Below, piece after piece: positions 1 through 64,000 of a stretch of 64,000 nt of DNA. The notes below the pieces were generated by a model. That model saw nothing but the letters and a program-made list of their open reading frames with translations. It did not search any database and had not been told where the DNA came from. The stretch's first letter is position 1, and each line of letters begins with the position of its first letter. This DNA is from Pseudanabaena mucicola str. Chao 1806 (GTDB lineage Bacteria > Cyanobacteriota > Cyanobacteriia > Pseudanabaenales > Pseudanabaenaceae), in NCBI RefSeq assembly GCF_030323025.1, contig NZ_CP097329.1, positions 1,457,001-1,521,000 on the forward strand, in the 5' to 3' direction. Made by a program: the position numbers and the translations under genes.

Positions 1-300
1 TCAGGATTAGCACAAGCTCAACGTTATAGTGATGTGGTTGATGTGATCTTACTCGATGCCTACGATCCACAAATAGCAGGAGGCACTGGCAAAACCATCG
101 ATTGGCAAATGTTGCGCGATTTCCGTCCCCATTGTGACTGGTGGCTAGCGGGAGGTCTATCCCCAGAAAATGTTGAACAGGCGATCGCACTTGTATATCC
201 CAGTGGTTTAGATGTATCGAGTGGGGTGGAGCGTTCTGCAGGCGACAAGGATTTAGCTAAAGTTCAGGATTTTTTACAGACTTGCTATTTTTCAATATAA
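1..300 (+). CDS. trpF: Phosphoribosylanthranilate isomerase, C-terminal part
   Basis: The gene is cut by the left edge; the open frame runs from base 1 to the stop at 298-300, giving about 99 C-terminal residues. TrpF isomerises N-(5-phosphoribosyl)anthranilate to the 1-deoxyribulose form in tryptophan synthesis. The visible part holds the late (beta/alpha)8-barrel motifs: LLDAYDP followed by GGTGKTIDW, then WWLAGGLSPENV, and GLDVSSGVER, the phosphate-binding end of the family. The length from these motifs to the stop is normal, so the 3' end is complete. There is no neighbour on the same strand closer than 300 bases, so nothing suggests a trp operon here. Confidence 0.93.
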   Translation, partial: SGLAQAQRYSDVVDVILLDAYDPQIAGGTGKTIDWQMLRDFRPHCDWWLAGGLSPENVEQAIALVYPSGLDVSSGVERSAGDKDLAKVQDFLQTCYFSI

Positions 301-590
301 ATGTCAACGATAGTTTCGGCTTTGCTCAGCGAACAATGGATGTTAGTTTATAACAATGGCTTAGGCTTCGCTCAGCCATCTTTACTCAACTCAGCCATCT
401 TTACTCAGCCATTGATAGCTTCAACTTATTTCATCTAGAAATAGCTGAGATTTCGGTTAATCAACGATGGCTGAGCGCAGTCAAAGCCATCGTTGATTAA
501 CTTTATTTATAATTAAGATAGATTAAGGAGCTAATTCATATTTGTTTGCGTCACATAGTCCCATCGATCGCGGCAAACTTAATCAACAGC
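301..590. repeat. Intergenic region with 17-bp-stem hairpin and short tandem repeat
   Basis: No gene is seen between trpF and the GerMN gene. Bases 456-472 (GTTAATCAACGATGGCT) are perfectly complementary to 485-501 with a 12-base loop. A 19-base unit beginning CTCAGCCATCTTTACTCA is repeated in tandem around 372-412. The word CTTCGCTCAGC and near variants recur here and again near 10555. The hairpin lacks a T-run directly after it, so it is not an obvious intrinsic terminator for trpF. It is more likely a repeat-derived structure. Confidence 0.6.
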
Positions 591-606
591 GTTGAGGATC
601 AAAATT

Positions 607-1209
607 ATGAAAATACCAGTTTTAAGTAAAGGTACTTGGTTAGGGCTAGTGGGAGCAGCGCTAGTTGGTGGTTCAGCCACGGCTGTTTTGCTCAATGGGC
701 ATTTTAATCAACCAAATCAACCCAATCCTCAAATCTCTACTCCTGTTTCAGTCAATCAAATTAGCCAGTCACCACCTGCACAGCGAGCCATCGATGGTGA
801 ATTGGCAGTTTATTGGATTGAGGCTAGCAAAAATAAATTAAAGGCTGTCCCGATTGCCATCAAAGCCAAAAGTAATGACGAGGCGATCGCCACTAGTTTA
901 AATACTTTGATAGCTGAGAAACCATCGGAATCGAGTCTCTATAGCGCCATTCCCGCCAATACAAAAATTTTAAAGGTACAGGCTAAGGGCAAAGAAATTC
1001 GGATTGACTTATCTAAGGACTTTACCAAGGGTGGTGGCGCAGCATCAATGCAGGGTCGGATTATTCAGGTACTGTATACAGTAACTAGCTTAGAACCTGA
1101 AGCAAAAGTCTATTTATCCGTTGAAGGTAAAGCATTAAAATATATCGGCGGGGAAGGTTTAGAAGTGCCACAACCGATGACACGCAAAGATTTTGCGCTA
1201 GAGTTTTAG
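607..1209 (+). CDS. GerMN domain-containing membrane-anchored protein
   Basis: A 200-residue protein. The first 30 residues form an N-terminal hydrophobic anchor (WLGLVGAALVGGSATAVLL), followed by an Asn/Gln/Pro-rich linker. A GerMN-type domain covers roughly residues 65-190, with the pattern AVYWIE, later ALNTLIA-like and TKILKVQAKGKEIRIDLSKDF, and QVLYTVTSL. This domain occurs in sporulation protein GerM and in many non-sporulating bacteria, where it is thought to act at the cell envelope; the role in cyanobacteria is unknown. An in-frame TTG at 592 exists, but GAGG at 594-597 lies nine bases before the ATG at 607, which decides the start. Confidence 0.8.
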   Translation: MKIPVLSKGTWLGLVGAALVGGSATAVLLNGHFNQPNQPNPQISTPVSVNQISQSPPAQRAIDGELAVYWIEASKNKLKAVPIAIKAKSNDEAIATSLNTLIAEKPSESSLYSAIPANTKILKVQAKGKEIRIDLSKDFTKGGGAASMQGRIIQVLYTVTSLEPEAKVYLSVEGKALKYIGGEGLEVPQPMTRKDFALEF

Positions 1210-1259
1210 GAATGTGCGGTGCTTACCGCCGCATGTCATTGTTTATTTCGTAGTTAACT

Positions 1260-2822
1260 ATGCCGATCCATTTGCCTGATATTGATACGTTGAGCCTTGT
1301 TGAGCAAGTCTCGCAAATGTTGGTTGTCCGCACCTGTGGAATGCTATATGACCATCAAATTCAATATCCACAGTGGGAATTAACAAGTAAACAACTACAA
1401 ACCCTGATTGATGAATATGGTGTAGGTGGCGTAATTTTGCTAGGTGGTAGTGCGGCGGAAATTTCGCTCAAAACCCAGCAAATGCAGTCATGGGCAAAAA
1501 TACCTCTGTTAATAGCCGCCGATATCGAAGAAGGCGTGGGACAGAGATTTAGTGGCGCGACATGGTTCCCACCACCGATGGCGTTGCAGGATGTCGGGAT
1601 TGACTATGCCGAAGCAATGGGGCGAGTTACTGCTGAAGAGGCTTTAGCGATCGGGTTAAATTGGGTACTGGCTCCGATTGTTGATATTAATAACAATCCC
1701 AAAAATCCTGTCATCAATGTGCGATCGTTTGGTATTACAGTGGGTGAGGTGATGCGGGCAACACAAGGTTTTATTGCAGGCGCAAAGCAATATCCTGTAT
1801 TGACCACTGCAAAACATTTCCCTGGACATGGTGACACGGCTGTAGACTCGCATTTACAAACCCCGACATTGACTCATGATCGCTCCAGATTTGAGAATCT
1901 CGAATTTCTGCCCTTTCGCAATGCGATCTCTGCTGGCGTAGATGCAATTATGAGCGCCCATATCTTTGCGCCAAATTTAGATCCACAAAATATTGCGACT
2001 CTATCGCCGCATATTCTCACAGAAATTTTGCGCGACCAATTGGGCTTTGAGGGACTGATTACTACCGATGCCCTGATTATGTCGGGAGTAGCGAATTTAG
2101 ATAGCCCTGAAGTGATCGCGGTGCAGGCGGTGAAGGCAGGAGCTGATATTTTATTAATGCCCGTTGATCCGATCACCACGATTCATGCTGTATGTAAAGC
2201 CGTGGAGTCTGGTGAAATTGGTCGCGATCGCATTAAGCAATCAGTGCAAAGAATTTGGCAAGCAAAACAAAAGGTCTGTGGGTTACCCACGGATTTAACG
2301 CAACTCGGTAAGCCTGAAAATCTGGAAATTGCCAAAGAGATTGCCACTAAATCTATAAGTGTCTATTCGGTAATTCCTCATTTGCAATATGGTGATAGCT
2401 CTAAACAAGTTAAAGCCAATTATCTCAATCTAATCATTGTTGATGATCCGCTTACCTGTGGCGAATTTCTCAACGCACGATCGCCTGCAGTGTTATTACC
2501 CAAAAATCGTGGCTATCAGAGAATTATTGCTGACGGGATGACATTAGATCATCTGCAACTGAAGCAATTTACCGATGTAATTATTCAAATGTTTAGCCGT
2601 GGAAATCCGTTTCGTGGCAATACAGATTTAAACGCCAAAACTCAAGCCTTAGTCAATACCCTCCTTGCCAGTGAAAAGTTAGAAGCAATGGTGGTCTATG
2701 GTAGTCCCTATGCCCTCGATCCATTTCTGCAAATTTTTTCAGCCAATATTCCTTGGGGATTTGCCTACAGTCAGCAACCAGAAGCCCAAGCAACCGTTTT
2801 GCAAAATTTAGGATTTGGATAA
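1260..2822 (+). CDS. Glycoside hydrolase family 3 beta-N-acetylhexosaminidase-like protein
   Basis: A 520-residue protein with the GH3 N-terminal barrel. The family signature KHFPGHGDT is near residue 187, and ITTDALIMSG near residue 267 carries the likely catalytic Asp. The His within the KHFPGHGDT loop and the absence of a beta-glucosidase-type domain 3 fit NagZ-like hexosaminidases, which remove GlcNAc from muropeptides in peptidoglycan recycling. The ~190-residue C-terminal extension is longer than minimal NagZ (about 340 residues) and resembles the second domain of Gram-positive and cyanobacterial homologues. No signal peptide is visible, so it is probably cytoplasmic. It stands alone, 50 bases after the GerMN gene. 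Its 3' end abuts the decayed DUF499 gene on the other strand. Confidence 0.88.
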   Translation: MPIHLPDIDTLSLVEQVSQMLVVRTCGMLYDHQIQYPQWELTSKQLQTLIDEYGVGGVILLGGSAAEISLKTQQMQSWAKIPLLIAADIEEGVGQRFSGATWFPPPMALQDVGIDYAEAMGRVTAEEALAIGLNWVLAPIVDINNNPKNPVINVRSFGITVGEVMRATQGFIAGAKQYPVLTTAKHFPGHGDTAVDSHLQTPTLTHDRSRFENLEFLPFRNAISAGVDAIMSAHIFAPNLDPQNIATLSPHILTEILRDQLGFEGLITTDALIMSGVANLDSPEVIAVQAVKAGADILLMPVDPITTIHAVCKAVESGEIGRDRIKQSVQRIWQAKQKVCGLPTDLTQLGKPENLEIAKEIATKSISVYSVIPHLQYGDSSKQVKANYLNLIIVDDPLTCGEFLNARSPAVLLPKNRGYQRIIADGMTLDHLQLKQFTDVIIQMFSRGNPFRGNTDLNAKTQALVNTLLASEKLEAMVVYGSPYALDPFLQIFSANIPWGFAYSQQPEAQATVLQNLGFG

Positions 2823-2849
2823 ATCTAGAGCAAGCCCTGCAGTGCAAGC

Positions 2850-3694
2850 GCAGCTTCTGACTCGGAGCATCCAAAAATTTCTGTACTTCCTCTGGCGGAA
2901 TTTTTGAGTCGGGATTAACAATTAGTAACACCCGACCGCGCCGCACCTGTTCAGCAACTTCTTCCAGTTTTGGTAATGGCAAAACATCTTCATAGCAGGT
3001 ATTACGAGTCCCCTTAAACATTTCTTTAAGGCGATTGCGAATCAGATCATCTACTTTGTTAGGCGGCGCATCATGGGCAAGACTTTGCAGTAACTTGATG
3101 AGATTCTCTTGGCGATCAAAATAGTAGCGCTCCTCTGGAGTGTGGGGTAAATACCAAGCTACCTTTTTTAATTCATCAAAGGCTGTCAAAAAGTCTGAAC
3201 GATCCCGCAAAGGTGAAACCAGACATTCAACCATCTCTTCACGAGTTAACCCTTTTACAGCATTTACGGATGTCGATAGACTGGCGGTTAAGAGCAAGGA
3301 GTCAACCTGCGTTGCTGATTCTTTACCAGTTTGCAAATCAATCACCTGAGCGTGAGCCGATTTCGCTGTAACCAATCTTGCTCATCGGGAGCCTTTGCCC
3401 CACTTGCCCCAAAAGCACTAAATTGCTCACCTTTACCTAACTGCTCAGCAATCTCCCCCCTCCAAAAATGCTCTGGACTATTAAATCCATTAAAAGCAGC
3501 AATATCTGCACTCTCAAAGGCTGATGTATAGGACATCCCTGCACAGTATATTTGTCGTAATTCCTGATGCCTTGCCAATAAATCAAAACTAACCAACAAA
3601 TGGGTTTTTCCTCCTCCCATCGCTTGCTTAAGATGAAAGATTGCTTGCGATGACTTGTCAGCTAAACGAGTTAGCCCCTCATCAATTCATATTT
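2850..3694 (-). pseudogene. Remnant of a DUF499 ATPase (defence-associated family)
   Basis: Two minus-strand fragments in different frames belong to one ancestral gene. The upstream part (3694 down to about 3345) reads through LTRLADKSSQAIFHLKQAM into a Walker A loop, GGGKTH. The downstream part (from about 3375 to 2850) continues with SAHAQVIDLQTGKE and a helical domain. A frameshift in 3342-3375 separates them. An in-frame TGA lies just upstream of about 3694, so the N-terminus is lost. The C-terminus is cut where it runs into the GH3 gene's 3' end; intact DUF499 proteins are about 1000 residues. DUF499 ATPases usually sit beside DUF1156 methylases in phage-defence operons, and none of those partners is present. 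This is a degraded stub, not a functional gene. Confidence 0.75.
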
Positions 3695-3754
3695 GATGGT
3701 ATGTATTCAGTTTTATAGTCAATGTGGGTAAGGAATCTCACAGTAATGACGAGG

Positions 3755-4783
3755 TTATTGAAAAATAGGATCGGTGATGCCATCGATAATGAAGTCGGAA
3801 ATTAGCTTAGCTGTGATTGGGGCAAAGAGAATACCATTGCGATAATGTCCTGTGGCTAAAACTAGGTTTTCGTAATCACTAGCTCCTAAAATAGGAATTT
3901 CATCGGGGGCGTAGGGACGGAATCCCCACCATGTTTCCGTGATGGGCATATTCGCGATCGCAGGATAGACAGAGATCGCTCTATTTAATAATTGTGTGAT
4001 ACCTACGGCAGTAATACCCTGCTCAAAGCCTTTATCCTCAACTGTTGCACCGATAACGATTGTGCCATCTTGGCGCGGCACTATATAACAACTCGGTGCA
4101 TAGATGACACGTTGCAATTGCCGATCGCGATCAAATACCGATAGCATCTGTCCCTTAATTGGTTTAACTGGTAAAGGCAGCAGCGATCGCGTCCATGCGC
4201 CCGTTGCCAAAACATAGCGATCGCTTTGCAATTTGCCAACACTAGTATCAAGATGAGTAACTCGTTGATGATCACGGACAATTTGATATACGTTAACACC
4301 TTCGAGAATTTTGATCGATAGAGATCGCGCCGCAGTTAATAAAGCCTGCGTGAGTTTGCGATTGTTCACCTGTCCATCTTCTGGGAGCCAGAGAGAACCT
4401 AAAACCACTTCACCTAAGCCTGATTGACGTTTATGGGATTCTTCTCGACTGATGTATTGAGGATATTTAGCAATTATTTGATGATCGCTTTCTTCGATAC
4501 TGGGGGCAATCATGCCACAGCACCAATAGCCACAATCTAGCCCTGATAAGCGCATTAGATTAGCAATCCATTGCGGATACATATCTCGGCTACGAATCCC
4601 AAATCCTAAGAGTGATCCTTCAAGGCGTTCGGCTTCAGGAGCAAGCATTCCCGCCGCCGCCCATGTTGCGCCTTGCCCACAGATATCACGCTCAACAACA
4701 GTGACACTGGCTCCCTTTTGCGAAAGGGCGATCGCTGTTGACAAGCCAATAATGCCACCACCAATTATTAAAACGTCAGGCAT
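3755..4783 (-). CDS. thiO: Glycine oxidase ThiO
   Basis: A 342-residue FAD-dependent amine oxidase of the DAO family. Residues 4-20 give the Rossmann dinucleotide-binding motif (IIGGGIIGLSTAIAL), ATWAAAGMLAPEAE near residue 40 is typical of ThiO, and the C-terminal stretch ending NLVLATGHYRNGILFAP is the second FAD-contact region. ThiO oxidises glycine to iminoacetate, which supplies the thiazole moiety of thiamine. In many cyanobacteria ThiO is fused to ThiG; here it is a stand-alone protein. The methyltransferase gene upstream on the same strand ends 53 bases before this start, so the two may be co-transcribed. No TPP riboswitch is visible upstream. Confidence 0.88.
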   Translation of the reverse strand: MPDVLIIGGGIIGLSTAIALSQKGASVTVVERDICGQGATWAAAGMLAPEAERLEGSLLGFGIRSRDMYPQWIANLMRLSGLDCGYWCCGMIAPSIEESDHQIIAKYPQYISREESHKRQSGLGEVVLGSLWLPEDGQVNNRKLTQALLTAARSLSIKILEGVNVYQIVRDHQRVTHLDTSVGKLQSDRYVLATGAWTRSLLPLPVKPIKGQMLSVFDRDRQLQRVIYAPSCYIVPRQDGTIVIGATVEDKGFEQGITAVGITQLLNRAISVYPAIANMPITETWWGFRPYAPDEIPILGASDYENLVLATGHYRNGILFAPITAKLISDFIIDGITDPIFQ

Positions 4784-4836
4784 TCCATTTCATCCTTTTA
4801 TACCAATTCACAAAAGTATGAAGCTTGTGATGTATA

Positions 4837-5487
4837 TCAACTACAACGAGTTGCTACTACAGCATAAAACGGATCGCTGCTTGCCATCCCTAGCATTGCC
4901 AAAAACGGTGAGCTAGGGGGAATATTTGCTACTAATTCAGGTTTGGTAAAGCCCTTGGGAACAGAGGCAAAGTATTTGTAAATCAGCTTGGTGCGATCGC
5001 TTTCAGAGCCATCACGCCATGCTTGAATTGCCTTTTGATAAAACATCCGATTTGAGAAGCTAATAATCGCAATGCCCCCAACCTTCAGAATGCGATAGAT
5101 CTCAGCAAATACTGCTTCAGGATATTGCAAATATTGCACCGAGACAGTATTTAGTACAGCATCAAAGGATCGATCTGCGAAAGGCAATAGTTGTTGCTTG
5201 TTTAAATTTTGGACAAAATAGTGATCTAATCGTGGGTTACGGGCTAACTCCTCGGCATTCATCCCATGCCCCTCTACATGGGCAAATTCTATTTCTGGTG
5301 GCAAATGGGATACCCAGCTACTCATCAAGTCAAGAATGCACGTATGGGGTTTTAACCTTTGACGATATAGATCGGTAAGCTGCTCAATAAAGCGATCGTC
5401 TACATGGGTAACAAACCGTGGATATTCGTAAAATAAGGCATCATCAGAGTTATCAAGCCTAGTCCGTTGCATAGAAACAAGTTGCAT
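4837..5487 (-). CDS. Class I SAM-dependent methyltransferase-like protein
   Basis: A 216-residue protein of the Methyltransf_11 type. The usual glycine-rich motif I is degenerate (CILDLMSSWVSHLP instead of DxGxGxG). The later parts are well kept: LPFADRSFDAVLNTVSVQYL (motifs II/III) and the post-motif EIYRILKVGGIAIISFSNRMF. Proteins with this altered motif I form a recognised group in cyanobacteria, algae and proteobacteria with unassigned substrate. It may bind SAM differently or be a non-canonical enzyme. It is upstream of thiO on the same strand and divergent from crtR, with 237 bases of shared upstream region. Confidence 0.75.
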   Translation of the reverse strand: MQLVSMQRTRLDNSDDALFYEYPRFVTHVDDRFIEQLTDLYRQRLKPHTCILDLMSSWVSHLPPEIEFAHVEGHGMNAEELARNPRLDHYFVQNLNKQQLLPFADRSFDAVLNTVSVQYLQYPEAVFAEIYRILKVGGIAIISFSNRMFYQKAIQAWRDGSESDRTKLIYKYFASVPKGFTKPELVANIPPSSPFLAMLGMASSDPFYAVVATRCS

Positions 5488-5724
5488 AGTGATTTAGCGT
5501 AAAATGTACCGACTTCATAATACTTAACAATATTGCGGTCATGGTGACGATTTTTCGCTAGTTGCAATCTCGCTCTATTGTCGGTAGCATAGGTAATAAT
5601 AAAATCTGTAATAAAACGCAACAATAAAATATATTTTTTGAATATATTTAAGGCTGGGTTCTAAGCAAAACCAAACTGTATACATCTAAATTAAAGACAG
5701 AAAATTGAGGAAGGAGTGACATCA

Positions 5725-6606
5725 ATGCAGCAGCAGGGCAACGCCCTAACTGTTCCAATCGGTCTGATGGGTGCAGCGCAGGGATTTAATCCAACAGTAC
5801 TACTGCTACTCGGCTCGATCGTTTTAGCAACCGCATCGACAACAGGGTATTGGGTATGGGGCTGGGATCACTGGCTAGTATTTGTTTGTAATTTTTCGTC
5901 TCTCTATGTATTGGGGACGGTGATTCATGATGCCTGTCATGGAGTGGCTCATCCAAATCGGATTGTGAATGCAGCGATCGGACATATTTCGGCGATATTA
6001 CAAGGCTTTGTGTTTCCTGTATTTACCCGTGTTCACATGCAACACCATGCTCATGTGAATGATGAAGAGGATGATCCTGACCATTTCGTTTCTACAGGTG
6101 GTCCCCTATGGTTAATTGCTGCTCGTTTTTTCTATCATGAAGTTTTCTTTTTTCAGCGTCGTCTCTGGCGTAATTACGAATTGTTGGAATGGGCTATAAG
6201 TCGCTCAATCGTTGTAGCAATGATCATCTTTGGCTATTATCATGGATTTTTGGGCTATATGATGAACTTCTGGTTTGTTCCTGCCGCAGTAATGGGACTA
6301 TTGCTAGGTTTATTTTTCGATTATCTTCCCCATCGTCCTTTTGTAGAGCGATCACGCTGGAAAAATGCCAGAGTTTACCCTGGTAGATTTCTCAATATTC
6401 TTTTGCTAGGTCAGAACTATCACCTCATACATCACCTCTGGCCAAATGTACCTTGGTATTACTACGAGAGTGCCTATTACCAAATGAAACCATTACTCGA
6501 TGCTAATGGTTCTCCGCAAACTCTCGGATTGTTCAAGATGCCTGATTTAGCTGGTTTTATCTACGACATCTTCTTAGGTATTCGTTTTCACCACAAGCAC
6601 AAATAA
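5725..6606 (+). CDS. crtR: Beta-carotene hydroxylase
   Basis: A 293-residue integral membrane di-iron enzyme of the fatty-acid-desaturase superfamily that hydroxylates beta-carotene rings toward zeaxanthin. The three histidine boxes are in order: HDACH near residue 68, HMQHHAHVN near 105 and HLIHHLWPNVPW near 232. Four to five hydrophobic segments separate them. A GTG at 5716 is in frame, but it lies inside the strong Shine-Dalgarno GAGGAAGGAG (5707-5716), so the ATG at 5725, eight bases after it, is the start. The gene is monocistronic and ends at a bidirectional terminator shared with the DUF760 gene. Confidence 0.9.
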   Translation: MQQQGNALTVPIGLMGAAQGFNPTVLLLLGSIVLATASTTGYWVWGWDHWLVFVCNFSSLYVLGTVIHDACHGVAHPNRIVNAAIGHISAILQGFVFPVFTRVHMQHHAHVNDEEDDPDHFVSTGGPLWLIAARFFYHEVFFFQRRLWRNYELLEWAISRSIVVAMIIFGYYHGFLGYMMNFWFVPAAVMGLLLGLFFDYLPHRPFVERSRWKNARVYPGRFLNILLLGQNYHLIHHLWPNVPWYYYESAYYQMKPLLDANGSPQTLGLFKMPDLAGFIYDIFLGIRFHHKHK

Positions 6607-6618
6607 ACAACCAATCAT

Positions 6619-6653
6619 TAATAAAAAAGCGGCGCGATGCGCCGCTTTTTTAT
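6619..6653. terminator. Bidirectional intrinsic terminator between crtR and the DUF760 gene
   Basis: An AATAAAAAAGCGGCGC arm pairs with GCGCCGCTTTTTTATT around a short loop. There is an A-run on one side and a T-run on the other, so it can stop transcription from both converging genes. Its right arm contains the stop codon of the DUF760 gene. Confidence 0.9.
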
Positions 6654-6949
6654 TCGATAGATGCTAGTGATTGATCTAGCTGCATTCTTGTTTCCATTTG
6701 ACGGATGAAGTAACCAGTCATCATCGCTGAGCCAATTAATCCTGCTAGGTTTTCGCGATCGGTGGTAATGCTGACATTGAAATTTGATGGTGGCAGAATA
6801 CCTAACAAATTTTGAATATTTTGGCTAATAATTTGTTGAGCTTCGGGACTGACAGACTGAGCAACTGTGGCTAATATTTCTGGCGATTGATTTTTGAGGT
6901 AATCAAGCAAAAGGTTGTTGCTAGAGTTAATTTCACCTATGTTAAACAT
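6650..6949 (-). CDS. DUF760 family protein
   Basis: A 99-residue protein matching the small DUF760 family conserved in cyanobacteria and plastids. Signature stretches are SPEILATVAQSVSPEAQQII, ISQNIQNLLG and LAGLIGSAMMTGYFIRQME. It is mostly helical and has no signal peptide or clear membrane segment. Function is unknown; plant relatives are chloroplast proteins. The gene is monocistronic, converges on crtR, and its stop codon lies within the shared terminator stem. Confidence 0.85.
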   Translation of the reverse strand: MFNIGEINSSNNLLLDYLKNQSPEILATVAQSVSPEAQQIISQNIQNLLGILPPSNFNVSITTDRENLAGLIGSAMMTGYFIRQMETRMQLDQSLASIE

Positions 6950-7050
6950 AATCAGATTCCTTACATCTGTAATTCTCTAAATATATTTTTACTGATGTAA
7001 TCCAAAATTTTCGAGTAGGAAAACCGTATTTAACCGTATAAAAATTTAAA

Positions 7051-7154
7051 TAAGTAGCTCAACTTAATTAAAACCCAAACCAGAGTTTTGTTCCGCCCGC
7101 TACGTGGGCGGAACAAAACTCTCGGTTTTTAGTTTATTTATGTCTAGCTACTTA
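7051..7154. repeat. TAAGTAGCT hairpin repeat, copy A (104 bp)
   Basis: The element starts TAAGTAGCTCAACTTAATT and ends with AGCTACTTA, giving 9-bp terminal inverted repeats. An internal hairpin has arms AGAGTTTTGTTCCGCCC and GGGCGGAACAAAACTCT. It belongs to a five-copy family in this window (see copies B-E). It lies between the DUF760 and ssb genes. Confidence 0.85.
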
Positions 7155-7159
7155 CAGCC

Positions 7160-7262
7160 CATTAAGACTTGAAGTATCACAGAAGATTTTTTGAAAGCGG
7201 AACTTCGTGACGCTTTCAAAAAATCTTCTGGGTTTTAAGTTAGTGCAAAACGATGTACCTTA
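7160..7262. repeat. Long-hairpin repeat, second family, copy 1
   Basis: Arms 7180-7199 (CAGAAGATTTTTTGAAAGCG) and 7211-7230 are a perfect 20-bp inverted repeat with an 11-base loop. The flanks (ATTAAGACTTGAAGTATC before; GGTTTTAAGTTAGTGCAAA and a TGTACCTT-like end after) resemble the flanks of the hairpins at 22221 and 28359, which suggests one repeat family. It may also terminate ssb transcription. Confidence 0.7.
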
Positions 7263-7281
7263 CCAAGCAAAGTCTTTAAAT

Positions 7282-7653
7282 TTAAAAGTCATCATCATAG
7301 TTATTGCTACTACCACCTGCCGCTTCATTATCTCTGCGGGAACCCAGTAATTCGAGGCGATCAACTCGAATTACTGGCTTTTGGCGTTCGTCACCTGTGT
7401 TGCGATCAGTCCAGCGATCAAACTTCAATGCTCCTGATACACCAATTAAACTACCTTTTTTGACGTAGTTTGCCGCTATTTCGGCAGTTTTATCCCATAC
7501 CTCTAAGTCAAACCAATCAGGCGGTTCATCACGGTTACTAGTGTTGCGATTGACAGCTAATGTAAAGTTGCAAACTACTTTACCTGATTCAAAATATTTG
7601 ACTTCAGGATCACGTCCTGCGTGTCCCACTAGATGAACTTTGTTTAGGGTCAT
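7282..7653 (-). CDS. ssb: Single-stranded DNA-binding protein
   Basis: A 123-residue SSB. An N-terminal OB-fold begins NKVHLVGHAGRDPEVKYFES; CNFTLAVNR and WFDLEVWDKTAEIAANYVKKG follow. The C-terminal tail is short and acidic and ends DDDF, matching the acidic tip that recruits replication and repair partners. The length fits cyanobacterial SSBs, which have a shorter linker than E. coli SSB. It binds single-stranded DNA during replication, repair and recombination. The gene is alone, with a hairpin-rich 530-bp region upstream. Confidence 0.92.
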   Translation of the reverse strand: MTLNKVHLVGHAGRDPEVKYFESGKVVCNFTLAVNRNTSNRDEPPDWFDLEVWDKTAEIAANYVKKGSLIGVSGALKFDRWTDRNTGDERQKPVIRVDRLELLGSRRDNEAAGGSSNNYDDDF

Positions 7654-7970
7654 AGGACAAGTATCACAGTTATCAAAAAAAGTTTATAAGTGTAGTGAGT
7701 TTCTCATTCTAGTAAAGTAAGGTTTTGTTAACCCACCTTGGACAGGGCAATAAAACCTTTCTCCGAGCACTTGAAAAAACTCAATATATTTTATCTGGTT
7801 TTCCTTAGTTGCAACATATCATCAGTATAAATTCATATTAAGTATTGATGTATCTTGAAAATCATGGTATGAATTTTTTGATACTATGCGATTAGAGCAA
7901 TTACGAGGGGATTGCCCCCTACCCAAAACTTCAACTTAGGGCTAAGCCTATCCAAGGCTAGGATATAGTG

Positions 7971-8174
7971 GTTTTCATTTTGCCGTAGGCAAAATGAAAA
8001 CTCAAAACTCTTAATGGGACTGATTTTTTGTTTTCAAATGAGTGTGTACTCATTTGAAAAACGCTATAAGTACGTGTGCAAAATAAATTACCAAAACCCG
8101 TAAAGCTGCACCCCGCAGTGGTGCAACTTTACGGGTTTTGGTTGCAATTAATTATAATTATGCCTAGCTACTTA
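7971..8174. repeat. Cluster of three hairpins in the ssb-proB intergenic region
   Basis: The 7654-8185 gap holds no gene but has three consecutive inverted repeats. The first is 7971-7984 with 7988-8001 (GTTTTCATTTTGCC, 3-base loop). The second is 8030-8043 with 8048-8062 (GTTTTCAAATGAGT). The third is 8091-8112 with 8120-8141 (CCAAAACCCGTAAAG core, 22-base arms, one mismatch). The block ends AGCTACTTA at 8166-8174, the same terminus as the TAAGTAGCT family. The last hairpin may therefore be a diverged member with left end near 8067. Confidence 0.7.
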
Positions 8175-8185
8175 CATAACATCAG

Positions 8186-9325
8186 TCATAAGCTCACCAA
8201 ATTATCGCGATGAATTACAGTCTCTTCGCCATCAAAGCCCAGTAATTTGGGAATGTCTTCCGATTGAGAACCGAGGATACGCACAATATCACTGCTACTG
8301 TAATTGGAGATACCTCTAGCGACTTCCTTACCATCACGATCGCATAGACTCACTGATTCGTTGGCTTCAAATTTTCCTTCCACTTGCGTAATTCCCGCAG
8401 GTAAAAGCGATCGACCTTTATTGACCACTGCATTCACTGCTCCATCATCGAGAAAGAGTTTCCCTAATGGAACCATGCCATAGGCAATCCAGCGTTTACG
8501 AGCATTGACGGTTTTTGGTTGAGCGGCAAACTGTGTCCCAAATTTCTCCCCATTGAGAATTGCGGCAATGCGCTCAGGTAAATCTCCTCGCGTAATCACT
8601 GTCTTTACTCCTGCAGCCGAAGCGATTCTTGCAGCATCCAGTTTGGTGGTCATGCCACCTGTTCCCCATTGTGTACCACCAGTCCCTAAGGCTTGCTTCT
8701 CACAGATCGTTTGACGGAGTTCCTGCAATTGTTCATGTTCCACAAACTCAATGGGCTGAGCATCGGGATTTTGTCGTGGATCATCAGAATATAGGCGATC
8801 AACATCAGTTAAAAGGAATAGCCAATCTGCTTCGATTAAACTAGCTACTAGCGCCGATAGTGTATCGTTATCGCCAAATTTCAATTCATCGACCGCAACT
8901 GTATCATTCTCATTCACAATTGGCACAACGCCTAGTTCTAACAACTCATGGAAAGTAGCATGAACATTCATATAATGCTGACGTTGAATGAGATTGCCCC
9001 GTGTTAATAAAACTTGAGCAACAGGTTGTTGAAGTGAACCAAAAAAGTCATCATAAATCCTAATTAAACGCCCTTGACCAACAGCCGCGATCGCTTGTTT
9101 TTTTGAGATTTTACGTGGACGTTGTTTCAGTCCTAGTCTGCCACAACCAATTCCCACTGCACCCGAAGAGACTAAAACTACACTGTGACCTTCGCGCCGC
9201 AAATGTACAATCGCTTCTACGAGTTTGGCGATCGTTGCTAGTTGGAGATACCCTGATTCAGGATGACTGAGGCTAGAAGTACCAATTTTGATGACAACGA
9301 TCAGTGGTGGAATTTGCAGTTGCAT
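8186..9325 (-). CDS. proB: Glutamate 5-kinase
   Basis: A 379-residue enzyme that phosphorylates glutamate as the first step of proline synthesis. The N-terminal amino-acid-kinase domain (residues 1-265) contains [42 protein letters not shown] and [15 protein letters not shown]. The C-terminal third (from about 285) is a PUA domain, as in the full-length bacterial enzyme. It is probably monocistronic. The upstream metallophosphoesterase gene on the same strand is separated by a perfect 13-bp terminator hairpin (9343-9371). Confidence 0.94.
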
Positions 9326-9342
9326 TTGCTCTAAAAGATGGA

Positions 9343-9371
9343 GATAAAAAATCGCTTAGCGATTTTTTATC
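9343..9371. terminator. Terminator hairpin between the metallophosphoesterase and proB genes
   Basis: GATAAAAAATCGC pairs perfectly with GCGATTTTTTATC around a 3-base loop. It sits 20 bases past the stop of the upstream minus-strand gene, has T-rich tails on both strands, and isolates proB from read-through. Confidence 0.8.
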
Positions 9372-9390
9372 GTATCACTTTAATACCCGA

Positions 9391-10215
9391 TTAATACCCT
9401 ACTGCCGCCAGATCAGGCTGGAAACTATCTACTTTGAGGCGATGTACATCCGTTTCCATTACACCATTTGGATAAAGGCGCAAATGCCGAAATCCAGGGG
9501 GCTGATGATCAATTTGGAATTTATCATTTTGAGGTTCAAATTGAATACAGGTCGATGGAGTCACAAGGCAGCGAACGGAGTTATGAGGGGTTTCATATAT
9601 TTGATCAAAGGCTTGATGGGCATGACCATTTAAAACTATTTCGATCTGAGGGTGGCGATCGCATATTGCCCAAAATTCATCTTGATTTTCTAGACAAATC
9701 CTATCGATCCATTGCGAACCGAGAGGGACAGCAGGATGATGAAAGGCGATCAGAGTAGGGCGATCAGGATAGGCACTGAGATTTTTCTCTAGATATAATA
9801 ATTCCTCATCTGAGAGGTAACCATGGACAGCATCAACGACAACGGAGCTAAGTAACAAAATCCTCCACTTCCCCACGTCGATAGAGCGGCTAAGATGCAC
9901 ATATTCACTAGGTAAATGGGCTTTCATCAGGGGAATATCATCATGATTCCCTGCTAAGCAGTAGGCATGAATTCCAAAATCATTTAGAGATTGACGCAAT
10001 CGTCCATAGGATTCGATGCTGCCATCTTGGGTGAGGTCACCTGTCAATAAGAGTAAATCAACCTGAGGTAAAGTTCTTTTTACTTGTTTGAGAACTTCTT
10101 GAAAAGAGAAATCAGTCTTAATACCCACTAAAGAGCGATTAATATCCGCAAATAGATGGATATCAGTTAACTGTGCAATGGAGACAAAACTACCGTAATT
10201 GATTACGCCTTTCAT
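9391..10215 (-). CDS. Metallophosphoesterase, CpdA-like (3',5'-cyclic nucleotide phosphodiesterase family)
   Basis: A 274-residue protein with the full calcineurin-type metal-binding set: QLTDIHLF near the N-terminus, LLLTGDLTQDG, LAGNHDD, AFHHPAVPLGS and VLNGHAHQAF. The spacing is that of the class III cAMP phosphodiesterase (CpdA) group, though the real substrate could be another phosphodiester. The ATG at 10215 (MKGVINYG) is preferred over the longer frame from 10242. It is cytoplasmic with no signal peptide. Confidence 0.82.
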   Translation of the reverse strand: MKGVINYGSFVSIAQLTDIHLFADINRSLVGIKTDFSFQEVLKQVKRTLPQVDLLLLTGDLTQDGSIESYGRLRQSLNDFGIHAYCLAGNHDDIPLMKAHLPSEYVHLSRSIDVGKWRILLLSSVVVDAVHGYLSDEELLYLEKNLSAYPDRPTLIAFHHPAVPLGSQWIDRICLENQDEFWAICDRHPQIEIVLNGHAHQAFDQIYETPHNSVRCLVTPSTCIQFEPQNDKFQIDHQPPGFRHLRLYPNGVMETDVHRLKVDSFQPDLAAVGY

Positions 10216-10242
10216 ACTACCTATACCTGTACAAATAAACAA

Positions 10243-10634
10243 CTATATGTTTCGATGATTTCGGTTTTTTAATGATAGAAAAATAACAACCACTCAGCCC
10301 GTTGAATGGTAGAATTCTGTGCTAGTTTGAGCTTAATAAATGTTTATAGAAATATTGTCAAAAAGCTTAAATCTGTCTATTAACTTATGATGGCTGTAAC
10401 CAATACGCTGTGATTTGTATCACAATCTAGCGCTTTTTAAGAAAGCGAGGCGCATAGGTTTATTTCTCCGCCGAAGGCAGAAAAATAAACCCGTACTTTA
10501 CTACTGGAAAACACTGTATAGCAATCCTAAATCAGTTGTAGAGATCTTTGGCTTTGACTTCGCTCAGCAATCGGCTTATGGGTAGCAGAACGAAGTCGAA
10601 GCAACTTACTTCTTTACTTCTCATTGAGGATTGC
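10243..10634. repeat. Repeat-rich intergenic region with hairpin and inverted GCAATCCT ends
   Basis: No gene is seen between the metallophosphoesterase and the HD gene. An imperfect hairpin at 10457-10491 uses GGTTTATTTCTCCGCC and its near complement, and is related to the perfect hairpin at 49757-49793. The segment from TAGCAATCCT (about 10519) to AGGATTGCTA (about 10636) has inverted ends flanking GACTTCG/CGAAGTC, which suggests another small element abutting repeat copy B. Confidence 0.5.
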
Positions 10635-10737
10635 TAAGTAGCTTAACTTAATTAAAACCCAAACCAGAGTTTTGTTCCGCCCGCTACGCGGGCGGAACAA
10701 AACTCTCGGTTTTAGTTTACTTATGTCTAGCTGCTTA
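10635..10737. repeat. TAAGTAGCT hairpin repeat, copy B (103 bp)
   Basis: Same ends as copy A, with one change in the right end (AGCTGCTTA). The internal hairpin arms are those of copy A (GTTTTGTTCCGCCCGC) around a TACGC-type loop. The copy ends 47 bases before the HD phosphohydrolase start. Confidence 0.85.
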
Positions 10738-10784
10738 TAACTGATCAAAAGCTAATTAAAATCTAGCAAAAAGCTATAAACATA

Positions 10785-12011
10785 ATGCTTTTAGACAAGT
10801 CTCGTACTTACCATGACCCAATTCATGGAGCAATTACCCTGAATGGAAGCGATCGCACTGAGGCATTATTAATTAAACTAATTGATACACCTGAGTTTCA
10901 ACGCTTAAGACGCATTCATCAATTAGATATTGCTTACTTTACCTTTCATGGGGCAGAAGGATCGAGGTTTACGCATTCTCTAGGAGTCATGGCGTTAACT
11001 CGACGCGCTTTTGAGGCGATCACCATCAAATATCCCTATCTGGAAATCCATCGCACTGTAGTTTTAGTAGCCGCCCTACTACATGATCTTGGACATGGCG
11101 CTTATAGTCATGCGTCTGAAGAAGTTTTTGGAAGTAACCATGAAATCTGGACTTTGCGATTAATTAAGTTTGGCAAAATTGCCGAGGTTCTCAATAGGTT
11201 TTCTCCGAATTTAGTAGATGATTTAGCAAAATTATTCACGAAAAAGTATCCAGTCCCATTTGTTTATCAATTAATTTCTAGTCAAATCGATTGCGATCGC
11301 CTTGATTATTTAGAGCGTGATAGTTATTTCACAGGGGCAAAGTATGGGCAGCTAGATTTAGATCGAATTTTATTAGCCTTAAGATTTGATCCAATTTCTC
11401 AAAGTTTAGTGATTGGGCGCAAAGGAATTGTCGCGATCGAGCATTATTTAACGGTGCGCTATTTTATGTATTTGCAGGTTTATAACCATGCGAAAAACTT
11501 AGCAGCCAGATTTGTTTTAGAAAAGATTTTTCATAGAGCTAAAGCCTTAATTACTGCAAATCTCGCTCCAAATCAAATATTTGCTGATCGCACTATTACC
11601 GCTTGGCTCACCCAAGATCCACAAACCCTTACCTGTGAGGAATATCTCGCCTCCGATGATATTGTTTTTGCTTATCACATCCAGCGCTGGCGCGATAGTG
11701 AGGATGCAATTCTCGCGGATTTATGTCGACGCTTTCTTAATCGGGATCTCTTTCACGCTAAGGAAATCTCGCACCTCGATGATGTTCAGCAGCAGGAACA
11801 ATTGGATACGTGGTACGCAAAATTGCAATCTCAGGGACTAGATCCAAAATACTATTGTGGTATCCGTGTATCGCGGACTAAGGGTTATAGCATTTACCGC
11901 CAAGGGATTAACATTCAAACGGAACAAGGCTTGCAGGATATTGCTCGACTTTCGCCATTAGTGAAAGCGATCACACATCAAATTCAAAGAGCATGGTTAG
12001 TTCATCCCTAA
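10785..12011 (+). CDS. HD domain-containing phosphohydrolase (SAMHD1/YwfO-like)
   Basis: A 408-residue protein. The start DPIHGAITLN is typical of the dNTPase-like HD superfamily. The HD metal site appears as RFTHSLGV, LLHDLGHGAYSHASE and SQIDCDRLDYLERDSYFTG, and the nucleotide-binding region with Arg/Lys-rich patches follows. Relatives hydrolyse dNTPs or serve as nucleotide-signal-regulated phosphatases; the substrate cannot be read from sequence. The gene is alone, with a strong terminator at 12010-12040. Confidence 0.85.
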   Translation: MLLDKSRTYHDPIHGAITLNGSDRTEALLIKLIDTPEFQRLRRIHQLDIAYFTFHGAEGSRFTHSLGVMALTRRAFEAITIKYPYLEIHRTVVLVAALLHDLGHGAYSHASEEVFGSNHEIWTLRLIKFGKIAEVLNRFSPNLVDDLAKLFTKKYPVPFVYQLISSQIDCDRLDYLERDSYFTGAKYGQLDLDRILLALRFDPISQSLVIGRKGIVAIEHYLTVRYFMYLQVYNHAKNLAARFVLEKIFHRAKALITANLAPNQIFADRTITAWLTQDPQTLTCEEYLASDDIVFAYHIQRWRDSEDAILADLCRRFLNRDLFHAKEISHLDDVQQQEQLDTWYAKLQSQGLDPKYYCGIRVSRTKGYSIYRQGINIQTEQGLQDIARLSPLVKAITHQIQRAWLVHP

Positions 12012-12040
12012 AAAAAGCAGTGCGAAGCACTGCTTTTTTT
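12010..12040. terminator. Bidirectional terminator between the HD and OYE genes
   Basis: AAAAAAAGCAGTGC pairs with GCACTGCTTTTTTT around a GAA loop. A-run and T-run flanks serve both converging genes. Confidence 0.9.
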
Positions 12041-13130
12041 AGGCAGCTTGCCAAGTGGGATAGTCGGTATAGCCTTTTTCATCACCACCGTAGAAGGTAT
12101 TGCGATCGGGCTTATTCAATGGTGCATTTGCTGCAAAACGTTCTACGAGATCAGGATTAGCAATATAGAGACGACCAAAGGCAACGAGATCAGCAGAACC
12201 TGAGGCGATCGCTTGATTACCAGTTTCAAAGCTATAACCACCTGCGGTAATAATCGTGCCACTGTAAATAGGTCTGAAGAAATCTGCACCGAGGTCGGGT
12301 TGATTCTCGGCTGTACCAAATCCCTCGACTCTAGGCGCGACCAAATGCAGGTAAGCAAGATTAAATCGATTCAATTCCTTGACCACATAGCCAAAGATTT
12401 CGGCACGATTGGAATCATACATACTGTTGAATGTGCCACTAGGAGATAGTCTCAACCCAACGCGATCACTACCCCATACATCTGTTACTGCCTCAGTGAC
12501 TTCCAACAATAGACGAGCGCGATTCTCTAATGAGCCGCCATAGATATCAGTACGATGATTAGTATTGTTTTGCAAAAATTGATCAAGGAGATAGCCATTA
12601 GCACTGTGAATCTCGACACCATCAAATCCAGCTTCTAAAGCTTTCTTTGCCCCAATCCGATATTGCTCTATAATTTGAGGAATTTCTGATAATTCCAAGG
12701 CGCGAGGTGTCACAAATGGCTTCAAACCTGTATAGGTGACGGCTTCACCTTCTGGGGCGATCGCAGATGGTGCAACGGGCAATTTGCCATCAGGTTGTAA
12801 ATCTGGATGCGAGATTCTGCCTACGTGCCAAAGTTGTAAGAAGATTTTGCCCCCCTTTGCATGGACAGCCTCTGTAACTAGTTTCCAACCTGCAACCTGC
12901 TCAGGCGAATGAATACCTGGAGTATTGGGGTAGCCTAAGCCTTCGGGACAAATCTGTGTCGCTTCGGTAATTAATAATCCTGCTGACGCACGTTGTTCGT
13001 AATGTAATGCATTTAATACCGTTGGCACGTTACCAGCAGCAGCCCGATTACGCGTCAAGGGAGCCATTACGATCCGATTAGGCAATGTATAACGACCTAG
13101 CTTAACTGAAGAGAGTAGAGGTGCGCTCAT
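12039..13130 (-). CDS. Alkene reductase, Old Yellow Enzyme family
   Basis: A 363-residue FMN-dependent ene-reductase. Motifs include RIVMAPLTRNRA, ITEATQICPEGLGYPNTPGI, QLWHVGRISHP and GVEIHSANGYLLDQFLQNN, which holds the substrate-binding His-Asn pair. GGSLENRARLLLEV and VAFGRLYIANPDLVERF (phosphate-binding C-terminus) follow. OYEs reduce activated C=C bonds and nitro compounds, often as part of electrophile defence. The gene is divergent from an ArsR-type regulator. A perfect inverted repeat 30 bases upstream of the start makes local repressor control very likely. Confidence 0.92.
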   Translation of the reverse strand: MSAPLLSSVKLGRYTLPNRIVMAPLTRNRAAAGNVPTVLNALHYEQRASAGLLITEATQICPEGLGYPNTPGIHSPEQVAGWKLVTEAVHAKGGKIFLQLWHVGRISHPDLQPDGKLPVAPSAIAPEGEAVTYTGLKPFVTPRALELSEIPQIIEQYRIGAKKALEAGFDGVEIHSANGYLLDQFLQNNTNHRTDIYGGSLENRARLLLEVTEAVTDVWGSDRVGLRLSPSGTFNSMYDSNRAEIFGYVVKELNRFNLAYLHLVAPRVEGFGTAENQPDLGADFFRPIYSGTIITAGGYSFETGNQAIASGSADLVAFGRLYIANPDLVERFAANAPLNKPDRNTFYGGDEKGYTDYPTWQAA

Positions 13131-13159
13131 GGGTTTATTTGTTGTATAGGAGGGTTTAG

Positions 13160-13195
13160 ATTTCTATTGTTCGATTATAGGCGAACAATAGAAAT
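13160..13195. promoter_or_regulatory. Perfect palindromic operator between the OYE and arsR genes
   Basis: ATTTCTATTGTTCG (13160-13173) and CGAACAATAGAAAT (13182-13195) are exact inverted repeats with 14-bp arms and an 8-base spacer. The site lies 30 bases upstream of the OYE start and 125 upstream of arsR. That is the expected place for a repressor that controls the enzyme and possibly itself. The half site is unlike generic hairpins in the window, and no gene 3' end lies nearby, so a terminator role is unlikely. Confidence 0.8.
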
Positions 13196-13320
13196 TTATG
13201 CAATAATGCAATGTTTTCCTTTCTAGGATTTATATCTTTTGAGATACTTAGAATGATGTGCTACACGAGCTTAGTTCATCATCAAAATGATTTTGCTAGA
13301 TTTGTTTAAAGTTGTTTGTG

Positions 13321-13623
13321 ATGCGTCAATATCAACATCCCGATCGCGAAAATATCTCTCTCACTGGAGTACTCTATGCCCTTAGCGATCCCACACGCCT
13401 CCAAATTGTGAAAATGCTAGCAACACAGCAAGAGATTACCTGTGGAGAATTCTGTTTGGAAATGAGTAAATCTACGCAGTCCCATCATTTCAAGGTGTTG
13501 CGCGATATGGGCATTATGTATACACGCCTAGAAGGAACCCAGCATTACAATTCCCTCCGTCGCGAAGATTTAGATGCGCGTTTTCCTAATTTATTAGATG
13601 CTGTGTTGAATGGCATAAATTAA
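13321..13623 (+). CDS. ArsR-family transcriptional regulator
   Basis: A 100-residue winged-helix repressor. TGVLYALSDPTRLQIVKML opens the ArsR fold; the recognition helix region is STQSHHFKVLRDMGIM, followed by the wing (TRLEGTQHYNSLRREDLD). It has one Cys in the HTH region (CGEFCLEM carries two closely spaced cysteines). These could be a thiol or metal sensing site; this is inference, since classical ArsR metal motifs (CVC) are absent. ATG 13321 is chosen over upstream in-frame TTG/GTG codons. It is divergent from OYE and presumably binds the palindrome between them. Confidence 0.88.
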   Translation: MRQYQHPDRENISLTGVLYALSDPTRLQIVKMLATQQEITCGEFCLEMSKSTQSHHFKVLRDMGIMYTRLEGTQHYNSLRREDLDARFPNLLDAVLNGIN

Positions 13624-13652
13624 AAGCAGTGCTAAGCACTGCTTTTAATTTA
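13618..13652. terminator. Bidirectional terminator between arsR and ccaA
   Basis: AAATTAAAAGCAGTGC pairs with GCACTGCTTTTAATTT around TAA. The stem core GCAGTGC is shared with the terminator at 12010, so the OYE-arsR pair is bracketed by two similar stems. Confidence 0.85.
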
Positions 13653-14444
13653 TCTGGCGGAACCACGATAGATGCGATCAGCTTGCTCACGGGGCATCCA
13701 TGAAGGTAAATCTCCAGGATTTTTAGTTTGGCTTTTGGGTGTAGTATTTTGGTAAGCCGATGGAATTGGTGGCGCATCAGTATGCACAAAATTACCATTG
13801 CTCTCACCACCAAAATCTGCTAGCAGAGTTTGTGGTACTTCAAATTCGTCGGTTTGAGGATTGTAGGCAAGGACTTCGCCTGTTTCAATATCATAGATCC
13901 AGCCATAAATTGCCATCTTGTTTTGATGCAGTTTTGAGCGAATGACGGGATAGGTTTTTAGATTCTCAATCTGAGTGACAACATTCTCCGCCATTGTGAT
14001 TGCCAGCAATTCTTCACCCTTGGTATCAGCATAATTCTCCTGAATTAGGCGACGGGTTGACTCAGCATGTTGTAGCCATTCATAGACTAGAGGCATCTCA
14101 GTTCTCAGTTTTTCTAGCTTCAATAAGCCCTTCATCGCGCCGCAGTTAGAATGTCCACAAATAATGACCTGTTCAATGCCAAGGGCATGAATGGCATATT
14201 CGATCGCTGCACCTTCGCCGCCATTAGCAGCACCAAAGGGTGGTACTAAGTTTCCTGCATTGCGGATCACAAATAGTTCACCGACACCAGACTGGGTGAT
14301 CAGATGTGGCACAATCCGCGAGTCGGAGCAAGTAATAAACAATACTCGCGGTTTTTGTCCTTCGGCGAGTTGTTCAAAAATTTCTTGGTTGGCAGGGAAA
14401 TAGGACGATTGAAACTTATGTAAACCCTTTAGTAGCTTTCTCAT
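13650..14444 (-). CDS. ccaA: Beta-class carbonic anhydrase
   Basis: A 264-residue carbonic anhydrase interconverting CO2 and bicarbonate. The zinc ligands are all present: Cys39, His98 and Cys101, with the Asp41-Arg43 dyad (ITCSDSR). The spacing equals that of the carboxysomal CcaA/IcfA enzyme of Synechocystis. A C-terminal extension of about 60 residues beyond the catalytic core, rich in Pro, Asn and Ser, is also as in carboxysomal CcaA, where it helps recruitment to CcmM. That localisation is inferred, not shown. The gene is monocistronic and converges on arsR. Confidence 0.9.
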   Translation of the reverse strand: MRKLLKGLHKFQSSYFPANQEIFEQLAEGQKPRVLFITCSDSRIVPHLITQSGVGELFVIRNAGNLVPPFGAANGGEGAAIEYAIHALGIEQVIICGHSNCGAMKGLLKLEKLRTEMPLVYEWLQHAESTRRLIQENYADTKGEELLAITMAENVVTQIENLKTYPVIRSKLHQNKMAIYGWIYDIETGEVLAYNPQTDEFEVPQTLLADFGGESNGNFVHTDAPPIPSAYQNTTPKSQTKNPGDLPSWMPREQADRIYRGSAR

Positions 14445-14675
14445 ATACAGATGTTGACTCAGGATGCAGCAATTTATTGATTGATTGCTTATATCTAATT
14501 AGTTTATAGCGCTTTGCGCTCTAGCAAAAAAACAAATAAAATTGTAAAGGGCTTTTAAAATATAGCTTCTAAAATTTTTCAACTCTGATAGCAATATAAT
14601 TTTGAACATCACGAAATTTTTATTCACTACCGAGAACAGACAAGTCGGCTTAGGAATTTCTAAACTAATCACTAA

Positions 14676-14714
14676 AAAAGGAAAAAGTATTGCTAAGCAA
14701 CACTTTTTCCTTTT
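14676..14714. terminator. Long hairpin adjoining repeat copy C
   Basis: AAAAGGAAAAAGTATTGC pairs with GCAACACTTTTTCCTTTT around TAA with one mismatch. The gap 14445-14814 otherwise holds only repeat copy C and shows no gene. The hairpin could terminate the SIMPL transcript beyond the repeat. Confidence 0.6.
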
Positions 14715-14817
14715 AAGTAGCTCAACTTAATTAAAACCCAAACCAGAGTTTTGTTACGCCCGCGTAGCGGGCGTAACAAAACTCTCGGTTTTTAGTTTAC
14801 CTATGTCAAGCTACTTA
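14714..14817. repeat. TAAGTAGCT hairpin repeat, copy C (104 bp)
   Basis: Full-length copy. Its arms are AGAGTTTTGTTACGCCCGC and GCGGGCGTAACAAAACTCT: relative to copy A, C-to-A in one arm is matched by G-to-T in the other. Its terminal TTA supplies the stop codon (TAA) of the SIMPL gene. Confidence 0.88.
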
Positions 14818-15546
14818 GTAGGTAATTTGTAAGGTGACGGAAGCATCAACTTTCTGTTCACCACCTAAAATCGGTACGGAGTTAGCATCCTTGGCAAAAG
14901 CCGCTAGACGTGGTTGTGAAACTGGATAAGCGATCGCTGATTCTCCAACATTAATTGTCTTAATAGTTTTGGCGGTAAACCCTAAAGCCCCCAAAACCGT
15001 ATTCGATACTGTTTGAGCATCTTTCACCGCATCCTGAAGCGCGAGTTGTTTAGCAGCATTTAACTCTGCATCCGTAGCAATAAAGGAGATTTGCTCAATT
15101 TGATTTGCACCTGAGTTAACTGCCGCATCAAGAGTCGTCCCCGCTTTATCAATTTCTATGACAAAGCTGACACTAGTTTGTCCTGTAAATCCATCTTGCC
15201 GTTGGCGATTATTTTCATAGACATATTTAGGATTAAGTTGAATGCTCGTAGTTTGGAGCTTCTCAACTCCTAGTTGTTGCAGTCGCGAAACAATGCTATT
15301 TGCTTGGCGACCAATTTCCTCTTGCACAGCGATCGCCGTTTTACCTTCAGCAGTTACTCCTAGTTGAATTCTCGCTTTGGTAGTTTTGACGGATCTTTCA
15401 CCTCGACCTGTGACGGTGATAACACGTTCATTTTTAAGAGCTTGAATGCTTGTTGAACTTTCTTGAGCTTTTACGGAAGGGGCGATTGCTGCGATCGAGG
15501 GAACGCACAAGGCAAGACTCAAAACCAATGTCGTTAAGTGACGCAT
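14815..15546 (-). CDS. SIMPL domain (DUF541) periplasmic protein
   Basis: A 243-residue secreted protein with a clear signal peptide (RHLTTLVLSLALCVPSIAAIAPSVKAQ). The SIMPL/DUF541 domain then begins ERVITVTGRGERSVKTTKARIQLGV, with the family features NQIEQISFIATD and AKQLALQDAVKDAQ. Relatives include E. coli YggE, linked to oxidative stress protection, and cell-surface proteins of unknown role. The last codon and stop come from the end of repeat copy C. The native C-terminus may therefore have been altered slightly, although the ending VTLQITY looks normal for the family. Confidence 0.85.
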   Translation of the reverse strand: MRHLTTLVLSLALCVPSIAAIAPSVKAQESSTSIQALKNERVITVTGRGERSVKTTKARIQLGVTAEGKTAIAVQEEIGRQANSIVSRLQQLGVEKLQTTSIQLNPKYVYENNRQRQDGFTGQTSVSFVIEIDKAGTTLDAAVNSGANQIEQISFIATDAELNAAKQLALQDAVKDAQTVSNTVLGALGFTAKTIKTINVGESAIAYPVSQPRLAAFAKDANSVPILGGEQKVDASVTLQITY

Positions 15547-15677
15547 AGGATTAACCCTCTTTTATTTTTTGTATTTTTTGATATTTTCATTTCTACTATC
15601 CTCACGATATCACTCAAATAATTGAGAGTTCATACGGTTGCATTTTCGGAAACAACTTTATACTAAGTTCCCATTTC

Positions 15678-15822
15678 GGTAGTCATGCAATGTAATTGTG
15701 CTGATTTAGATGCATTAGAAAATGCGGATTTAATTTTTATAGGACTTACGCATCGAGTGGATGTGGCGCGCACCACATCCACTCAAAACCCAGTAAATTC
15801 GTTAGCATTGCGTAAGCCTTAT
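15678..15822. repeat. Half copy of the GGTAGT element and a TTACGCA-flanked hairpin
   Basis: GGTAGTCATGCAATGTAATTG at 15678 onward equals one terminus of the 81-bp GGTAGT family. Further on, CTTACGCA ... GCGTAAG flanks a 12-bp-arm hairpin (GAGTGGATGTGG, 15755-15766, with 15773-15784). A 62-codon open frame over this stretch is built entirely of repeat sequence and is not called. Confidence 0.6.
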
Positions 15823-15896
15823 TTTATTACTTCTAGCTACTTATCAAGTGCAAAATCGCAGACTACAATGTAGTAGTCATTTACATAGCTACAGCC

Positions 15897-16049
15897 GTGC
15901 CCTTCTTTCGCCAATATATTGCACCCTTGATAATTTTCGCAATCTTTCTGTTTACGCTAGTACTAGTTAGCTCCCGTGCCTTTTTGCCTAACGATATGGT
16001 TGCTCCTGCCCCTGTCGGTGCAATGTTATCTCATCGCTTTATTTCCTAG
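15897..16049 (+). CDS. Small single-pass membrane protein upstream of pyrB
   Basis: A 50-residue open frame with a GTG start that ends 12 bases before pyrB. Residues 7-27 form one hydrophobic helix (IAPLIIFAIFLFTLVLVSS), followed by a short polar tail with NDMVAPAPVG. It was too short for routine gene calling. The tight spacing to pyrB suggests translational or operon linkage. I do not recognise a family. A leader-peptide role in pyrB expression is possible but unsupported beyond position. Confidence 0.5.
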   Translation: MPFFRQYIAPLIIFAIFLFTLVLVSSRAFLPNDMVAPAPVGAMLSHRFIS

Positions 16050-16061
16050 CTGCAACGCACC

Positions 16062-17030
16062 ATGACTGAACTTACTTGGCAGCGACGACATGTGATCTCG
16101 CTGTCTGATTTTACGCCGAACGATTACGAAACAGTCTTGCAGACAGCCGTTAGCTTCTTAGAAGTTTTGTCGCGCCGCAACAAAAAAGTACCAACATTGC
16201 AGAGCAAAGTTGTTGCTAACTTATTCTTTGAGTCCTCCACGCGCACACGCAATAGTTTTGAGCTTGCAGCTAAGCGTCTCTCTGCGGACACATTAAACTT
16301 TGCCCCCGGAACTTCCTCTCTTTCTAAAGGAGAAACGATTCTCGATACGGCGCGAACCTTTTTGGCGATGGGAACAGATATCATGGTGATTCGACATCAA
16401 GCAGCAGGTGTGCCCTTAGCGATCGCCCAAGATATGGATACCCTCAGTGGTAAAGTCGCAATTCTCAACGCAGGGGATGGCAAGCATGAACATCCATCGC
16501 AAGCCTTGCTCGATTTGCTGACCTTCTGCATGTATCTCAATCCCACGGCTCCCACAGCAAAGGATCTCAAGGGCAAAAAAGTAGCGATCGTCGGTGATAT
16601 CTTACATTCACGGGTAGCGCGATCGAATCTCTGGAGTCTACTCACCAATGGCGCAGATGTCCACCTTGCTGCACCACCGACCTTACTACCACCAGAATTC
16701 GCCGAATATGGCGCAAAAATTCATTATTCCCTAGAGCCAGCTCTTGAGGATGCTGATTTTGTGATGACTTTGCGTTTACAAATGGAACGGATGGGACAAT
16801 TCCTGATTCCCAGTTTACGCGAATACCATGCGAAGTACGGCATCACTCGCGATCGCCTTGCCAAATGTGCGCCCAATGTCCAAGTCCTGCACCCTGGACC
16901 TGTCAATCGTGGTGTAGAAATCAGTTCTGACTTAATGGACGATCCACGCTTGAGCCTGATCGATAGACAGGTCACAAATGGCGTAGCCATTCGGATGAGT
17001 TTGTTGTATTTACTGGGTACAGCAATTTAA
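16062..17030 (+). CDS. pyrB: Aspartate carbamoyltransferase catalytic subunit
   Basis: A 322-residue enzyme joining carbamoyl phosphate and aspartate in pyrimidine synthesis. The carbamoyl-phosphate loop [19 protein letters not shown] is near residue 60, SSLSKGET and RHQAAG follow, then HPSQALLDL and the late [14 protein letters not shown]. No regulatory PyrI gene is adjacent, as usual for cyanobacteria. The start is supported by the 12-base spacing to the small ORF upstream. Confidence 0.94.
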
Positions 17031-17036
17031 TTCTCA

Positions 17037-17074
17037 GAATGTGAGGCTCATCCAGATGGGTGAGCCTCACATTC
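17037..17074. terminator. pyrB terminator hairpin
   Basis: GAATGTGAGGCTCA and TGAGCCTCACATTC form a perfect 14-bp stem just after the pyrB stop. Confidence 0.75.
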
Positions 17075-17153
17075 TATTGAATTCTAGAAACAAAACCAAC
17101 TTCCTGCTAGTCTAAGGGTGCATGTTTGCAAGATGTCTTGAGGATATCGATCC

Positions 17154-18689
17154 ATGAATAAGTTTCCCTGTCTTATTACTCTCACTTCTAGTATCTCCTT
17201 GGCGATCGCCCTAGGCGCACCATCGATTACCTTTGCCCAGAATGCTCCTCAGAAAATAGTTTTTGTCTCACCTCAAGGTACTGACACCGTTGGCGCAGGC
17301 ACAGAAAATCAAGCTTTCCGCACACTCACCGCCGCGATCGCTGCCAATCCTCAAGAAGGCACGATCTTTCAATTAGGTGCAGGTACTTATAGCGAAGCCA
17401 CAGGTGAAAATTTCCCGATTCGCTTGCCCAGAGGAGCCATTTTGCGCGGTAATCCCAATACCAATGGCAGTAATGTGATTATTAACGGTGGTGGTCGCTT
17501 TGTCAGTCCAACCTTTGCCAGTCAAAATATTGCGATCGCCGCCGCCAATAACTCCCGCATCGAAGGCATCACCGTTACCAATAGCAATCCTCGCGGCTAT
17601 GGACTATGGCTAGAATCCAGCCGTAATGTCGTGGTTAGTAATAGTAACTTTGTTCGCAATACCCACGATGGCATCTTCCTCACAGGTAGTGCTAACGCCT
17701 TAATTAGTAATAACCTGTTCACAGGTAATACAGGCAGTGGGATCTCGGCTTTGGGCACAAGTACAGGCGAGATTCGGAATAATCGCTTTGAGAATACTGG
17801 ATTTGGGCTATCAATTGGACAATCCTCTCAAGTTGCTCTGATTAATAACCAAATTGCACGTAACGTTGATGGCATCGTCATTTCTAATATGGCTCAGCCA
17901 AATTTACGCGGTAATGCGATCGCCGAAAATCAACGCAATGGCGTTGTCATTCTCAGTAATGCCAGTAGTTCTCCTCGTCCTGATTTGGGAACAACAGCTT
18001 CACAAGGGAATAATACCTTTTTTAACAATCGCGAATTTGATATTAACAATGCCACCACTATCCCCATCTCGGCTGTGGGTAATCAAATCAATCTCTCTAA
18101 GGTGAAGGGTTTACTCAATCTCACTGCTTCGCGATCGCCTGTTACTAATCCCACAGTGACCAGCCCTGCGATTCTGCCAATTCCCTCTACTCCTGTTGCT
18201 ACTGTTCCTAAAACTACGTCATCAATATCCACATCACCAACGGTTGCACTTCCGATCGAACCCAAAACAACCACCACTCCTTCCTCAATATTTGTACCTG
18301 CCAAGCCACCTAGCTCTAATCAGACCTTACCCAGTCCTGTGATTGCGCCTAAGCCTAGTCCAAGTATTACAAATACAAGTAATACTTCTCCCACCACGAT
18401 CACCATTGAGCGTGAATATAGCCCAACTACTCCTCGTGTCGCCACATTACCACCTGTAATGCTTGATCCTACGACTGGTAAACCTTTTCAATACCGTGTG
18501 ATTGTACCGAACACTTCTACATTAGTTACGCAAAAGGTGAAAGCGATCGTGCCTGACGCATTTCGCCTATCGCGTAGCGGTCGCATGATGTTACAAGTAG
18601 GAGCCTATAGTGATCGCCCTGCGGCTAACCAGTTAGTCCAGAAATTAGCTCAGTCAGGTGTCAGTGCCGAGATCATTTCATTTCGCTAG
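17154..18689 (+). CDS. Secreted DUF1565 parallel beta-helix protein with SPOR-like C-terminus
   Basis: A 511-residue exported protein. Residues 1-28 are a signal peptide (ISLAIALGAPSITFAQ). DUF1565 opens with FVSPQGTDTVGAGTENQAFRT-type sequence, followed by repeated short strands with N-rich turns (NNSRIEGITVTNSNPRGYG, NNRFENTGFGLSIG), i.e. a right-handed beta-helix to about residue 320. A Pro/Ser/Thr-rich linker (320-450) leads to a C-terminal segment, LQVGAYSDRPAANQLVQKL, that resembles a SPOR peptidoglycan-binding repeat. Such proteins are found at the cyanobacterial envelope, with unknown ligand. The gene is alone, with a terminator 3 bases past the stop. Confidence 0.82.
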   Translation: MNKFPCLITLTSSISLAIALGAPSITFAQNAPQKIVFVSPQGTDTVGAGTENQAFRTLTAAIAANPQEGTIFQLGAGTYSEATGENFPIRLPRGAILRGNPNTNGSNVIINGGGRFVSPTFASQNIAIAAANNSRIEGITVTNSNPRGYGLWLESSRNVVVSNSNFVRNTHDGIFLTGSANALISNNLFTGNTGSGISALGTSTGEIRNNRFENTGFGLSIGQSSQVALINNQIARNVDGIVISNMAQPNLRGNAIAENQRNGVVILSNASSSPRPDLGTTASQGNNTFFNNREFDINNATTIPISAVGNQINLSKVKGLLNLTASRSPVTNPTVTSPAILPIPSTPVATVPKTTSSISTSPTVALPIEPKTTTTPSSIFVPAKPPSSNQTLPSPVIAPKPSPSITNTSNTSPTTITIEREYSPTTPRVATLPPVMLDPTTGKPFQYRVIVPNTSTLVTQKVKAIVPDAFRLSRSGRMMLQVGAYSDRPAANQLVQKLAQSGVSAEIISFR

Positions 18690-18691
18690 CC

Positions 18692-18732
18692 TCAAAAAGA
18701 GTAGTAGCATCATCAAGTGCTACTACTCTTTT
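18692..18732. terminator. Terminator after the DUF1565 gene
   Basis: CAAAAAGAGTAGTAGCA pairs with TGCTACTACTCTTTTG, a 16-bp stem with a short loop and T-rich tail. Confidence 0.8.
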
Positions 18733-18756
18733 GGGGTAGCCATTCGCCACTAACGT

Positions 18757-19536
18757 TCATTTAATCTGGCAGAGATAGTATAGCCACATATCAGTGCTCG
18801 CACTCACTTCTTGTTGCGTAAGTAGTTCTAAGCCACTTTTCCAAGAATAAATTCTAATGTTATCGAAATTTGCTTGTAATTGATAGAGTTGTGCTTGTGG
18901 TCTCACGTAATACTGCTTTAAACGGAAGTTATGCGATTCATCTTGAATAATTGCATAGTCAGATAATTTGACCTGATGCAGTGAAATTGAACGATTGAAG
19001 AAGCGTAACAATGTAAACATGATCATATTGACATAGGTTTTGAAGGGATTAAAGCTAACGTGAGTTTTCCAGTTAAATTCCCTCTCTAGCCCTTGGAGAC
19101 TATGGCTGGAGAAGAAAAAATATCCTCCTGACTTCCCAATGCGGCTAATTTCTCGCAGCACTTGTAAGCGATCGCGATGGGAGACAACATCAATACCATT
19201 AAAGCTAAACAGAATAAAGTCGAAAGAATTATCTGAAAATTGACTCATATCTCTAGCATCAACCACTTCAAACATTTGTGATTGACTACGAAAACGTTGC
19301 TGACAAGCTGCAATCATCTCTTCTGAATAATCAATGCCTATATATTCCTGCACAACTCCAGAAAAATATTGAGTAGTACGTCCGCCACCGACACCTATGT
19401 CCAGCATTTTCATACTTGACCATTCATCACGAAGCAGATCGAGAATGGTTTGTTCAGCAGGTTGTAATTGGCGTAATTGGCTATAGTAATGAACAATTTC
19501 GCGAGCGATATAAACTTGATGATTTTGATCAGTCAT
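18757..19536 (-). CDS. Class I SAM-dependent methyltransferase
   Basis: A 259-residue enzyme. Motif I is intact (MKMLDIGVGGGRTTQYFS), followed by YIGIDYSEEMIAACQQRF (motif II), FEVVDARDMSQFSDNSFDFI and a long C-terminal region with basic and aromatic residues. The substrate is unknown; fusion-free proteins of this type methylate lipids, quinones or small molecules. It is the last ordinary gene before the accessory island. Confidence 0.85.
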   Translation of the reverse strand: MTDQNHQVYIAREIVHYYSQLRQLQPAEQTILDLLRDEWSSMKMLDIGVGGGRTTQYFSGVVQEYIGIDYSEEMIAACQQRFRSQSQMFEVVDARDMSQFSDNSFDFILFSFNGIDVVSHRDRLQVLREISRIGKSGGYFFFSSHSLQGLEREFNWKTHVSFNPFKTYVNMIMFTLLRFFNRSISLHQVKLSDYAIIQDESHNFRLKQYYVRPQAQLYQLQANFDNIRIYSWKSGLELLTQQEVSASTDMWLYYLCQIK

Positions 19537-19704
19537 GATGCCTCATGTCTGGAAAAAAATTTTGGAGGGTTACACGCATTTAAAAATTAAAAGAGTCATG
19601 TTCATCAACATACCATTTTGAAGACAACAACTTATCGATGCGATCGGTGATAATGAGTCTAAGCAAAACCATTGGGGAAATACCAATGACTGTTGCAACT
19701 ACCC

Positions 19705-19995
19705 CCCCAAACGATTTATCAATTTTCTGGCTTATTTACGCAATCATCGTCATCGTATTCCTGAGTATGTATGGTTATTTACAGAAACAGGGACTTACCA
19801 TTGGCTCTGGCTCTGTGGAATCAACTATTAAGCAGATTGGTCGTCGGGTCAAGATTTCTGGCGCTCAGTGGCATAGAAATAATGTTGCTCAAGTTTTGAA
19901 ACATCGTTGTGCTTATCTCAATGGCTATTTCTATTCTCCCAAGTATTTTTACTCAGTGCCTAATTGAGATGCTCCCTTGTCCCGAAAATCAGTTT
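19705..19995 (+). pseudogene. 3' remnant of an ISKra4-like transposase gene, frameshifted
   Basis: Two frames together give the transposase C-terminus. First comes KRFINFLAYLRNHRHRIPEY, and after a frameshift near 19770 GSGSVESTIKQIGRRVKISG continues to HRCAYLNGYF. The open frame starting at 19638 is an out-of-frame reading across this junction, so its apparent N-terminal membrane segment is an artefact. The tail (ACTCAGTGCCTAATTGAGATGCTCCC) matches the ends of the related remnants at 28300 and 27980, marking the IS 3' terminus near 19975. Confidence 0.75.
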
Positions 19996-20008
19996 CTCTG
20001 CTATGTAC

Positions 20009-20112
20009 TAAGTAGCTCAACTTAATTAAAACTAAAAACCAGATTTTGTTCCGCCCGCGTAGCGGACGGAACAAAATTCTCGGTTTTTAGTTTACTTATG
20101 TCTAGCTACTTA
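20009..20112. repeat. TAAGTAGCT hairpin repeat, copy D (104 bp)
   Basis: Full-length copy with arms AGATTTTGTTCCGCCCGC and GCGGACGGAACAAAATTCT; it carries a few unpaired changes, unlike copies A, C and E. It is inserted or preserved right next to the ISKra4 remnant. Confidence 0.85.
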
Positions 20113-20200
20113 GATGTTTATTTACAAGATGTTGCGGGTGGAATAATAAAAAGCCTTGAATCCATGGCTATTGATGATGTTCCAACTCACCTAATACCTA

Positions 20201-20352
20201 ATGTATCTAATGGAAGAAATAAAGAAATGGATGATGTCAGTAGGAATTGAGTCAGCCTCTCATGTATTACTAGCCATTAACCTACCCACAAACCTCATTG
20301 AAGGAGCCTTACGAATTAGCATCGGCAAATTCACAACCGATGCAGAATTAGT
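20201..20352 (+). pseudogene. C-terminal fragment of a cysteine desulfurase
   Basis: The translated stretch SASHVLLAINLPTNLIEGAL followed by RISIGKFTTDAEL matches the end of NifS/IscS-type PLP enzymes, just after the catalytic Cys loop. Nothing upstream encodes the rest of the enzyme: 20113-20200 holds only an unrecognised reading frame. The fragment is cut on its right by IS1634-type sequence. It probably marks the old insertion site of the island, or a captured fragment. Confidence 0.65.
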
Positions 20353-20515
20353 TTATTTTCAGGAACTTACTCAGGTTGTTAATTTGTCTCCCCTTTGCCT
20401 TCACATTTTGAATTTCTTTTCTCCTGCCTGCCAACGTTAGTATTTGCTTCCTGGGCTTTTTTCGTAATTATTTTTTCCCTTCCATTACGAGCGGAATTTG
20501 GAGTGAAATGATATC
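20353..20515 (+). mobile_element. 3' end remnant of an IS1634-family element
   Basis: From TTTCAGGAACTTACTCAGG through LRLHILNFFSPACQR-type coding to the terminal TTCCATTACGAGCGGAAT, this stretch parallels 30872-31015 almost base for base. It encodes the last ~30 residues of an IS1634 transposase, with point changes including an early stop in the ACQR-Y position. Confidence 0.7.
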
Positions 20516-20546
20516 TTGTTGATTTCTGGCAGTACAACTCCTAATA

Positions 20547-20592
20547 AAAAACAAGAAGGCTCAACCTATGGCTAAGCCCTCTTGTTTTGGAA
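20547..20592 (-). terminator. Intrinsic terminator of the small-peptide unit
   Basis: On the minus strand ACAAGAGGGCTTA pairs with a near-perfect complement (AGCCTTCTTGT) and is followed by TTTTTTATTAG. It lies about 100 bases past the 24-codon ORF stop and closes its transcript. Confidence 0.75.
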
Positions 20593-20687
20593 TACTTTAG
20601 GATCTTTAGGTCACGGTCAGCTGCTGGAAGGAACTCAGGTCTACTAGTATATCAAACTAGCGAACTAGAGATATTTAACTAGATACC

Positions 20688-20762
20688 CTACAGAACAGCC
20701 CCAGCGCACAGCTCGGAAGCCTGAAGACCCATACGTTTACCTTGACTACTATCTGATTGCAT
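20688..20762 (-). CDS. Putative 24-residue peptide with strong ribosome binding site
   Basis: A short frame reading MQSDSSQGKRMGLQASEL and ending CAGAVL. It is preceded at 5 bases by AGGAGGTGA (20768-20776), a near-perfect anti-16S match that is rare in this genome. It has its own likely promoter (20847-20875) and terminator (20547-20592), so it looks like a deliberate transcription unit downstream of tyrA. I recognise no family. It could be a small protein, a leader peptide, or the coding part of a dual-function RNA. Coding status is inferred from the ribosome binding site and transcription signals, not from homology. Confidence 0.5.
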   Translation of the reverse strand: MQSDSSQGKRMGLQASELCAGAVL

Positions 20763-20804
20763 GGGCATCACCTCCTGTTGTCTAAGTGTTTATTATCAAA
20801 TGGA

Positions 20805-20875
20805 TTTCGATGCCAAACATCGAAAGGTTTATTTAACCTGATAGCTAATATAACTGAAAACTCTAGATTTGACAA
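20805..20875 (-). promoter_or_regulatory. Promoter and 5' UTR hairpin of the small-peptide unit
   Basis: On the minus strand TTGTCA (20870-20875) and TATATT (20847-20852) are separated by exactly 17 bases, close to a sigma-70 consensus. Downstream, TTTCGATG (20805-20812) and CATCGAAA (20818-20825) form an 8-bp hairpin in the leader before the ribosome binding site. Confidence 0.6.
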
Positions 20876-20906
20876 TATATGCAGTTAAATCATGCAATTA
20901 TCATTT

Positions 20907-21809
20907 TTACTCCACATAAAACAGACGATCGCGCTGAGTATTAGCTAAAAATGCCTCAAGTTTGTCCCATTCTTGGGACTCAATTAAATTAATTACTTGC
21001 TGCAAGGATTGTTGATAGGTATAGAGCGATCGTAATATCGCTGTTTGATTATATTCCGCCATGAGTCGCCCCAGTTCAGGATTGCCACCACCTACACGGC
21101 TGGTATCACGAAATCCCGAACTTGCCAGAGTTTGTGCTAGTTTTAAAACCTTGGCATCATCTTCCTCTTGACAAGCCGCAATTAAACTGGCGCTAATCAT
21201 TACGGGCGCATGGCTAATCATCGCGACAGCCCGATCATGCTCTTCTGGGCTACATTCAATAACATTCATACCCACAGATAGCCATAGTGATCGTACTTTC
21301 TCTAGTGCTTCTAAATCATCACTAGGCGTAACGACACAGGGTCGATTTTGAAAAAGATTTCTTTCGGCGGCTAAGAGCCCTTGAAAAGCATTACCTGCCA
21401 TAGGGTGGCTACCGACAAACCTTTGCCCAAATTCTGCAAAAGTTTTTGAGGCTGGTTCAACTATTGCTGATTTAACTGAACCTACATCCGTAAAGGTTAC
21501 ATTCCTAGGTAGTTTGGAAGCTATTCCTTTAATAGTTGGCAAAATTGATGAGATTGGTGTGCAGATGACGACAATCTCTGTTTGTGCCAAAATGAGATTG
21601 GGTATATTCTCAATATTTGTGTTAGCAATATTTACAGCAGCGATCGCCTCTGCTTGTTTGCAGGTTTCAGGATTGCGACTGACACCCCATACATAATTAT
21701 TTTTTTGTAAATTTATTTGTGTATCTTGTTTAGAATCTTGATTTGCTGCGAGAAGATCTAAACCCAAAGATCCACCAATTAATCCCAGTCCAATTATGCC
21801 AATATTCAT
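20907..21809 (-). CDS. tyrA: Prephenate/arogenate dehydrogenase
   Basis: A 300-residue NAD(P)-dependent dehydrogenase of tyrosine synthesis. The start MNIGIIGLGLIGGSLGLDLL (ATG at 21809) opens the Rossmann fold; later motifs are VICTPISSILPTI, FTDVGSVKSAIVEPA, FVGSHPMAGN and AVAMISHAPVMISASLI. Cyanobacterial TyrA normally uses arogenate with NADP+, which is inferred here. The start at 21851 would add 14 residues ahead of the Rossmann strand, through a stem-loop, and is rejected. It follows rpmB on the same strand by 45 bases. Confidence 0.92.
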   Translation of the reverse strand: MNIGIIGLGLIGGSLGLDLLAANQDSKQDTQINLQKNNYVWGVSRNPETCKQAEAIAAVNIANTNIENIPNLILAQTEIVVICTPISSILPTIKGIASKLPRNVTFTDVGSVKSAIVEPASKTFAEFGQRFVGSHPMAGNAFQGLLAAERNLFQNRPCVVTPSDDLEALEKVRSLWLSVGMNVIECSPEEHDRAVAMISHAPVMISASLIAACQEEDDAKVLKLAQTLASSGFRDTSRVGGGNPELGRLMAEYNQTAILRSLYTYQQSLQQVINLIESQEWDKLEAFLANTQRDRLFYVE

Positions 21810-21825
21810 ATTATCTGATGCTATG

Positions 21826-21846
21826 AAGGGGTGCAAAGCACCCCTT
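21826..21846. terminator. Hairpin between rpmB and tyrA
   Basis: AAGGGGTGC pairs with GCACCCCTT around AAA. It follows the rpmB stop on the minus strand and precedes tyrA. There is no strong T-run, so attenuation or RNA processing is as likely as termination. Confidence 0.5.
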
Positions 21847-21853
21847 TGCAAAT

Positions 21854-22090
21854 TTAGAACTTGCGGAGATCAATACCAGCTTCTTTAGCAAATGCAGTTA
21901 GACCCTTCTTTTGCAAAGTTTTGATTGCTTTGGTAGAAATTTGTAATTTTACAAAGCGCTTTCCTTCTTCCCACCAAATTCTCTTATCTTGTAAGTTTAC
22001 CTGTTGTAAGTGCTTATGGCGCTTGTGTGAGAAGGAAATCGATACGGCATTATTAGCTTTTTTACCTGTCAATTGGCATACGCGACTCAT
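21854..22090 (-). CDS. rpmB: 50S ribosomal protein L28
   Basis: A 78-residue L28 that begins [20 protein letters not shown] and contains [19 protein letters not shown], the classical L28 signature; the length is normal. It binds 23S rRNA in the large subunit. It may be co-transcribed with tyrA. Confidence 0.95.
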
Positions 22091-22201
22091 AGTATTAATC
22101 TCCTATTTTTTCAGTCCAGCTAATCATAATACAACCTAGAGTTATTCTTTAGCAATTAAAGCAATTAATTTTTGAGATCTTCTTCTATTTACATTACAGC
22201 T

Positions 22202-22305
22202 TATTGATGCTTTGAGTAGTACAGAAATATTTTTAAAAGTGTTGCATAGCAACACTTTTAAAAATATTTCTGTTTTTTGAGCAAGCGCAAAGTGTTGTAT
22301 CACAG
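22202..22305. repeat. Long-hairpin repeat, second family, copy 2
   Basis: Arms 22221-22245 (ACAGAAATATTTTTAAAAGT core) and 22249-22273 form a perfect 25-bp stem with a 3-base loop. Flanking TTGATGCTTTGAGTAGT and GCAAGCGCAAAGTGTTGTAT match the flanks of the copy at 28340-28440. The gap 22091-22518 contains no recognised gene; 22315-22518 is IS-derived trailing sequence. Confidence 0.75.
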
Positions 22306-22518
22306 AACTAAAAATCAAAAAAGATCGTTATGCAGCATAGCAACTAACTCGCTACAATCATCCGGTGCTAAAGAATAAGGCACATTGTGCTGATTGACTG
22401 ACAAAATTCTATGAAGCGTAGTCGATAATGGAGGCATAGAACTCAATACGGAAGATTTTCTTACGATGTTTTCGATGAGAAGCCATAAAAAGGGTGTGAC
22501 CAAAATTTGATGTAGCAA

Positions 22519-23128
22519 TTAGAGAGAGAAACCATAGCGATTGATTTTAGACCAGAATTGCTGCCAACGCCCCTTGGTATAAGACAAAGCTCTAAGGCTC
22601 AAAACTACAGAAGCCCCCCAATCTTTCCATTTCATGCCAGAACAGCCTAGACGAGCCTTGATAATAACTTTGCAAGCAGCTTCGGTGATCCCCGAACCGA
22701 TGGGTAGATTGGAGGAAATGGCTTCAACATAAAGCATTTGGTGATGATGATTGCGAAAATAAGTAATAGCATCTTGAAGCCCTTGAAGAATCGATTGAGA
22801 AACACGCTTGGGTTGAATAGTTTGCATTTCTGCGAGTATCCTTGATGCTGCACCAACTTCATGTTTAAGGCTGTGACAACGAGTATCCATCCAAGCTTTT
22901 TGAGCCTGTTCATCGTGTGGATAAATCGCCTTAGCTGCTTTGTCTAAGTACTGGGTAGCATGATAAAAGTCCAATGTTTGGGTATCGGTTACAGTATTCA
23001 GAAAAACCCAGTTTTCGGGAGCACCATCAGCTAAACCTTGATAATGCGCGTTGGGATACAATTGTTTCATAGTCTCAACTTCCCGTTGCAGCTTACTTTT
23101 CACGGCATCTTTGAAAAGTAAAGCAGAA
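22519..23128 (-). pseudogene. Truncated DDE-type transposase (ISKra4-like group), 5' part missing
   Basis: The open frame encodes about 200 residues of a transposase core: YQGLADGAPENWVFL, LDFYHATQYLDKAAKAIYP, WMDTRCHSLKHE and SNLPIGSGITEAACKVIIK. It ends normally in WQQFWSKINRYGFSL. Sequence before roughly 23128 (the first 18 or so codons) does not fit, and the N-terminal half of the family (about 200 residues) is absent. It was therefore cut at its 5' side, where it meets the IS4 remnant. Confidence 0.72.
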
Positions 23129-23172
23129 GAGCCTCTCAGGTAAAGGGTGCAGATGGGGTTAAAGTAGTAAAA

Positions 23173-24584
23173 ATGAAGCAAAAGCAGGTAAGAAAAATGA
23201 TGAACTGGTGGGACAAGAATTTTGCAAGTTGTGAATTAGGAGATGAGAGACTCAGCAACCGAGCTTACTCAATCGGCAAAAAAATAAGTGAAGGATTTGG
23301 GAAAGCGTTGTCCGAGATATTTAAGAGTGGGTCTGAATTGAAAAGGGCTTATGAGTTTTCGGCAATCGCAAAACAGAATTTAGCAAGATCATAAAACCGC
23401 ACTGTGAAATGACCAGTGAAGACGTGGAAGAACAAGAAGTGGTGTTATGCATAGGAGATACCACCTATCTAGATTATGGCAAAATTAAAGCCAAACGGGA
23501 AGGGTATGGACTAACAGGAAATGGTGGGAATGGATTAATTTTGCACAGTGCCTTAGCGCTCACCCCCGAACAAGGGCAAGTAATCGGATTATTGTGGCAA
23601 AAATTGTGGAACCGAGAAGCGAAAGCCAAGCCACCGCAAGATGAAACCGCAGAAGCAAAAAAACAATGACTTGCCCTTGCCCGAAAAGCATCCCGACAAA
23701 GGTTATTCAAAGATAAAGAGTCTTATCGATGGGTAGAAGCGATGACCGAAGTCGAGCATCAAGTAAGTAGCAGCACCCATGTAATTCATATTTTCGACCG
23801 AGAAGGAGACATCACCGAAGTCTTTGACCAAGTACGACAACTGCAACATACAGGGGTATTAGTCAGAGCCGCCCATGACCGTAGCTTAGACCCATATAGC
23901 GAACGACTATGGCAAAAACTGGAGTCGCAACCCGTACGATTTGAACAGGAAATCAAAGTACCAGAGGCTGGTAAACGTAAAGCCCGTGTCGCCAAATTAG
24001 CTGTACGATTTTCTAAGGTTCTTCTACGAGTTCCCTATAGGTTTGACAATCGTGACCCATTACCAGTTTATGCTGTCTATGCAACAGAAATCGATTGCCC
24101 TGAAGGTGAAACTCCTTTGGAGTGGATGCTCTTGACCTCGGAAGTCGTGGAAGACTTAGAAACTGCCATTAAGATTTTACGTTGGTATACTTACCGTTGG
24201 CGGGTGGAAGATTTCCATAAAATCTTTAAGTCTGGCTGTCAGTGTGAACGTTATCGTCTGGCTGCTGAAGGGATGAAGACATTGTTAGGCTTTTTAAGTG
24301 TCTGTGCGGTTGAACTCTTACAGGTTAATCATCTCCATCGTAATCAACCTGATGCTCCTGCCGTTGAGATTCTTTCTCCTGTTCAGATTCAGGTTTTAAA
24401 GGCTCGATTCCCGAAATCTCCTCCTGTTTTAACTGTTGCTTGGGCGATCGAATCCATTGCTTTCCTTGGGGGGTATCTTGAGCATCGTCGTAAGTCTCCC
24501 ATTGGTATTCAAGTCCTCTGGGGTGGTTGGTCTAATTTACGTGATCTTTGCCAAGGCTGGCTTCTTGCTCAAATTCATACTTAA
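23173..24584 (+). pseudogene. IS4-family transposase with a frameshift and a nonsense codon
   Basis: Three fragments make one IS4 transposase. NWWDKNFASCELGDERLSNRA begins it. A one-base deletion near 23378 shifts the frame before SKIIKPHCEMTSED. CIGDTTYLDYGKIKAKREG carries the first catalytic Asp. A TGA at 23667-23669 (probably from CGA) interrupts KKQ-LALARKASRQ. The rest (HIFDREGDITEVFDQ, WRVEDFHKIFKSGCQCER with the catalytic Glu) is intact to the end. The element can no longer make a full enzyme. Terminal repeats were not identified with confidence. Confidence 0.82.
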
Positions 24585-24752
24585 CGGGAAAAGTAAGGCT
24601 AAAGATAGGGTAGGTATTCCAGAGATTGATTATCAACAAATTACTGTGTGAAGATCAAGGTCAATTGTCATCATCTGTCTCCAAAGTTTTTTTAATTCTG
24701 TTCAGCTAAGGCTAGTATTAGATTGTCTTAAATTTTCAAGAAAAATACTGGT

Positions 24753-26594
24753 ATGTCTACATTTGACTCAACAAAAACAAGACTCGCTACATTACTGGGA
24801 GATATCGTAACGGGCAAAATTCAATTGCCTGATTTTCAGAGGGGATGGGTTTGGGATGATGAACATATCAGATCTCTTTTAGTAAGCATTGCTCGTTCCT
24901 TCCCCGTGGGTGCAATTATGCTTTTAGAGTCCGGAGGAGATGCCAAATTTAAAGTTAGACCAGTTGAAGGTGTCGATCCAACAAAAGCAACACCTAACAA
25001 GTTAGAAAAGCTTATTCTTGACGGACAACAGAGACTTACATCCTTAACGCAAGTTCTCATGTTCAAGGAACCAGTCGAGACTCGTGATTCCAAGAAAAAA
25101 TTACTTAAACGTTACTATTACATTGATATTGAGTTAGCACTTTCAGGGAAAGAAAATTACGAAAGTGCAATTATTAGCCTCGATCCAGATCGCATTCTGC
25201 GAGAAAACTTTGGACGAGATATTAAACTAGATCTCAGCACACCTGAACAAGAATACAGGAATTTCTTTTTCCCATGTAACCAGATTCTTAATTCCGACGC
25301 TTGGGAAGAGGGATTAAACAACTATGATCCAAGTAAGTTTGGGCTTTACATGAAATTTCGTGGTCAAGTACTCAACGAATTTCGTTCATATGATCTTCCC
25401 ATCATTGAGCTTAACCGCGCTAATTCTAAAGAGGCTGTTTGTCTTGTTTTTGAGAAAGTTAATACGGGTGGAGAGCCTCTCACCGTTTTTGAGCTTATGA
25501 CAGCTACTTATGCTGCTGATAACATCAACTTGAGAGATGAATGGTTTGGAAATCAGCAAGAAATTGTTGAAGGTATTCAACCACATCTAAGAAAGCAAAG
25601 TTTGCTTCGAGAGATCCAGCCTACCGAGTTTTTGCAAGGTCTAACCCTATTGAATTCTTTTTATAAACGGAAAGAAGATATCAATTCTGGGAAAACTGGA
25701 AAACAAGTGACGGGTGTAACAGCAAAACGTGAAGCTGTTTTGTCTTTACCCCTAAGTGCTTATCAAAAGTGGAAACAACCGCTTATAGATGGTTATTGGA
25801 AAGCAGCTAAATTTTTACGGCAAGAATCATTTTTCTCTACCAACGATTTGCCTTATCGCACTCAACTTGTACCATTAGCCGCAGTAATGGCACTACTAGG
25901 CGATCGCTGGCTCGAACATAAAGTCTACGAAAAAATAGCTCGTTGGTTTTGGTGCGGAATTCTCGGTGAGTTATATGGTGGTGCTGTAGAGACTCGTATG
26001 GCACTGGACATTCAAGAACTTATGGACTGGATTGAAGGCATCGAGAAAGAACCTTCAACTATTCGAGATGCCAACTTTCAACCTATGCGTTTAGAGACTT
26101 TACGTTCTCGTAATAGTGCTGCTTATAAAGGAATTAATGTTTTACTTCAACGCGAAGGAGCTAAAGACTTTTTCTGGAAAATTGCTATCAAAGATCTAGA
26201 CGAAAATGATTGGGAAGAGCGCAAGCTTGATATTCATCACATATTTCCAAAAAGCTGGTGCGATAGACAAGGTATTCCTGCATCTCGCTATAACTCAATA
26301 ATTAACAAAACTCCAATATCTTTTAAAGCCAACCGCACCATCGGGGGTAAAGCACCAAGCGATTATCTATCTCACATTCAGAATCACCCAAGTGTTCAAC
26401 TTAATGAAGAAGATATGAACGCTATCCTCATGACACATTACATAGATCCGATCACCTTACGTCAAGATGATTTTGAGGGTTTCATGTTATCTCGCCAACG
26501 TATGATACTCAATAAAATTGAATCAGCCATAGGTAAACCAGTTTTAATTTCAGATGATTTAGGTTCGAGCAAATTTGAAGATGATGAAGAGTAA
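24753..26594 (+). CDS. DUF262/HNH protein, GmrSD-like type IV restriction system
   Basis: A 613-residue single-chain protein. The N-terminal DUF262 (ParB/Srx-like nucleotidase) domain shows LPDFQRGWVWDDEHIRSLL and the hallmark LILDGQQRLTSL near residue 90. The C-terminal DUF1524-type HNH nuclease domain shows LDIHHIFPKSW near residue 493, followed by NKTPISFKANRTIG. GmrSD proteins use NTP hydrolysis to cleave modified, e.g. glucosylated, phage DNA; others of this fold give broader phage resistance. Here both halves are fused and apparently intact. It is surrounded by IS remnants and a toxin-antitoxin pair, consistent with a defence island. Confidence 0.85.
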   Translation: MSTFDSTKTRLATLLGDIVTGKIQLPDFQRGWVWDDEHIRSLLVSIARSFPVGAIMLLESGGDAKFKVRPVEGVDPTKATPNKLEKLILDGQQRLTSLTQVLMFKEPVETRDSKKKLLKRYYYIDIELALSGKENYESAIISLDPDRILRENFGRDIKLDLSTPEQEYRNFFFPCNQILNSDAWEEGLNNYDPSKFGLYMKFRGQVLNEFRSYDLPIIELNRANSKEAVCLVFEKVNTGGEPLTVFELMTATYAADNINLRDEWFGNQQEIVEGIQPHLRKQSLLREIQPTEFLQGLTLLNSFYKRKEDINSGKTGKQVTGVTAKREAVLSLPLSAYQKWKQPLIDGYWKAAKFLRQESFFSTNDLPYRTQLVPLAAVMALLGDRWLEHKVYEKIARWFWCGILGELYGGAVETRMALDIQELMDWIEGIEKEPSTIRDANFQPMRLETLRSRNSAAYKGINVLLQREGAKDFFWKIAIKDLDENDWEERKLDIHHIFPKSWCDRQGIPASRYNSIINKTPISFKANRTIGGKAPSDYLSHIQNHPSVQLNEEDMNAILMTHYIDPITLRQDDFEGFMLSRQRMILNKIESAIGKPVLISDDLGSSKFEDDEE

Positions 26595-26680
26595 TTCTTA
26601 TAGATTATGAGATCGCCTTGCTGTAATTTTTGGTGAATAGGCGATAATGAAAGCAATTAGTTTGATTAGCTATAACCTTC

Positions 26681-26959
26681 ATGCAGTTTGAGTGGGATGA
26701 AACAAAAAATCTGGAAAACATTCGTAAACATGAGATTGACTTTGCAGATGTTCCCTCAATGTTTGATGGTGAAATGCTGATTGAGCTAGATGACCGCTTT
26801 GATTATGGTGAAGATCGCTGGTTTGGGATCGGTTTTCTCGGTCTTGGAATAGCGGTAGTAGTCTGGACAGAACGTAAAAACAACATCATCCGAATCATTT
26901 CTGCAAGAAGAGCCAACCGTCATGAACAGAGAAGATTTGAACAGTACCTCTCGTACTAA
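26681..26959 (+). CDS. brnT: BrnT-family toxin
   Basis: A 92-residue RelE-fold ribonuclease toxin. FEWDETKNLENIRKHEIDF is the family opening; GEDRWFGIGFLGLGIAVVVWTE and the C-terminal IRIISARRANRHEQRRFEQY carry the conserved Arg and His residues used in RNA cleavage. It overlaps the antitoxin gene by 38 bases, the usual toxin-first order of brnTA. Confidence 0.9.
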   Translation: MQFEWDETKNLENIRKHEIDFADVPSMFDGEMLIELDDRFDYGEDRWFGIGFLGLGIAVVVWTERKNNIIRIISARRANRHEQRRFEQYLSY

Positions 26960-27200
26960 CTGGGCAGCATTGAAGGCAATGTCAGATGAGGATATTGACT
27001 ATTCAGATATTCCGCCTCTAACAGATGAATTTTTTGAACGTGCAACTTTACGAATTCCCGTGGAGCAAGCTCAAAACTTAGTTCAACTAGATCCCGATGT
27101 AAAACAATGGTTTCAGAATCAAGGAGATCAATATAAAACTCTGATTAATAGTGTGTTACGCCAATATATAGAAAACAATAAACCTCAACAGTCTACATAA
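26922..27200 (+). CDS. brnA: BrnA-family antitoxin
   Basis: A 92-residue antitoxin. The N-terminal part (NWAALKAMSDEDIDYSDIPP, LTDEFFERATLRIP) binds the toxin, and the C-terminal ribbon-helix-helix (VKQWFQNQGDQYKTLINSVL) binds DNA, so it probably represses its own operon. It starts inside brnT and is translationally coupled to it. Confidence 0.9.
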   Translation: MNREDLNSTSRTNWAALKAMSDEDIDYSDIPPLTDEFFERATLRIPVEQAQNLVQLDPDVKQWFQNQGDQYKTLINSVLRQYIENNKPQQST

Positions 27201-27318
27201 AGTTGTTCTGAATACTTTAATGGATAGGCGATCGCTGTTTTGTAATGTCAATGATAGGGCGATCGCATTTGATCAAGTAAGCTAGAAACACAAGATCTTA
27301 GACTACAGAGCGACTGAC

Positions 27319-27531
27319 ATGACATTAGCCGAAGTAATTCCAGCAGCACGGCGACTCAGTGCGATCGAAAAGCTCAAACTAATTCGGGTTCTTGTAGAAG
27401 ACTTAGATATTACTGAAGATATTGCGCCAATCGAACCATTTAAAACCTATGACCTGCCGACTCCTCACGATATGTTTGGTGCTGGTGCAATTTTAATGGG
27501 AACAGTCAGACACAACTCATCAATCGATTAA
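27319..27531 (+). CDS. Small antitoxin-like hypothetical protein, possibly truncated
   Basis: A 70-residue protein. TLAEVIPAARRLSAIEKLKL followed by IRVLVEDLD resembles short cyanobacterial proteins found beside toxin or protease-like genes. Then comes a Pro-rich YDLPTPHDMFGAGAILM. The last residues (TVRHNSSID) look foreign: the frame meets the start of a second gene fragment near 27515, so the natural C-terminus may be lost. Function is not established. Confidence 0.5.
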   Translation: MTLAEVIPAARRLSAIEKLKLIRVLVEDLDITEDIAPIEPFKTYDLPTPHDMFGAGAILMGTVRHNSSID

Positions 27532-27762
27532 CAGGTCATCTTGGTAATCAGCAAGCAATGCCATTGTCCTTAATAGCTCAAATTGGAGAATTTGAACCAG
27601 TCAAATTAGTGTTTGCTTGGACAAATAGCCCAAATGCTCCATTAATTCTTGGTCAAACCAATTTTTTTTTGAATTTGACTTTTGCTTCTACCGTTCCGAG
27701 TCAGAGTTTGAAATTAACCCAAAAATCGTAAATCTGGCGATCTTTGGTTATGGGATTGGATA
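27512..27762 (+). pseudogene. Frameshifted fragment of a retropepsin-like aspartic protease
   Basis: In one frame the sequence reads INRLTGHLGNQQAMPLSLIA on to ANSPNAPLILGQTNF-like residues (TNSPNAPLILGQTNFF). After a slip in the run of nine T at 27662-27670, another frame continues EFDFCFYRSESEFEINPKI. This pattern (LGQxxFF-EFD-x-CFYRS) matches the C-terminal half of small aspartyl-protease-like proteins in cyanobacteria. The N-terminal DTGA half is missing. The rest of 27763-28474 holds half repeats and IS scraps, no gene. Confidence 0.5.
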
Positions 27763-27843
27763 GGCGATCAAGTTTTGGTTGATTTTTTGGAGGGGCGATC
27801 GTTGAGATTAATTTTCTGAAGCTATTATTACCTTAGAAAATTT

Positions 27844-27872
27844 GGTAGTCATGCAATGTAATTGTATTGCAT
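27844..27872. repeat. Half copy of the GGTAGT element
   Basis: GGTAGTCATGCAATGTAATT matches one terminus and the start of the stem of the 81-bp family; the rest is absent. Confidence 0.6.
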
Positions 27873-27974
27873 CTGAATTATTAGTGAGTATTTTAGACTG
27901 GAAAGAAAAAGACTCAGAAAAGGCTATCAAGTTTATTCAAACAAGACTAGATGACTTTGAAGCGACGATATCGG

Positions 27975-28135
27975 GAGCATCTTAGAATAGCCACTGAGTA
28001 GAAATTACTTATGAGAATAGAAACCATTGAGATAGGCAAAACGTTGTTCCAAGACTTGAGAGACATTGCGCTGATTCCAACGAGCGCCAGAAATCTTGAC
28101 ACAACGACCAATCTGATTAATTGTCGATTCATCCA
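27975..28135 (-). pseudogene. ISKra4-like transposase 3' remnant (minus strand)
   Basis: The minus strand encodes STINQIGRCVKISGARWNQR and then VSQVLEQRFAYLNG, parallel to the tail of the 19705-19995 remnant, with the same post-gene sequence (CTCAGTGGCTATTCTAAGATGCTCCC). Confidence 0.7.
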
Positions 28136-28280
28136 ATAAACTAATTTGAAAGCAGCATCATCTTTTCAACAAGATCACTGACCACACAGGGGAAAATCTG
28201 CTGAGACTTAATCACCTTACGGAAACTACTATTTATTGACTCAATCGCATTAGTGATATAAACCGAACTGTGAATCTCTG
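28136..28280 (-). pseudogene. IS256-family transposase fragment
   Basis: The minus strand matches the C-terminal region of the intact IS256 transposase at 29339: [20 protein letters not shown]-type coding with several changes and a frame break. It abuts the ISKra4 tail directly, so it is a mosaic of dead elements. Confidence 0.65.
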
Positions 28281-28287
28281 ATTTATC

Positions 28288-28336
28288 TTCTTTTCTTGTA
28301 AGTATATTTATTCAGTGTCTATTTGAGATGCTCGCA
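28288..28336 (+). mobile_element. ISKra4-like 3' terminus scrap
   Basis: TATTCAGTGTCTATTTGAGATGCTCGC (quoted in part: CAGTGTCTATTTGAGATGCT) repeats the end of the two other ISKra4-like remnants, with no coding sequence left. Confidence 0.5.
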
Positions 28337-28440
28337 TCTATTAATGCTTTGATTAGTCAAAAAATATTTTTGAAAGTGTTGCTAAGCAGAGCTTTCAAAA
28401 ATATTTCTAGGTTTTAAACAAACGCAAAGCGCTGTATCTT
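28337..28440. repeat. Long-hairpin repeat, second family, copy 3
   Basis: AAATATTTTTGAAAG near 28362 pairs with CTTTCAAAAATATTT near 28393; the centre (TGTTGCTAAGCAGAG) is partly unpaired. The flanks TTAATGCTTTGATTAGT and ACGCAAAGCGCTGTAT match copy 2 at 22202-22305. Confidence 0.7.
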
Positions 28441-28474
28441 AGTTATACATTGCTATTTAGAATTCAGATTGAAT

Positions 28475-28693
28475 ATGGCTTATACGATCGCATCAAATAT
28501 ATGTGAAGGTGTAGCAGATTGCGTACCAGTCTGTCCCGTAGCTTGTATCGAACAGGGACAGGGCGCAAATAATAAAGGCACAATTTGGTTTAAGATTGAT
28601 GCCTCAATCTGTATCGACTGTGGGGTTTGCCTAGAGGTATGTCCCATCCAAGGAGCAATCTTGCCCGAAGAGAGACCCGAATTAGTGATCTAG
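28475..28693 (+). CDS. Small 2[4Fe-4S] ferredoxin
   Basis: A 72-residue protein with two cluster motifs: Cys10, Cys16, Cys20 and Cys24 in ICEGVADCVPVCPVACI, and Cys46, Cys49, Cys52 and Cys56 in CIDCGVCLEVCP. The wider first spacing (CX5CX3CX3C) is of the alternative type seen in Fdx relatives with a 7Fe or 2[4Fe-4S] core. It likely carries electrons for an unidentified partner. The ATG at 28475 is preferred over a TTG two codons earlier. It is the only ordinary-looking gene between IS scraps and has no operon partner. Confidence 0.85.
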   Translation: MAYTIASNICEGVADCVPVCPVACIEQGQGANNKGTIWFKIDASICIDCGVCLEVCPIQGAILPEERPELVI

Positions 28694-28788
28694 GCAAAAT
28701 GATGTGGAAGCATCTCAATTAGGCGCTGAGTATAAATACTTAAGAGAAACGAGAGGTAAAATAGAAAAAAGATAACCAGTCCAAGCAA

Positions 28789-29304
28789 ATGACACCAGAA
28801 GAAAAAGAAAGACTTGAAGCCTGCACCAGAGAGATAGCAGAAATCTTGTATCGGAATGCAGAAGCAAAAGATGCCGAGCAATTGAAAACACTAGAAGGCA
28901 TAGAAATAGCGGTGCGGGATCAAATGCTAGAAAATGTCAGTGCCAACGTGGGAATTTTTTTGTCGAAAAAAGCAGTGGGACAAAAGCAGGGAAAGAAAGA
29001 AAATTATAAAGCTGCATTGGTGAACTCAAATTGGGTACAAAAACAACCATTGGCAGAAATATTCTCTTGTTTAGGTGATGGGCATGACGGGATCTGGAAC
29101 TTATTTGCTGCCATAGCAACATCAGAGCAAAGGTTTGAAATATTGGACTGGTATCATTTGAAGGAACATCTTTACGCTGTTGGTGGTTCTTTACGTCGTC
29201 TAGACAAGGCTAAAGATTTGCTATGGCAAGGTGATGTTGAGCAGGCTATTAACCTATTTGCAGGGTGTACATCCAAACGATTTATCAAATTTCTGGCTTA
29301 TTTA
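28789..29304 (+). pseudogene. ISKra4-like transposase, internally deleted and interrupted by IS256
   Basis: The frame encodes the helical N-terminus (TPEEKERLEACTREIAEIL) and then a catalytic-domain stretch (LVNSNWVQKQPLAEIFSCLG, LGDGHDGIWNLFA, ILDWYHLKEHLYAVGGSLRR). It stops at KRFIKFLAYLET, where IS256 sequence begins. The segment between about residues 60 and 85 is shorter than in full-length relatives, so an internal deletion came first. The missing C-terminus is of the type seen at 19705-19995. Confidence 0.72.
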
Positions 29305-30632
29305 GAGACTGTCAAGTAAAATGTGTAAAGTCTAGAAGCTAGAGATGGAGCCGATCCTCGAAGAGGATCGCAAAGCGATTGAGAGCAGGTTTCCAATCGC
29401 GAATGGGCATAGTCCATTTCTTAGAAATATTCCGCATAGCCAAGTAAACTAGCTTGAAAGCAGCCTCATCGGTCGGAAAAATCTGTTGAGATTTAATCAC
29501 CTTCCGCAAACTGCTATTCATCGACTCAATCGCATTAGTCGTATAAATTGCTTTGCGAATCTCAAGAGGAAACGCAAAGAAGGGGATAATGTTCGCCCAA
29601 TGACTGCGCCAAGATTTGGAGATCGAGGGATATAGTTTGTCCCATTTTTCAGCAAAGAGTTCAAGGTTAAACTCCGCCTCCGATTCCGTCGTCGCCGCAT
29701 AAATCGCCTTGAGGTCGGCACAAACCTGCTTACGCTGTTGCCAAGGTACAAAAGCAACCGAGTTTCTGACCATGTGGACAATGCACAACTGCACCTGCGT
29801 TTTAGGAAATACCGTTTCGATAGCATTGGGAAAACCAGTCAAACCGTCAACGCAAGCAATCAAAATATCTTTGACCCCACGGTTACGAATTTCGGTGAGT
29901 ACCGATAACCAGAATTTTGCACCCTCATTCGGTGAAATCCACATACCCAATAATTCCTTGTATCCGTCCATATTCACCGCCAAGGCAAAGTACAGGGACT
30001 TGTTAATCACCCTGCCATTGTCTCGCACTTTGATGACTAGACAGTCCAGAAATACAATTGGATAAACCGCATCAAGGGGACGGTTTTGCCATTGTTTCAC
30101 CTCATCAATTACGGCATCGGTAACATTGGAAATGAGGGCTGGTGATACCTCGACACCATACATTTCTTGCAACTGGGACTGGATATCCCTGACACTCATC
30201 CCTCTGGCATATAGGGCAATGATCTTCTCGTCTAGTCCTGACAAGCGGCTTTGTCCTTTCTTCACCAGATGGGGTTCAAACTCTCCGTTGCGATCGCGTG
30301 GTACTGCAATTTCGGCTATGCCAAAGTCGCCTTGGACTTTTTTCTGGCTATAGCCGTTACGACTGTTGCTTTGTCCTTCTGGTCTGGATTCGTGCTTCTT
30401 GTACCCTAGATGCATTGATAATTCTGCTTCTAATGCTCGTTCCACTAATGCGGTGGTTAGTTGTTTCAGAATTCCTCCTTCTCCGAATAGGTCGGGTGGT
30501 GTTTTACATTCTTGCAGCAATTCGTCTAGCAATTCTTTGCGGATATTCATCGGTTTTATTGTTGGTAATTGTGTGTCTTGATCATCTCTCTATATATATC
30601 CCAGACTTTACACACTTTAATTTACACTCTCC
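29305..30632. mobile_element. IS256-family insertion sequence, apparently complete (about 1.33 kb)
   Basis: Imperfect terminal inverted repeats of about 28 bases bound the element: GAGACTGTCAAGTAAAATGT at the left and the complement of GAGAGTGTAAATTAAAGTGT at the right, both continuing GTAAAGTCT. It carries a full transposase gene on the minus strand. The flanks (CTTATTTA left, CAGTTTTA right) do not form a clear 8-bp duplication. Recombination with another copy may have replaced one flank: left is ISKra4-like, right leads to IS1634. Confidence 0.8.
29339..30550 (-). CDS. IS256-family transposase
   Basis: A 403-residue intact DDE(mutator-type) transposase. The N-terminus ([20 protein letters not shown]), [20 protein letters not shown]-like region and NSRNGYSQK are typical. 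The core shows [15 protein letters not shown] (first Asp), [20 protein letters not shown] (second Asp), [11 protein letters not shown] and [16 protein letters not shown], with the catalytic Glu. It has no frame damage and is potentially active. Confidence 0.93.
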
Positions 30633-30689
30633 AGTTTTATAGACTAGGACATTGTGGAGCAACTTGGCTTCACCAAGACGAAGATGTAA

Positions 30690-31020
30690 TTGGTTGACAG
30701 TTTGCCGGGCATGATTATGGTGCTGTGTTTGCTCGTTTATAATTTAGCCCAACGTCAACTCAGACTTGATTTAGCTATCGCTCAAGATACTATTCCCAAT
30801 CAATTGGGTAAACCCACTAATTCCCCGACTTTGCGTTGGGTTTTTCAATGTTTTATGGCGGTTCATTTAGTCTATTTTCAGGGACTTACTCAGGTTGTTA
30901 ATTTGTCTCCTCTTCGCCTTCACATTTTGAATTTCTTTTCTCCTGCCTGCCAACGCTACTATCTCCTCCCTCTGCCTGTTTCGTAATTGTTTTTCCCCTT
31001 CCATTACGAGCGGAATGTGG
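30690..31020 (+). pseudogene. IS1634-family transposase C-terminal fragment
   Basis: The frame encodes GMIMVLCLLVYNLAQRQLRL, then VPNQ-like IPNQLGKPTNSPTLRWVFQC and LRLHILNFFSPACQRYYLL, the last ~95 residues of the ~550-residue transposase. The 3' terminus CCATTACGAGCGGAATGTGG is shared with the remnant ending near 20512. The element is followed directly by a half copy of the TAAGTAGCT repeat (31025-31043). Confidence 0.75.
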
Positions 31021-31024
31021 CTTT

Positions 31025-31043
31025 TAAGTAGCTCAACTTAATT
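31025..31043. repeat. Half copy of the TAAGTAGCT repeat
   Basis: TAAGTAGCTCAACTTAATT matches the left end of the full copies exactly and then stops. It lies exactly at the border between IS debris and resident genes. Confidence 0.7.
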
Positions 31044-31054
31044 TTTGGCAATCA

Positions 31055-31459
31055 TTAGGGAATAAAGGGAATGAATTGACGCAGAAATTTGCGAAGTCTT
31101 AATAAATCTATTACTTCTCGGACTTTAGGTGAAACTAGATCTTCGGGGGGAATACTATCAAGAGATCCCAACTTTTCCATGAGTTCGGTATACTCGGCGG
31201 CAGATAGTTGTTTTCCATCGATTGGCGATCGCGCATCGGTATAGATTTCTACGCGTAAAACTTCTTCGGGATGATCTTCTTGTTGAGAAGGTAATTTATT
31301 TTCGGCAAATACTTGAAGGGCAAAAGGGAGAGTGGCGATTTGAAAACTGATCAATGTTGCGATCGCTAAGTTATTCTTACTAATAGACAAGGGAAAGATA
31401 GGCAACAGTTGATTTCGTAAAATGTGAATATCTTTAACGTCCCAGTCGATTTGGTACAT
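31055..31459 (-). CDS. Conserved cyanobacterial hypothetical protein
   Basis: A 134-residue protein starting YQIDWDVKDIHILRNQLLPI (ATG at 31459, overlapping the end of the pentapeptide gene by 26 bases). It has a hydrophobic segment (LAIATLISFQIATLPFALQVF), then LRVEIYTDARSPIDGKQLSA and a C-terminal KVREVIDLLRLRKFLRQFIP. Proteins with this EIYTDARSPIDG core recur in cyanobacteria without known function. The overlap implies translational coupling with the upstream gene. A longer frame to 31564 runs through the neighbour's coding sequence and is not used. Confidence 0.7.
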   Translation of the reverse strand: MYQIDWDVKDIHILRNQLLPIFPLSISKNNLAIATLISFQIATLPFALQVFAENKLPSQQEDHPEEVLRVEIYTDARSPIDGKQLSAAEYTELMEKLGSLDSIPPEDLVSPKVREVIDLLRLRKFLRQFIPFIP

Positions 31460-32534
31460 CTTCACATCCTCCAGGGATAGTTTTACGAGATTTTTTGCCA
31501 CACCAAGCACATAGATACTGGCGAGTTTCTTCGGAAAGATCAATCGCCTTGCTAAAGTCGGCATCTTCTACGACCGCGCCTGTATATTCTCCTGTCTCGA
31601 AATTTGGTGCATGGAGGCGATCACGGGGTGTTGCCGTTTCTAGTTTGCCATAAAACATCTTAACCCGACTGAGATCTGTACCGCGCAGATTTGCCTTCAC
31701 CAAAATAGCTCCGCCAAAGTTCGCACCTGTGAGATCACAATTATTGAAGTTTGTTTTGATTAAGTTCGCACCACTTAAATCAGCATTGCGTACATCGGTA
31801 TTACAAATATCACGACCTGCTAACATCATCCCTAAATTGACTACGCGCACCCCATTAGCTAGATCAACTACATAGCCACCAGTTCCATCTAGAATCGGAC
31901 GACCTAGCAATCCATCCCGTTTGAGGGGGGTGAGTAAGTTGGCACTAGATAGAAATCGGACAATTTTGGCGCGTCCATCAGCATCACAACCCCCGAGTAA
32001 TGCGGCTGTTCTTGCTTGAGCGATCGCTCTTTCTAACGGCCAGTCCTCCAATTGTCCTTGCGGGTCGAGAACTAGATCAGAAATACCTTGAAAATATGCA
32101 TCAATGGTTTGCTGTTGGGTAATGACATTTTGCTGACCTGTGAGTTCTTCGGAGATTTGATTTTGTCGCCATGCCACCCACACTGCCAAAATCGCAATTA
32201 AAATTTGTCCAACAGCTCCTAAAGCTTCCCATTTGAGGCTGTCAAACCATCGACTAAATGCGGCATCAAATTGGGTGACATGGGCAGCAATTAGCATAGC
32301 ACTACTACCGATGAGACTAGATATAGTTAGATCCCAATGTTTTCCCAAGGGCGAATTTGCGATCGTGGTTAGTAATGGCGGTAAGAGAATTGGCAAAATG
32401 ATCACAGAAATGATGCCAAGACTGATATACACCAGTTCATCCTGCTCGAAATACATGGCGGTGATCGCTGCAAATGTTGCAATCGTAGCCATGATTAAGA
32501 AAAACGCTTTTAGTCGAGAATTCGTTAGAGCCAA
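31434..32534 (-). CDS. Membrane protein with pentapeptide repeats
   Basis: A 366-residue protein. Two to three membrane segments lie in the first 130 residues (AFFLIMATIATFAAITAMYF, LVYISLGIISVIILPILLPP and GQILIAILAVWVAW). A soluble region follows, then A(D/N)Lxx pentapeptide repeats around residues 240-300 (RNADLSGANLIKTNFNNCDL, TGANFGGAILVKANLRGTDL). The C-terminal 60 residues contain a CAWCGKKSRK cysteine pair, perhaps a small metal site. The function is unknown. It is the first gene of a two-gene unit. Confidence 0.8.
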   Translation of the reverse strand: MALTNSRLKAFFLIMATIATFAAITAMYFEQDELVYISLGIISVIILPILLPPLLTTIANSPLGKHWDLTISSLIGSSAMLIAAHVTQFDAAFSRWFDSLKWEALGAVGQILIAILAVWVAWRQNQISEELTGQQNVITQQQTIDAYFQGISDLVLDPQGQLEDWPLERAIAQARTAALLGGCDADGRAKIVRFLSSANLLTPLKRDGLLGRPILDGTGGYVVDLANGVRVVNLGMMLAGRDICNTDVRNADLSGANLIKTNFNNCDLTGANFGGAILVKANLRGTDLSRVKMFYGKLETATPRDRLHAPNFETGEYTGAVVEDADFSKAIDLSEETRQYLCAWCGKKSRKTIPGGCEDVPNRLGR

Positions 32535-32614
32535 GCTAGTTAACTAGTTAATCTGCTAAATTTGATGAGAATTTTGATACAAGTGGCGATCGCTCTCACA
32601 AGTTTACAATTAGG

Positions 32615-32690
32615 GCTTACGCAAATCAACCAAGAACTCAAGTTCTTGGCTCAGAGCGAAAGTCCGCTAAAGTGGACTAAACAACTTCTA
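32615..32690. repeat. Short hairpins near a CTTACGCA motif
   Basis: GGGCTTACGCA is followed by CCAAGAACTCAAGTTCTTGG (9-bp arms) and AGTCC/GGACT. The start resembles the element at 15743. Apart from these and the nested repeats at 32724-32961, the gap 32535-33005 holds no gene. Confidence 0.45.
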
Positions 32691-32723
32691 TGTTCAACTC
32701 GTTACAAAGGGTTTTAAGATTTC

Positions 32724-32961
32724 GGTGATGCTGCAAAGTAATTTTTTTAGTAATTGTCTGATGTTACGTGGAAGTTTCTAAGACCCTCACCCCTAGCCCC
32801 TCTCCCATTAAGGGAGAGGGGAACAAGAAATTAGTCTAGCTCCCCCTCTCCCAACAAGGGAGAGGGGGCAGGGGGGTGAGGGTGATATTTGTTCCACGTA
32901 ACATCAGTAATTGTGTTGCGGGCGCTTCGCGCCCGCAACACAATTACATTGCATGACTACC
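32724..32961. mobile_element. 81-bp GGTAGT element, copy 1, interrupted by a 150-bp element
   Basis: The element starts GGTGATGCTGCAAAGTAAT and ends ATTACATTGCATGACTACC. It is flanked by the 8-bp direct repeat AAGATTTC (32716-32723 and 32962-32969). Removing the 150-bp insert and its 7-bp duplication leaves exactly 81 bp, the length of the intact copy at 48244. The inner stem is GTGTTGCGGGC-GCTTCGC-GCCCGCAACAC. There is no coding capacity, so it is a non-autonomous miniature element. Confidence 0.85.
32758..32907. mobile_element. 150-bp miniature element nested in the GGTAGT element
   Basis: Perfect 16-bp terminal inverted repeats CTGATGTTACGTGGAA and TTCCACGTAACATCAG are flanked by TAATTGT on both sides (32751-32757 and 32908-32914), a 7-bp target duplication. 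The interior has CACCCCTAGCCCCTCTCCC and its partial complement, a repeat core common in cyanobacteria. There is no reading frame for a transposase. Confidence 0.88.
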
Positions 32962-33005
32962 AAGATTTCAGCTTGTACTTTATTGCGGGGCTGTGGTTAG
33001 GACTA

Positions 33006-33839
33006 TTACCATTGTCGAGGATCAAGTTGATAGTATCTTTGGAGGAGTTCGTAAAGAGAAGAATGATGTTGATATAGCTGTTTCGGCTTCTCAAAGAAGG
33101 TTTCGGTGACGACCGCGAAAAACTCCGCAGGATTGGTTGCGCCGTAACTATCAATTATTGTCTTGTGCTGACGTTCCACTTGATCGCATAGTTGCAGATA
33201 ATCTGTAGTCATCACCTTTGCCCACAATGCATAATCTAGTGTCCTTGGCAAAATCGGCACGCCTTCCGCACGTCCATACTCTTGATCGTGTTGATGAGCA
33301 AATTCGTGCAGGATGACGTTATGCCCATCTTGCCAATTACGTAAATCCTGTTGAATCTGTTCCCATGAGAGAATGATTTGATCCTGCGTCCATGACTCTC
33401 CCAACCTCGCGACAAGTCTTTCTTCGACAATATAGTGATCTCTCATGACTATCTCATTGACAATATAGGCATGGGGATAAATCAGAATAGAACGCAGATT
33501 AGGGAAATAGGTTTTGCGATCGCCAAATAGTAACAAACAGGCGATCGCCGCAATAGTAACGCGCATCTCCTCAGTGACTTGCAAACCCATACAGCCGATG
33601 AATTGCTTTTCCTTGAGAAACACCTGAACATAACCTTGGAGTTGCTTTTGCTGGTGAATCTCCAGACTGTGATAAATAGCCAAATTGCTCTCAATAATAT
33701 TTAACCAATGTCTAGGCACAGGCTTTGCCATAAGGCGATCGCGTTGCCATTTTACCCATAATGGATAAATGAGGATCGCTATAGCGATCACACTGACAAC
33801 CACAGAAAAAATAATTGCAAAAAACTGGGCAGAAGTCAT
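33006..33839 (-). CDS. mtfA: MtfA-family zinc peptidase
   Basis: A 277-residue protein. An N-terminal membrane anchor (FFAIIFSVVVSVIAIAILIY) is followed by the M90 peptidase domain. VILHEFAHQHDQ supplies the HExxH-like zinc ligands, and AEFFAVVTETFFEKP has the downstream Glu. In E. coli MtfA cleaves peptides and is modulated by the Mlc repressor; no Mlc or sugar-uptake gene is nearby, so the role here is open. It is divergent from gyrA with repeat copy E between them. Confidence 0.85.
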   Translation of the reverse strand: MTSAQFFAIIFSVVVSVIAIAILIYPLWVKWQRDRLMAKPVPRHWLNIIESNLAIYHSLEIHQQKQLQGYVQVFLKEKQFIGCMGLQVTEEMRVTIAAIACLLLFGDRKTYFPNLRSILIYPHAYIVNEIVMRDHYIVEERLVARLGESWTQDQIILSWEQIQQDLRNWQDGHNVILHEFAHQHDQEYGRAEGVPILPRTLDYALWAKVMTTDYLQLCDQVERQHKTIIDSYGATNPAEFFAVVTETFFEKPKQLYQHHSSLYELLQRYYQLDPRQW

Positions 33840-33855
33840 GGTATGTCAAGTATAT

Positions 33856-33958
33856 TAAGTAGCCCAACTTAATTAAAACCCAAACCGAGGGATTGTTGAG
33901 CCCGCTAAGCGGGCTCAACAATCCCTCAGTTTTTAGTTTACTTATGTCTAGCTACTTA
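33856..33958. repeat. TAAGTAGCT hairpin repeat, copy E (103 bp)
   Basis: The ends match the family, but the hairpin arms are replaced: GAGGGATTGTTGAGCCCGC pairs perfectly with GCGGGCTCAACAATCCCTC. Nearly every arm change relative to copy A is matched in the opposite arm. Confidence 0.88.
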
Positions 33959-34043
33959 ATGCCTTTATAAACCCCTATTGCTTGATTTTGCTGTTACATT
34001 GTTTTTGTTATCGTGGTTTTCATGTACAGCATTCGTAGATTTT

Positions 34044-36761
34044 ATGGCAAAGCAAGGGCAGCAACAGCTAGATTTTTGGTCGCAGTCAGATGGGGGGAAT
34101 ATCATCTCGACTTCATTACATACGGAAATGCAGCGATCTTACCTTGAGTACGCCATGAGCGTAATCGTTGGTCGCGCTTTGCCTGATGCCCGTGATGGAC
34201 TCAAACCTGTGCATCGTCGCATTATCTACGCAATGCATGAGTTAGGACTCTTGCCTGATCGCCCTTTTCGGAAATGTGCCCGTGTAGTGGGAGATGTCTT
34301 AGGTAAATATCATCCCCACGGTGATCAATCGGTTTACGATGCCCTTGTACGTTTAGTGCAAGACTTCTCTAGTCGTTATCCCTTGCTAGCGGGACATGGC
34401 AACTTCGGCTCGGTGGACAATGACCCTGCGGCGGCGATGCGTTATACCGAATGTCGTCTAGCCTCAATTGGCAACGAAGCGCTACTAGGGGAAATTGAGG
34501 AAGAAGTTGTTGATTTTGTCGATAACTTTGATGGCTCCGAACAGGAACCTGCTGTATTGCCAGCTCAATTGCCAATGCTATTGCTTAACGGCGCTACGGG
34601 GATCGCTGTGGGCATGGCAACAAATATTCCACCCCATAATTTGAGTGAAGTTATTGATGGCGCGATCGCTCTGATCGACAATCCCAATTTACCTGACGAT
34701 GATTTGCTCAAACTGATTCCTGCGCCCGACTTTCCCACAGGTGGAATCATTATGAATGTGGAGGGTGTGCGCGAGGCATATCTAACAGGTAAAGGAAGTG
34801 TGACTATTCGCGGGGTTGCTTCCGTGGAACAGTTAGGTGGCAAAGGCACAGGCAAGCGCCAAAAACAAGCGATTATCGTCACCGAGTTGCCCTACCAAGT
34901 GAATAAATCGGCATGGATCGAGAAAATTGCTGAATTGGTGAATAACAATAAAATTGAGGGTATTTCTGATATTCGCGATGAAAGCGATCGCCGAGGAATG
35001 CGCGTTGTCATTGAACTGAAAAAGGATGTTGTTCCCGCCGTAGTTATCGATCAACTTTATCGCCAAACTGCCTTGCAATCTAATTTTGGTGTCATTTTGC
35101 TGGCGTTGAAAGGTTCTCAACCCAAGCAGATGACTTTGCGGGAGTTATTGCAAGAGTTTCTGGGATTTCGCGAAGAGACTTTATCGAAGCGCTTCCGTTA
35201 TGAACTCAAGAAGGCGCAGGAAAAATCCCATTTACTGGAAGGGTTAGTACTAGTTCTGCAAGATCTTGATCGACTAATTAGAATTCTCCGATTTGCCAAT
35301 AATAGCAACCTTGCCAAAACCGATCTGCAAACGGAATTTACCCTTTCTGAAACCCAAGCAGAAGCAATTCTCTCGATGCCTTTGCGCCGTATCACTGCCA
35401 TTGAGCAACAAAAGATCCGCGAAGACTTAGATGCATTGCAACAACAGATTGCCAAGTTAGAAAAATTGCTCAGTGATCGCCGTGAGTTAATGAAATTCCT
35501 CAAAAAAGAATTACGCGATCATAAAAAACGCCATAGCGATCCGCGCAGAACCCATTTAGCATGGCAACTATTAGAAAATCATCAAAATGCGACGCAAAAT
35601 GCTGTTGATATTGAGGTTACTGCTGAAATTAGTGAACCGCCTAAGCCCAAAGGCAAAAAAGGTGATCGCTCTATTCAGCAAACCATAGAGACTGAACAAG
35701 TTGGACGAGTTATCGAGAAAGCTCCAGAGAAAAAATATCGTGCCACTAATACCAAACAATCTCAACCCATTGAAGTTCCGCTTATCTCCCTATCTACGGA
35801 GCTAAATATTCCTATTGCCGAGCCACAAGATATCACGGTGCAACTTACATATAAGGGCTATATCAAGAGTTTTGAAAATGGCAAAGCTCCTCAATTGCTG
35901 GATTTGCACGATGATGTAACGATCGCTTCCTATGACACTCGTAGCGATCGCGAAATGGTGGTATTAACCAATTCGGGCAAAGCCTTCCCCCTAGCTCTAG
36001 CCAACGTTCCCACCGTCAAAGGTAAAGGCAGAGGCACACCACTAATTACGCTGTTACCAGATAGCAGCGAGAGTCTTGTTTCGCAATTTGTCTGGGAAAA
36101 AAATCCTGAATCAACAGAAGGGCTGGTTCTCCTATCCAGTCAAGGCAAAATCAAGCGATCGCCTCTTGCGGAATTTGCTGATATGACTGCTCGTGGTTTA
36201 ATTGCCGTCAAATTTAAAGAAGATGATGCTCTATTCTGGGCTGATGTGGTGAGTTTAGATCAGGAATTAGCGATCGCCACTTCCGCAGGTCGCATCCTCC
36301 GATTCAAAGCCGATGAAACCCAAATTCCCACGGTTGGACGCGCCGCCGCAGGCAATATCGCTTTACGTTTAGGCAGTACAGAAACCCAGATCGGTGTATC
36401 TATATTAGATCTTACTAAATATCCAAGTTCAGAACTTATCCTCATCACTGCCGAAGGTTTCGCTAAGCGTATTGCCGCCACCAATATCAGGGCTGCCGTG
36501 CGCGGAGCGATTGGTGCTCAATGTTTCAAATTTCCTTCGCGTACCGATAAATTAGTCAGTATGGCAGCGATCGCCAATCCACGATTAGATTTACCCGTAA
36601 CATTCCTGATCGGTCAAGATCATGACCTTGGCTTACGCACCGTGCAAATGCCATTAGGTGCTATTCCCCTAGAGTTGCCCAATAGTCAAGGACGCTCAAT
36701 ATTTGCAGGCGAAAGTGACCTCGTGCGATCTGAAAGAGTAATTCGCGTAGTAACAGCCTAA
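34044..36761 (+). CDS. gyrA: DNA gyrase subunit A (type IIA topoisomerase A subunit)
   Basis: A 905-residue protein from ATG 34044 (an in-frame ATG at 33978 would add 22 hydrophobic residues not found in the family). [20 protein letters not shown] and [18 protein letters not shown] open the breakage-reunion domain, and [14 protein letters not shown] near residue 132 holds the DNA-linking Tyr. The tower and coiled coil follow. A Lys/Pro-rich linker (about 530-590) leads to C-terminal beta-pinwheel blades ([34 protein letters not shown]). Cyanobacteria usually have two A-type subunits. The poorly conserved GyrA-box in the CTD leaves a ParC-like role possible. It introduces negative supercoils with GyrB, which is not in this window. 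Confidence 0.88.
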
Positions 36762-36764
36762 ACT

Positions 36765-36911
36765 AACGTCAGTTCGGGTTAAGCTGGCAAATTTTAAAAG
36801 CCCAAAAGTAAAAGCCTTGCTAAGCAAGGCTTTTACTTTTGGGCTTTGAGAGAGGGTTTGCTACGCAAACCCTCTCTCAAAGCCCGTTTCAAATTATCCC
36901 GAACTCGCGTT
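36765..36911. repeat. 147-bp element with AGTTCGGG inverted ends and two competing hairpins
   Basis: Inverted ends AACGTCAGTTCGGGTTAA and the complement AACGCGAGTTCGGGATAA bound the element. Inside, AAAGCCCAAAAGTAAAAGCC (stem 36796-36820 with 36824-36847) and GGGCTTTGAGAGAGGGTTTG (stem 36841-36861 with 36865-36885) are two perfect long hairpins. They share the GGGCTTT segment 36841-36847, so they are mutually exclusive at that point. The element begins four bases after the gyrA stop. Confidence 0.8.
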
Positions 36912-36919
36912 AAAAAGCA

Positions 36920-36951
36920 TTAAAAAGCCCTGCTGATGCAGGGCTTTTTAA
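36920..36951. terminator. Terminator between gyrA and tRNA-Leu
   Basis: TTAAAAAGCCCTGC pairs perfectly with GCAGGGCTTTTTAA around TGAT. It can serve gyrA (+) and the tRNA gene (-). Confidence 0.9.
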
Positions 36952-36964
36952 TAAGGTTATGAAA

Positions 36965-37047
36965 TGGGGGTGAAGGGACTTGAACCCTTACGACCTTGCG
37001 GTCAACGGATTTTAAGTCCGTAGCGTCTACCATTCCGCCACACCCCC
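36965..37047 (-). tRNA. trnL-UAA: tRNA-Leu (anticodon UAA), intronless
   Basis: An 83-base gene. The acceptor stem is GGGGGTG/CACCCCC and the anticodon stem is ACGGA/TCCGT with loop CTTAAAA, giving anticodon TAA (reads UUA). There is a class II variable arm (GACCGCAAGGTC-type stem) and a T arm AAGGG-TTCAAGT-CCCTT. The 3' CCA is not encoded. The anticodon loop is continuous, without the group I intron found at this exact tRNA in many cyanobacteria and plastids. Confidence 0.95.
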
Positions 37048-37135
37048 GAAAGGATTTGTTATTCTAACCCGAAACGTGTAACTTTTTGATCAAATTTTTC
37101 AAAAAATGATTGCAACGCTTCGTAAAGTTATCATT

Positions 37136-38062
37136 TTAGGCTTTGTGCTTGGCTACAGACCTGCCTAGGCTGCGGTAATAGGTTGTACCAATGATCGCAA
37201 AAAAAGCGACATAGGCGATCGCCTGTACTAAATACAGCTTATCGGTATAGCCAAAGAGAGAACTGAGAATTACCCCCGGAAATTTCTCGGCAGGTAATAC
37301 TTTGCTCGTATTCCAGACCATATTGCCGAGGATGCAGGAATGCTCACGGGCAAAATGCTCATAAAAGAAGCAGATGGACTCGGATTTGCGATCGCTTTGA
37401 GAGAGAATTCGTAACGCCGTATCGAAATGTCCAAGTGCGGAAATGACTAAACCTGAGACAATCGCAAGGAGCATAAAGCCCATAATTTTGAAGAAGGCGC
37501 GGATATTAATTTGGATACCAAATTTAAATAATCCGATCGCGATCGCGGTGGCGGCTAGGATGCCACTGACGGCTCCGAGGGCAGGCATCAATCCTTCTTG
37601 GAATTTGGCGGAAATAAATAGAACGACTTCAAACCCTTCGCGCAAAATCGCAAATAAAATCAGTCCGAAAATACCTAAGCCTGCTTTTTTGCCTTTACCT
37701 AAAACGCTATTTAATGAGCCTTCAATTTCTCCCTTCATGGCGCGGCTCTGTTTGGTCATCCAGATCAACATCCATGTCAACATCGCGATCGCTGCAAGAC
37801 TAAAGACACCTTCGAGCAATGGCTCAAATACTGCCGATAGTTCAGGATTACTTGTACCGATGCTTTGCATGAACCAATTAAAGATGATGCCAACGATCGC
37901 GCTAATTACGAGTCCCATGCCGATACCTGCAAAGACCCATTTATTCAGATGCGATCGCCTAGCGCGTTTGAGATATGCCATGACGATGCCAATGACGAGG
38001 GCAGCTTCGACACCTTCGCGCAGGGTAATTACAAAAGTTGGCAGAGTTAAACTGATGTCCAT
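37136..38062 (-). CDS. FTR1-family high-affinity iron permease
   Basis: A 308-residue, seven-helix permease. The two REGxE iron-binding motifs are present: VITLREGVEAALVIGIVMAY near the N-terminus and AILREGFEVVLFISA near residue 150. In yeast and bacteria FTR1/EfeU moves Fe(III) delivered by a ferroxidase. The upstream genes on the same strand encode an HhH lipoprotein (71-base gap) and a multicopper oxidase, which fits a complete oxidase-permease uptake unit. Start ATG 38062 gives MDISLTLPTFVITLREG; the longer frame is out of family. Confidence 0.88.
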   Translation of the reverse strand: MDISLTLPTFVITLREGVEAALVIGIVMAYLKRARRSHLNKWVFAGIGMGLVISAIVGIIFNWFMQSIGTSNPELSAVFEPLLEGVFSLAAIAMLTWMLIWMTKQSRAMKGEIEGSLNSVLGKGKKAGLGIFGLILFAILREGFEVVLFISAKFQEGLMPALGAVSGILAATAIAIGLFKFGIQINIRAFFKIMGFMLLAIVSGLVISALGHFDTALRILSQSDRKSESICFFYEHFAREHSCILGNMVWNTSKVLPAEKFPGVILSSLFGYTDKLYLVQAIAYVAFFAIIGTTYYRSLGRSVAKHKA

Positions 38063-38133
38063 AAAGTTTTTAGATAAAAATTTATATGGGTAATGGCGGC
38101 GCAAAGCGCCGCCATTACCCAAAGAAAAGGGGG

Positions 38134-39210
38134 TTAGGATTTTGCGTAAACTTTGGTAGCGGCTTGTTCGTTGCCTTTAATTAATTCAGCCATAGCTGCA
38201 ACGGAAAGCACTGGTTTTTCGGGGGCGATCGCACTGGGATATGCCGACTTGAGTTTGTCTAAACTTGCTGTAAATTGTTGGTGCACATCAGGATGTTGCT
38301 TTTCCATCGTAGAGGCGATGCTCTTGTATAACTGTTCCACATAAATAGTGAAACCTCGCGAGTCCTGATACTCGATGATTTCTTTGATTTTGTCATTGGC
38401 GATCGCTGCTCGATATTCTGTACCCGCCGTATCCAGAATTGCATTAATCACTTGCAGCGCAAACTTCGGTGATTGACGCTGAGTTTCAGGAATGGCAGCG
38501 ATCGCACTATCGATGCTAGCCATTGCCTCATTATATTTCGCAGCAATACTAGGATCGTTGGGCTTGGACTTGACCAACTGCTGCAAGTCCATCAATGGCT
38601 GTTTAAATTCTTTGACTTTGCGTTCTTTGAGTTGACCTTCCACATCTGCATAAATTTCTTCGACAGGATGCTCAATATGGGGAAGCGCCTGATCAGGCTT
38701 TTGAACATCTAGTAATTCCTTCGCCACAATCATGTGACCCTTCATCAAACCTAGTTTAGTTAAATAATCAACATCCTTAGCTTCACCAGTTAACTCCACG
38801 GTTTCTGTCCCAACCATATCTTTGATTTGGGCAAACTGTTCCACCGTGACCACCTTCTTTGTCACCAAATCTTCCACTTTCGTATAGGGACGCGCCGCCT
38901 GAATCTTATTAGACAAACCCGCAATTCCTAACTTCGCTTCCACTTTATCTAGTTCCGACAAAATCGCTTCGTTGATATTGATTTTGGCTTTGTTATGACT
39001 AGCCCCCATGCCATCTTTAGCCATTCCCGTTTTGGGTTCAGTTTTGGACTCAATGGTTGCAGGATTAGGAGATTTGATCGCTTGCGGCTCGTTGCTACAT
39101 GCTGCGATCGCGATCGCACTCACTAATGACAGCGTAAACAATAGGAAAAAGGCTTTGCTTTTGACTAGAGCTTTTAAGGATTGTCTAAGGAAAGAAATAA
39201 TTGCGGACAT
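38134..39210 (-). CDS. Lipoprotein with helix-hairpin-helix domain, iron-uptake associated
   Basis: A 358-residue protein. The N-terminal signal AFFLLFTLSLVSAIAIAACS ends in a lipobox-like Cys. A ComEA-type HhH region (ININEAILSELDKVEAKLGI, ARPYTKVEDLVTKKVVTVEQ) follows, then an all-helical C-terminal domain (ADVEGQLKERKVKEFKQPLM, IEYQDSRGFTIYVEQLYKSI). The helical part resembles periplasmic imelysin/EfeO-like partners of FTR1 permeases, so it may bind iron near the permease. That is inferred mostly from position. The start at 39210 is preferred over 39267. Confidence 0.7.
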   Translation of the reverse strand: MSAIISFLRQSLKALVKSKAFFLLFTLSLVSAIAIAACSNEPQAIKSPNPATIESKTEPKTGMAKDGMGASHNKAKININEAILSELDKVEAKLGIAGLSNKIQAARPYTKVEDLVTKKVVTVEQFAQIKDMVGTETVELTGEAKDVDYLTKLGLMKGHMIVAKELLDVQKPDQALPHIEHPVEEIYADVEGQLKERKVKEFKQPLMDLQQLVKSKPNDPSIAAKYNEAMASIDSAIAAIPETQRQSPKFALQVINAILDTAGTEYRAAIANDKIKEIIEYQDSRGFTIYVEQLYKSIASTMEKQHPDVHQQFTASLDKLKSAYPSAIAPEKPVLSVAAMAELIKGNEQAATKVYAKS

Positions 39211-39367
39211 GAAGGTAACTAAGGAATGTGATAAGGAATGTAATTTCGATAGGTATAGATAATGCAACTAATTTGCAATAACTGATTTAACCCTATTAGA
39301 GCATAATCTTGCAAGTAATTCTCAATAAATGTTCAATTTGCCTCTACTGATAGGAGAAGCAAATTAC

Positions 39368-40375
39368 TTAGCTGGCGACAACATCAAATAAGCCCATACA
39401 ACCTGCCTCAGCGATCGCATCTTGGTGCGGATGAAACATATATTTGCCCGTGAAGCGATATTGCAACTCTAAAATATGTCTCTCCGCTGTCCCCATCGTG
39501 ATCACATCCGTTTCCTCGGTTGGAGTCATGGTGCGTCCTGTGCGATAGACCTGAAACATATTTGCATGGACATGGAAGGTCGCGACAGGATCACCCTCAA
39601 TCATATTCAAGACATAGAGACGCAATAGTTGATTTTGCTGTACCGCGATGGGTTGCTGCATATAGAAATGGGGCAACCCATTAAAGGCGTACATTTCATT
39701 ACGTCCATCCCCATCAATGTCATAGCCACCCATGATCAGCACGATTTCATCCGCAGGAGGTCGCGGCGTGGGTGGATCGACGATAAACATGCCGTACAAA
39801 CCTTTGCCAATATGCCTTGCCACAGGTGCAACATGGCAATGATACAAATGCACACCGTAGGGCTTCGCATCAAATTCATAAATTGTGGCTGCGCCATTGC
39901 GAATTGGATTGACTCCATCCATTGGGGAGGGATGTTCGCCGTGAAAGTGCAATGAATGGGCATGTCCTGCCTGATTGGAAAAAGCAATCCGCACGCGATC
40001 GCCTTCCGTTGCTCTTAAGGTCGGACCAGGAACGCGATCGTTCACATTCCAAGTAATGAAGTCCGTTGAGGCATTTAATTTAACTGTTTTGCTTTTGGCG
40101 GTTAGCTCAAACTCACGCACCGTCCTCCCATTTTCTTGGCTCACTTTGCCATAGTCAAACTCCCGCAAGGCAGCGATCGGATCGAGTCCACTAGTCTTAA
40201 TTCTGGCTTGAGCCGCCTCGTTGAGCGACATGGTGGGAATCACAATCTTTTTGGGTAAATTCTGATTATTTTCATGATTGCGATTTGCACCGATGGGACT
40301 ACAGGCGATCGCACCGCCAAGTAATCCGAAACCACCCAGCCCCAGTTCTAATATTTTTCTACGTTGACGATCCAT
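39368..40375 (-). CDS. Two-domain multicopper oxidase, probable ferroxidase
   Basis: A 335-residue exported cupredoxin protein. A Tat-like start (DRQRRKILELGLGGFGLLGG) precedes a Cys. Copper motifs are HSLHFHGEHPSPMDGV, HLYHCHVAPVARHIGKGLYG with Met after it (type 1 site in domain 1), ATFHVHANMFQVY, and KYMFHPHQDAIAEAG. The layout, with a type 1 centre in domain 1 and HxH pairs shared between domains, resembles two-domain laccases and nitrite reductases. Substrate is inferred as Fe(II) because FTR1 is downstream. Terminal oxidation to NO reduction is a less likely alternative. Confidence 0.82.
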   Translation of the reverse strand: MDRQRRKILELGLGGFGLLGGAIACSPIGANRNHENNQNLPKKIVIPTMSLNEAAQARIKTSGLDPIAALREFDYGKVSQENGRTVREFELTAKSKTVKLNASTDFITWNVNDRVPGPTLRATEGDRVRIAFSNQAGHAHSLHFHGEHPSPMDGVNPIRNGAATIYEFDAKPYGVHLYHCHVAPVARHIGKGLYGMFIVDPPTPRPPADEIVLIMGGYDIDGDGRNEMYAFNGLPHFYMQQPIAVQQNQLLRLYVLNMIEGDPVATFHVHANMFQVYRTGRTMTPTEETDVITMGTAERHILELQYRFTGKYMFHPHQDAIAEAGCMGLFDVVAS

Positions 40376-40489
40376 CAAGCCTACTTGCAAATAGTTCCTA
40401 TTTACCTTAGCAAAAAAATATTGCTTCCCATTGCTTTCGCAACTATTACCAGATTTGTGGTTTTGTAATTCTCATTTACTTCAAATCAT

Positions 40490-41929
40490 TTACTTCAAAA
40501 ATGCTGCAATTTTATCTGCTTCTTGAAGACTACGCTTAATGCAATCACCTAGTGAAACACCGCCAATAAAATTCGCGCTGACATATAGACCCTGCGACTT
40601 TTGCAATTCAGCTTCAATAGTGGCAAGACGCTCTAAATGTCCGATTTCATATTGAGGAATTGCTTTGTCCCACACATGCACAGCGATCGCCTTGGGTTCG
40701 GCTTTGGTATTAGGACGTAGTAGCGTTTTCTTGAGATCTTGATGTACCGCTTGCACGATCTCCGCTTCTGAAAGATTCGCTAACGCAGGATCGAGAGTGC
40801 CACCAATAAAGTTCAGCAATAATTGCCAACCCTCAGGGGCGCGTCCTGCAAATAGACTAGATGACCAAATTGTTCCAAGAGTTCTTACACCTTGCGTGCG
40901 GGGGATGAGATTACCGAATCCCCTCATGTCATAAGCAAATTCACTTTTGGGATAGGCAAGTACGGCACATGCCACGGTCGGATAGAAAATCTCGCTCAGT
41001 GCTTGGCTTGCAGCAGGTAAATAGCTCTGCAATAACTTGGCGCTCACATAGGCAGGAGTAGTCAAAACTACAGATCGCGATGTGATTGTTTCTGTACCCG
41101 TAGGCGTATCAAACTGAGAAACATAGATTTCGCATTGCTTTTCTATCGATCGCAAAGTCCATTGTTGTTTGACAGCCGTACCTTGATCTCTGAGTCTGGT
41201 TGCGATCGCTTCGGGCAGCATTTTAATGCCTTGGCGGAATGAACCTAGTTCGCCAGACTTCACCTTGGGAATATTCAGATCGTTCAGCTTTTGGGATTTG
41301 CGATCTTTTGCCGTCAGGATAGCTCCTGCGATCAAACCACCATAGTCATTCTCAAGACGGAAAATTTTAGAAAAAGCGGCTCTAGCACTGAGACGTTTGG
41401 GATCACCCGCATAGACTCCAGAGATAAAAGGTGCAACTAAGCGCTCCACTGCTTGCTTACCTAAGAGTCGCGAAAAAAACTGGTCAACAGATTCTTCTCC
41501 ACTCATGGCAGGACGCGCAAAACCTAATGCACCCAGAGCTAGTCGAATCTTGCCGCCCCAAGTAAGGATTTTGGAGGCGATCGCGCTAGGTGGACTCATC
41601 GGCAGTGCATTTAACTTGCCATTGAGAAATATAAATCGCGGCAACTTACCGTCAGCAAGTACCAATTCATCCTTGAGCCCTACCTGTACGGCTAGACGCA
41701 ATAACTCTGGTGATGGCTGAAAGCTATTGGGTCCCTCTTCCCAGAGATAGCCTTCATCATTACGGTTACTGGTGATTGCACCACCCACGCGATCTTGAGC
41801 TTCTGCAACTAAAACACGGTAATTTTTGGCAATCGCGAGTTCATGGGCGATCGCTAAACCAGAAATTCCTGCCCCAACGACAAGAACATCTAAGGATTGA
41901 TTAACTTCGGTGGTTTGGGCAGAAGTCAT
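40490..41929 (-). CDS. hemG: Protoporphyrinogen oxidase, HemY/PPO type
   Basis: A 479-residue FAD enzyme that oxidises protoporphyrinogen IX to protoporphyrin IX for heme and chlorophyll. The dinucleotide fold is VLVVGAGISGLAIAHELA, followed by DRVGGAITSNRNDEGYLWEE and GPNSFQPSPELLRL. The C-terminus ends SANFIGGVSLGDCIKRSLQ, the FAD-contact signature. This is the plant-like PPO form. ATG 41929 (MTSAQTTEV) is chosen because the longer frame from 41971 overlaps the DUF2811 gene. Confidence 0.9.
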   Translation of the reverse strand: MTSAQTTEVNQSLDVLVVGAGISGLAIAHELAIAKNYRVLVAEAQDRVGGAITSNRNDEGYLWEEGPNSFQPSPELLRLAVQVGLKDELVLADGKLPRFIFLNGKLNALPMSPPSAIASKILTWGGKIRLALGALGFARPAMSGEESVDQFFSRLLGKQAVERLVAPFISGVYAGDPKRLSARAAFSKIFRLENDYGGLIAGAILTAKDRKSQKLNDLNIPKVKSGELGSFRQGIKMLPEAIATRLRDQGTAVKQQWTLRSIEKQCEIYVSQFDTPTGTETITSRSVVLTTPAYVSAKLLQSYLPAASQALSEIFYPTVACAVLAYPKSEFAYDMRGFGNLIPRTQGVRTLGTIWSSSLFAGRAPEGWQLLLNFIGGTLDPALANLSEAEIVQAVHQDLKKTLLRPNTKAEPKAIAVHVWDKAIPQYEIGHLERLATIEAELQKSQGLYVSANFIGGVSLGDCIKRSLQEADKIAAFLK

Positions 41930-41945
41930 AGTGGAGGAGATTGAA

Positions 41946-42173
41946 CTAAACTGAGTAATGAAATAAGGCATTCAAATAGACTTTGGCGGTGCTGCGATAG
42001 CTATGGGATGAACCACTAAGGCGATCGCTACCTCCATTTTGCAGTAGGAACAATGACAAAGCAGCAGCAAATACGCGATCCTGATCCCAATCAGGGTGGG
42101 ATTCTAGATAATTTTTGAGAGTTTCGTGCAGTTCTTCAGGAATTTCGGCAAGGATGCTGACAGTTGTATTCAT
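41946..42173 (-). CDS. DUF2811 family protein
   Basis: A 75-residue cyanobacterial protein. VSILAEIPEELHETLKNYLE, HPDWDQDRVFAAALSLFLLQ and the C-terminal YRSTAKVYLNALFH match the small DUF2811 family of unknown role. It lies 16 bases upstream of the hemG start on the same strand, so co-transcription is likely. Confidence 0.82.
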   Translation of the reverse strand: MNTTVSILAEIPEELHETLKNYLESHPDWDQDRVFAAALSLFLLQNGGSDRLSGSSHSYRSTAKVYLNALFHYSV

Positions 42174-42459
42174 GCTGAAACCTCAACTTTTAAACAAGTT
42201 CTATAGAAATGATGCAACCATTTTTTAGAGGTCGGGACTTAATTGTGCGTTCAACTAGCAGATCTTGTCAACGTAACGAAGAGAGCAATACTAATGACAA
42301 ACAAACGAATCAAATTTGAAAGGATCAGTACTTTAACCTGTATTTATTTACATTTCTTCATTTGACTCAAGTTTCAAAAAGTTTTCCCAAGTGATTTCAT
42401 TCTCATATTAATGAATCCTTAACCAGCAAGGCAAAGACATCACCGTCAATAAAATCACC

Positions 42460-42620
42460 TGTGGAAAACCCCTAGTAATCTGTGGAAAAAGCCTCAATAT
42501 CTGTGGAAAACCCTGTGGAAAACTTGTGATTTAGGAATTTTAAAATTATTTAAAGTTATTTTTTTTTAATATTTGTGATCTTTTATCTGAATATAACCAT
42601 ATAGTTTTTAACGACATTTT
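42460..42620. other. Candidate replication origin: four DnaA-like boxes and an AT-rich tract
   Basis: TGTGGAAAA (complement TTTTCCACA, the DnaA box form reported for cyanobacteria) occurs at 42460, 42481, 42502 and 42514. All are in the same orientation, spaced 21, 21 and 12 bases. Immediately after them 42530-42615 is very AT-rich (runs of T and A), resembling a DNA unwinding element. The gap 42174-42635 has no gene. Origin function is inference; a DnaA titration or regulatory cluster is the main alternative. Confidence 0.6.
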
Positions 42621-42635
42621 CTGACTATTTCTAGG

Positions 42636-43067
42636 CTATTGCAGCCAATTTTCAGGTACAACAACTAGTGTTGTACCTTCTCTGCGTAAAACAATTACTT
42701 TTTGCTGGGCAGTGATCTCAATTCTGGAATCATCACACCTCGCTTTCCATGACACTCCCTCATATCGGACTCGTCCAGTTTCCCCTGCAGGAATTGCTGT
42801 AAGCGTAATACCTTCTCGTGCCTCTTGTAGTTGATGAGAATCCCTAGGAATAAAGCGTCGTGACAACATCACTAATAGCCCTGAGATCACCATCCATGCG
42901 AATATTTGTAGGGCAGGCAGGGGAAGAATTAATGCAATAACTGCCACGCATAAAGCAGCCACTCCCATCGCTCCAGCAATCAAAAAAGTTGGCAATGGCA
43001 CTAGCAACTCGATCGCACATAGAGACATGCCAATAATTAGCCAGATTTGAATAGGTGTTAAGTTCAT
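42636..43067 (-). CDS. NfeD-family membrane protein
   Basis: A 143-residue protein. Two to three membrane helices (IWLIIGMSLCAIELLVPLPT, AGAMGVAALCVAVIALILPL, IFAWMVISGLLVML) are followed by a C-terminal OB-fold domain (LTAIPAGETGRVRYEGVSWK), the short NfeD form that often partners SPFH-family proteins in membrane microdomains. No SPFH gene is adjacent. It overlaps the end of the MCE gene by 4 bases and so belongs to that operon. Confidence 0.85.
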   Translation of the reverse strand: MNLTPIQIWLIIGMSLCAIELLVPLPTFLIAGAMGVAALCVAVIALILPLPALQIFAWMVISGLLVMLSRRFIPRDSHQLQEAREGITLTAIPAGETGRVRYEGVSWKARCDDSRIEITAQQKVIVLRREGTTLVVVPENWLQ

Positions 43068-44389
43068 TGATCGCTTGAGCTATTAATAAAACTAGAAGCT
43101 TCTGTAGATGTGCTAGATTCTGATTTAGTCGTTTTACTAATGGTTGTCATGGGGGTAGGGCTATTGATTTTGACCTTTTCCTGCTCTAAAGACTTTTCGC
43201 GCCTTTCCCGATCATCGATAGCTGGCTTAATCAACTTACTACGCGCAACTTCGATGTTAGTTGGTAATTTCTCCGTTGCAGTTTCACTAGGACGCGAATT
43301 GCTTGGTGTCGGCAAATTATCCAGATTAGGAGCCGTCGATAGCAAACCACCTAATCCATTAATCAAATTACGAATATTGTTCCGCAGTTGGGGATCGCCT
43401 GTGAGTTCATCTAAATCTGCCGTAATCTTCTTTGCATTGGCAAAGGTTGCCCTCGCTGAGTCGAGAGTTTCTCGCAGGGAAGCAATGGTTGCTGGATCGC
43501 TCAATTCTCCTGTAACCTTTCGTAGGTTTGCCGATGTTTCTGCCGCATTGTCTGCAAGTTTTTGCAAATTTGCAATCAGTTTACCGTCATTGAGAAGAGG
43601 TTTCGCACTAGCCAAGAGTGATCGCGCTTCTCGTGAAGCTGCCGCAATTCCATCTAGAGTTTGCGCTAATTTCTCGCGATTGACCTCAATTAAATCTTGA
43701 GCACTGTTGGCGACACTACCCACCTTATTCGCCGCACCACTAATCGCATCAGCCGTATCTCCAAACTTCACAATCTGGTTTTCAAATGTTCCAACAACAC
43801 GGTTAGCTGAATCAGTTAATTTTTGGATACTTTTTGCCGTCACTTTTGCCGAATTTAACGTGTCATTGAGGTTATCGATTAGACCTTGGTCATTGATTTT
43901 GCGAAGGGTCGCACTCATATCCTTGAGAAGTAAGGTAAAACTCACGCCCCTAGATCCTTCAATCTGTCCACCCTGACAAACAATCAGATCATTGTTGCAT
44001 TCCTTGGCTAAGGGATTGAGGTTTGGATCCAGTGTCACCTTATCCTTCGGTGGAAAAATGTCAATATTGGTATTGCCTAAAAAACCACTCTGATTAGTCT
44101 CAGCGACAGACAGTTTTGGAATAATTAATTTGGAATTTTCCACGGTCACCAGTATATCAACACTATCGGTTTGAGCAGTCAAGGCGGTAACTCGACCGAT
44201 TTCGACACCACGAAACCTCACGACGGAGCCAGTATTTAACCCACTAGCATCAGGTAATTTGATCGTAAATGTAAACTTAGAACTATTCAGTAGCTGCCCG
44301 CGCAACCATAACAATGCACCGCCAAGAGCAACCACTCCACCGATGATAAATAAGCCAAGCGCACCGTCTCGTAATGTTTTTCGCTGCAC
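43064..44389 (-). CDS. MCE/MlaD-family lipid transport substrate-binding protein
   Basis: A 441-residue protein. One N-terminal membrane helix (LGLFIIGGVVALGGALLWLR) is followed by the MlaD domain (TIKLPDASGLNTGSVVRFRG, VEIGRVTALTA). A long helical region with TID/AN-type repeats follows (residues 170-330), and a Ser/Thr-rich disordered tail. It probably forms a hexameric shuttle or tunnel for lipids between inner membrane and outer membrane, as in plant TGD2 and bacterial Mla. The ABC ATPase gene lies 5 bases upstream. The matching permease (MlaE/TGD1) is not here. Confidence 0.88.
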   Translation of the reverse strand: MQRKTLRDGALGLFIIGGVVALGGALLWLRGQLLNSSKFTFTIKLPDASGLNTGSVVRFRGVEIGRVTALTAQTDSVDILVTVENSKLIIPKLSVAETNQSGFLGNTNIDIFPPKDKVTLDPNLNPLAKECNNDLIVCQGGQIEGSRGVSFTLLLKDMSATLRKINDQGLIDNLNDTLNSAKVTAKSIQKLTDSANRVVGTFENQIVKFGDTADAISGAANKVGSVANSAQDLIEVNREKLAQTLDGIAAASREARSLLASAKPLLNDGKLIANLQKLADNAAETSANLRKVTGELSDPATIASLRETLDSARATFANAKKITADLDELTGDPQLRNNIRNLINGLGGLLSTAPNLDNLPTPSNSRPSETATEKLPTNIEVARSKLIKPAIDDRERREKSLEQEKVKINSPTPMTTISKTTKSESSTSTEASSFINSSSDQ

Positions 44390-44394
44390 GAGTC

Positions 44395-45228
44395 TTATAC
44401 CTCCTTAGTCAAAAGTTGAATTGGTCCTTCAGTACTGCCACTAAAGAATTGTCTAACATACGGGTTGTCTGCCGTATCAATTGTACTCACGTTTCCTGCA
44501 TAGCGCACCGATCCGCGATATAAAACCATCAGGCGATCAGCGGTACGACGGATTGTACTGTCTTGGTGAGTCACCACAATATAGCTATCACAGACCTGTT
44601 GATCCCTAAGCGATCGCATTAAGTCCTCGATGATTGTCGAAGCGATAGGATCAAGCCCTGCAGTTGGTTCGTCATAGAGTAGGATTTTTTTAGCTTGCGT
44701 TTTTGTCGTGGGGTCATCCATTATGGCTCGGGCAAAGCTGACTCGCTTACGCATCCCACCTGATAGCTGACTAGGGTAGCGATTGCTAATATTTTCTAGT
44801 CCCACTAAAGCTAATTTTTGTTCAACCAGTCGATAAATTTCACGGCGGGATAATCGTGAATGCTCAAATAGGGAAAAGCCCACATTTTCAGCCACTGTCA
44901 GTGAGTCAAATAACGCTGCACTTTGAAATACCATGCCAATGTTGAGACCATAGCTACCTTCTTGAATATCTTCTTCAGACTCCACAAGGTTGCCATTGAC
45001 ATATACTTCACCTGAATCAGCAGTCAACAAGCCACAAATTACCCGCAAAATTGTTGATTTACCTGTACCAGAAGGACCAATAATCGCGATCGCCTCTCCA
45101 GAATGTACTGTCAGATCAAAACCTTTAAGGATAGGGTTTTGTCCAAAGCTCTTATGAATCCCACGCAGTTCTAGCAAGGGTGTAACAACACTGCTACTTT
45201 TTTTAGTCAGAGATCTAACTGGCTCCAT
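44395..45228 (-). CDS. ABC transporter ATP-binding protein, MlaF/TGD3-like
   Basis: A 277-residue ATPase. Walker A GPSGTGKST, the signature LSGGMRKRVSFARAI and Walker B ILLYDEPTAGLDP are all intact. The GMRKRV variant of the signature is typical of the Mla/TGD lipid-import class. It is first in the ABC-MCE-NfeD operon. Confidence 0.9.
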   Translation of the reverse strand: MEPVRSLTKKSSSVVTPLLELRGIHKSFGQNPILKGFDLTVHSGEAIAIIGPSGTGKSTILRVICGLLTADSGEVYVNGNLVESEEDIQEGSYGLNIGMVFQSAALFDSLTVAENVGFSLFEHSRLSRREIYRLVEQKLALVGLENISNRYPSQLSGGMRKRVSFARAIMDDPTTKTQAKKILLYDEPTAGLDPIASTIIEDLMRSLRDQQVCDSYIVVTHQDSTIRRTADRLMVLYRGSVRYAGNVSTIDTADNPYVRQFFSGSTEGPIQLLTKEV

Positions 45229-45306
45229 TGGTATTTGTCGCTGATAAGATACATAGCTCTACAAAAAACTAACATTTTTGCAGAAACATTTCCTAAAAAG
45301 CCAAAA

Positions 45307-45333
45307 AGAAAAGGACGCTTTGCGCCCTTTTCT
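45307..45333. terminator. Terminator between pstB and the ABC-MCE operon
   Basis: AGAAAAGG pairs with CCTTTTCT around an inner GC/GC step. It lies about 80 bases past the pstB stop and before the ABC gene. Confidence 0.6.
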
Positions 45334-45410
45334 GAGTCTAAATGAGGATCAATTTTCTAGGTTTAGCTTTGCCGTACCCAAAAATTTGATCTTTATGAAA
45401 TTGCAAAACC

Positions 45411-46226
45411 CTAACCGAACCTACCGCTAATATACTCTTCAGTAGCAACTTGCTTAGGACTGCTAAAAATTACGGATGTGCGATCGATCTCCACCAATTT
45501 ACCAGTGCGCTTACCAGTTTCGCTGAGTTCAGTATTAAAGAACGCAGTCATATCTGCAGATCGCGAAGCTTGCTGCATGTTGTGAGTCACAATTACCAGA
45601 GTATACTTCTGCTTTAGCTCTTGCATCAATTCTTCAATGCGAAGGGTTGAGATTGGATCAAGAGCCGAGCAAGGCTCATCCATTAAGATTACCTGTGGCT
45701 CGACGGCGATTGCTCTAGCAATACATAGACGTTGCTGCTGTCCACCAGAAAGAGCTAAACCACTCTGATTTAGTTGGTCCTTTACCTCATCCCAAATTGC
45801 GGCTGATCGCAAAGATTTTTCGACCAAATCAGCCATATCGTTCTTAGAACCCTTAAATCCATTAATTCGAGGACCGAAGGCAATATTTTCATAAATAGAC
45901 TTTGGAAAAGGATTAGGACGTTGGAATACCATCCCAATATGACGACGAACTGCTACGGGATCGATTTTAGGATCGTAAAGGTTATGACCATTAAAGGTTA
46001 TTTTCCCCCTAACTTTTGCACCCTCAATCAAATCATTGAGACGATTAAAACATCTCAGGATCGTACTCTTACCACATCCTGAAGGTCCAATAAATGCGGT
46101 AATTTGATTTTTGGCAATTTCTAAGTTAACACCTGCTACTGCTGGTGAGTTGGAACTATAAAAAACATTAACGTCTTCAACCTTTAAAATTGCCTGATTT
46201 TCGGAAATGCTGTTGCTTAAGTTCAT
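45411..46226 (-). CDS. pstB: Phosphate ABC transporter ATP-binding protein
   Basis: A 271-residue ATPase. Walker [30 protein letters not shown] (PstB-specific), [15 protein letters not shown] and [12 protein letters not shown] are present. It energises high-affinity phosphate uptake, last in pstSCAB with 48 bases from pstA. Confidence 0.96.
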
Positions 46227-46274
46227 TGTAAAAAACCAAATTCGTTAGATTTATCTTTCATTAAATACTCTGAG

Positions 46275-47246
46275 TTAATTTGCACGACTGCGTAGAAAGA
46301 TTGCGATCAAATTCATACCTAAAACCAAAATTAAAAGCACCACGATCCCAGCCGAAGCTAGTACCTGAAATTCTGCCTTAGGGTCACCCACCCATTCATA
46401 GATTTGGTAAGGCAGAACTGAGAAGAAATTATCGTTTGACCATAATGTATCTGTAAATACATCTCCTATCTTACCACTGAACAAAGCTCCAAAGTTTATG
46501 GGGGAAGCCTTAGGATCGAATAGAACAGTACCAGCGCCAAGAACAACAATCGGTGCAGTCTCACCGATACCTCTAGAAGTAGATATAATCACCGCCGTCA
46601 AAATGCCTGGTAATGCCGCAGGTAAAACATGATGGCGAATTGTCTGCCACTTAGTTGCCCCAACTCCGTAGGATGCCTGGCGAATAGATTGAGGAACAGC
46701 GCGAATCGCTTCTCTAGAGATGACGATGACTGGCGGTAAAATGAGTAATGTAATTGTCAAAATCCCTGTCACTAATACAGCCCGACCACCATACATACCG
46801 CGTACAAATAACCCTAAGCCTAATAGTCCATAGATAATTGATGGAATACCAGCTAAGTTGTAAATATTTAGTTCAATTAAATCTGTAAACCAATTTTTTT
46901 TTGCATATTCTTCTAAGTAAATTGCGGAGCAAACTCCAAGCGGAACTACTAGTAACAATACATAGGAAAGCATCGCTATAGAGCCAAGAATTGCAGCCCT
47001 GTATCCAGACTCTGATGGGCGGCGAGATGGATATAATTGGAATAAATCCCAATTGAGTCGGCTAGAGCCATCCTGCACTACCTTATAAATTAAAAAAGCA
47101 AGAACAATTAGCCCAAGGGAGGTGGCAAAAATACAGAAAGCGGCAAATATTTTTCCCCATAGCTGCCTTGATTTGAGCTTAGGTTCAAATCTTGACTCAA
47201 TAGGCTGTCCTTCAATCGTTTCTAATATATCTGAGCTGTTACTCAT
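46275..47246 (-). CDS. pstA: Phosphate ABC transporter permease PstA
   Basis: A 323-residue, six-helix permease. [20 protein letters not shown] precedes the membrane core, [20 protein letters not shown] follows, and the EAA loop [20 protein letters not shown] contacts PstB. It overlaps pstC by 8 bases, which supports translational coupling. Confidence 0.95.
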
Positions 47247-48210
47247 AGGTTTCTTGGAATCGTTTGCTAATTTGCTTACTGATAATGTTGAGCAGGAGGG
47301 TGATCAGAAATAGGGTCATGCCAACTGCAAAAAGAGCCTCATATTCCACACTGCCAACTCGCGAATCGCCTTTGGCGACTTGAGCTATGTAAGCAGTCAT
47401 CGTGCCAACGGTTTGTCTAGGATCTAGTGTGAGAATTGGTCTTTGTCCTGCAGCGATCGCTACAATCATTGTTTCTCCGACAGCACGAGATATGCCCAAG
47501 ATAATCGCAGCACAAATACCTGACAACGCAGCAGGAAAAACAATATTGGTCGTGACTTCCTTTTTGGTAGAGCCAAGTCCATAGGCGGCTTCACGTAAAG
47601 ACCTTGGTACTGCAATCATTGCATCAGTACTAATCGATCCGATTGTAGGAACAATCATCACACCCATGATTAAACCCGCACTAAGAGCGTTAAAACCTTG
47701 CAGCCCAGGAATTAATTTGCCAAGGATTGGGGTAATAAATGTCAGTGCAAAGTATCCATACACAACAGTGGGAACACCCGCTAGCAACTCAATTACTGGG
47801 CGCAAAAACTTACCTAATCTTGGTGGGGCGTATTCTGAAAGATAAACGGCGGTTGCTAGTCCCAGAGGAGTTGCTACCAACATAGCAATTAGAGCCACAA
47901 TCAATGTGCCGTTAACTGTTGGCCATACACAAAAACTTTTCTCGGCAAACTGTGGTGTCCAGCTACAGCTATAACTACCGTTTTCTAAGGTTTTACCAAA
48001 TAGAAATTCGCCAATACTTGCTTTACCAAAAAAACTAACGGTTTCTGAGGCAAGTACATAAACGATCGCTAGAGTTGTTAGTACAGAAATAAAAGTACAC
48101 AAAAGTAACGCATAACCAATTGCACTTTCGCGAATATTACGATCTGCGCGTTGGTAGATATCTAATGAATCTGGTGAATCTGGTTCAGGATTATTCACAG
48201 GATTTGACAT
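47239..48210 (-). CDS. pstC: Phosphate ABC transporter permease PstC
   Basis: A 323-residue permease with [11 protein letters not shown] and a cytoplasmic [23 protein letters not shown] loop region, plus [20 protein letters not shown]. It pairs with PstA. It lies downstream of pstS across a 218-base gap that contains a GGTAGT element and a hairpin. Confidence 0.94.
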
Positions 48211-48243
48211 TTAAAGTTTCCTAACCATACAAATAAACAATTA

Positions 48244-48324
48244 GGTAGTGTTGCAAAGTAATTTTTTTAGTAATAGTGTTGCGGGCGCTTCGCACCCGCA
48301 ACACTATTACATAGCATGACTACC
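48244..48324. mobile_element. 81-bp GGTAGT miniature element, copy 2
   Basis: GGTAGTGTTGCAAAGTAAT at the left and ATTACATAGCATGACTACC at the right are imperfect inverted repeats, with an inner hairpin GTGTTGCGGG/CCCGCAACAC. The 8-bp direct repeat AACAATTA flanks it at 48236-48243 and 48325-48332, direct evidence of insertion. It sits inside the pst operon, between pstS and pstC. Confidence 0.88.
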
Positions 48325-48336
48325 AACAATTAAAGC

Positions 48337-48415
48337 CCCTCTCGTCTAGTTATAAATTCTGAGTTAGAGATAAGAGTTTCTAATCACCAACCTAGAATGT
48401 AGAGAGAAGGGCTAA
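48337..48415. terminator. Stem-loop after pstS
   Basis: AGCCCCTCTC and its complement in GAGAGAAGGGCT enclose about 55 bases. Its position just past the pstS stop fits the attenuation or mRNA-stabilising stem often seen after the binding-protein gene of ABC operons. Confidence 0.5.
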
Positions 48416-48428
48416 TTTATCTAAAAGA

Positions 48429-49523
48429 CTACTTCAGGTCTTTAGACAACAATTCAGCTACAGGAACCCCTGCAGGAGCATCAATAAAGGTTGAACCGAC
48501 AGCAGCTTTGGTGAAGCGCTCTTTTACCTTGGTTAGAGCATCACCAGGGAGAGGAACGTAGCCTACTTCTTTGACAAGCTTTGCATCCTTGTTCAAGTAA
48601 AACTCAATAAAAGCCTTGACTTCAGGACGTGCGAGCGCTTTCTTGCTGACATAAATAAACAGTGGACGAGACAGTGGATTATACTTACCAGAGTTAATAT
48701 TTTCAGCAGTTGGAGATACACAACCCTTACCACCATCGATTTCAACAGCATTTAGCTTCTTAGCATTTTCTTCAAAGTAAGAAACTCCAAAGAATCCAAC
48801 CGCACCTTTACCGCCTTGGACACCCTTCACAGTAATGTTGTCATCTTCGCTGGGCTGATAGTCCTTACGAATTACTTTAGATTTACCGTTCACAGCTTCA
48901 GTAAAGTAGTCAAAGGTTCCTGAGTCAGCGCCAGCACCAAAGAGAGCAATTGTTTCCTTGGGAAACTCAGGACGAATTTGATCCCAAGAGGTAATCTTGC
49001 CTTCTGCGTCAGGTTCCCACATCTTCTTGAGTTCGGGAATTGTCAAACACTTAGCCCAAGTATTTTCTTTGTTGACAACTACAGTCAATCCATCAATAGC
49101 AATAGGTAGTTCAATAAACTCTACGCCAGCCTTTTGACAATCTTCAGCTTCTTTCTTCTTAATTGGACGAGATGCGTTAGAAATGTCGATATCTCCAGAA
49201 CAGAATTTCTTAAATCCACCACCAGTACCGCTTGTACCAACAGGAACTTTAACGCTAGGATTTGATTTCGCAAAGTCTTCGGCAACTGCTTTGGTGATCG
49301 GTGCAACTGTGCTAGAACCATCAATAGTGATGTTGCCAGATAAGCTGGAAGTAGGTTTAGCAGTTTCTTTAGCAGCAGTTGTGGTTGTAGTTGCGGGGCT
49401 AGTTGCACTTGTAGGAGTACTAGGTTTGGTGTCGCTTCCGCTACAGGATGCAAGTGTTGCGGCTAGTGTAACGCTTGCTACAAAAGTTACAACACTACGA
49501 TTGATATTCTTTTTGGACATCAT
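48429..49523 (-). CDS. pstS: Phosphate-binding periplasmic protein PstS
   Basis: A 364-residue lipoprotein. The signal [16 protein letters not shown] ends in a lipobox, followed by a Ser/Thr/Ala-rich linker. The phosphate-binding fold starts [20 protein letters not shown]; the loop [20 protein letters not shown] and [16 protein letters not shown] follow. It delivers phosphate to PstCAB. Met at 49523 is the start: the longer frame to 49610 runs into the Pho box. Confidence 0.95.
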
Positions 49524-49610
49524 AGAAATCTTACTGCGATTATATCTGTTACAGTTGACTGAGCATTTAAATCTCGACAAATTTGATACTAAACTGCATC
49601 CGTCAACCAA

Positions 49611-49640
49611 AGGTTAAGGACAGTTAAAGTTGAGGTTAAG
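49611..49640 (-). promoter_or_regulatory. Pho box (SphR/PhoB-type) upstream of pstS
   Basis: On the minus strand CTTAACCT, CTTTAACT and CTTAACCT are three 8-base direct repeats with 3-base spacers. This is the arrangement described for the cyanobacterial SphR binding site. It lies about 90 bases upstream of the pstS start, implying induction in phosphate limitation. Confidence 0.85.
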
Positions 49641-49756
49641 TTTAGTGAGCTAAAAAAATTTTGCGTTAAGATTTGGCTACAAAATAAGATTTTTTTCTTA
49701 AATACTGGCTTCGCATTATTTCATTATTTATAGTATTTGCCAGTCTGGTGAAGTAC

Positions 49757-49793
49757 AGGTTTATTTCCCCGCCTTTGGCGGGGAAATAAACCT
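49757..49793. repeat. Perfect 17-bp hairpin
   Basis: AGGTTTATTTCCCCGCC pairs with GGCGGGGAAATAAACCT around TTT. The same loop-proximal pattern, imperfect, is at 10457. The following CTGTAAATTCTTTAGAGCGTAA resembles the right flank of the element near 15790. The gap 49641-49942 has no gene. Confidence 0.65.
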
Positions 49794-49942
49794 ATAGAAC
49801 TCTCAAAATCCTGTAAATTCTTTAGAGCGTAACTGCTGACTAAATAAAATTTCAGTTCGATAACTTTAGGGAATCTCTTAATAAATAGGTCTATACTTAA
49901 CAAAGTGCACAGTTAACAAAGTGCACAGTTATTTACATTTTC

Positions 49943-51160
49943 CTATGGCTTGATCACATGCCATTGTGTAAGCGGTCGCATTGGTTTCCAGCCTAGAAAA
50001 GAGCCGATCGCTTCAGCACGACAGATCGAAATTTGCGTAAGTATACCGCCATATTTTTGTTGCCATTGAAATAGTTTTTGCTCGCCTTCAATGGTGATGA
50101 CGTTAGCAACTAAGCGCCCCTGCGATCGCAAATTTTCCCAACATGTCTCAAATAAATTTGGAACAGTCACCCCACCACCGATAAAGATCGCATTAGGTGT
50201 AGGTAGACCTTGCAAAACATCAGGCGCTTTACCTTCGATAATTTTGAGATTAGGAGTACCAAGGACGATCGCATTTTCCGCGATGAAATGGGTACGCGAT
50301 TTTTCAATGGCGATAGCTTGACAACGGGGATGACTTCGCATCCATTCAATGCCAATGGAACCGCAACCAGCCCCAACATCCCAGAGTAATTCTCCTGCAT
50401 TGGGGGCAAGGGTCGATAGGGTAATTGCTCTGACCTCTCGCTTAGTTAACTGTCCGTCATGATGAAAAGCATCATCGGGCAGCCCTACCATCCGCGATAG
50501 AATTTTTGCTTTAGGATTAGGAATGCATTCCACGGTGATCGCATTGAGATCAGCAAATTCAGGAAAGTTCTCGAACTGATTAGCAACAGTAGAAATAATG
50601 CGCTCTTTAGTGCCATTAAGATGTTCTAAAACCGTAATTTTGCTATTGCCGAAATGGCGATCGCACAAAATCTTAGCCACAATCTGCGGCGTTTCTTTCC
50701 CTGAACTCAGAATTAGCAGTTTCGCTTTTGGATAGATATAAGACTGTAACAAAGAAACGGGACGACCGCATAGACTCAGGGTTTCCACTTCATGCAATGA
50801 CCATCCTAATCGTGCACAAATCAAGCTAAAAGTAGAAGGTGAAGGAATAATTACCATTTCCTCCATGGGAATTCTCCTTAATAAAGTTGTCCCAATCCCA
50901 AACCAAAGCGGATCACCACTGGCTAAAACACATACCGATTTACCACGCAAATTAATAATTTGCTGGATGGTTGACTCAATGGGTGAAGCCCAAACTATGC
51001 GCGATCGCTGATCTTCTAGAAATTCTGGCAACATTGCTAAATGGCGATCACTACCCACGAAAACTTCAGCATGATCTATTAGCGATCGAGCGACTAGGCT
51101 TATTGCCCCTAAACCATCTTCCCCAATACCAATAATTTTTAGCCATTTTTGAGTATTCAT
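49943..51160 (-). CDS. cobL: Bifunctional precorrin-6Y C5,15-methyltransferase/decarboxylase
   Basis: A 405-residue fusion. The N-terminal CbiE domain (KWLKIIGIGEDGLGAISLVA, VGSDRHLAML, CVLASGDPLWFGIGTTLL) methylates C5. The C-terminal CbiT domain, from about residue 200 (TKREVRAITLSTLAPNAGEL, LWDVGAGCGSIGIEWMR), methylates C15 and decarboxylates. It faces away from the B12 cluster at 52-57 kb but belongs to the same pathway. Confidence 0.92.
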   Translation of the reverse strand: MNTQKWLKIIGIGEDGLGAISLVARSLIDHAEVFVGSDRHLAMLPEFLEDQRSRIVWASPIESTIQQIINLRGKSVCVLASGDPLWFGIGTTLLRRIPMEEMVIIPSPSTFSLICARLGWSLHEVETLSLCGRPVSLLQSYIYPKAKLLILSSGKETPQIVAKILCDRHFGNSKITVLEHLNGTKERIISTVANQFENFPEFADLNAITVECIPNPKAKILSRMVGLPDDAFHHDGQLTKREVRAITLSTLAPNAGELLWDVGAGCGSIGIEWMRSHPRCQAIAIEKSRTHFIAENAIVLGTPNLKIIEGKAPDVLQGLPTPNAIFIGGGVTVPNLFETCWENLRSQGRLVANVITIEGEQKLFQWQQKYGGILTQISICRAEAIGSFLGWKPMRPLTQWHVIKP

Positions 51161-51268
51161 TGATATCTTATTCGTGATTGAGGGAGCACTAGAGTCTGAT
51201 ATCTAATGATCCTATGCACTAAAATAGAGAAAGAACTGATCTATCTATAATGAGCTATCAAAACAGAA

Positions 51269-51874
51269 ATGCCATACAGTAATTTTACGATCAAAAAAGT
51301 CCAAAAAGATTTTGGTGTTGAAATACTAGAAAGGATAGATCTATTTTCTAGTATTTCTCCTCATGAAATTGGTGAGCATTTAAAACAGACGCTATTAGAT
51401 AACGTTTCCCTAGCAATTGCTGTCAACACTGAAAAAGCACGTTCTGAACTAATTATTGCACCCGTACTAATTGAAATCAGAAAAATATTTAATAAGGAAA
51501 TTAGTTTTTTCTCTGGGATTGAATTGAATATTGATAAAGAACGTGATTTAACTGGATTTTGTGATTTTATTATTAGCCAATCTCCTGAACAGCTATTTTT
51601 AAATACCCCCGTAATTACAGTAGTTGAAGCCAAAAATGAAAACATCATGAGCGGTTTGGGACAATGCGCCGCCGAAATGATAGCCTCACGAATATTTAAT
51701 GAACAAGAAGGAACGAACCTAGCAAGGATTTATGGTGTTGTTACTTCAGGGAATATCTGGAAGTTCCTTAAGCTAGAGGGTAATGCTCTTTACATTGATT
51801 TGGACGATTATTCCATTAAAGAAATCTCAAAAATAATTGGCATATTATGTTCAATGATCGAGCAAAAAGCCTAA
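51269..51874 (+). CDS. Cyanobacterial hypothetical protein with PD-(D/E)XK-like nuclease pattern
   Basis: A 201-residue protein. LAIAVNTEKARSELIIAPVL is followed by SFFSGIELNIDKERDLTGFC, then DFIISQSPEQLF and ITVVEAKNENIMSGLGQCAA. The D...(V)EAK arrangement fits the PD-(D/E)XK nuclease core, and such proteins are abundant in cyanobacteria without known function. A DNA-processing or defence role is possible but unproven. It lies between cobL (divergent) and the riboswitch. Confidence 0.65.
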   Translation: MPYSNFTIKKVQKDFGVEILERIDLFSSISPHEIGEHLKQTLLDNVSLAIAVNTEKARSELIIAPVLIEIRKIFNKEISFFSGIELNIDKERDLTGFCDFIISQSPEQLFLNTPVITVVEAKNENIMSGLGQCAAEMIASRIFNEQEGTNLARIYGVVTSGNIWKFLKLEGNALYIDLDDYSIKEISKIIGILCSMIEQKA

Positions 51875-51989
51875 TTCCCCAATCTACAACTTTGTAAATC
51901 TGTGAAGATTTACTCATAAAGTATGCGAATTATTGTAGAGTCATAAAGTTGTTCTAGTTTTAACGGGGATCAGCCGTTAAAAAGTGAAA

Positions 51990-52145
51990 TTAAGTAGATC
52001 GTTTGTATTTGCTTAATTCCAAAATGGGGAAAGTTTGGTGAAAGTCCAACGCTGTACCGCAACTGTAAAGGATACCTCAGTAATATCGTTTTCCGAAGGA
52101 AAACAATATTGCTATTACCAAAGTCAGGATGCCCGCTAGAACTAG
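51990..52145 (+). promoter_or_regulatory. Cobalamin riboswitch upstream of hupE
   Basis: GGTGAAAGTCCAACGCTGTA then CCGCAACTGTAA, and downstream AGTCAGGATGCCCGC, form the conserved B12-box core. GGGAAAGTTTGGTGAAAGTC opens it. A separate 9-bp hairpin, TTTTAACGG/CCGTTAAAA (51957-51981), precedes it. It should repress hupE when adenosyl- or methylcobalamin is plentiful. Boundaries are approximate. Confidence 0.88.
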
Positions 52146-52177
52146 TTGAATTTGCCCATATCTGCGAGTTACAGAAT

Positions 52178-52852
52178 ATGAATTTACCTAAGATTTTCGC
52201 TTCAGTTCAATCAAAATCTCTAGCGATCGCCTTTGCCTTTAGTTTATTAGTATTTGCTAGCCCCGCATCAGCACACCACCCCATGGACGGCGGAATGCCC
52301 AGCAACTTTTTTGAAGGATTTATGTCAGGCTTGGCACACCCAGTGATTGGTGTTGATCACCTTGCCTTTATTGTTGCTGTCGGTTTGTTTGCGGCGCTTA
52401 AACCTCAAGGCATTTTTATTCCTTTATCCTTTGTTTTGTCGGCAATGCTTGGCACGGGAATTCACTTGTTAGGTGTATCTCTGCCAGTAGTTGAACTCAT
52501 TGTTTCAGGATCGATTTTGCTATTTGGGATTTTGATGGCAATGAAGAATAGTCCCAACCTATTAGTCATGGTCACCCTGTCGGCAGTAGCAGGACTATTT
52601 CATGGTTATGCTTATGGGGAAGCAATTTTTGGCGCACAAACTACTGCTTTAGTGGCTTATTTAGTGGGCTTTACCACGATTCAATTGGTGATTTCGAGTG
52701 CTGCTTTCTTTGTTGGTCAGAAAGTCCTTAAGGGTGATTTTTCTCAAGTATCACCTAGCCTCAAATCAGCAGGTTTAGTAATTTGCGGAATTGGTGCTGC
52801 ATTTTTCGCATCAAATCTTTCTTCTTTGATTCTCCCCATGCCTAAGGGTTAA
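52178..52852 (+). CDS. hupE: HupE/UreJ-family metal transporter, B12-regulated
   Basis: A 224-residue membrane protein. The signal-like FSLLVFASPASAHHPMDGGM precedes the core motif HPVIGVDHLAFIVAVGLFA, followed by LFHGYAYGEAIFGAQ. The family moves nickel or cobalt; control by a B12 riboswitch and adjoining cob genes points to cobalt. Start ATG 52178 lies beyond the riboswitch; an in-frame start at 52109 would lie inside it and is rejected. Confidence 0.88.
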   Translation: MNLPKIFASVQSKSLAIAFAFSLLVFASPASAHHPMDGGMPSNFFEGFMSGLAHPVIGVDHLAFIVAVGLFAALKPQGIFIPLSFVLSAMLGTGIHLLGVSLPVVELIVSGSILLFGILMAMKNSPNLLVMVTLSAVAGLFHGYAYGEAIFGAQTTALVAYLVGFTTIQLVISSAAFFVGQKVLKGDFSQVSPSLKSAGLVICGIGAAFFASNLSSLILPMPKG

Positions 52853-52862
52853 ATCATTGTTC

Positions 52863-52898
52863 AAAGTTAGGGGCAATTCATGAATTGCCCCTAACTTT
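52863..52898. terminator. 36-base perfect palindrome after hupE
   Basis: AAAGTTAGGGGCAATTCA joined to its exact complement gives an 18-bp stem with no loop base, 11 bases past the hupE stop. It probably acts as terminator. Confidence 0.75.
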
Positions 52899-52942
52899 GT
52901 AATTTTTGCAATATCGGCTTTTAAAATTTTTCAGAGAGAATT

Positions 52943-53983
52943 ATGGCAGCGAAAATACCTGTAACTGTGATTACTGGTTTTTTGGGTAGTGGTAAAACTA
53001 CACTCATTCGGGAACAGTTACAAAATAACCAAGGTCGGCGCATTGCCGTACTAGTGAATGAATTTGGCGAGATCGGCATTGATGGTGATTTGCTCCGTTC
53101 TTGTCGTGTTTGCGATGAAGATGGCACAGAAGTTACGCCCAATATTGTGGAGCTGACCAATGGATGTCTTTGCTGCACGGTGCAAGAGGAATTTTTGCCA
53201 ACGATGCAGGAGCTTCTAAAAAGGCGCGATCGCCTTGATTGCATTCTCATTGAGACTTCAGGATTGGCATTACCTAAGCCTCTAGTCCAAGCCTTCCGTT
53301 GGCAAGAAATCCGCAGTGGGGCAACAGTTGATGGTGTGGTTGCGGTGGTGGACTGCGATGCATTGGCAAATGGTCGCTTAGTGAGCGATCTGGATGCCCT
53401 TAATGCTCAACGTCAAGAAGATCCCAATCTTGATCACGAAACTCCCATAGAAGAACTATTTGAGGATCAGTTAGCCTGTGCGGATTTGGTGCTATTGACC
53501 AAGACCGATCTAGTCAGTGATGAGAACCAAGTGAAGGTTCAGAATTGGCTAAAACAAGAATTGCGTGATGGTGTGAAGATTGTCGCCTGTGATGAGGGCA
53601 AAGTTAGTTCGGAGATTTTGTTGGGATTTAATGCGGCGGTTGAGGACAATCTCGATGCACGTCCAAGTCATCACGACAGTGAAGAAGAGCATGAACATGA
53701 TGATGATATTAATTCGGTTCATGTCATTAGCGATCGCGCCTTTGAGCCAACTCAGTTACTCATATCGCTAAAACAGTTAGTCGCTGATCAGGAAATCTAT
53801 CGGATTAAGGGCTTTGTCAATGTCCCGAATAAGCCGATGCGAATGGTGTTACAAGGCGTAGGCGATCGCCTCGAGACATCCTATGATCGCCTGTGGGCTA
53901 GTGATGAAACTCGCCAAACGCGCTTAGTATTTATCGGTCAAGGGCTAGAGCGATCAACCATTGAATCGGCACTAAGTTTATAG
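52943..53983 (+). CDS. cobW: CobW-family GTPase, cobalt chaperone
   Basis: A 346-residue G3E GTPase. Walker A GFLGSGKTTLI, the metal-binding CLCC (NGCLCCTVQEEF), LILVLLTKTD-like NKxD region (LVLLTKTDLVSDENQ), a His-rich linker (HHDSEEEHEHDD) and the C-terminal CobW domain are present. It is thought to deliver cobalt to cobaltochelatase. It follows hupE by about 90 bases. Confidence 0.9.
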   Translation: MAAKIPVTVITGFLGSGKTTLIREQLQNNQGRRIAVLVNEFGEIGIDGDLLRSCRVCDEDGTEVTPNIVELTNGCLCCTVQEEFLPTMQELLKRRDRLDCILIETSGLALPKPLVQAFRWQEIRSGATVDGVVAVVDCDALANGRLVSDLDALNAQRQEDPNLDHETPIEELFEDQLACADLVLLTKTDLVSDENQVKVQNWLKQELRDGVKIVACDEGKVSSEILLGFNAAVEDNLDARPSHHDSEEEHEHDDDINSVHVISDRAFEPTQLLISLKQLVADQEIYRIKGFVNVPNKPMRMVLQGVGDRLETSYDRLWASDETRQTRLVFIGQGLERSTIESALSL

Positions 53984-54018
53984 ACATTGAGAAGGTGCAA
54001 TGTGCCTTCTCAATGTGA
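53984..54018. terminator. Hairpin between cobW and cobG
   Basis: ACATTGAGAAGG pairs with CCTTCTCAATGT, followed by ATTATTTTTTTGG. It has the form of a terminator or attenuator. An ATG at 54000 lies in its loop, so that codon is a doubtful start for cobG. Confidence 0.7.
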
Positions 54019-54041
54019 TTATTTTTTTGGAATTTTCTCAA

Positions 54042-55499
54042 TTGCAAACAACTACAGCTATTTGTCCCAGTCTCTTTAATGCTGCCACTGTTCAAGATGG
54101 CATTCTTTCGCGTATCCGTTTACCTGCGGGATTAATTACTTCTACACAATGCGAAGTTCTAGTGCGGGTTGTTAATCAATTCGGTAATGGTAAAATCCAA
54201 ATTACTAATCGAGCGAATCTACAAATCCGCACCAGTCAGGCTTTACCTGAAGCGGCGCTGCTAGATTTCCAAGACTATGGACTTGCCTCTAGTACCCAAA
54301 GTATCGACGGTTTGCGGAATATGATGGCGAGTCCTAGCGCAGGGATTGATACCCAAGCCAAAATCAATATAATTCCATTGGTTAAAGCTTGGGAACTCTA
54401 TTTATTAGATCATCCCGAATTGGTGATTCTTTCTAACAAATTTAGCATTTGTTTTGATGGTGGTGAAGCGATTAGGGTTAGCGATCGCCCCAATGATATT
54501 TGTTTAGTAGCTGTTGAAATTAATAGCGAGATTTATTTTGATTTGCATCTAGGTTTAGGCGATCGCGGTGAGGCTCCAGCACCAGTTGGTGTGTTAGTTT
54601 CTCCAAACCAAGTTATAGAAGTTCTTGCGTCTCTAACCGAAGTTTATCGGCAATATACAGAGCAAAAGCTAGAGCAGAAAACTCATTTGCGATCGCGTCC
54701 TCCCAGATTAAGAGAATTGCTGCATGATTGGGGTGTTGGAAAGTATTTGGAGCTAGTTGCAGAGAAACTAAGTTACGCATTAATACACTCACCCCTAGCC
54801 TCTCTCCAATTAAGGGAGAAGGAAACAAGAGTGTTTGTGGGTTATGAGCATTTAGGAATTCATGCACAAAAACAATCAGGACTTTTCTATATTGGTGTCG
54901 TTATTCCATTAGGGAGGTTAACTTCGCAGCAACTCGTAGGATTAGCTAATCTTGGTAAACGATATGGTGGTGGGGCTTTGCGGTTAACACCTTGGCAAAA
55001 TCTGTTGATTACAGATATTGCAGAAGTGAATCTTGATCAGGTAACACAGGAGATTGAGAATTTAGGGTTATTTATTGATCCTCATCATCCCTATGCAGCG
55101 ATCGCAGCTTGTTCGGGTTATAAAGGATGCAAGTCCGCTTTTACGGATACGCAAGCTGATGCTAAGGAGATCGCCTCACACTTGGAAAAATATATGCAAC
55201 TTGATTTGCCAATTAATTTGCATTTTTCTGGTTGTGATAAATCCTGCGCTCAGCACCATGCAAGCGATATTGCGATCGTAGGACAAACTTCTGAAACTTA
55301 CAAAATTTATGTCGGTAATGGCGAAATTAACTTTGGGAGAGAACTATATTCAGAATATACAGCTCATGAACTATCGCAATTAATGGAACGTCTACTCAAT
55401 ATCTATCAATACCAACGCCAAAATCCTGAACAGAGTTTTCGTGAATTTGTGAATCAATGCAATTTGCAAGAATTAAGGGAATTGATTAGCCATGCTTGA
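54042..55499 (+). CDS. cobG: Precorrin-3B synthase
   Basis: About 485 residues, nitrite/sulfite-reductase-like; uses O2 to make precorrin-3B in aerobic B12 synthesis. TTAICPSLFNAATVQDGILS opens the half-domain. The 4Fe-4S/siroheme cysteines are in CSGYKGCKSAFTD and HFSGCDKSCAQHH. The start is uncertain: TTG 54042 fits family N-termini, while ATG 54000 lies in a hairpin loop. A repeat core of about 46 bases (54786-54832) is embedded in frame near residue 250 and encodes SPLASLQLREKET-like residues. The enzyme may tolerate it because that loop is variable. Confidence 0.85.
   Translation: MQTTTAICPSLFNAATVQDGILSRIRLPAGLITSTQCEVLVRVVNQFGNGKIQITNRANLQIRTSQALPEAALLDFQDYGLASSTQSIDGLRNMMASPSAGIDTQAKINIIPLVKAWELYLLDHPELVILSNKFSICFDGGEAIRVSDRPNDICLVAVEINSEIYFDLHLGLGDRGEAPAPVGVLVSPNQVIEVLASLTEVYRQYTEQKLEQKTHLRSRPPRLRELLHDWGVGKYLELVAEKLSYALIHSPLASLQLREKETRVFVGYEHLGIHAQKQSGLFYIGVVIPLGRLTSQQLVGLANLGKRYGGGALRLTPWQNLLITDIAEVNLDQVTQEIENLGLFIDPHHPYAAIAACSGYKGCKSAFTDTQADAKEIASHLEKYMQLDLPINLHFSGCDKSCAQHHASDIAIVGQTSETYKIYVGNGEINFGRELYSEYTAHELSQLMERLLNIYQYQRQNPEQSFREFVNQCNLQELRELISHA
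54786..54832. repeat. CACCCCTAGCC repeat core inside cobG
   Basis: ACTCACCCCTAGCCTCTCTC continues through AATTAAGGGAGAAGGAAACA and ends AAGAGTGT. It matches the core of the 150-bp element (32785-32828) with few changes over about 43 bases. ACACTC...GAGTGT ends are inverted. It is read in frame with cobG. Confidence 0.8.
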
Positions 55500-56121
55500 C
55501 TATATTCGTGATGGTAATGAAATCTATCGAAAATCCTTTGCGACGATTCGCGCTGAGGCAAATTTAGCAATCTTGCCACAAGATTTGGAAGTGGTTGCAG
55601 TGCGCCTCATTCATTCCTGTGGGATGACTGATATTGTTCATGACCTTGCCTATTCTGAGGATGTGGTTAAAATTGGGAGAGCAGCCCTGAAAAATGGGGC
55701 GAAGATCCTTTGTGACGCGCAGATGGTGGCAAATGGTGTGACACGGAAACGTTTACCAGCCAATAATGCCGTAATTTGCACTCTTAATGAACCTGAAGTT
55801 CCCGAACTTGCAATGCAAATTGGTAATACGAGATCGGCGGCGGCGTTGGAACTGTGGCGATCGCATATTGAAGGATCGGTTGTGGCAATTGGTAATGCAC
55901 CCACAGCATTATTTCGCATTTTAGAACTGCTTGATGAAGGTTTGCCCAAGCCAGCCGTTATACTAGGATTCCCCGTTGGTTTTGTCGGTGCAATTGAGTC
56001 AAAAGCAGCTTTAGCGGAAAATAATCATGGTATCCCTTTTTTGACCATTCACGGTCGGCGTGGGGGAAGTGCGATGTGCGCCGCTGCATTGAATGCCTTA
56101 GCGATGATGAATGAGCTATAA
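55492..56121 (+). CDS. cobH: Precorrin-8X methylmutase
   Basis: A 209-residue CobH/CbiC enzyme moving the C11 methyl to C12. YRKSFATIRAEANL opens the family fold; IHSCGMTDIV has the catalytic His, and GAKILCDAQMVANGVTRKRL and GFPVGFVGAIESKAAL follow. It overlaps cobG by 8 bases (coupled translation). Confidence 0.94.
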   Translation: MLDYIRDGNEIYRKSFATIRAEANLAILPQDLEVVAVRLIHSCGMTDIVHDLAYSEDVVKIGRAALKNGAKILCDAQMVANGVTRKRLPANNAVICTLNEPEVPELAMQIGNTRSAAALELWRSHIEGSVVAIGNAPTALFRILELLDEGLPKPAVILGFPVGFVGAIESKAALAENNHGIPFLTIHGRRGGSAMCAAALNALAMMNEL

Positions 56122-56190
56122 ACCCCAAAATTAATTTAGACAGCGCCTTGCTCCGCCTACATTAATTTTCAGATTACTAAGAAAAATTTA

Positions 56191-56913
56191 ATGGAAAATA
56201 TAATCGACATAAAATCAAAAGGAAATTTATATGGACTGGGAATTGGACCAGGCGATCCAGAGCTATTGACGATCAAAGCACATCGCATTTTAACCTCAGT
56301 TCCCGTAATTGCCTATCCGACTATGGAAAGCGGTAAGGTTTTTGCAAGGGCGATCGTTGCTGATTTCATCCGTCCTGACCAGATTGAAGTGCCGATGCCG
56401 CTTCCTTTTAGCGTCGAAAGATCTTCACAACCCTATTACGACATTGGTGCAGAGAAAATTGCTGAGCATTTAGAGGCGGGGCGTGATGTTGCTGTGCTTT
56501 GCGAGGGTGATCCCATGCTTTACGGTTCCTTTATGTATATTTTCAAAAGGCTTGCCGATCGCTTTCATACTGAGGTCATCCCTGGAATATCTTCTACGTT
56601 TGCTAGTGCCGCCATGCTGGGTGCGCCGCTCACTTTCCGTAATGATGTTTTGAGCATTATGCCTGCGACTTTGGAAGCGGAAATTTTGCGTGATCGCCTC
56701 GCTGTTGTCGATGCAGCCGTAATTATTAAACTAGGTAGACATTTCGCCAAAATCAAAACGATTTTGCAAGAATTAAATCTCTTTGAACGGGCTTTGTATA
56801 TCGAACGTGCTACTTTACCAAATCAAGTTATTAAGCCGATCGCTGAAGTTAATCCCGATCAGGTTCCCTATTGGGCGATCGTGATGATTCCCAGCCAAAC
56901 TAATCCTCAGTAA
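56191..56913 (+). CDS. cobI: Precorrin-2 C20-methyltransferase
   Basis: A 240-residue SAM-dependent tetrapyrrole methyltransferase. GLGIGPGDPELLTIKAHRIL opens it; then AVLCEGDPMLYGSFMYIFKR and VIPGISSTFASAAMLGAPLT (family signature). It lies 69 bases after cobH, last in the hupE-cobW-cobG-cobH-cobI series. Confidence 0.93.
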   Translation: MENIIDIKSKGNLYGLGIGPGDPELLTIKAHRILTSVPVIAYPTMESGKVFARAIVADFIRPDQIEVPMPLPFSVERSSQPYYDIGAEKIAEHLEAGRDVAVLCEGDPMLYGSFMYIFKRLADRFHTEVIPGISSTFASAAMLGAPLTFRNDVLSIMPATLEAEILRDRLAVVDAAVIIKLGRHFAKIKTILQELNLFERALYIERATLPNQVIKPIAEVNPDQVPYWAIVMIPSQTNPQ

Positions 56914-56942
56914 AAAAGTGGGTAGTAGCAAACACTTTTTTA
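56912..56942. terminator. Bidirectional terminator after cobI
   Basis: AAAAAAGTG pairs with CACTTTTTT around a short loop, between the converging cobI and the large minus-strand gene. Confidence 0.75.
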
Positions 56943-59900
56943 GATTTTAACTTCAGGAAATACTAATGGCTCATTGAGAGTTTGACTCATATTGCCAATA
57001 ATCGCTTGCAAATAGACCCGTAACTGTTGGAACTTAGTTACATTCGGTTCATAAGTCCCATCGGTTTCTAGCTCAAACAATCTACCTGAGAACAGCTCAC
57101 TGCTAAGGGTTGGATCTTCTAACACAGCTCCATGCTCAGGCTCTTGCCAAGGGAAAATTCCTGCTGGCAAATCACCCTGCAAAATGCTGAGAATGCGATC
57201 GCGGCAAGCTTTAATATTGACACCCCGCATTTGCAACTGCTTCAGCAATTGGTTAGGATTGATTGACTGGGTAAGGTTGAGTCGGCAAATCTCTTGTAGT
57301 AGGAAATAATCGGAATATTGCTGACGCGCCACATCTAGTAAATTGGCATAGAGTGGAGCTACGGCTAAACCATTAGCAACAATCGATACCCCCAAGTAAT
57401 CGATCTGGGCATTAGGCAGTTTTTGGGATAACCAACGGGATAGCGAGGGACTCTGCATGGTATTACCAAGGAGCAACACTTGACGCACATCTTCGCCTAA
57501 AATACCTGCGTTGCTAATAATTGCGTTGAGTTCACGATTAAGTCGTTGGATGAATGGTTGCAAAATCAAATTTTCCAATTCACGGCGAAATACAACAATC
57601 GGTTGCCCCAGCAAATCCTCATGCCAACTATCAACACTAAGATCTTGCCCGAAGGCAGCTTTAACCCGATCAGCTAGTTCCAGCATCTGCTGACCCACAT
57701 GAGAAGTTAATAAGTACTGTTGTAGAGCAATCCTTTGCTGTGGGTAATCTGTGCCGACTTCAGGCAAAGTGAGATGATCAAATTTGCAAAGATGTCGATT
57801 GGGATTAGTGATTAATTGCCAGTGGGGATAGAACAACTGCACGATAATATCTTGGCTCAGGCTATTACCTGCATAGTCTAGACTGCGGATATGGAATTTG
57901 GAGCGATCGCTAGTTTTGCGATCTGGACTGCCTTTGATTAAACATAAACTGGTTGTCACAGCCCCTGCATCAATGAGGAGCGTAATTTCTTGGGAAATTT
58001 TCTGCTCATGGATTAAAGCTAAGACTGGTGCGATCGCCTGATCGACAGCCATTACCTGCTCTGCTTGTGCAACTAGTCCTGATTTGAGAATTGCTTCGCG
58101 GACATTGAGTACATAAGTATCTGACCAATTTGCAGGATAACCAAATACCACACCCCTGAGCTTTAATAAAATCAAGCCAAGATCAGGGAGTTTAGGATGA
58201 TTAGCTCGGTTTTGAGTTTGTTCAATCAGATTCTTGAGAGCAGCAATCAACCAACGTAAATTTGTCTGATGATGATCTGCCCATTGAATAATCGGCTGCC
58301 AAGTACTGACTCCACGATAGGGTAATCCTAATTTCAAGAACTGCTTAAAATGGGCAATTGCCACTTCCCCATTCTCTAAATCCGATATCTGAGATTTCTT
58401 AGGAAGCACCCGAATATCTTTGGTTATCGGATCATCCAGACTATGATCTTCAGTCCAGACTAGCCGACAGGGAAGCTCATCTCCATCATCTAAACATATA
58501 GTATAAACCCTCCCTGTATTGGCATTCAGTAAGCTAGTACGCAGCGCAGTGCTACCAAAATCTATCCCAAGAATCCAAGTATCATCTAGGCTATAGATTT
58601 CTTTTTCTTCTGGCGGGGGGACTAGAGACGCACTGCGGGATTCTAAGACTAATGAATCGATATCTAAAACATTGTCAAGGCTATCCATAATCGGTGCTAC
58701 TGATGATAGTCCCAACTGTTTGCGGCGATCATCAAGCAAAGGCTCCCGAAAATTAACAGCATTTAAATCGTGAAGGAGACTTTCCCAATCATTTTCACTG
58801 ACCTGATCTTGTGTATCCGCAAACTCATTGAGCAATAAGTCATCTGAGTCTCGCCCAATATCAATGACTAAATCTTCTAAACTTACTCCTTTAGATGATG
58901 TTGACTCCCAGTCAGGATATAACGGAGATGTATCACTCGCATTGGCAAATATGTTGAGCTTGTTATTTTCGAGAGATGCAAAAAACTCATCGGCGGATAG
59001 TTCTCCAACCGCAGAACTACGCTCATACGTGATCGGTTGGTTTAACTTTGCTTCCAAAGCCTCTAAGGCAGCACTCCACTCATCATCTAGGGTCAAATTA
59101 CCAGTTGGGTTTTCTAAAACTGTTGGTATATCTTCGATTACTGCAAAGTTAGTTTCTTCCGAAGAAGCCATAAAATCAGAGGTTTTTGTCCCCGCAAAAC
59201 TTTGCAAAATTGTATTGAGTTCTTCAACAGGCTCAATAGTCTCAGCAAAGCCGTATGCTCCCTGCATGGAGACAGGAACAAGATCTATCCCAACATAATC
59301 ATCATCCTGTTGCTTTTGCGTGATCGTATCAGTTTCATTTAGCTTTTTAATAATTGCATCATCTTTATTGATAGAAGGCTTAGTGCTAGATGCGATATCT
59401 GAGCGCTCAAATTGATTAATAAATATATCTTCTATTTCAGCAGTAGGATCGAAGCCAAATAAAATCGTATCAACTCCACTTTCATCCAATTCATCTCCAT
59501 TGCCATTCCCAAATCCTTGGGTTCCCTTAGCAACATCATTCTCAGTTTGAAAATTATCTGATGATTCAGGTTGACTGATCTGTCCAACTTCCTGAAACAA
59601 GGTGTCAAGCTCGTCATTGGACTTAAATGGATGTAGTGGAGCGTACTTTGCAGCAGTTTCGGCAATTATGTCAGCAAAAATGGCATCAATGTCTTTATCA
59701 TTTGCAGAGATTTTTTCTACTTGAGATGGGTTTTCTTCCGAGGTCTCAGAAAATAGAGTTTCAGAATCCTCAAAAATCTCAGGAATTTCGCTAGAGTCAT
59801 TACCAAAAGGAGATGACTGCAATTCATTTTCAACAACAATTTCTGTCTTCTCACTGAGTTGGTTAAATGGCAGATCCTCGAGATTGTTGCTTAAGGCTTC

Positions 59901-62279
59901 AGAAGCAAATAAATCATCGGGATTATCAAAGGTGTTTGGTATGTCAGGAGTGTCCGACATGTCAGTTAATGAATGCTGTGTGTGAGATAGAGATGTTTTA
60001 GCAGAGACTTCAATAATTGTGCGATATGCATTTGACTTGTCAGCATCCAAGTTCGTTACTGAATACGGAGTATTCCGAATAAATTGATCTATACTATTTT
60101 TAACAGTTGGATCAGCACCTAAATCTGCATTAAGACGCTCTAGATCCGAACTTAGCTCATTAAATAAGGAATTCTCCCATTCAGGAAAATCAACCTTTCT
60201 GGCAGTTTTACTAGTTAATAATATTAAAGATTCTTCGGAGTCAGATACTTGGTCACTGAAGGGGTTCTGCAAAAACTGATCAGGTTCATTGCTGAAACTC
60301 TGATTTAGCATGTCAAGTTCTGGAATCTCATGGGGGATACCTTGACTATCTAGAGATGAGACTGCGCTATTGTTTAGGATTGTCAAGTCTGCGATAGGAT
60401 TGGTAGCCATAGATGGCTGAGTTGCCAATTTTGCCATGTCAAGAGCATCATCGCCTAGCCAAGATAATAAATCCTGATCAGCAGAAACTTCGGTGATGTT
60501 TGTCACCGAACTAGAGCGATCGCTGGACTCATCTAGCCATTGCGAAAGTTCAGCAGGTTGATCAATTTCTTGTTCCAATTCACTAGCTAATGATGATCTA
60601 TTTAATGCTTGCAAATCAATTTCATCAATTTCATCAATTGTTATTTCCCTATTGTCCAGTTGATTAAATTCTGCAAATTGGGTCTCAGCTTCCACATCAA
60701 AGTCGGGATTGATTTCTAGAGCAGCATCATCGAAAAATTTAGATTCAGATATTTGATTGGTTTCTGGGACCTCGAATAAAGCATCGGAGGATGCACCTAA
60801 AATAACCTCGATTTCCTTGATATCTGAATCACTGTCATCGGGAATATTAATGCTTTTATCAATTGCTATCTCGTTTTCAGTGGCAGTTTCTTGTGTCAAT
60901 ATAGAAGCATTAGGTTCTATATTGCTAATTTCAGGATGAATATCTTCATGAAATGCTTCGTCTTGAGAAAGAACTATATCCAGAGGAGATACTTCAACAA
61001 TTTGAGCTTCAACTGGCTCAACAATTGGTTCTCCAAACTCATTACCAGCTAGCAAGGCATTAATCAGATTTTCATCAACATCTTCGACAGCAGTTTCTAG
61101 GTACTGGGATGGAATATCATCTGGTAATTCAGGCAATACGGTCTTTGTTACAATCTGCTCAACTGGATTTTCTCGCTGTTGGTTAATCCGATCAACTAAG
61201 GCATTAATTAATGCTTCACCTTTTTGCTCTAAAGTCTCAATGTGACCAAGTTTGGATTCGATGGAGTTTTGATATTCTTGGATATCCTGCTCTAGCGATC
61301 GAAAGGTAGAGCTAAACATTTGATCTAGATGCAGTAAAAAGCGATCAGTTTGTTCTTGTACTTTATTGGCAAATTCTTGTTCGCGCTGGGAATCAAGGTC
61401 TGGTTTTGCAGCAGAGGGTAAGCTACCTAAATTATCCTGTAGAGTTTCTTGAATGGTTTGGGCTACGGTTTGGTTAACTGTTCCTGTTACGGTTTGTTGG
61501 ACTGTATCGGTAATTTGATCGCGAATTTGATCTTGTAAGTAGGTCTTTACCGATCGCAAAGAATGATCTAATGATTCCTGCTGTGATGCTTGAAATTCTT
61601 GAAACTTTTGCATCCAAGCTGCCCGATCAGATTCTAACTGCAAAATTTCTGCGCTTAACTTTTGCTTTTGCTGATTTAAGGTTATTAATTCCTGACTTAT
61701 TTGCGATCGCTGATGCGATTCCACTAGTTTATTTATACTTGCCGAAATTTCACCCACCATGAGGGCGCGTTCTACAGCAAAAGTTTGGCTAACAACTTGC
61801 TGCACAGACATCTGCACAGATTCTTTGACTACCTGCTGTAATGTCTGTTGAATTGCTTGCTGGAGTGCGGCAATCATGCGATCACTGACAAATGAATTGG
61901 ATTCAGGCGTACCATCCGTCATTGTGCTAGTCTCCTGTATCAAGTCAGATTCAGCACCAAATGAGTTGCTAACTACTGGGCTGACTAATAGGGCTGGTGA
62001 TATCTCTAGTTTATCTGTTCTAGTCGATTGAGGGTTAGATGTGGGGCTATCAATATCTATATGGCTATTTTGCAGGCGTGTGAACAATGCTTGGCATTGT
62101 TTGTCTAAGTTCTCTAGCTGTGAGTCATCGTTTAGACCCTCAAGATGCGATCGCAATTGCTTGAGCTGATCCCTTAGATGAATTGTATCTGAAGTTGCCT
62201 TTCTAGATACTGATCCTACAGGACGGCTCAGCAAAGTATTAATTTCATCGATCAAGTTACTAATCAGAACTTTTGACAT
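56940..62279 (-). CDS. Very large protein: coiled coil, acidic disordered region, C-terminal Hsp70/actin-like ATPase domain
   Basis: A 1779-residue single protein. Residues 1-330 are helical/coiled-coil (QQAIQQTLQQVVKESVQMSV, TVQQTVTGTVNQTVAQTIQE). Residues about 330-1200 are highly acidic, low-complexity and probably disordered. An Hsp70/actin-superfamily fold follows: WILGIDFGSTALRTSLLNA (phosphate-1 loop, about 1233), the VVFGYPANWSDTYVLNVRE helix, ITLLIDAGAVTTSLCLIKG (phosphate-2, about 1430), and QVLLLGNTMQSPSLSRWL (adenosine/connect loop, about 1600). Its closest recognisable unit is the ATPase core of DnaK; no substrate-binding domain follows. Function unknown; a scaffold or cytoskeletal ATPase is inferred. 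Confidence 0.8.
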   Translation of the reverse strand: MSKVLISNLIDEINTLLSRPVGSVSRKATSDTIHLRDQLKQLRSHLEGLNDDSQLENLDKQCQALFTRLQNSHIDIDSPTSNPQSTRTDKLEISPALLVSPVVSNSFGAESDLIQETSTMTDGTPESNSFVSDRMIAALQQAIQQTLQQVVKESVQMSVQQVVSQTFAVERALMVGEISASINKLVESHQRSQISQELITLNQQKQKLSAEILQLESDRAAWMQKFQEFQASQQESLDHSLRSVKTYLQDQIRDQITDTVQQTVTGTVNQTVAQTIQETLQDNLGSLPSAAKPDLDSQREQEFANKVQEQTDRFLLHLDQMFSSTFRSLEQDIQEYQNSIESKLGHIETLEQKGEALINALVDRINQQRENPVEQIVTKTVLPELPDDIPSQYLETAVEDVDENLINALLAGNEFGEPIVEPVEAQIVEVSPLDIVLSQDEAFHEDIHPEISNIEPNASILTQETATENEIAIDKSINIPDDSDSDIKEIEVILGASSDALFEVPETNQISESKFFDDAALEINPDFDVEAETQFAEFNQLDNREITIDEIDEIDLQALNRSSLASELEQEIDQPAELSQWLDESSDRSSSVTNITEVSADQDLLSWLGDDALDMAKLATQPSMATNPIADLTILNNSAVSSLDSQGIPHEIPELDMLNQSFSNEPDQFLQNPFSDQVSDSEESLILLTSKTARKVDFPEWENSLFNELSSDLERLNADLGADPTVKNSIDQFIRNTPYSVTNLDADKSNAYRTIIEVSAKTSLSHTQHSLTDMSDTPDIPNTFDNPDDLFASEALSNNLEDLPFNQLSEKTEIVVENELQSSPFGNDSSEIPEIFEDSETLFSETSEENPSQVEKISANDKDIDAIFADIIAETAAKYAPLHPFKSNDELDTLFQEVGQISQPESSDNFQTENDVAKGTQGFGNGNGDELDESGVDTILFGFDPTAEIEDIFINQFERSDIASSTKPSINKDDAIIKKLNETDTITQKQQDDDYVGIDLVPVSMQGAYGFAETIEPVEELNTILQSFAGTKTSDFMASSEETNFAVIEDIPTVLENPTGNLTLDDEWSAALEALEAKLNQPITYERSSAVGELSADEFFASLENNKLNIFANASDTSPLYPDWESTSSKGVSLEDLVIDIGRDSDDLLLNEFADTQDQVSENDWESLLHDLNAVNFREPLLDDRRKQLGLSSVAPIMDSLDNVLDIDSLVLESRSASLVPPPEEKEIYSLDDTWILGIDFGSTALRTSLLNANTGRVYTICLDDGDELPCRLVWTEDHSLDDPITKDIRVLPKKSQISDLENGEVAIAHFKQFLKLGLPYRGVSTWQPIIQWADHHQTNLRWLIAALKNLIEQTQNRANHPKLPDLGLILLKLRGVVFGYPANWSDTYVLNVREAILKSGLVAQAEQVMAVDQAIAPVLALIHEQKISQEITLLIDAGAVTTSLCLIKGSPDRKTSDRSKFHIRSLDYAGNSLSQDIIVQLFYPHWQLITNPNRHLCKFDHLTLPEVGTDYPQQRIALQQYLLTSHVGQQMLELADRVKAAFGQDLSVDSWHEDLLGQPIVVFRRELENLILQPFIQRLNRELNAIISNAGILGEDVRQVLLLGNTMQSPSLSRWLSQKLPNAQIDYLGVSIVANGLAVAPLYANLLDVARQQYSDYFLLQEICRLNLTQSINPNQLLKQLQMRGVNIKACRDRILSILQGDLPAGIFPWQEPEHGAVLEDPTLSSELFSGRLFELETDGTYEPNVTKFQQLRVYLQAIIGNMSQTLNEPLVFPEVKI

Positions 62280-62424
62280 AACGCCCCCTAGATGACCTCC
62301 TTAATGAGCTAAACTTTAAAGCCAAATTTGTTAGCAGACAATAGCACACATCTTTCCCAATTTTTTGCTAATATCTTGGCGATTTTTCTTTAAACTCTTT
62401 TGTGAGTTTCTGGCGAAGATAACT

Positions 62425-62841
62425 ATGAAAAACAACTCGCATGTTTCTCCGATTTTTCCTATGTTAAAGCACTTGCATCGAGTTACTAACCAGTTGCTGG
62501 TTTCTGCGATCGCCACTTTGTCAACGATGGCGATCGCTAGCAGTGCTGTGGCTGAAAGGCGTGAGGTCGATATTCGGATGCTCGTTAATCAAGATGAAGG
62601 TTTCGAGGTGATGACTCGTAAGGCTGAGATACTTGCGCGATCGGCTGCCCAACGCGCCTTTGATCGTGAAATCCTTGTATCTGATGTATCTGTAAAAGTG
62701 ACTGCTCAAGACCCATACCAAGATCAAGCCGCTATTATTTTGCAACTGATTGTTTCGCGAAATGAGTGGGTAAGTCGTCCTGATCCCAAAGTATGGGCAA
62801 CTTATTTCCCAATGGCAAAGACTCTAATTGGGATCAGATAA
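62425..62841 (+). CDS. Small secreted cyanobacterial protein of unknown function
   Basis: A 138-residue protein with a signal peptide (LLVSAIATLSTMAIASSAVA), then REVDIRMLVNQDEGFEVMTR, LARSAAQRAFDREILVSDVS and VKVTAQDPYQDQAAIILQLI. No domain is recognised; proteins like it recur in cyanobacteria. ATG 62425 is used; upstream in-frame ATG 62365 would add residues before the signal. It is divergent from the giant gene. Confidence 0.65.
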   Translation: MKNNSHVSPIFPMLKHLHRVTNQLLVSAIATLSTMAIASSAVAERREVDIRMLVNQDEGFEVMTRKAEILARSAAQRAFDREILVSDVSVKVTAQDPYQDQAAIILQLIVSRNEWVSRPDPKVWATYFPMAKTLIGIR

Positions 62842-62848
62842 TCAAATG

Positions 62849-62885
62849 AAAATAGGGGTAGTGCTATACACCACCCCTATTTTTA
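62849..62885. terminator. Terminator between the small secreted protein and the porin gene
   Basis: AAAATAGGGGTAGTG pairs with the CACCACCCCTATTTT side with one bulge, followed by TTTT and AAAA tails serving both converging genes. Confidence 0.8.
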
Positions 62886-62913
62886 AAAAGGGACGCAAAG
62901 AGTTCTTTTTAGA

Positions 62914-64000
62914 TTAGAACGAGAATACAGTTCTCAAAGTACCAACAAAAATGGTGCTTCCAGTTGCATTATTAGGATTGAAAATAAACTGAATGTCAGG
63001 AGTAATACGAATATTGTTCGATACTGGGAAGTTATAGAACAATTCCAAGTTGGTTTGAGTTGCGTTGCCAACATTGCTTTCAATGAAAGGCTGACCAACA
63101 GCAATACCTGCCAAAGCACCTTCCTTAAATAGGTCTGGGAAAGCAAAGCCAAACATCCAAGTTTGAGGACTTAAGCTAGTTGCTAATGGATTAGTGGCAT
63201 TGGTAAATCCGTTGGTAAATGTGTTTACTGAATTGATAGCAAGACCACGATTATCTAGGCTACCAAATCCATAGCGACCAAATAACGCTGCACCCTTAGC
63301 AAACTTCCACTCAACGTTTACACCACCAGTATTAATATTGGTGTTGTTTACTGCACCATTGGTGTAAAGCAACTTAATTGCGAAAGGCTTTTCACCCTCA
63401 GAATTTTTAGGTGCAAACTCTAGTTCAGCAGTTGCTTGATAAGTGTCACCAAATAAACCACGGTTAATGCCATTACTTGCGGCTGGAGTATTACCATACG
63501 CAGCTAGATAAAGCCCACGGAGACTGAAAGCGCTCTTGGCGATATTCCAATCAAATGCAGCGCCTGCTCCACCAGTTTGTCCATTGACTAAAATGTGGAG
63601 AGGATTATTGATGAAGAAAGTAGAACTAAAGTCGTAAGCTTCGTTATTGGCATAGGAGTTTACGTCAATGTGATCATATGCATGGAGCACAGGACCAAGA
63701 GATACACGAGCATCACCAATATTGAAGTCGTAGCGCAATTTGGCGAGTGCAAAAGTGTTGCCTGAGGTTAATCCTGCATAATCTTGACCGTAGGTTGCAA
63801 AGCCAATGTTACTAGAGTTAGGACCACCAACAGTTGTACCAGTGTTAGCTTGAGCACCTGACAAAGCGTTAAAGGCTGTTGGGATACTAGTACCACCATT
63901 ACCAACTTCTAGTCTTGTGAGTAACAAGTCGCTACCTGTAAAGCTAGTGTTGAGGTTGAGACGAACACGGCTAGTCACAAAAACATTAGTACTTGTAGGA
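62914..64000 (-). CDS. OprB-type porin, C-terminal part (cut by window edge)
   Basis: The visible 362 residues are the beta-barrel of a cyanobacterial SLH-OprB porin. Short amphipathic strands with aromatic belts alternate with Gly/Asn-rich loops (SRVRLNLNTSFTGSDLLL, SNIGFATYGQDYAGLTSG, GVNVEWKFAKGAALFGRYGF). The terminal strand ends TVFSF with the C-terminal Phe needed for BAM recognition. The N-terminal signal and SLH domain lie beyond 64000. It admits small solutes, perhaps iron or sugars, through the outer membrane. Confidence 0.88.
   Translation of the reverse strand, partial: PTSTNVFVTSRVRLNLNTSFTGSDLLLTRLEVGNGGTSIPTAFNALSGAQANTGTTVGGPNSSNIGFATYGQDYAGLTSGNTFALAKLRYDFNIGDARVSLGPVLHAYDHIDVNSYANNEAYDFSSTFFINNPLHILVNGQTGGAGAAFDWNIAKSAFSLRGLYLAAYGNTPAASNGINRGLFGDTYQATAELEFAPKNSEGEKPFAIKLLYTNGAVNNTNINTGGVNVEWKFAKGAALFGRYGFGSLDNRGLAINSVNTFTNGFTNATNPLATSLSPQTWMFGFAFPDLFKEGALAGIAVGQPFIESNVGNATQTNLELFYNFPVSNNIRITPDIQFIFNPNNATGSTIFVGTLRTVFSF

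Follow-up and report, generated by a model that had tools for sequence, protein, structure and literature searches.

A conserved DnaA-box array upstream of the DUF2811 gene in cyanobacteria is probably a promoter module rather than an origin of replication

On the comparative sequence evidence, the four DnaA boxes in the window (the whole 64-kb stretch of Pseudanabaena mucicola DNA that was analysed) are probably no origin of replication but belong to a conserved DnaA-box promoter module of rigid layout that serves a single small protein. It is likely that the array forms the DnaA-binding part of a promoter module of about 300 bp that controls the gene for DUF2811. By sequence, the module consists of same-orientation boxes, mostly 21-22 bp apart, and a TTGACA about 183 bp from the last box, the one nearest DUF2811 (196-197 bp in Pseudanabaena). 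The boxes and the TTGACA stay with DUF2811 while the neighbouring genes and the length of the leader change. One reading in the initial annotation, a regulatory locus next to hemG and DUF2811, comes close to what the evidence supports, which is an array kept upstream of DUF2811 at a fixed distance from a promoter. In the open-licence literature searched, no description of a DnaA-box promoter module of DUF2811 was found and no paper names DUF2811; the module supplies a first functional context for this family.

The box array and the question of an origin

The array sits between nfeD and the minus-strand DUF2811 gene, 295-349 bp ahead of the DUF2811 start. The features of the locus are as follows.

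40490..41971, minus strand: protoporphyrinogen-oxidase-like gene, which we take to be hemG, possibly co-transcribed with DUF2811 (PF01593, 206 bits)
41946..42173, minus strand: DUF2811 gene, 75 aa (PF10929, 96.3 bits against a cut-off of 26.6)
42242..42271, minus strand: putative promoter, TTGACA at 42266-42271 and CACAAT at 42242-42247 with a spacer of 18, from a pattern scan and comparative distance
42377..42390, minus strand: conserved word TTGGGAAAACTTTT, lying 78 bp past the last box here and found at +78 or +79 in 13 of the 27 Pseudanabaena-group loci
42414..42422, minus strand: conserved word TTAAGGATT, lying 46 bp past the last box, a position (+46) shared by 16 of the 27 Pseudanabaena-group loci
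42460..42468, minus strand: DnaA box TTTTCCACA, the last box, exact match; 96% identity over 23 genus sequences
42481..42489, minus strand: DnaA box TTTTCCACA, exact match, 21 bp from the 42460 box; 94% genus identity
42502..42510, minus strand: DnaA box TTTTCCACA, exact match, 21 bp beyond the 42481 box; 94% genus identity
42514..42522, minus strand: DnaA box TTTTCCACA, exact match, 12 bp beyond the 42502 box; 95% genus identity
42530..42620, no strand: A/T-rich tract behind the array, 85% A+T; 45% genus identity

The 9-mers TGTGGAAAA at 42460, 42481, 42502 and 42514 are all exact and in a single orientation, as initially annotated. The A/T-rich stretch described beside them is present (42530-42620), and the gene-free interval, given as 460 bp, measures 462 bp (42174-42635). 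The boxes had also been called in phase, which holds for the two spacings of 21 bp and fails for the last, 12 bp being no whole number of helical turns. The identification of the 9-mer as the reported cyanobacterial DnaA box agrees with the sequence TTTTCCACA published in PMC4674748, as far as the accessible part of that paper goes.

There are no further copies of TGTGGAAAA in the window. A count of four in 64 kb is unremarkable, being reached in 4 of 100 shuffles, and the array stands out because of its clustering rather than this count. The 4.53-Mb single-contig genome contains 67 copies of the box and 32 of a reversed control word. Pairs of boxes 30 bp or less apart occur at just two places genome-wide, the window array and C1:2866014-2866219. 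By a rough Poisson estimate, four copies within 63 bp have an expectation of about 6e-9 per genome.

The second place lies in a cluster of eight boxes in both orientations (C1:2866014-2866525, 71% A+T) directly upstream of dnaN, the match to which begins at 2866583; dnaA is elsewhere, at C1:88230. This bears on the proposal, made initially, that the window array is oriC. Were the array an origin, whether the main one of the chromosome or a second one, DnaA would melt the A/T-rich tract and load the helicase there; we consider this very improbable. The array does share the TTTTCCACA box and nearby A/T-rich DNA with the cyanobacterial oriC beside dnaN (PMC4674748, accessible part), having four exact boxes in 63 bp in a row that adjoins the 85% A+T tract. 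It differs from such an oriC in its distance from dnaN, which is 1.37 Mb off, and in having single-orientation boxes, a regular phase and a tie to a promoter. Predicted oriC regions lie beside dnaN in 55 of 68 cyanobacterial species, according to the same portion of PMC4674748. The larger cluster immediately upstream of dnaN in this same genome, the weak conservation of the A/T tract, which has the lowest identity of all parts within the genus (45%, where the boxes have 94-96%), and the locking of the array geometry to the promoter all argue against an origin in the window. The oriC reading thus gave way to a promoter-locked array, with dnaN having its own eight-box cluster 1.37 Mb away. Multiple origins have been reported in some cyanobacteria (PMC7198777, accessible part), which speaks for this alternative, so a minor origin here is best described as unlikely.

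GC skew over 42 sampled stretches was irregular, without a clean V, and its lowest cumulative values were at about 2.9-3.6 Mb, not 1.5 Mb; the sampled skew is too irregular and therefore locates no origin. Among these stretches, C1:2567193-2587192 has 30% GC and C1:2340676-2360675 has 35%, most of the others being at about 42%, and it is possible that these two are mobile DNA.

Conservation and fixed spacing upstream of DUF2811

DUF2811 is present in 25 of the 26 genomes of the genus. At least two exact boxes are upstream of it in 24 of the 25 loci, and 16 loci carry the full set of four with the 12/21/21 spacing of the window; the 25th is truncated by a contig end. Identity to the window over the 23 genus sequences, with L011 and L012, from the genome and species of the window itself, excluded and gaps counted as mismatches, is 94-96% in the boxes, 52-72% in the linkers, 45% in the A/T tract and 87% in the putative promoter and leader, with the same 87% for the block containing the putative promoter (42236-42280).

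Beyond the genus, in the phylum sample, all 27 of the best-scoring loci have at least one exact upstream box and 22 have at least two; these 27 include L094, from a DnaA-less genome. Among the best 80 of 444 named loci, one or more exact forward boxes lie within 700 bp in 74 and two or more in 66, in an orientation that is nearly invariant (174 forward, 1 reverse, and none in 55 kb of downstream control). The six boxless loci of these 80 comprise two cut by contig ends, three with near-boxes only and one with nothing.

The genes around DUF2811 are not constant. An upstream neighbour was obtained for 47 of 53 loci, and these neighbours belong to 23 different groups. Within the best 80 of 444 named loci, hemG is the same-strand neighbour of DUF2811 in only 28 of 76, which rules it out as the constant target of the array, and nfeD was matched in Pseudanabaena-group loci only and is likewise no constant partner. 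Of the named relatives found, a Pseudanabaena metagenome assembly (L124) is the nearest; its DUF2811 and nfeD are both 100% identical to those of the window.

A -35/-10 scan of the window found 2 sites where 2.9 are expected from shuffles. Since such sites are no commoner than in shuffles, the scan alone is no evidence for the promoter without the comparative distances. These are given here for the best 80 of 444 named loci. In 18 of the 27 Pseudanabaena-group loci among them, TTGACA is 196-197 bp from the last box. In the loci L151-L203, which do not belong to the Pseudanabaena group, sites repeat at offsets of 0, -21 and -43 relative to the last exact box, with TTTTCCCCA near -65 and AATTCTTAT near -86. 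On the other side of the last box, TGGGGATT is found at +44/45 in 30 of the 49 box-bearing loci outside this group and TTGACA at 182-184 bp in 39 of the 49; GTAACAAA occurs near +104 and a -10-like word near +208. Taken over the 74 loci with an exact box in the best 80 of 444, a -35/-10 pattern lies 172-175, 181-184 or 196-197 bp from the boxes in 49, and the same pattern was seen once in 221 kb of downstream control. The promoter-to-start distance in the best 80 of 444 ranges from 60 to 417 bp. Because both this distance and the upstream neighbours vary, it is the promoter to which the array is fixed, and neither the start of the gene nor its surroundings.

A set of 43 loci from 24 families was examined with a looser TTGAC-type word and with TTATCCACA also accepted as a box. 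The set omits the DnaA-less L094 and L211-L213 and keeps three boxless loci of family f6. A box and TTGAC-type pair was found at 165-200 bp in 38 loci and at 182-184 bp in 28, where base frequencies of one quarter predict about three or four and fewer than one, respectively. At least one pair at 165-200 bp occurs in 23 of the 24 families. In the f21 and f19 loci, as in one f18 locus, the box of the pair is not the last one. Family f7, which may be the Nostocaceae, has the module in all six of its loci. The boxes therefore have a set place relative to the promoter, as in a DnaA-regulated promoter.

Large plasmids carry the gene too, in Acaryochloris, Nostoc and Aulosira (L235-L241, upstream of position 4001), and the box row is present in the copies from Nostoc and Aulosira. 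Seven of 13 plasmid records were examined, and the spacing of 182-183 bp is found in four of the seven (three from Nostoc, one from Aulosira); in named Nostoc strains, the module is beside DUF2811 on all three plasmids examined. The 183-bp spacing is absent from the three Acaryochloris plasmid copies; in two of them a box or near-box is found at 126-127 bp, and in the third there is none.

This geometry helps to weigh the alternative of a DnaA-titrating or DnaA-converting site, of the datA, DARS or Bacillus box-cluster type, that lies beside DUF2811 by chance. A row of strong boxes outside oriC would suit such a site, and comparable three-box rows are found in other cyanobacteria away from DUF2811, with the TTGAC word at 182-184 bp in 0 of 13. 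The array is also like datA, DARS1 and DARS2 of E. coli in being a DnaA-box cluster outside oriC; those differ in being described, in the portions of the sources available, as non-coding control regions acting on DnaA itself. Titration needs neither a fixed distance to a promoter nor a constant partner gene in 24 families, and we regard it as unlikely to account for the array. A double role, in titration and in control of DUF2811, is conceivable.

Loss of DUF2811 together with DnaA

The Pfam families for DUF2811 (PF10929) and DnaA (PF08299), and only these two, were searched in the same 387 genomes of the class, with completeness of at least 97%. DnaA is present in 366, and 364 of these have DUF2811. 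The 21 DnaA-less genomes, in which G541 is counted by inference, are spread over six families. Of these, 15 are without DUF2811, three (G079, G172 and G500) have it with in-frame stops and three (G208, G292 and G530) have it open. The co-occurrence has a Fisher p of 2e-20 over the 387 genomes, which are not mutually independent. Within four genera of mixed composition, DUF2811 is lost or broken in 7 of 9 DnaA-less and in 0 of 13 DnaA-bearing genomes, a split matched by 78 of 200,000 within-genus shuffles. In the first sample, of 292 phylum genomes, 17 class genomes are without DnaA, and all 13 class genomes without DUF2811 are also without DnaA.

The boxes decay too. They are eroded in all six DnaA-less genomes that retain the DUF2811 gene or a remnant, with no exact forward box in G079, G172, G500 and G530 and one each in G208 and G292; G208 has in addition two remnants one letter off the box. 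G168, a DnaA-bearing genome from the genus of G172, G208 and G292, has two exact boxes and one near-box in phase.

Gene and boxes thus depend on the presence of DnaA across species, as would those of a DnaA-regulated promoter, with exceptions (G001, G324, G380, G208, G292, G530 and family f6). DnaA is present and DUF2811 absent in G001, from the same genus as the window, and in G324, both drafts of hundreds of contigs, and in G380 DnaA is present and the DUF2811 gene is split. Three genomes of family f6 (loci L214, L215 and L216) have DnaA and DUF2811 and no box within 800 bp upstream of the latter, so boxlessness is not limited to DnaA-less genomes.

The same pattern argues against the 9-mers being read by a protein other than DnaA. 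Further conserved words between the array and the promoter do suggest that additional proteins bind there. The 9-mer itself is the cyanobacterial DnaA box of PMC4674748 (accessible part), the cluster at dnaN is filled by the same word, and DUF2811 and its boxes decay where DnaA has gone. A different reader of the boxes is accordingly highly doubtful.

Possible function of the module and of other box rows

For the favoured reading, a DnaA-bound promoter module, a mechanism can be proposed. DnaA would occupy the boxes cooperatively along a single face of the helix, and the conserved words between the array and the promoter would be spanned by a loop or by an extended complex of DnaA and DNA. Across these 170-200 bp, DnaA may contact RNA polymerase or a second regulator at the intervening words, and transcription of DUF2811 would then be set by the amount or nucleotide state of DnaA. 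In Pseudanabaena, the neighbouring hemG is perhaps co-controlled. Activation is slightly favoured over simple blocking because the boxes keep clear of the -35, lying 170-200 bp upstream of it. Either sign of control, activation or repression, is compatible with the loss of DUF2811 once DnaA is gone.

In other bacteria, promoters with DnaA boxes, such as those of nrdAB and sda, have DnaA as a transcription factor (PMC8203912, in the part available). The likeness of the window array to Bacillus subtilis sda and E. coli nrdAB is in the DnaA boxes of the promoter region, and sda also encodes a small protein under direct DnaA control, according to the same part of PMC8203912; DUF2811 is likewise small and its control by DnaA is predicted. 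The array differs from these promoters in being a same-orientation row 170-200 bp upstream of the -35, at a distance nearly fixed across families. In addition, DUF2811 is unrelated to them by family name and the binding of DnaA at the array is putative.

If it is so controlled, DUF2811 probably acts in a process that is of use only while DnaA is there, for example tuning initiation or reporting replication status, like Sda in Bacillus. The AlphaFold2 model of the protein is poor (mean pLDDT 54, pTM 0.31, helices only), and when solved structures, Pfam and NCBIfam were searched with profiles, no convincing match other than DUF2811 itself came up. A ribbon-helix-helix fold, an idea arrived at by eye, was dropped for these two reasons. 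With no detectable relatives of known function and no confident model, the role of DUF2811 is read solely from its dependence on DnaA. A search for copies in phages gave no match, and no Rfam family reached its gathering score in positions 38000-47000 of the window.

DnaA is dispensable for replication in Synechocystis 6803 and Nostoc 7120, and its role in such cyanobacteria is left open in the accessible part of Ohbayashi et al. 2020 (PMC7198777). The conserved DnaA-box promoter module gives this question a named target that can be tested in viable dnaA mutants. More tentatively, DUF2811 could be a dedicated, cyanobacteria-wide partner or output of DnaA under its direct control, feeding back on replication or the cell cycle, and this circuit could be a reason why dnaA survives where it is not needed for initiation.

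Box rows are also found away from DUF2811. Thirteen loci (L104-L116) have rows of three TTTTCCACA boxes in a 20-22-bp phase (for example L105:2935-2985, L106:3032-3081, L108:3042-3092 and L113:3028-3078), and most of the rows lie behind the 3' end of an open reading frame or between two such ends. Four of them adjoin a gene that we take to be guaA, and it is possible that the rows are titration or DARS-like sites. The DnaA-less genome G134 has a row of three TTTTCCACA at 21 bp with identical linkers (L117:3051-3101), which resembles short direct repeats, perhaps plasmid iterons. Pairs of boxes occur directly behind dnaA in G154 (L118:2989-3020) and, in G237, behind a gene that is presumably that of topoisomerase I (L122:2984-3012).
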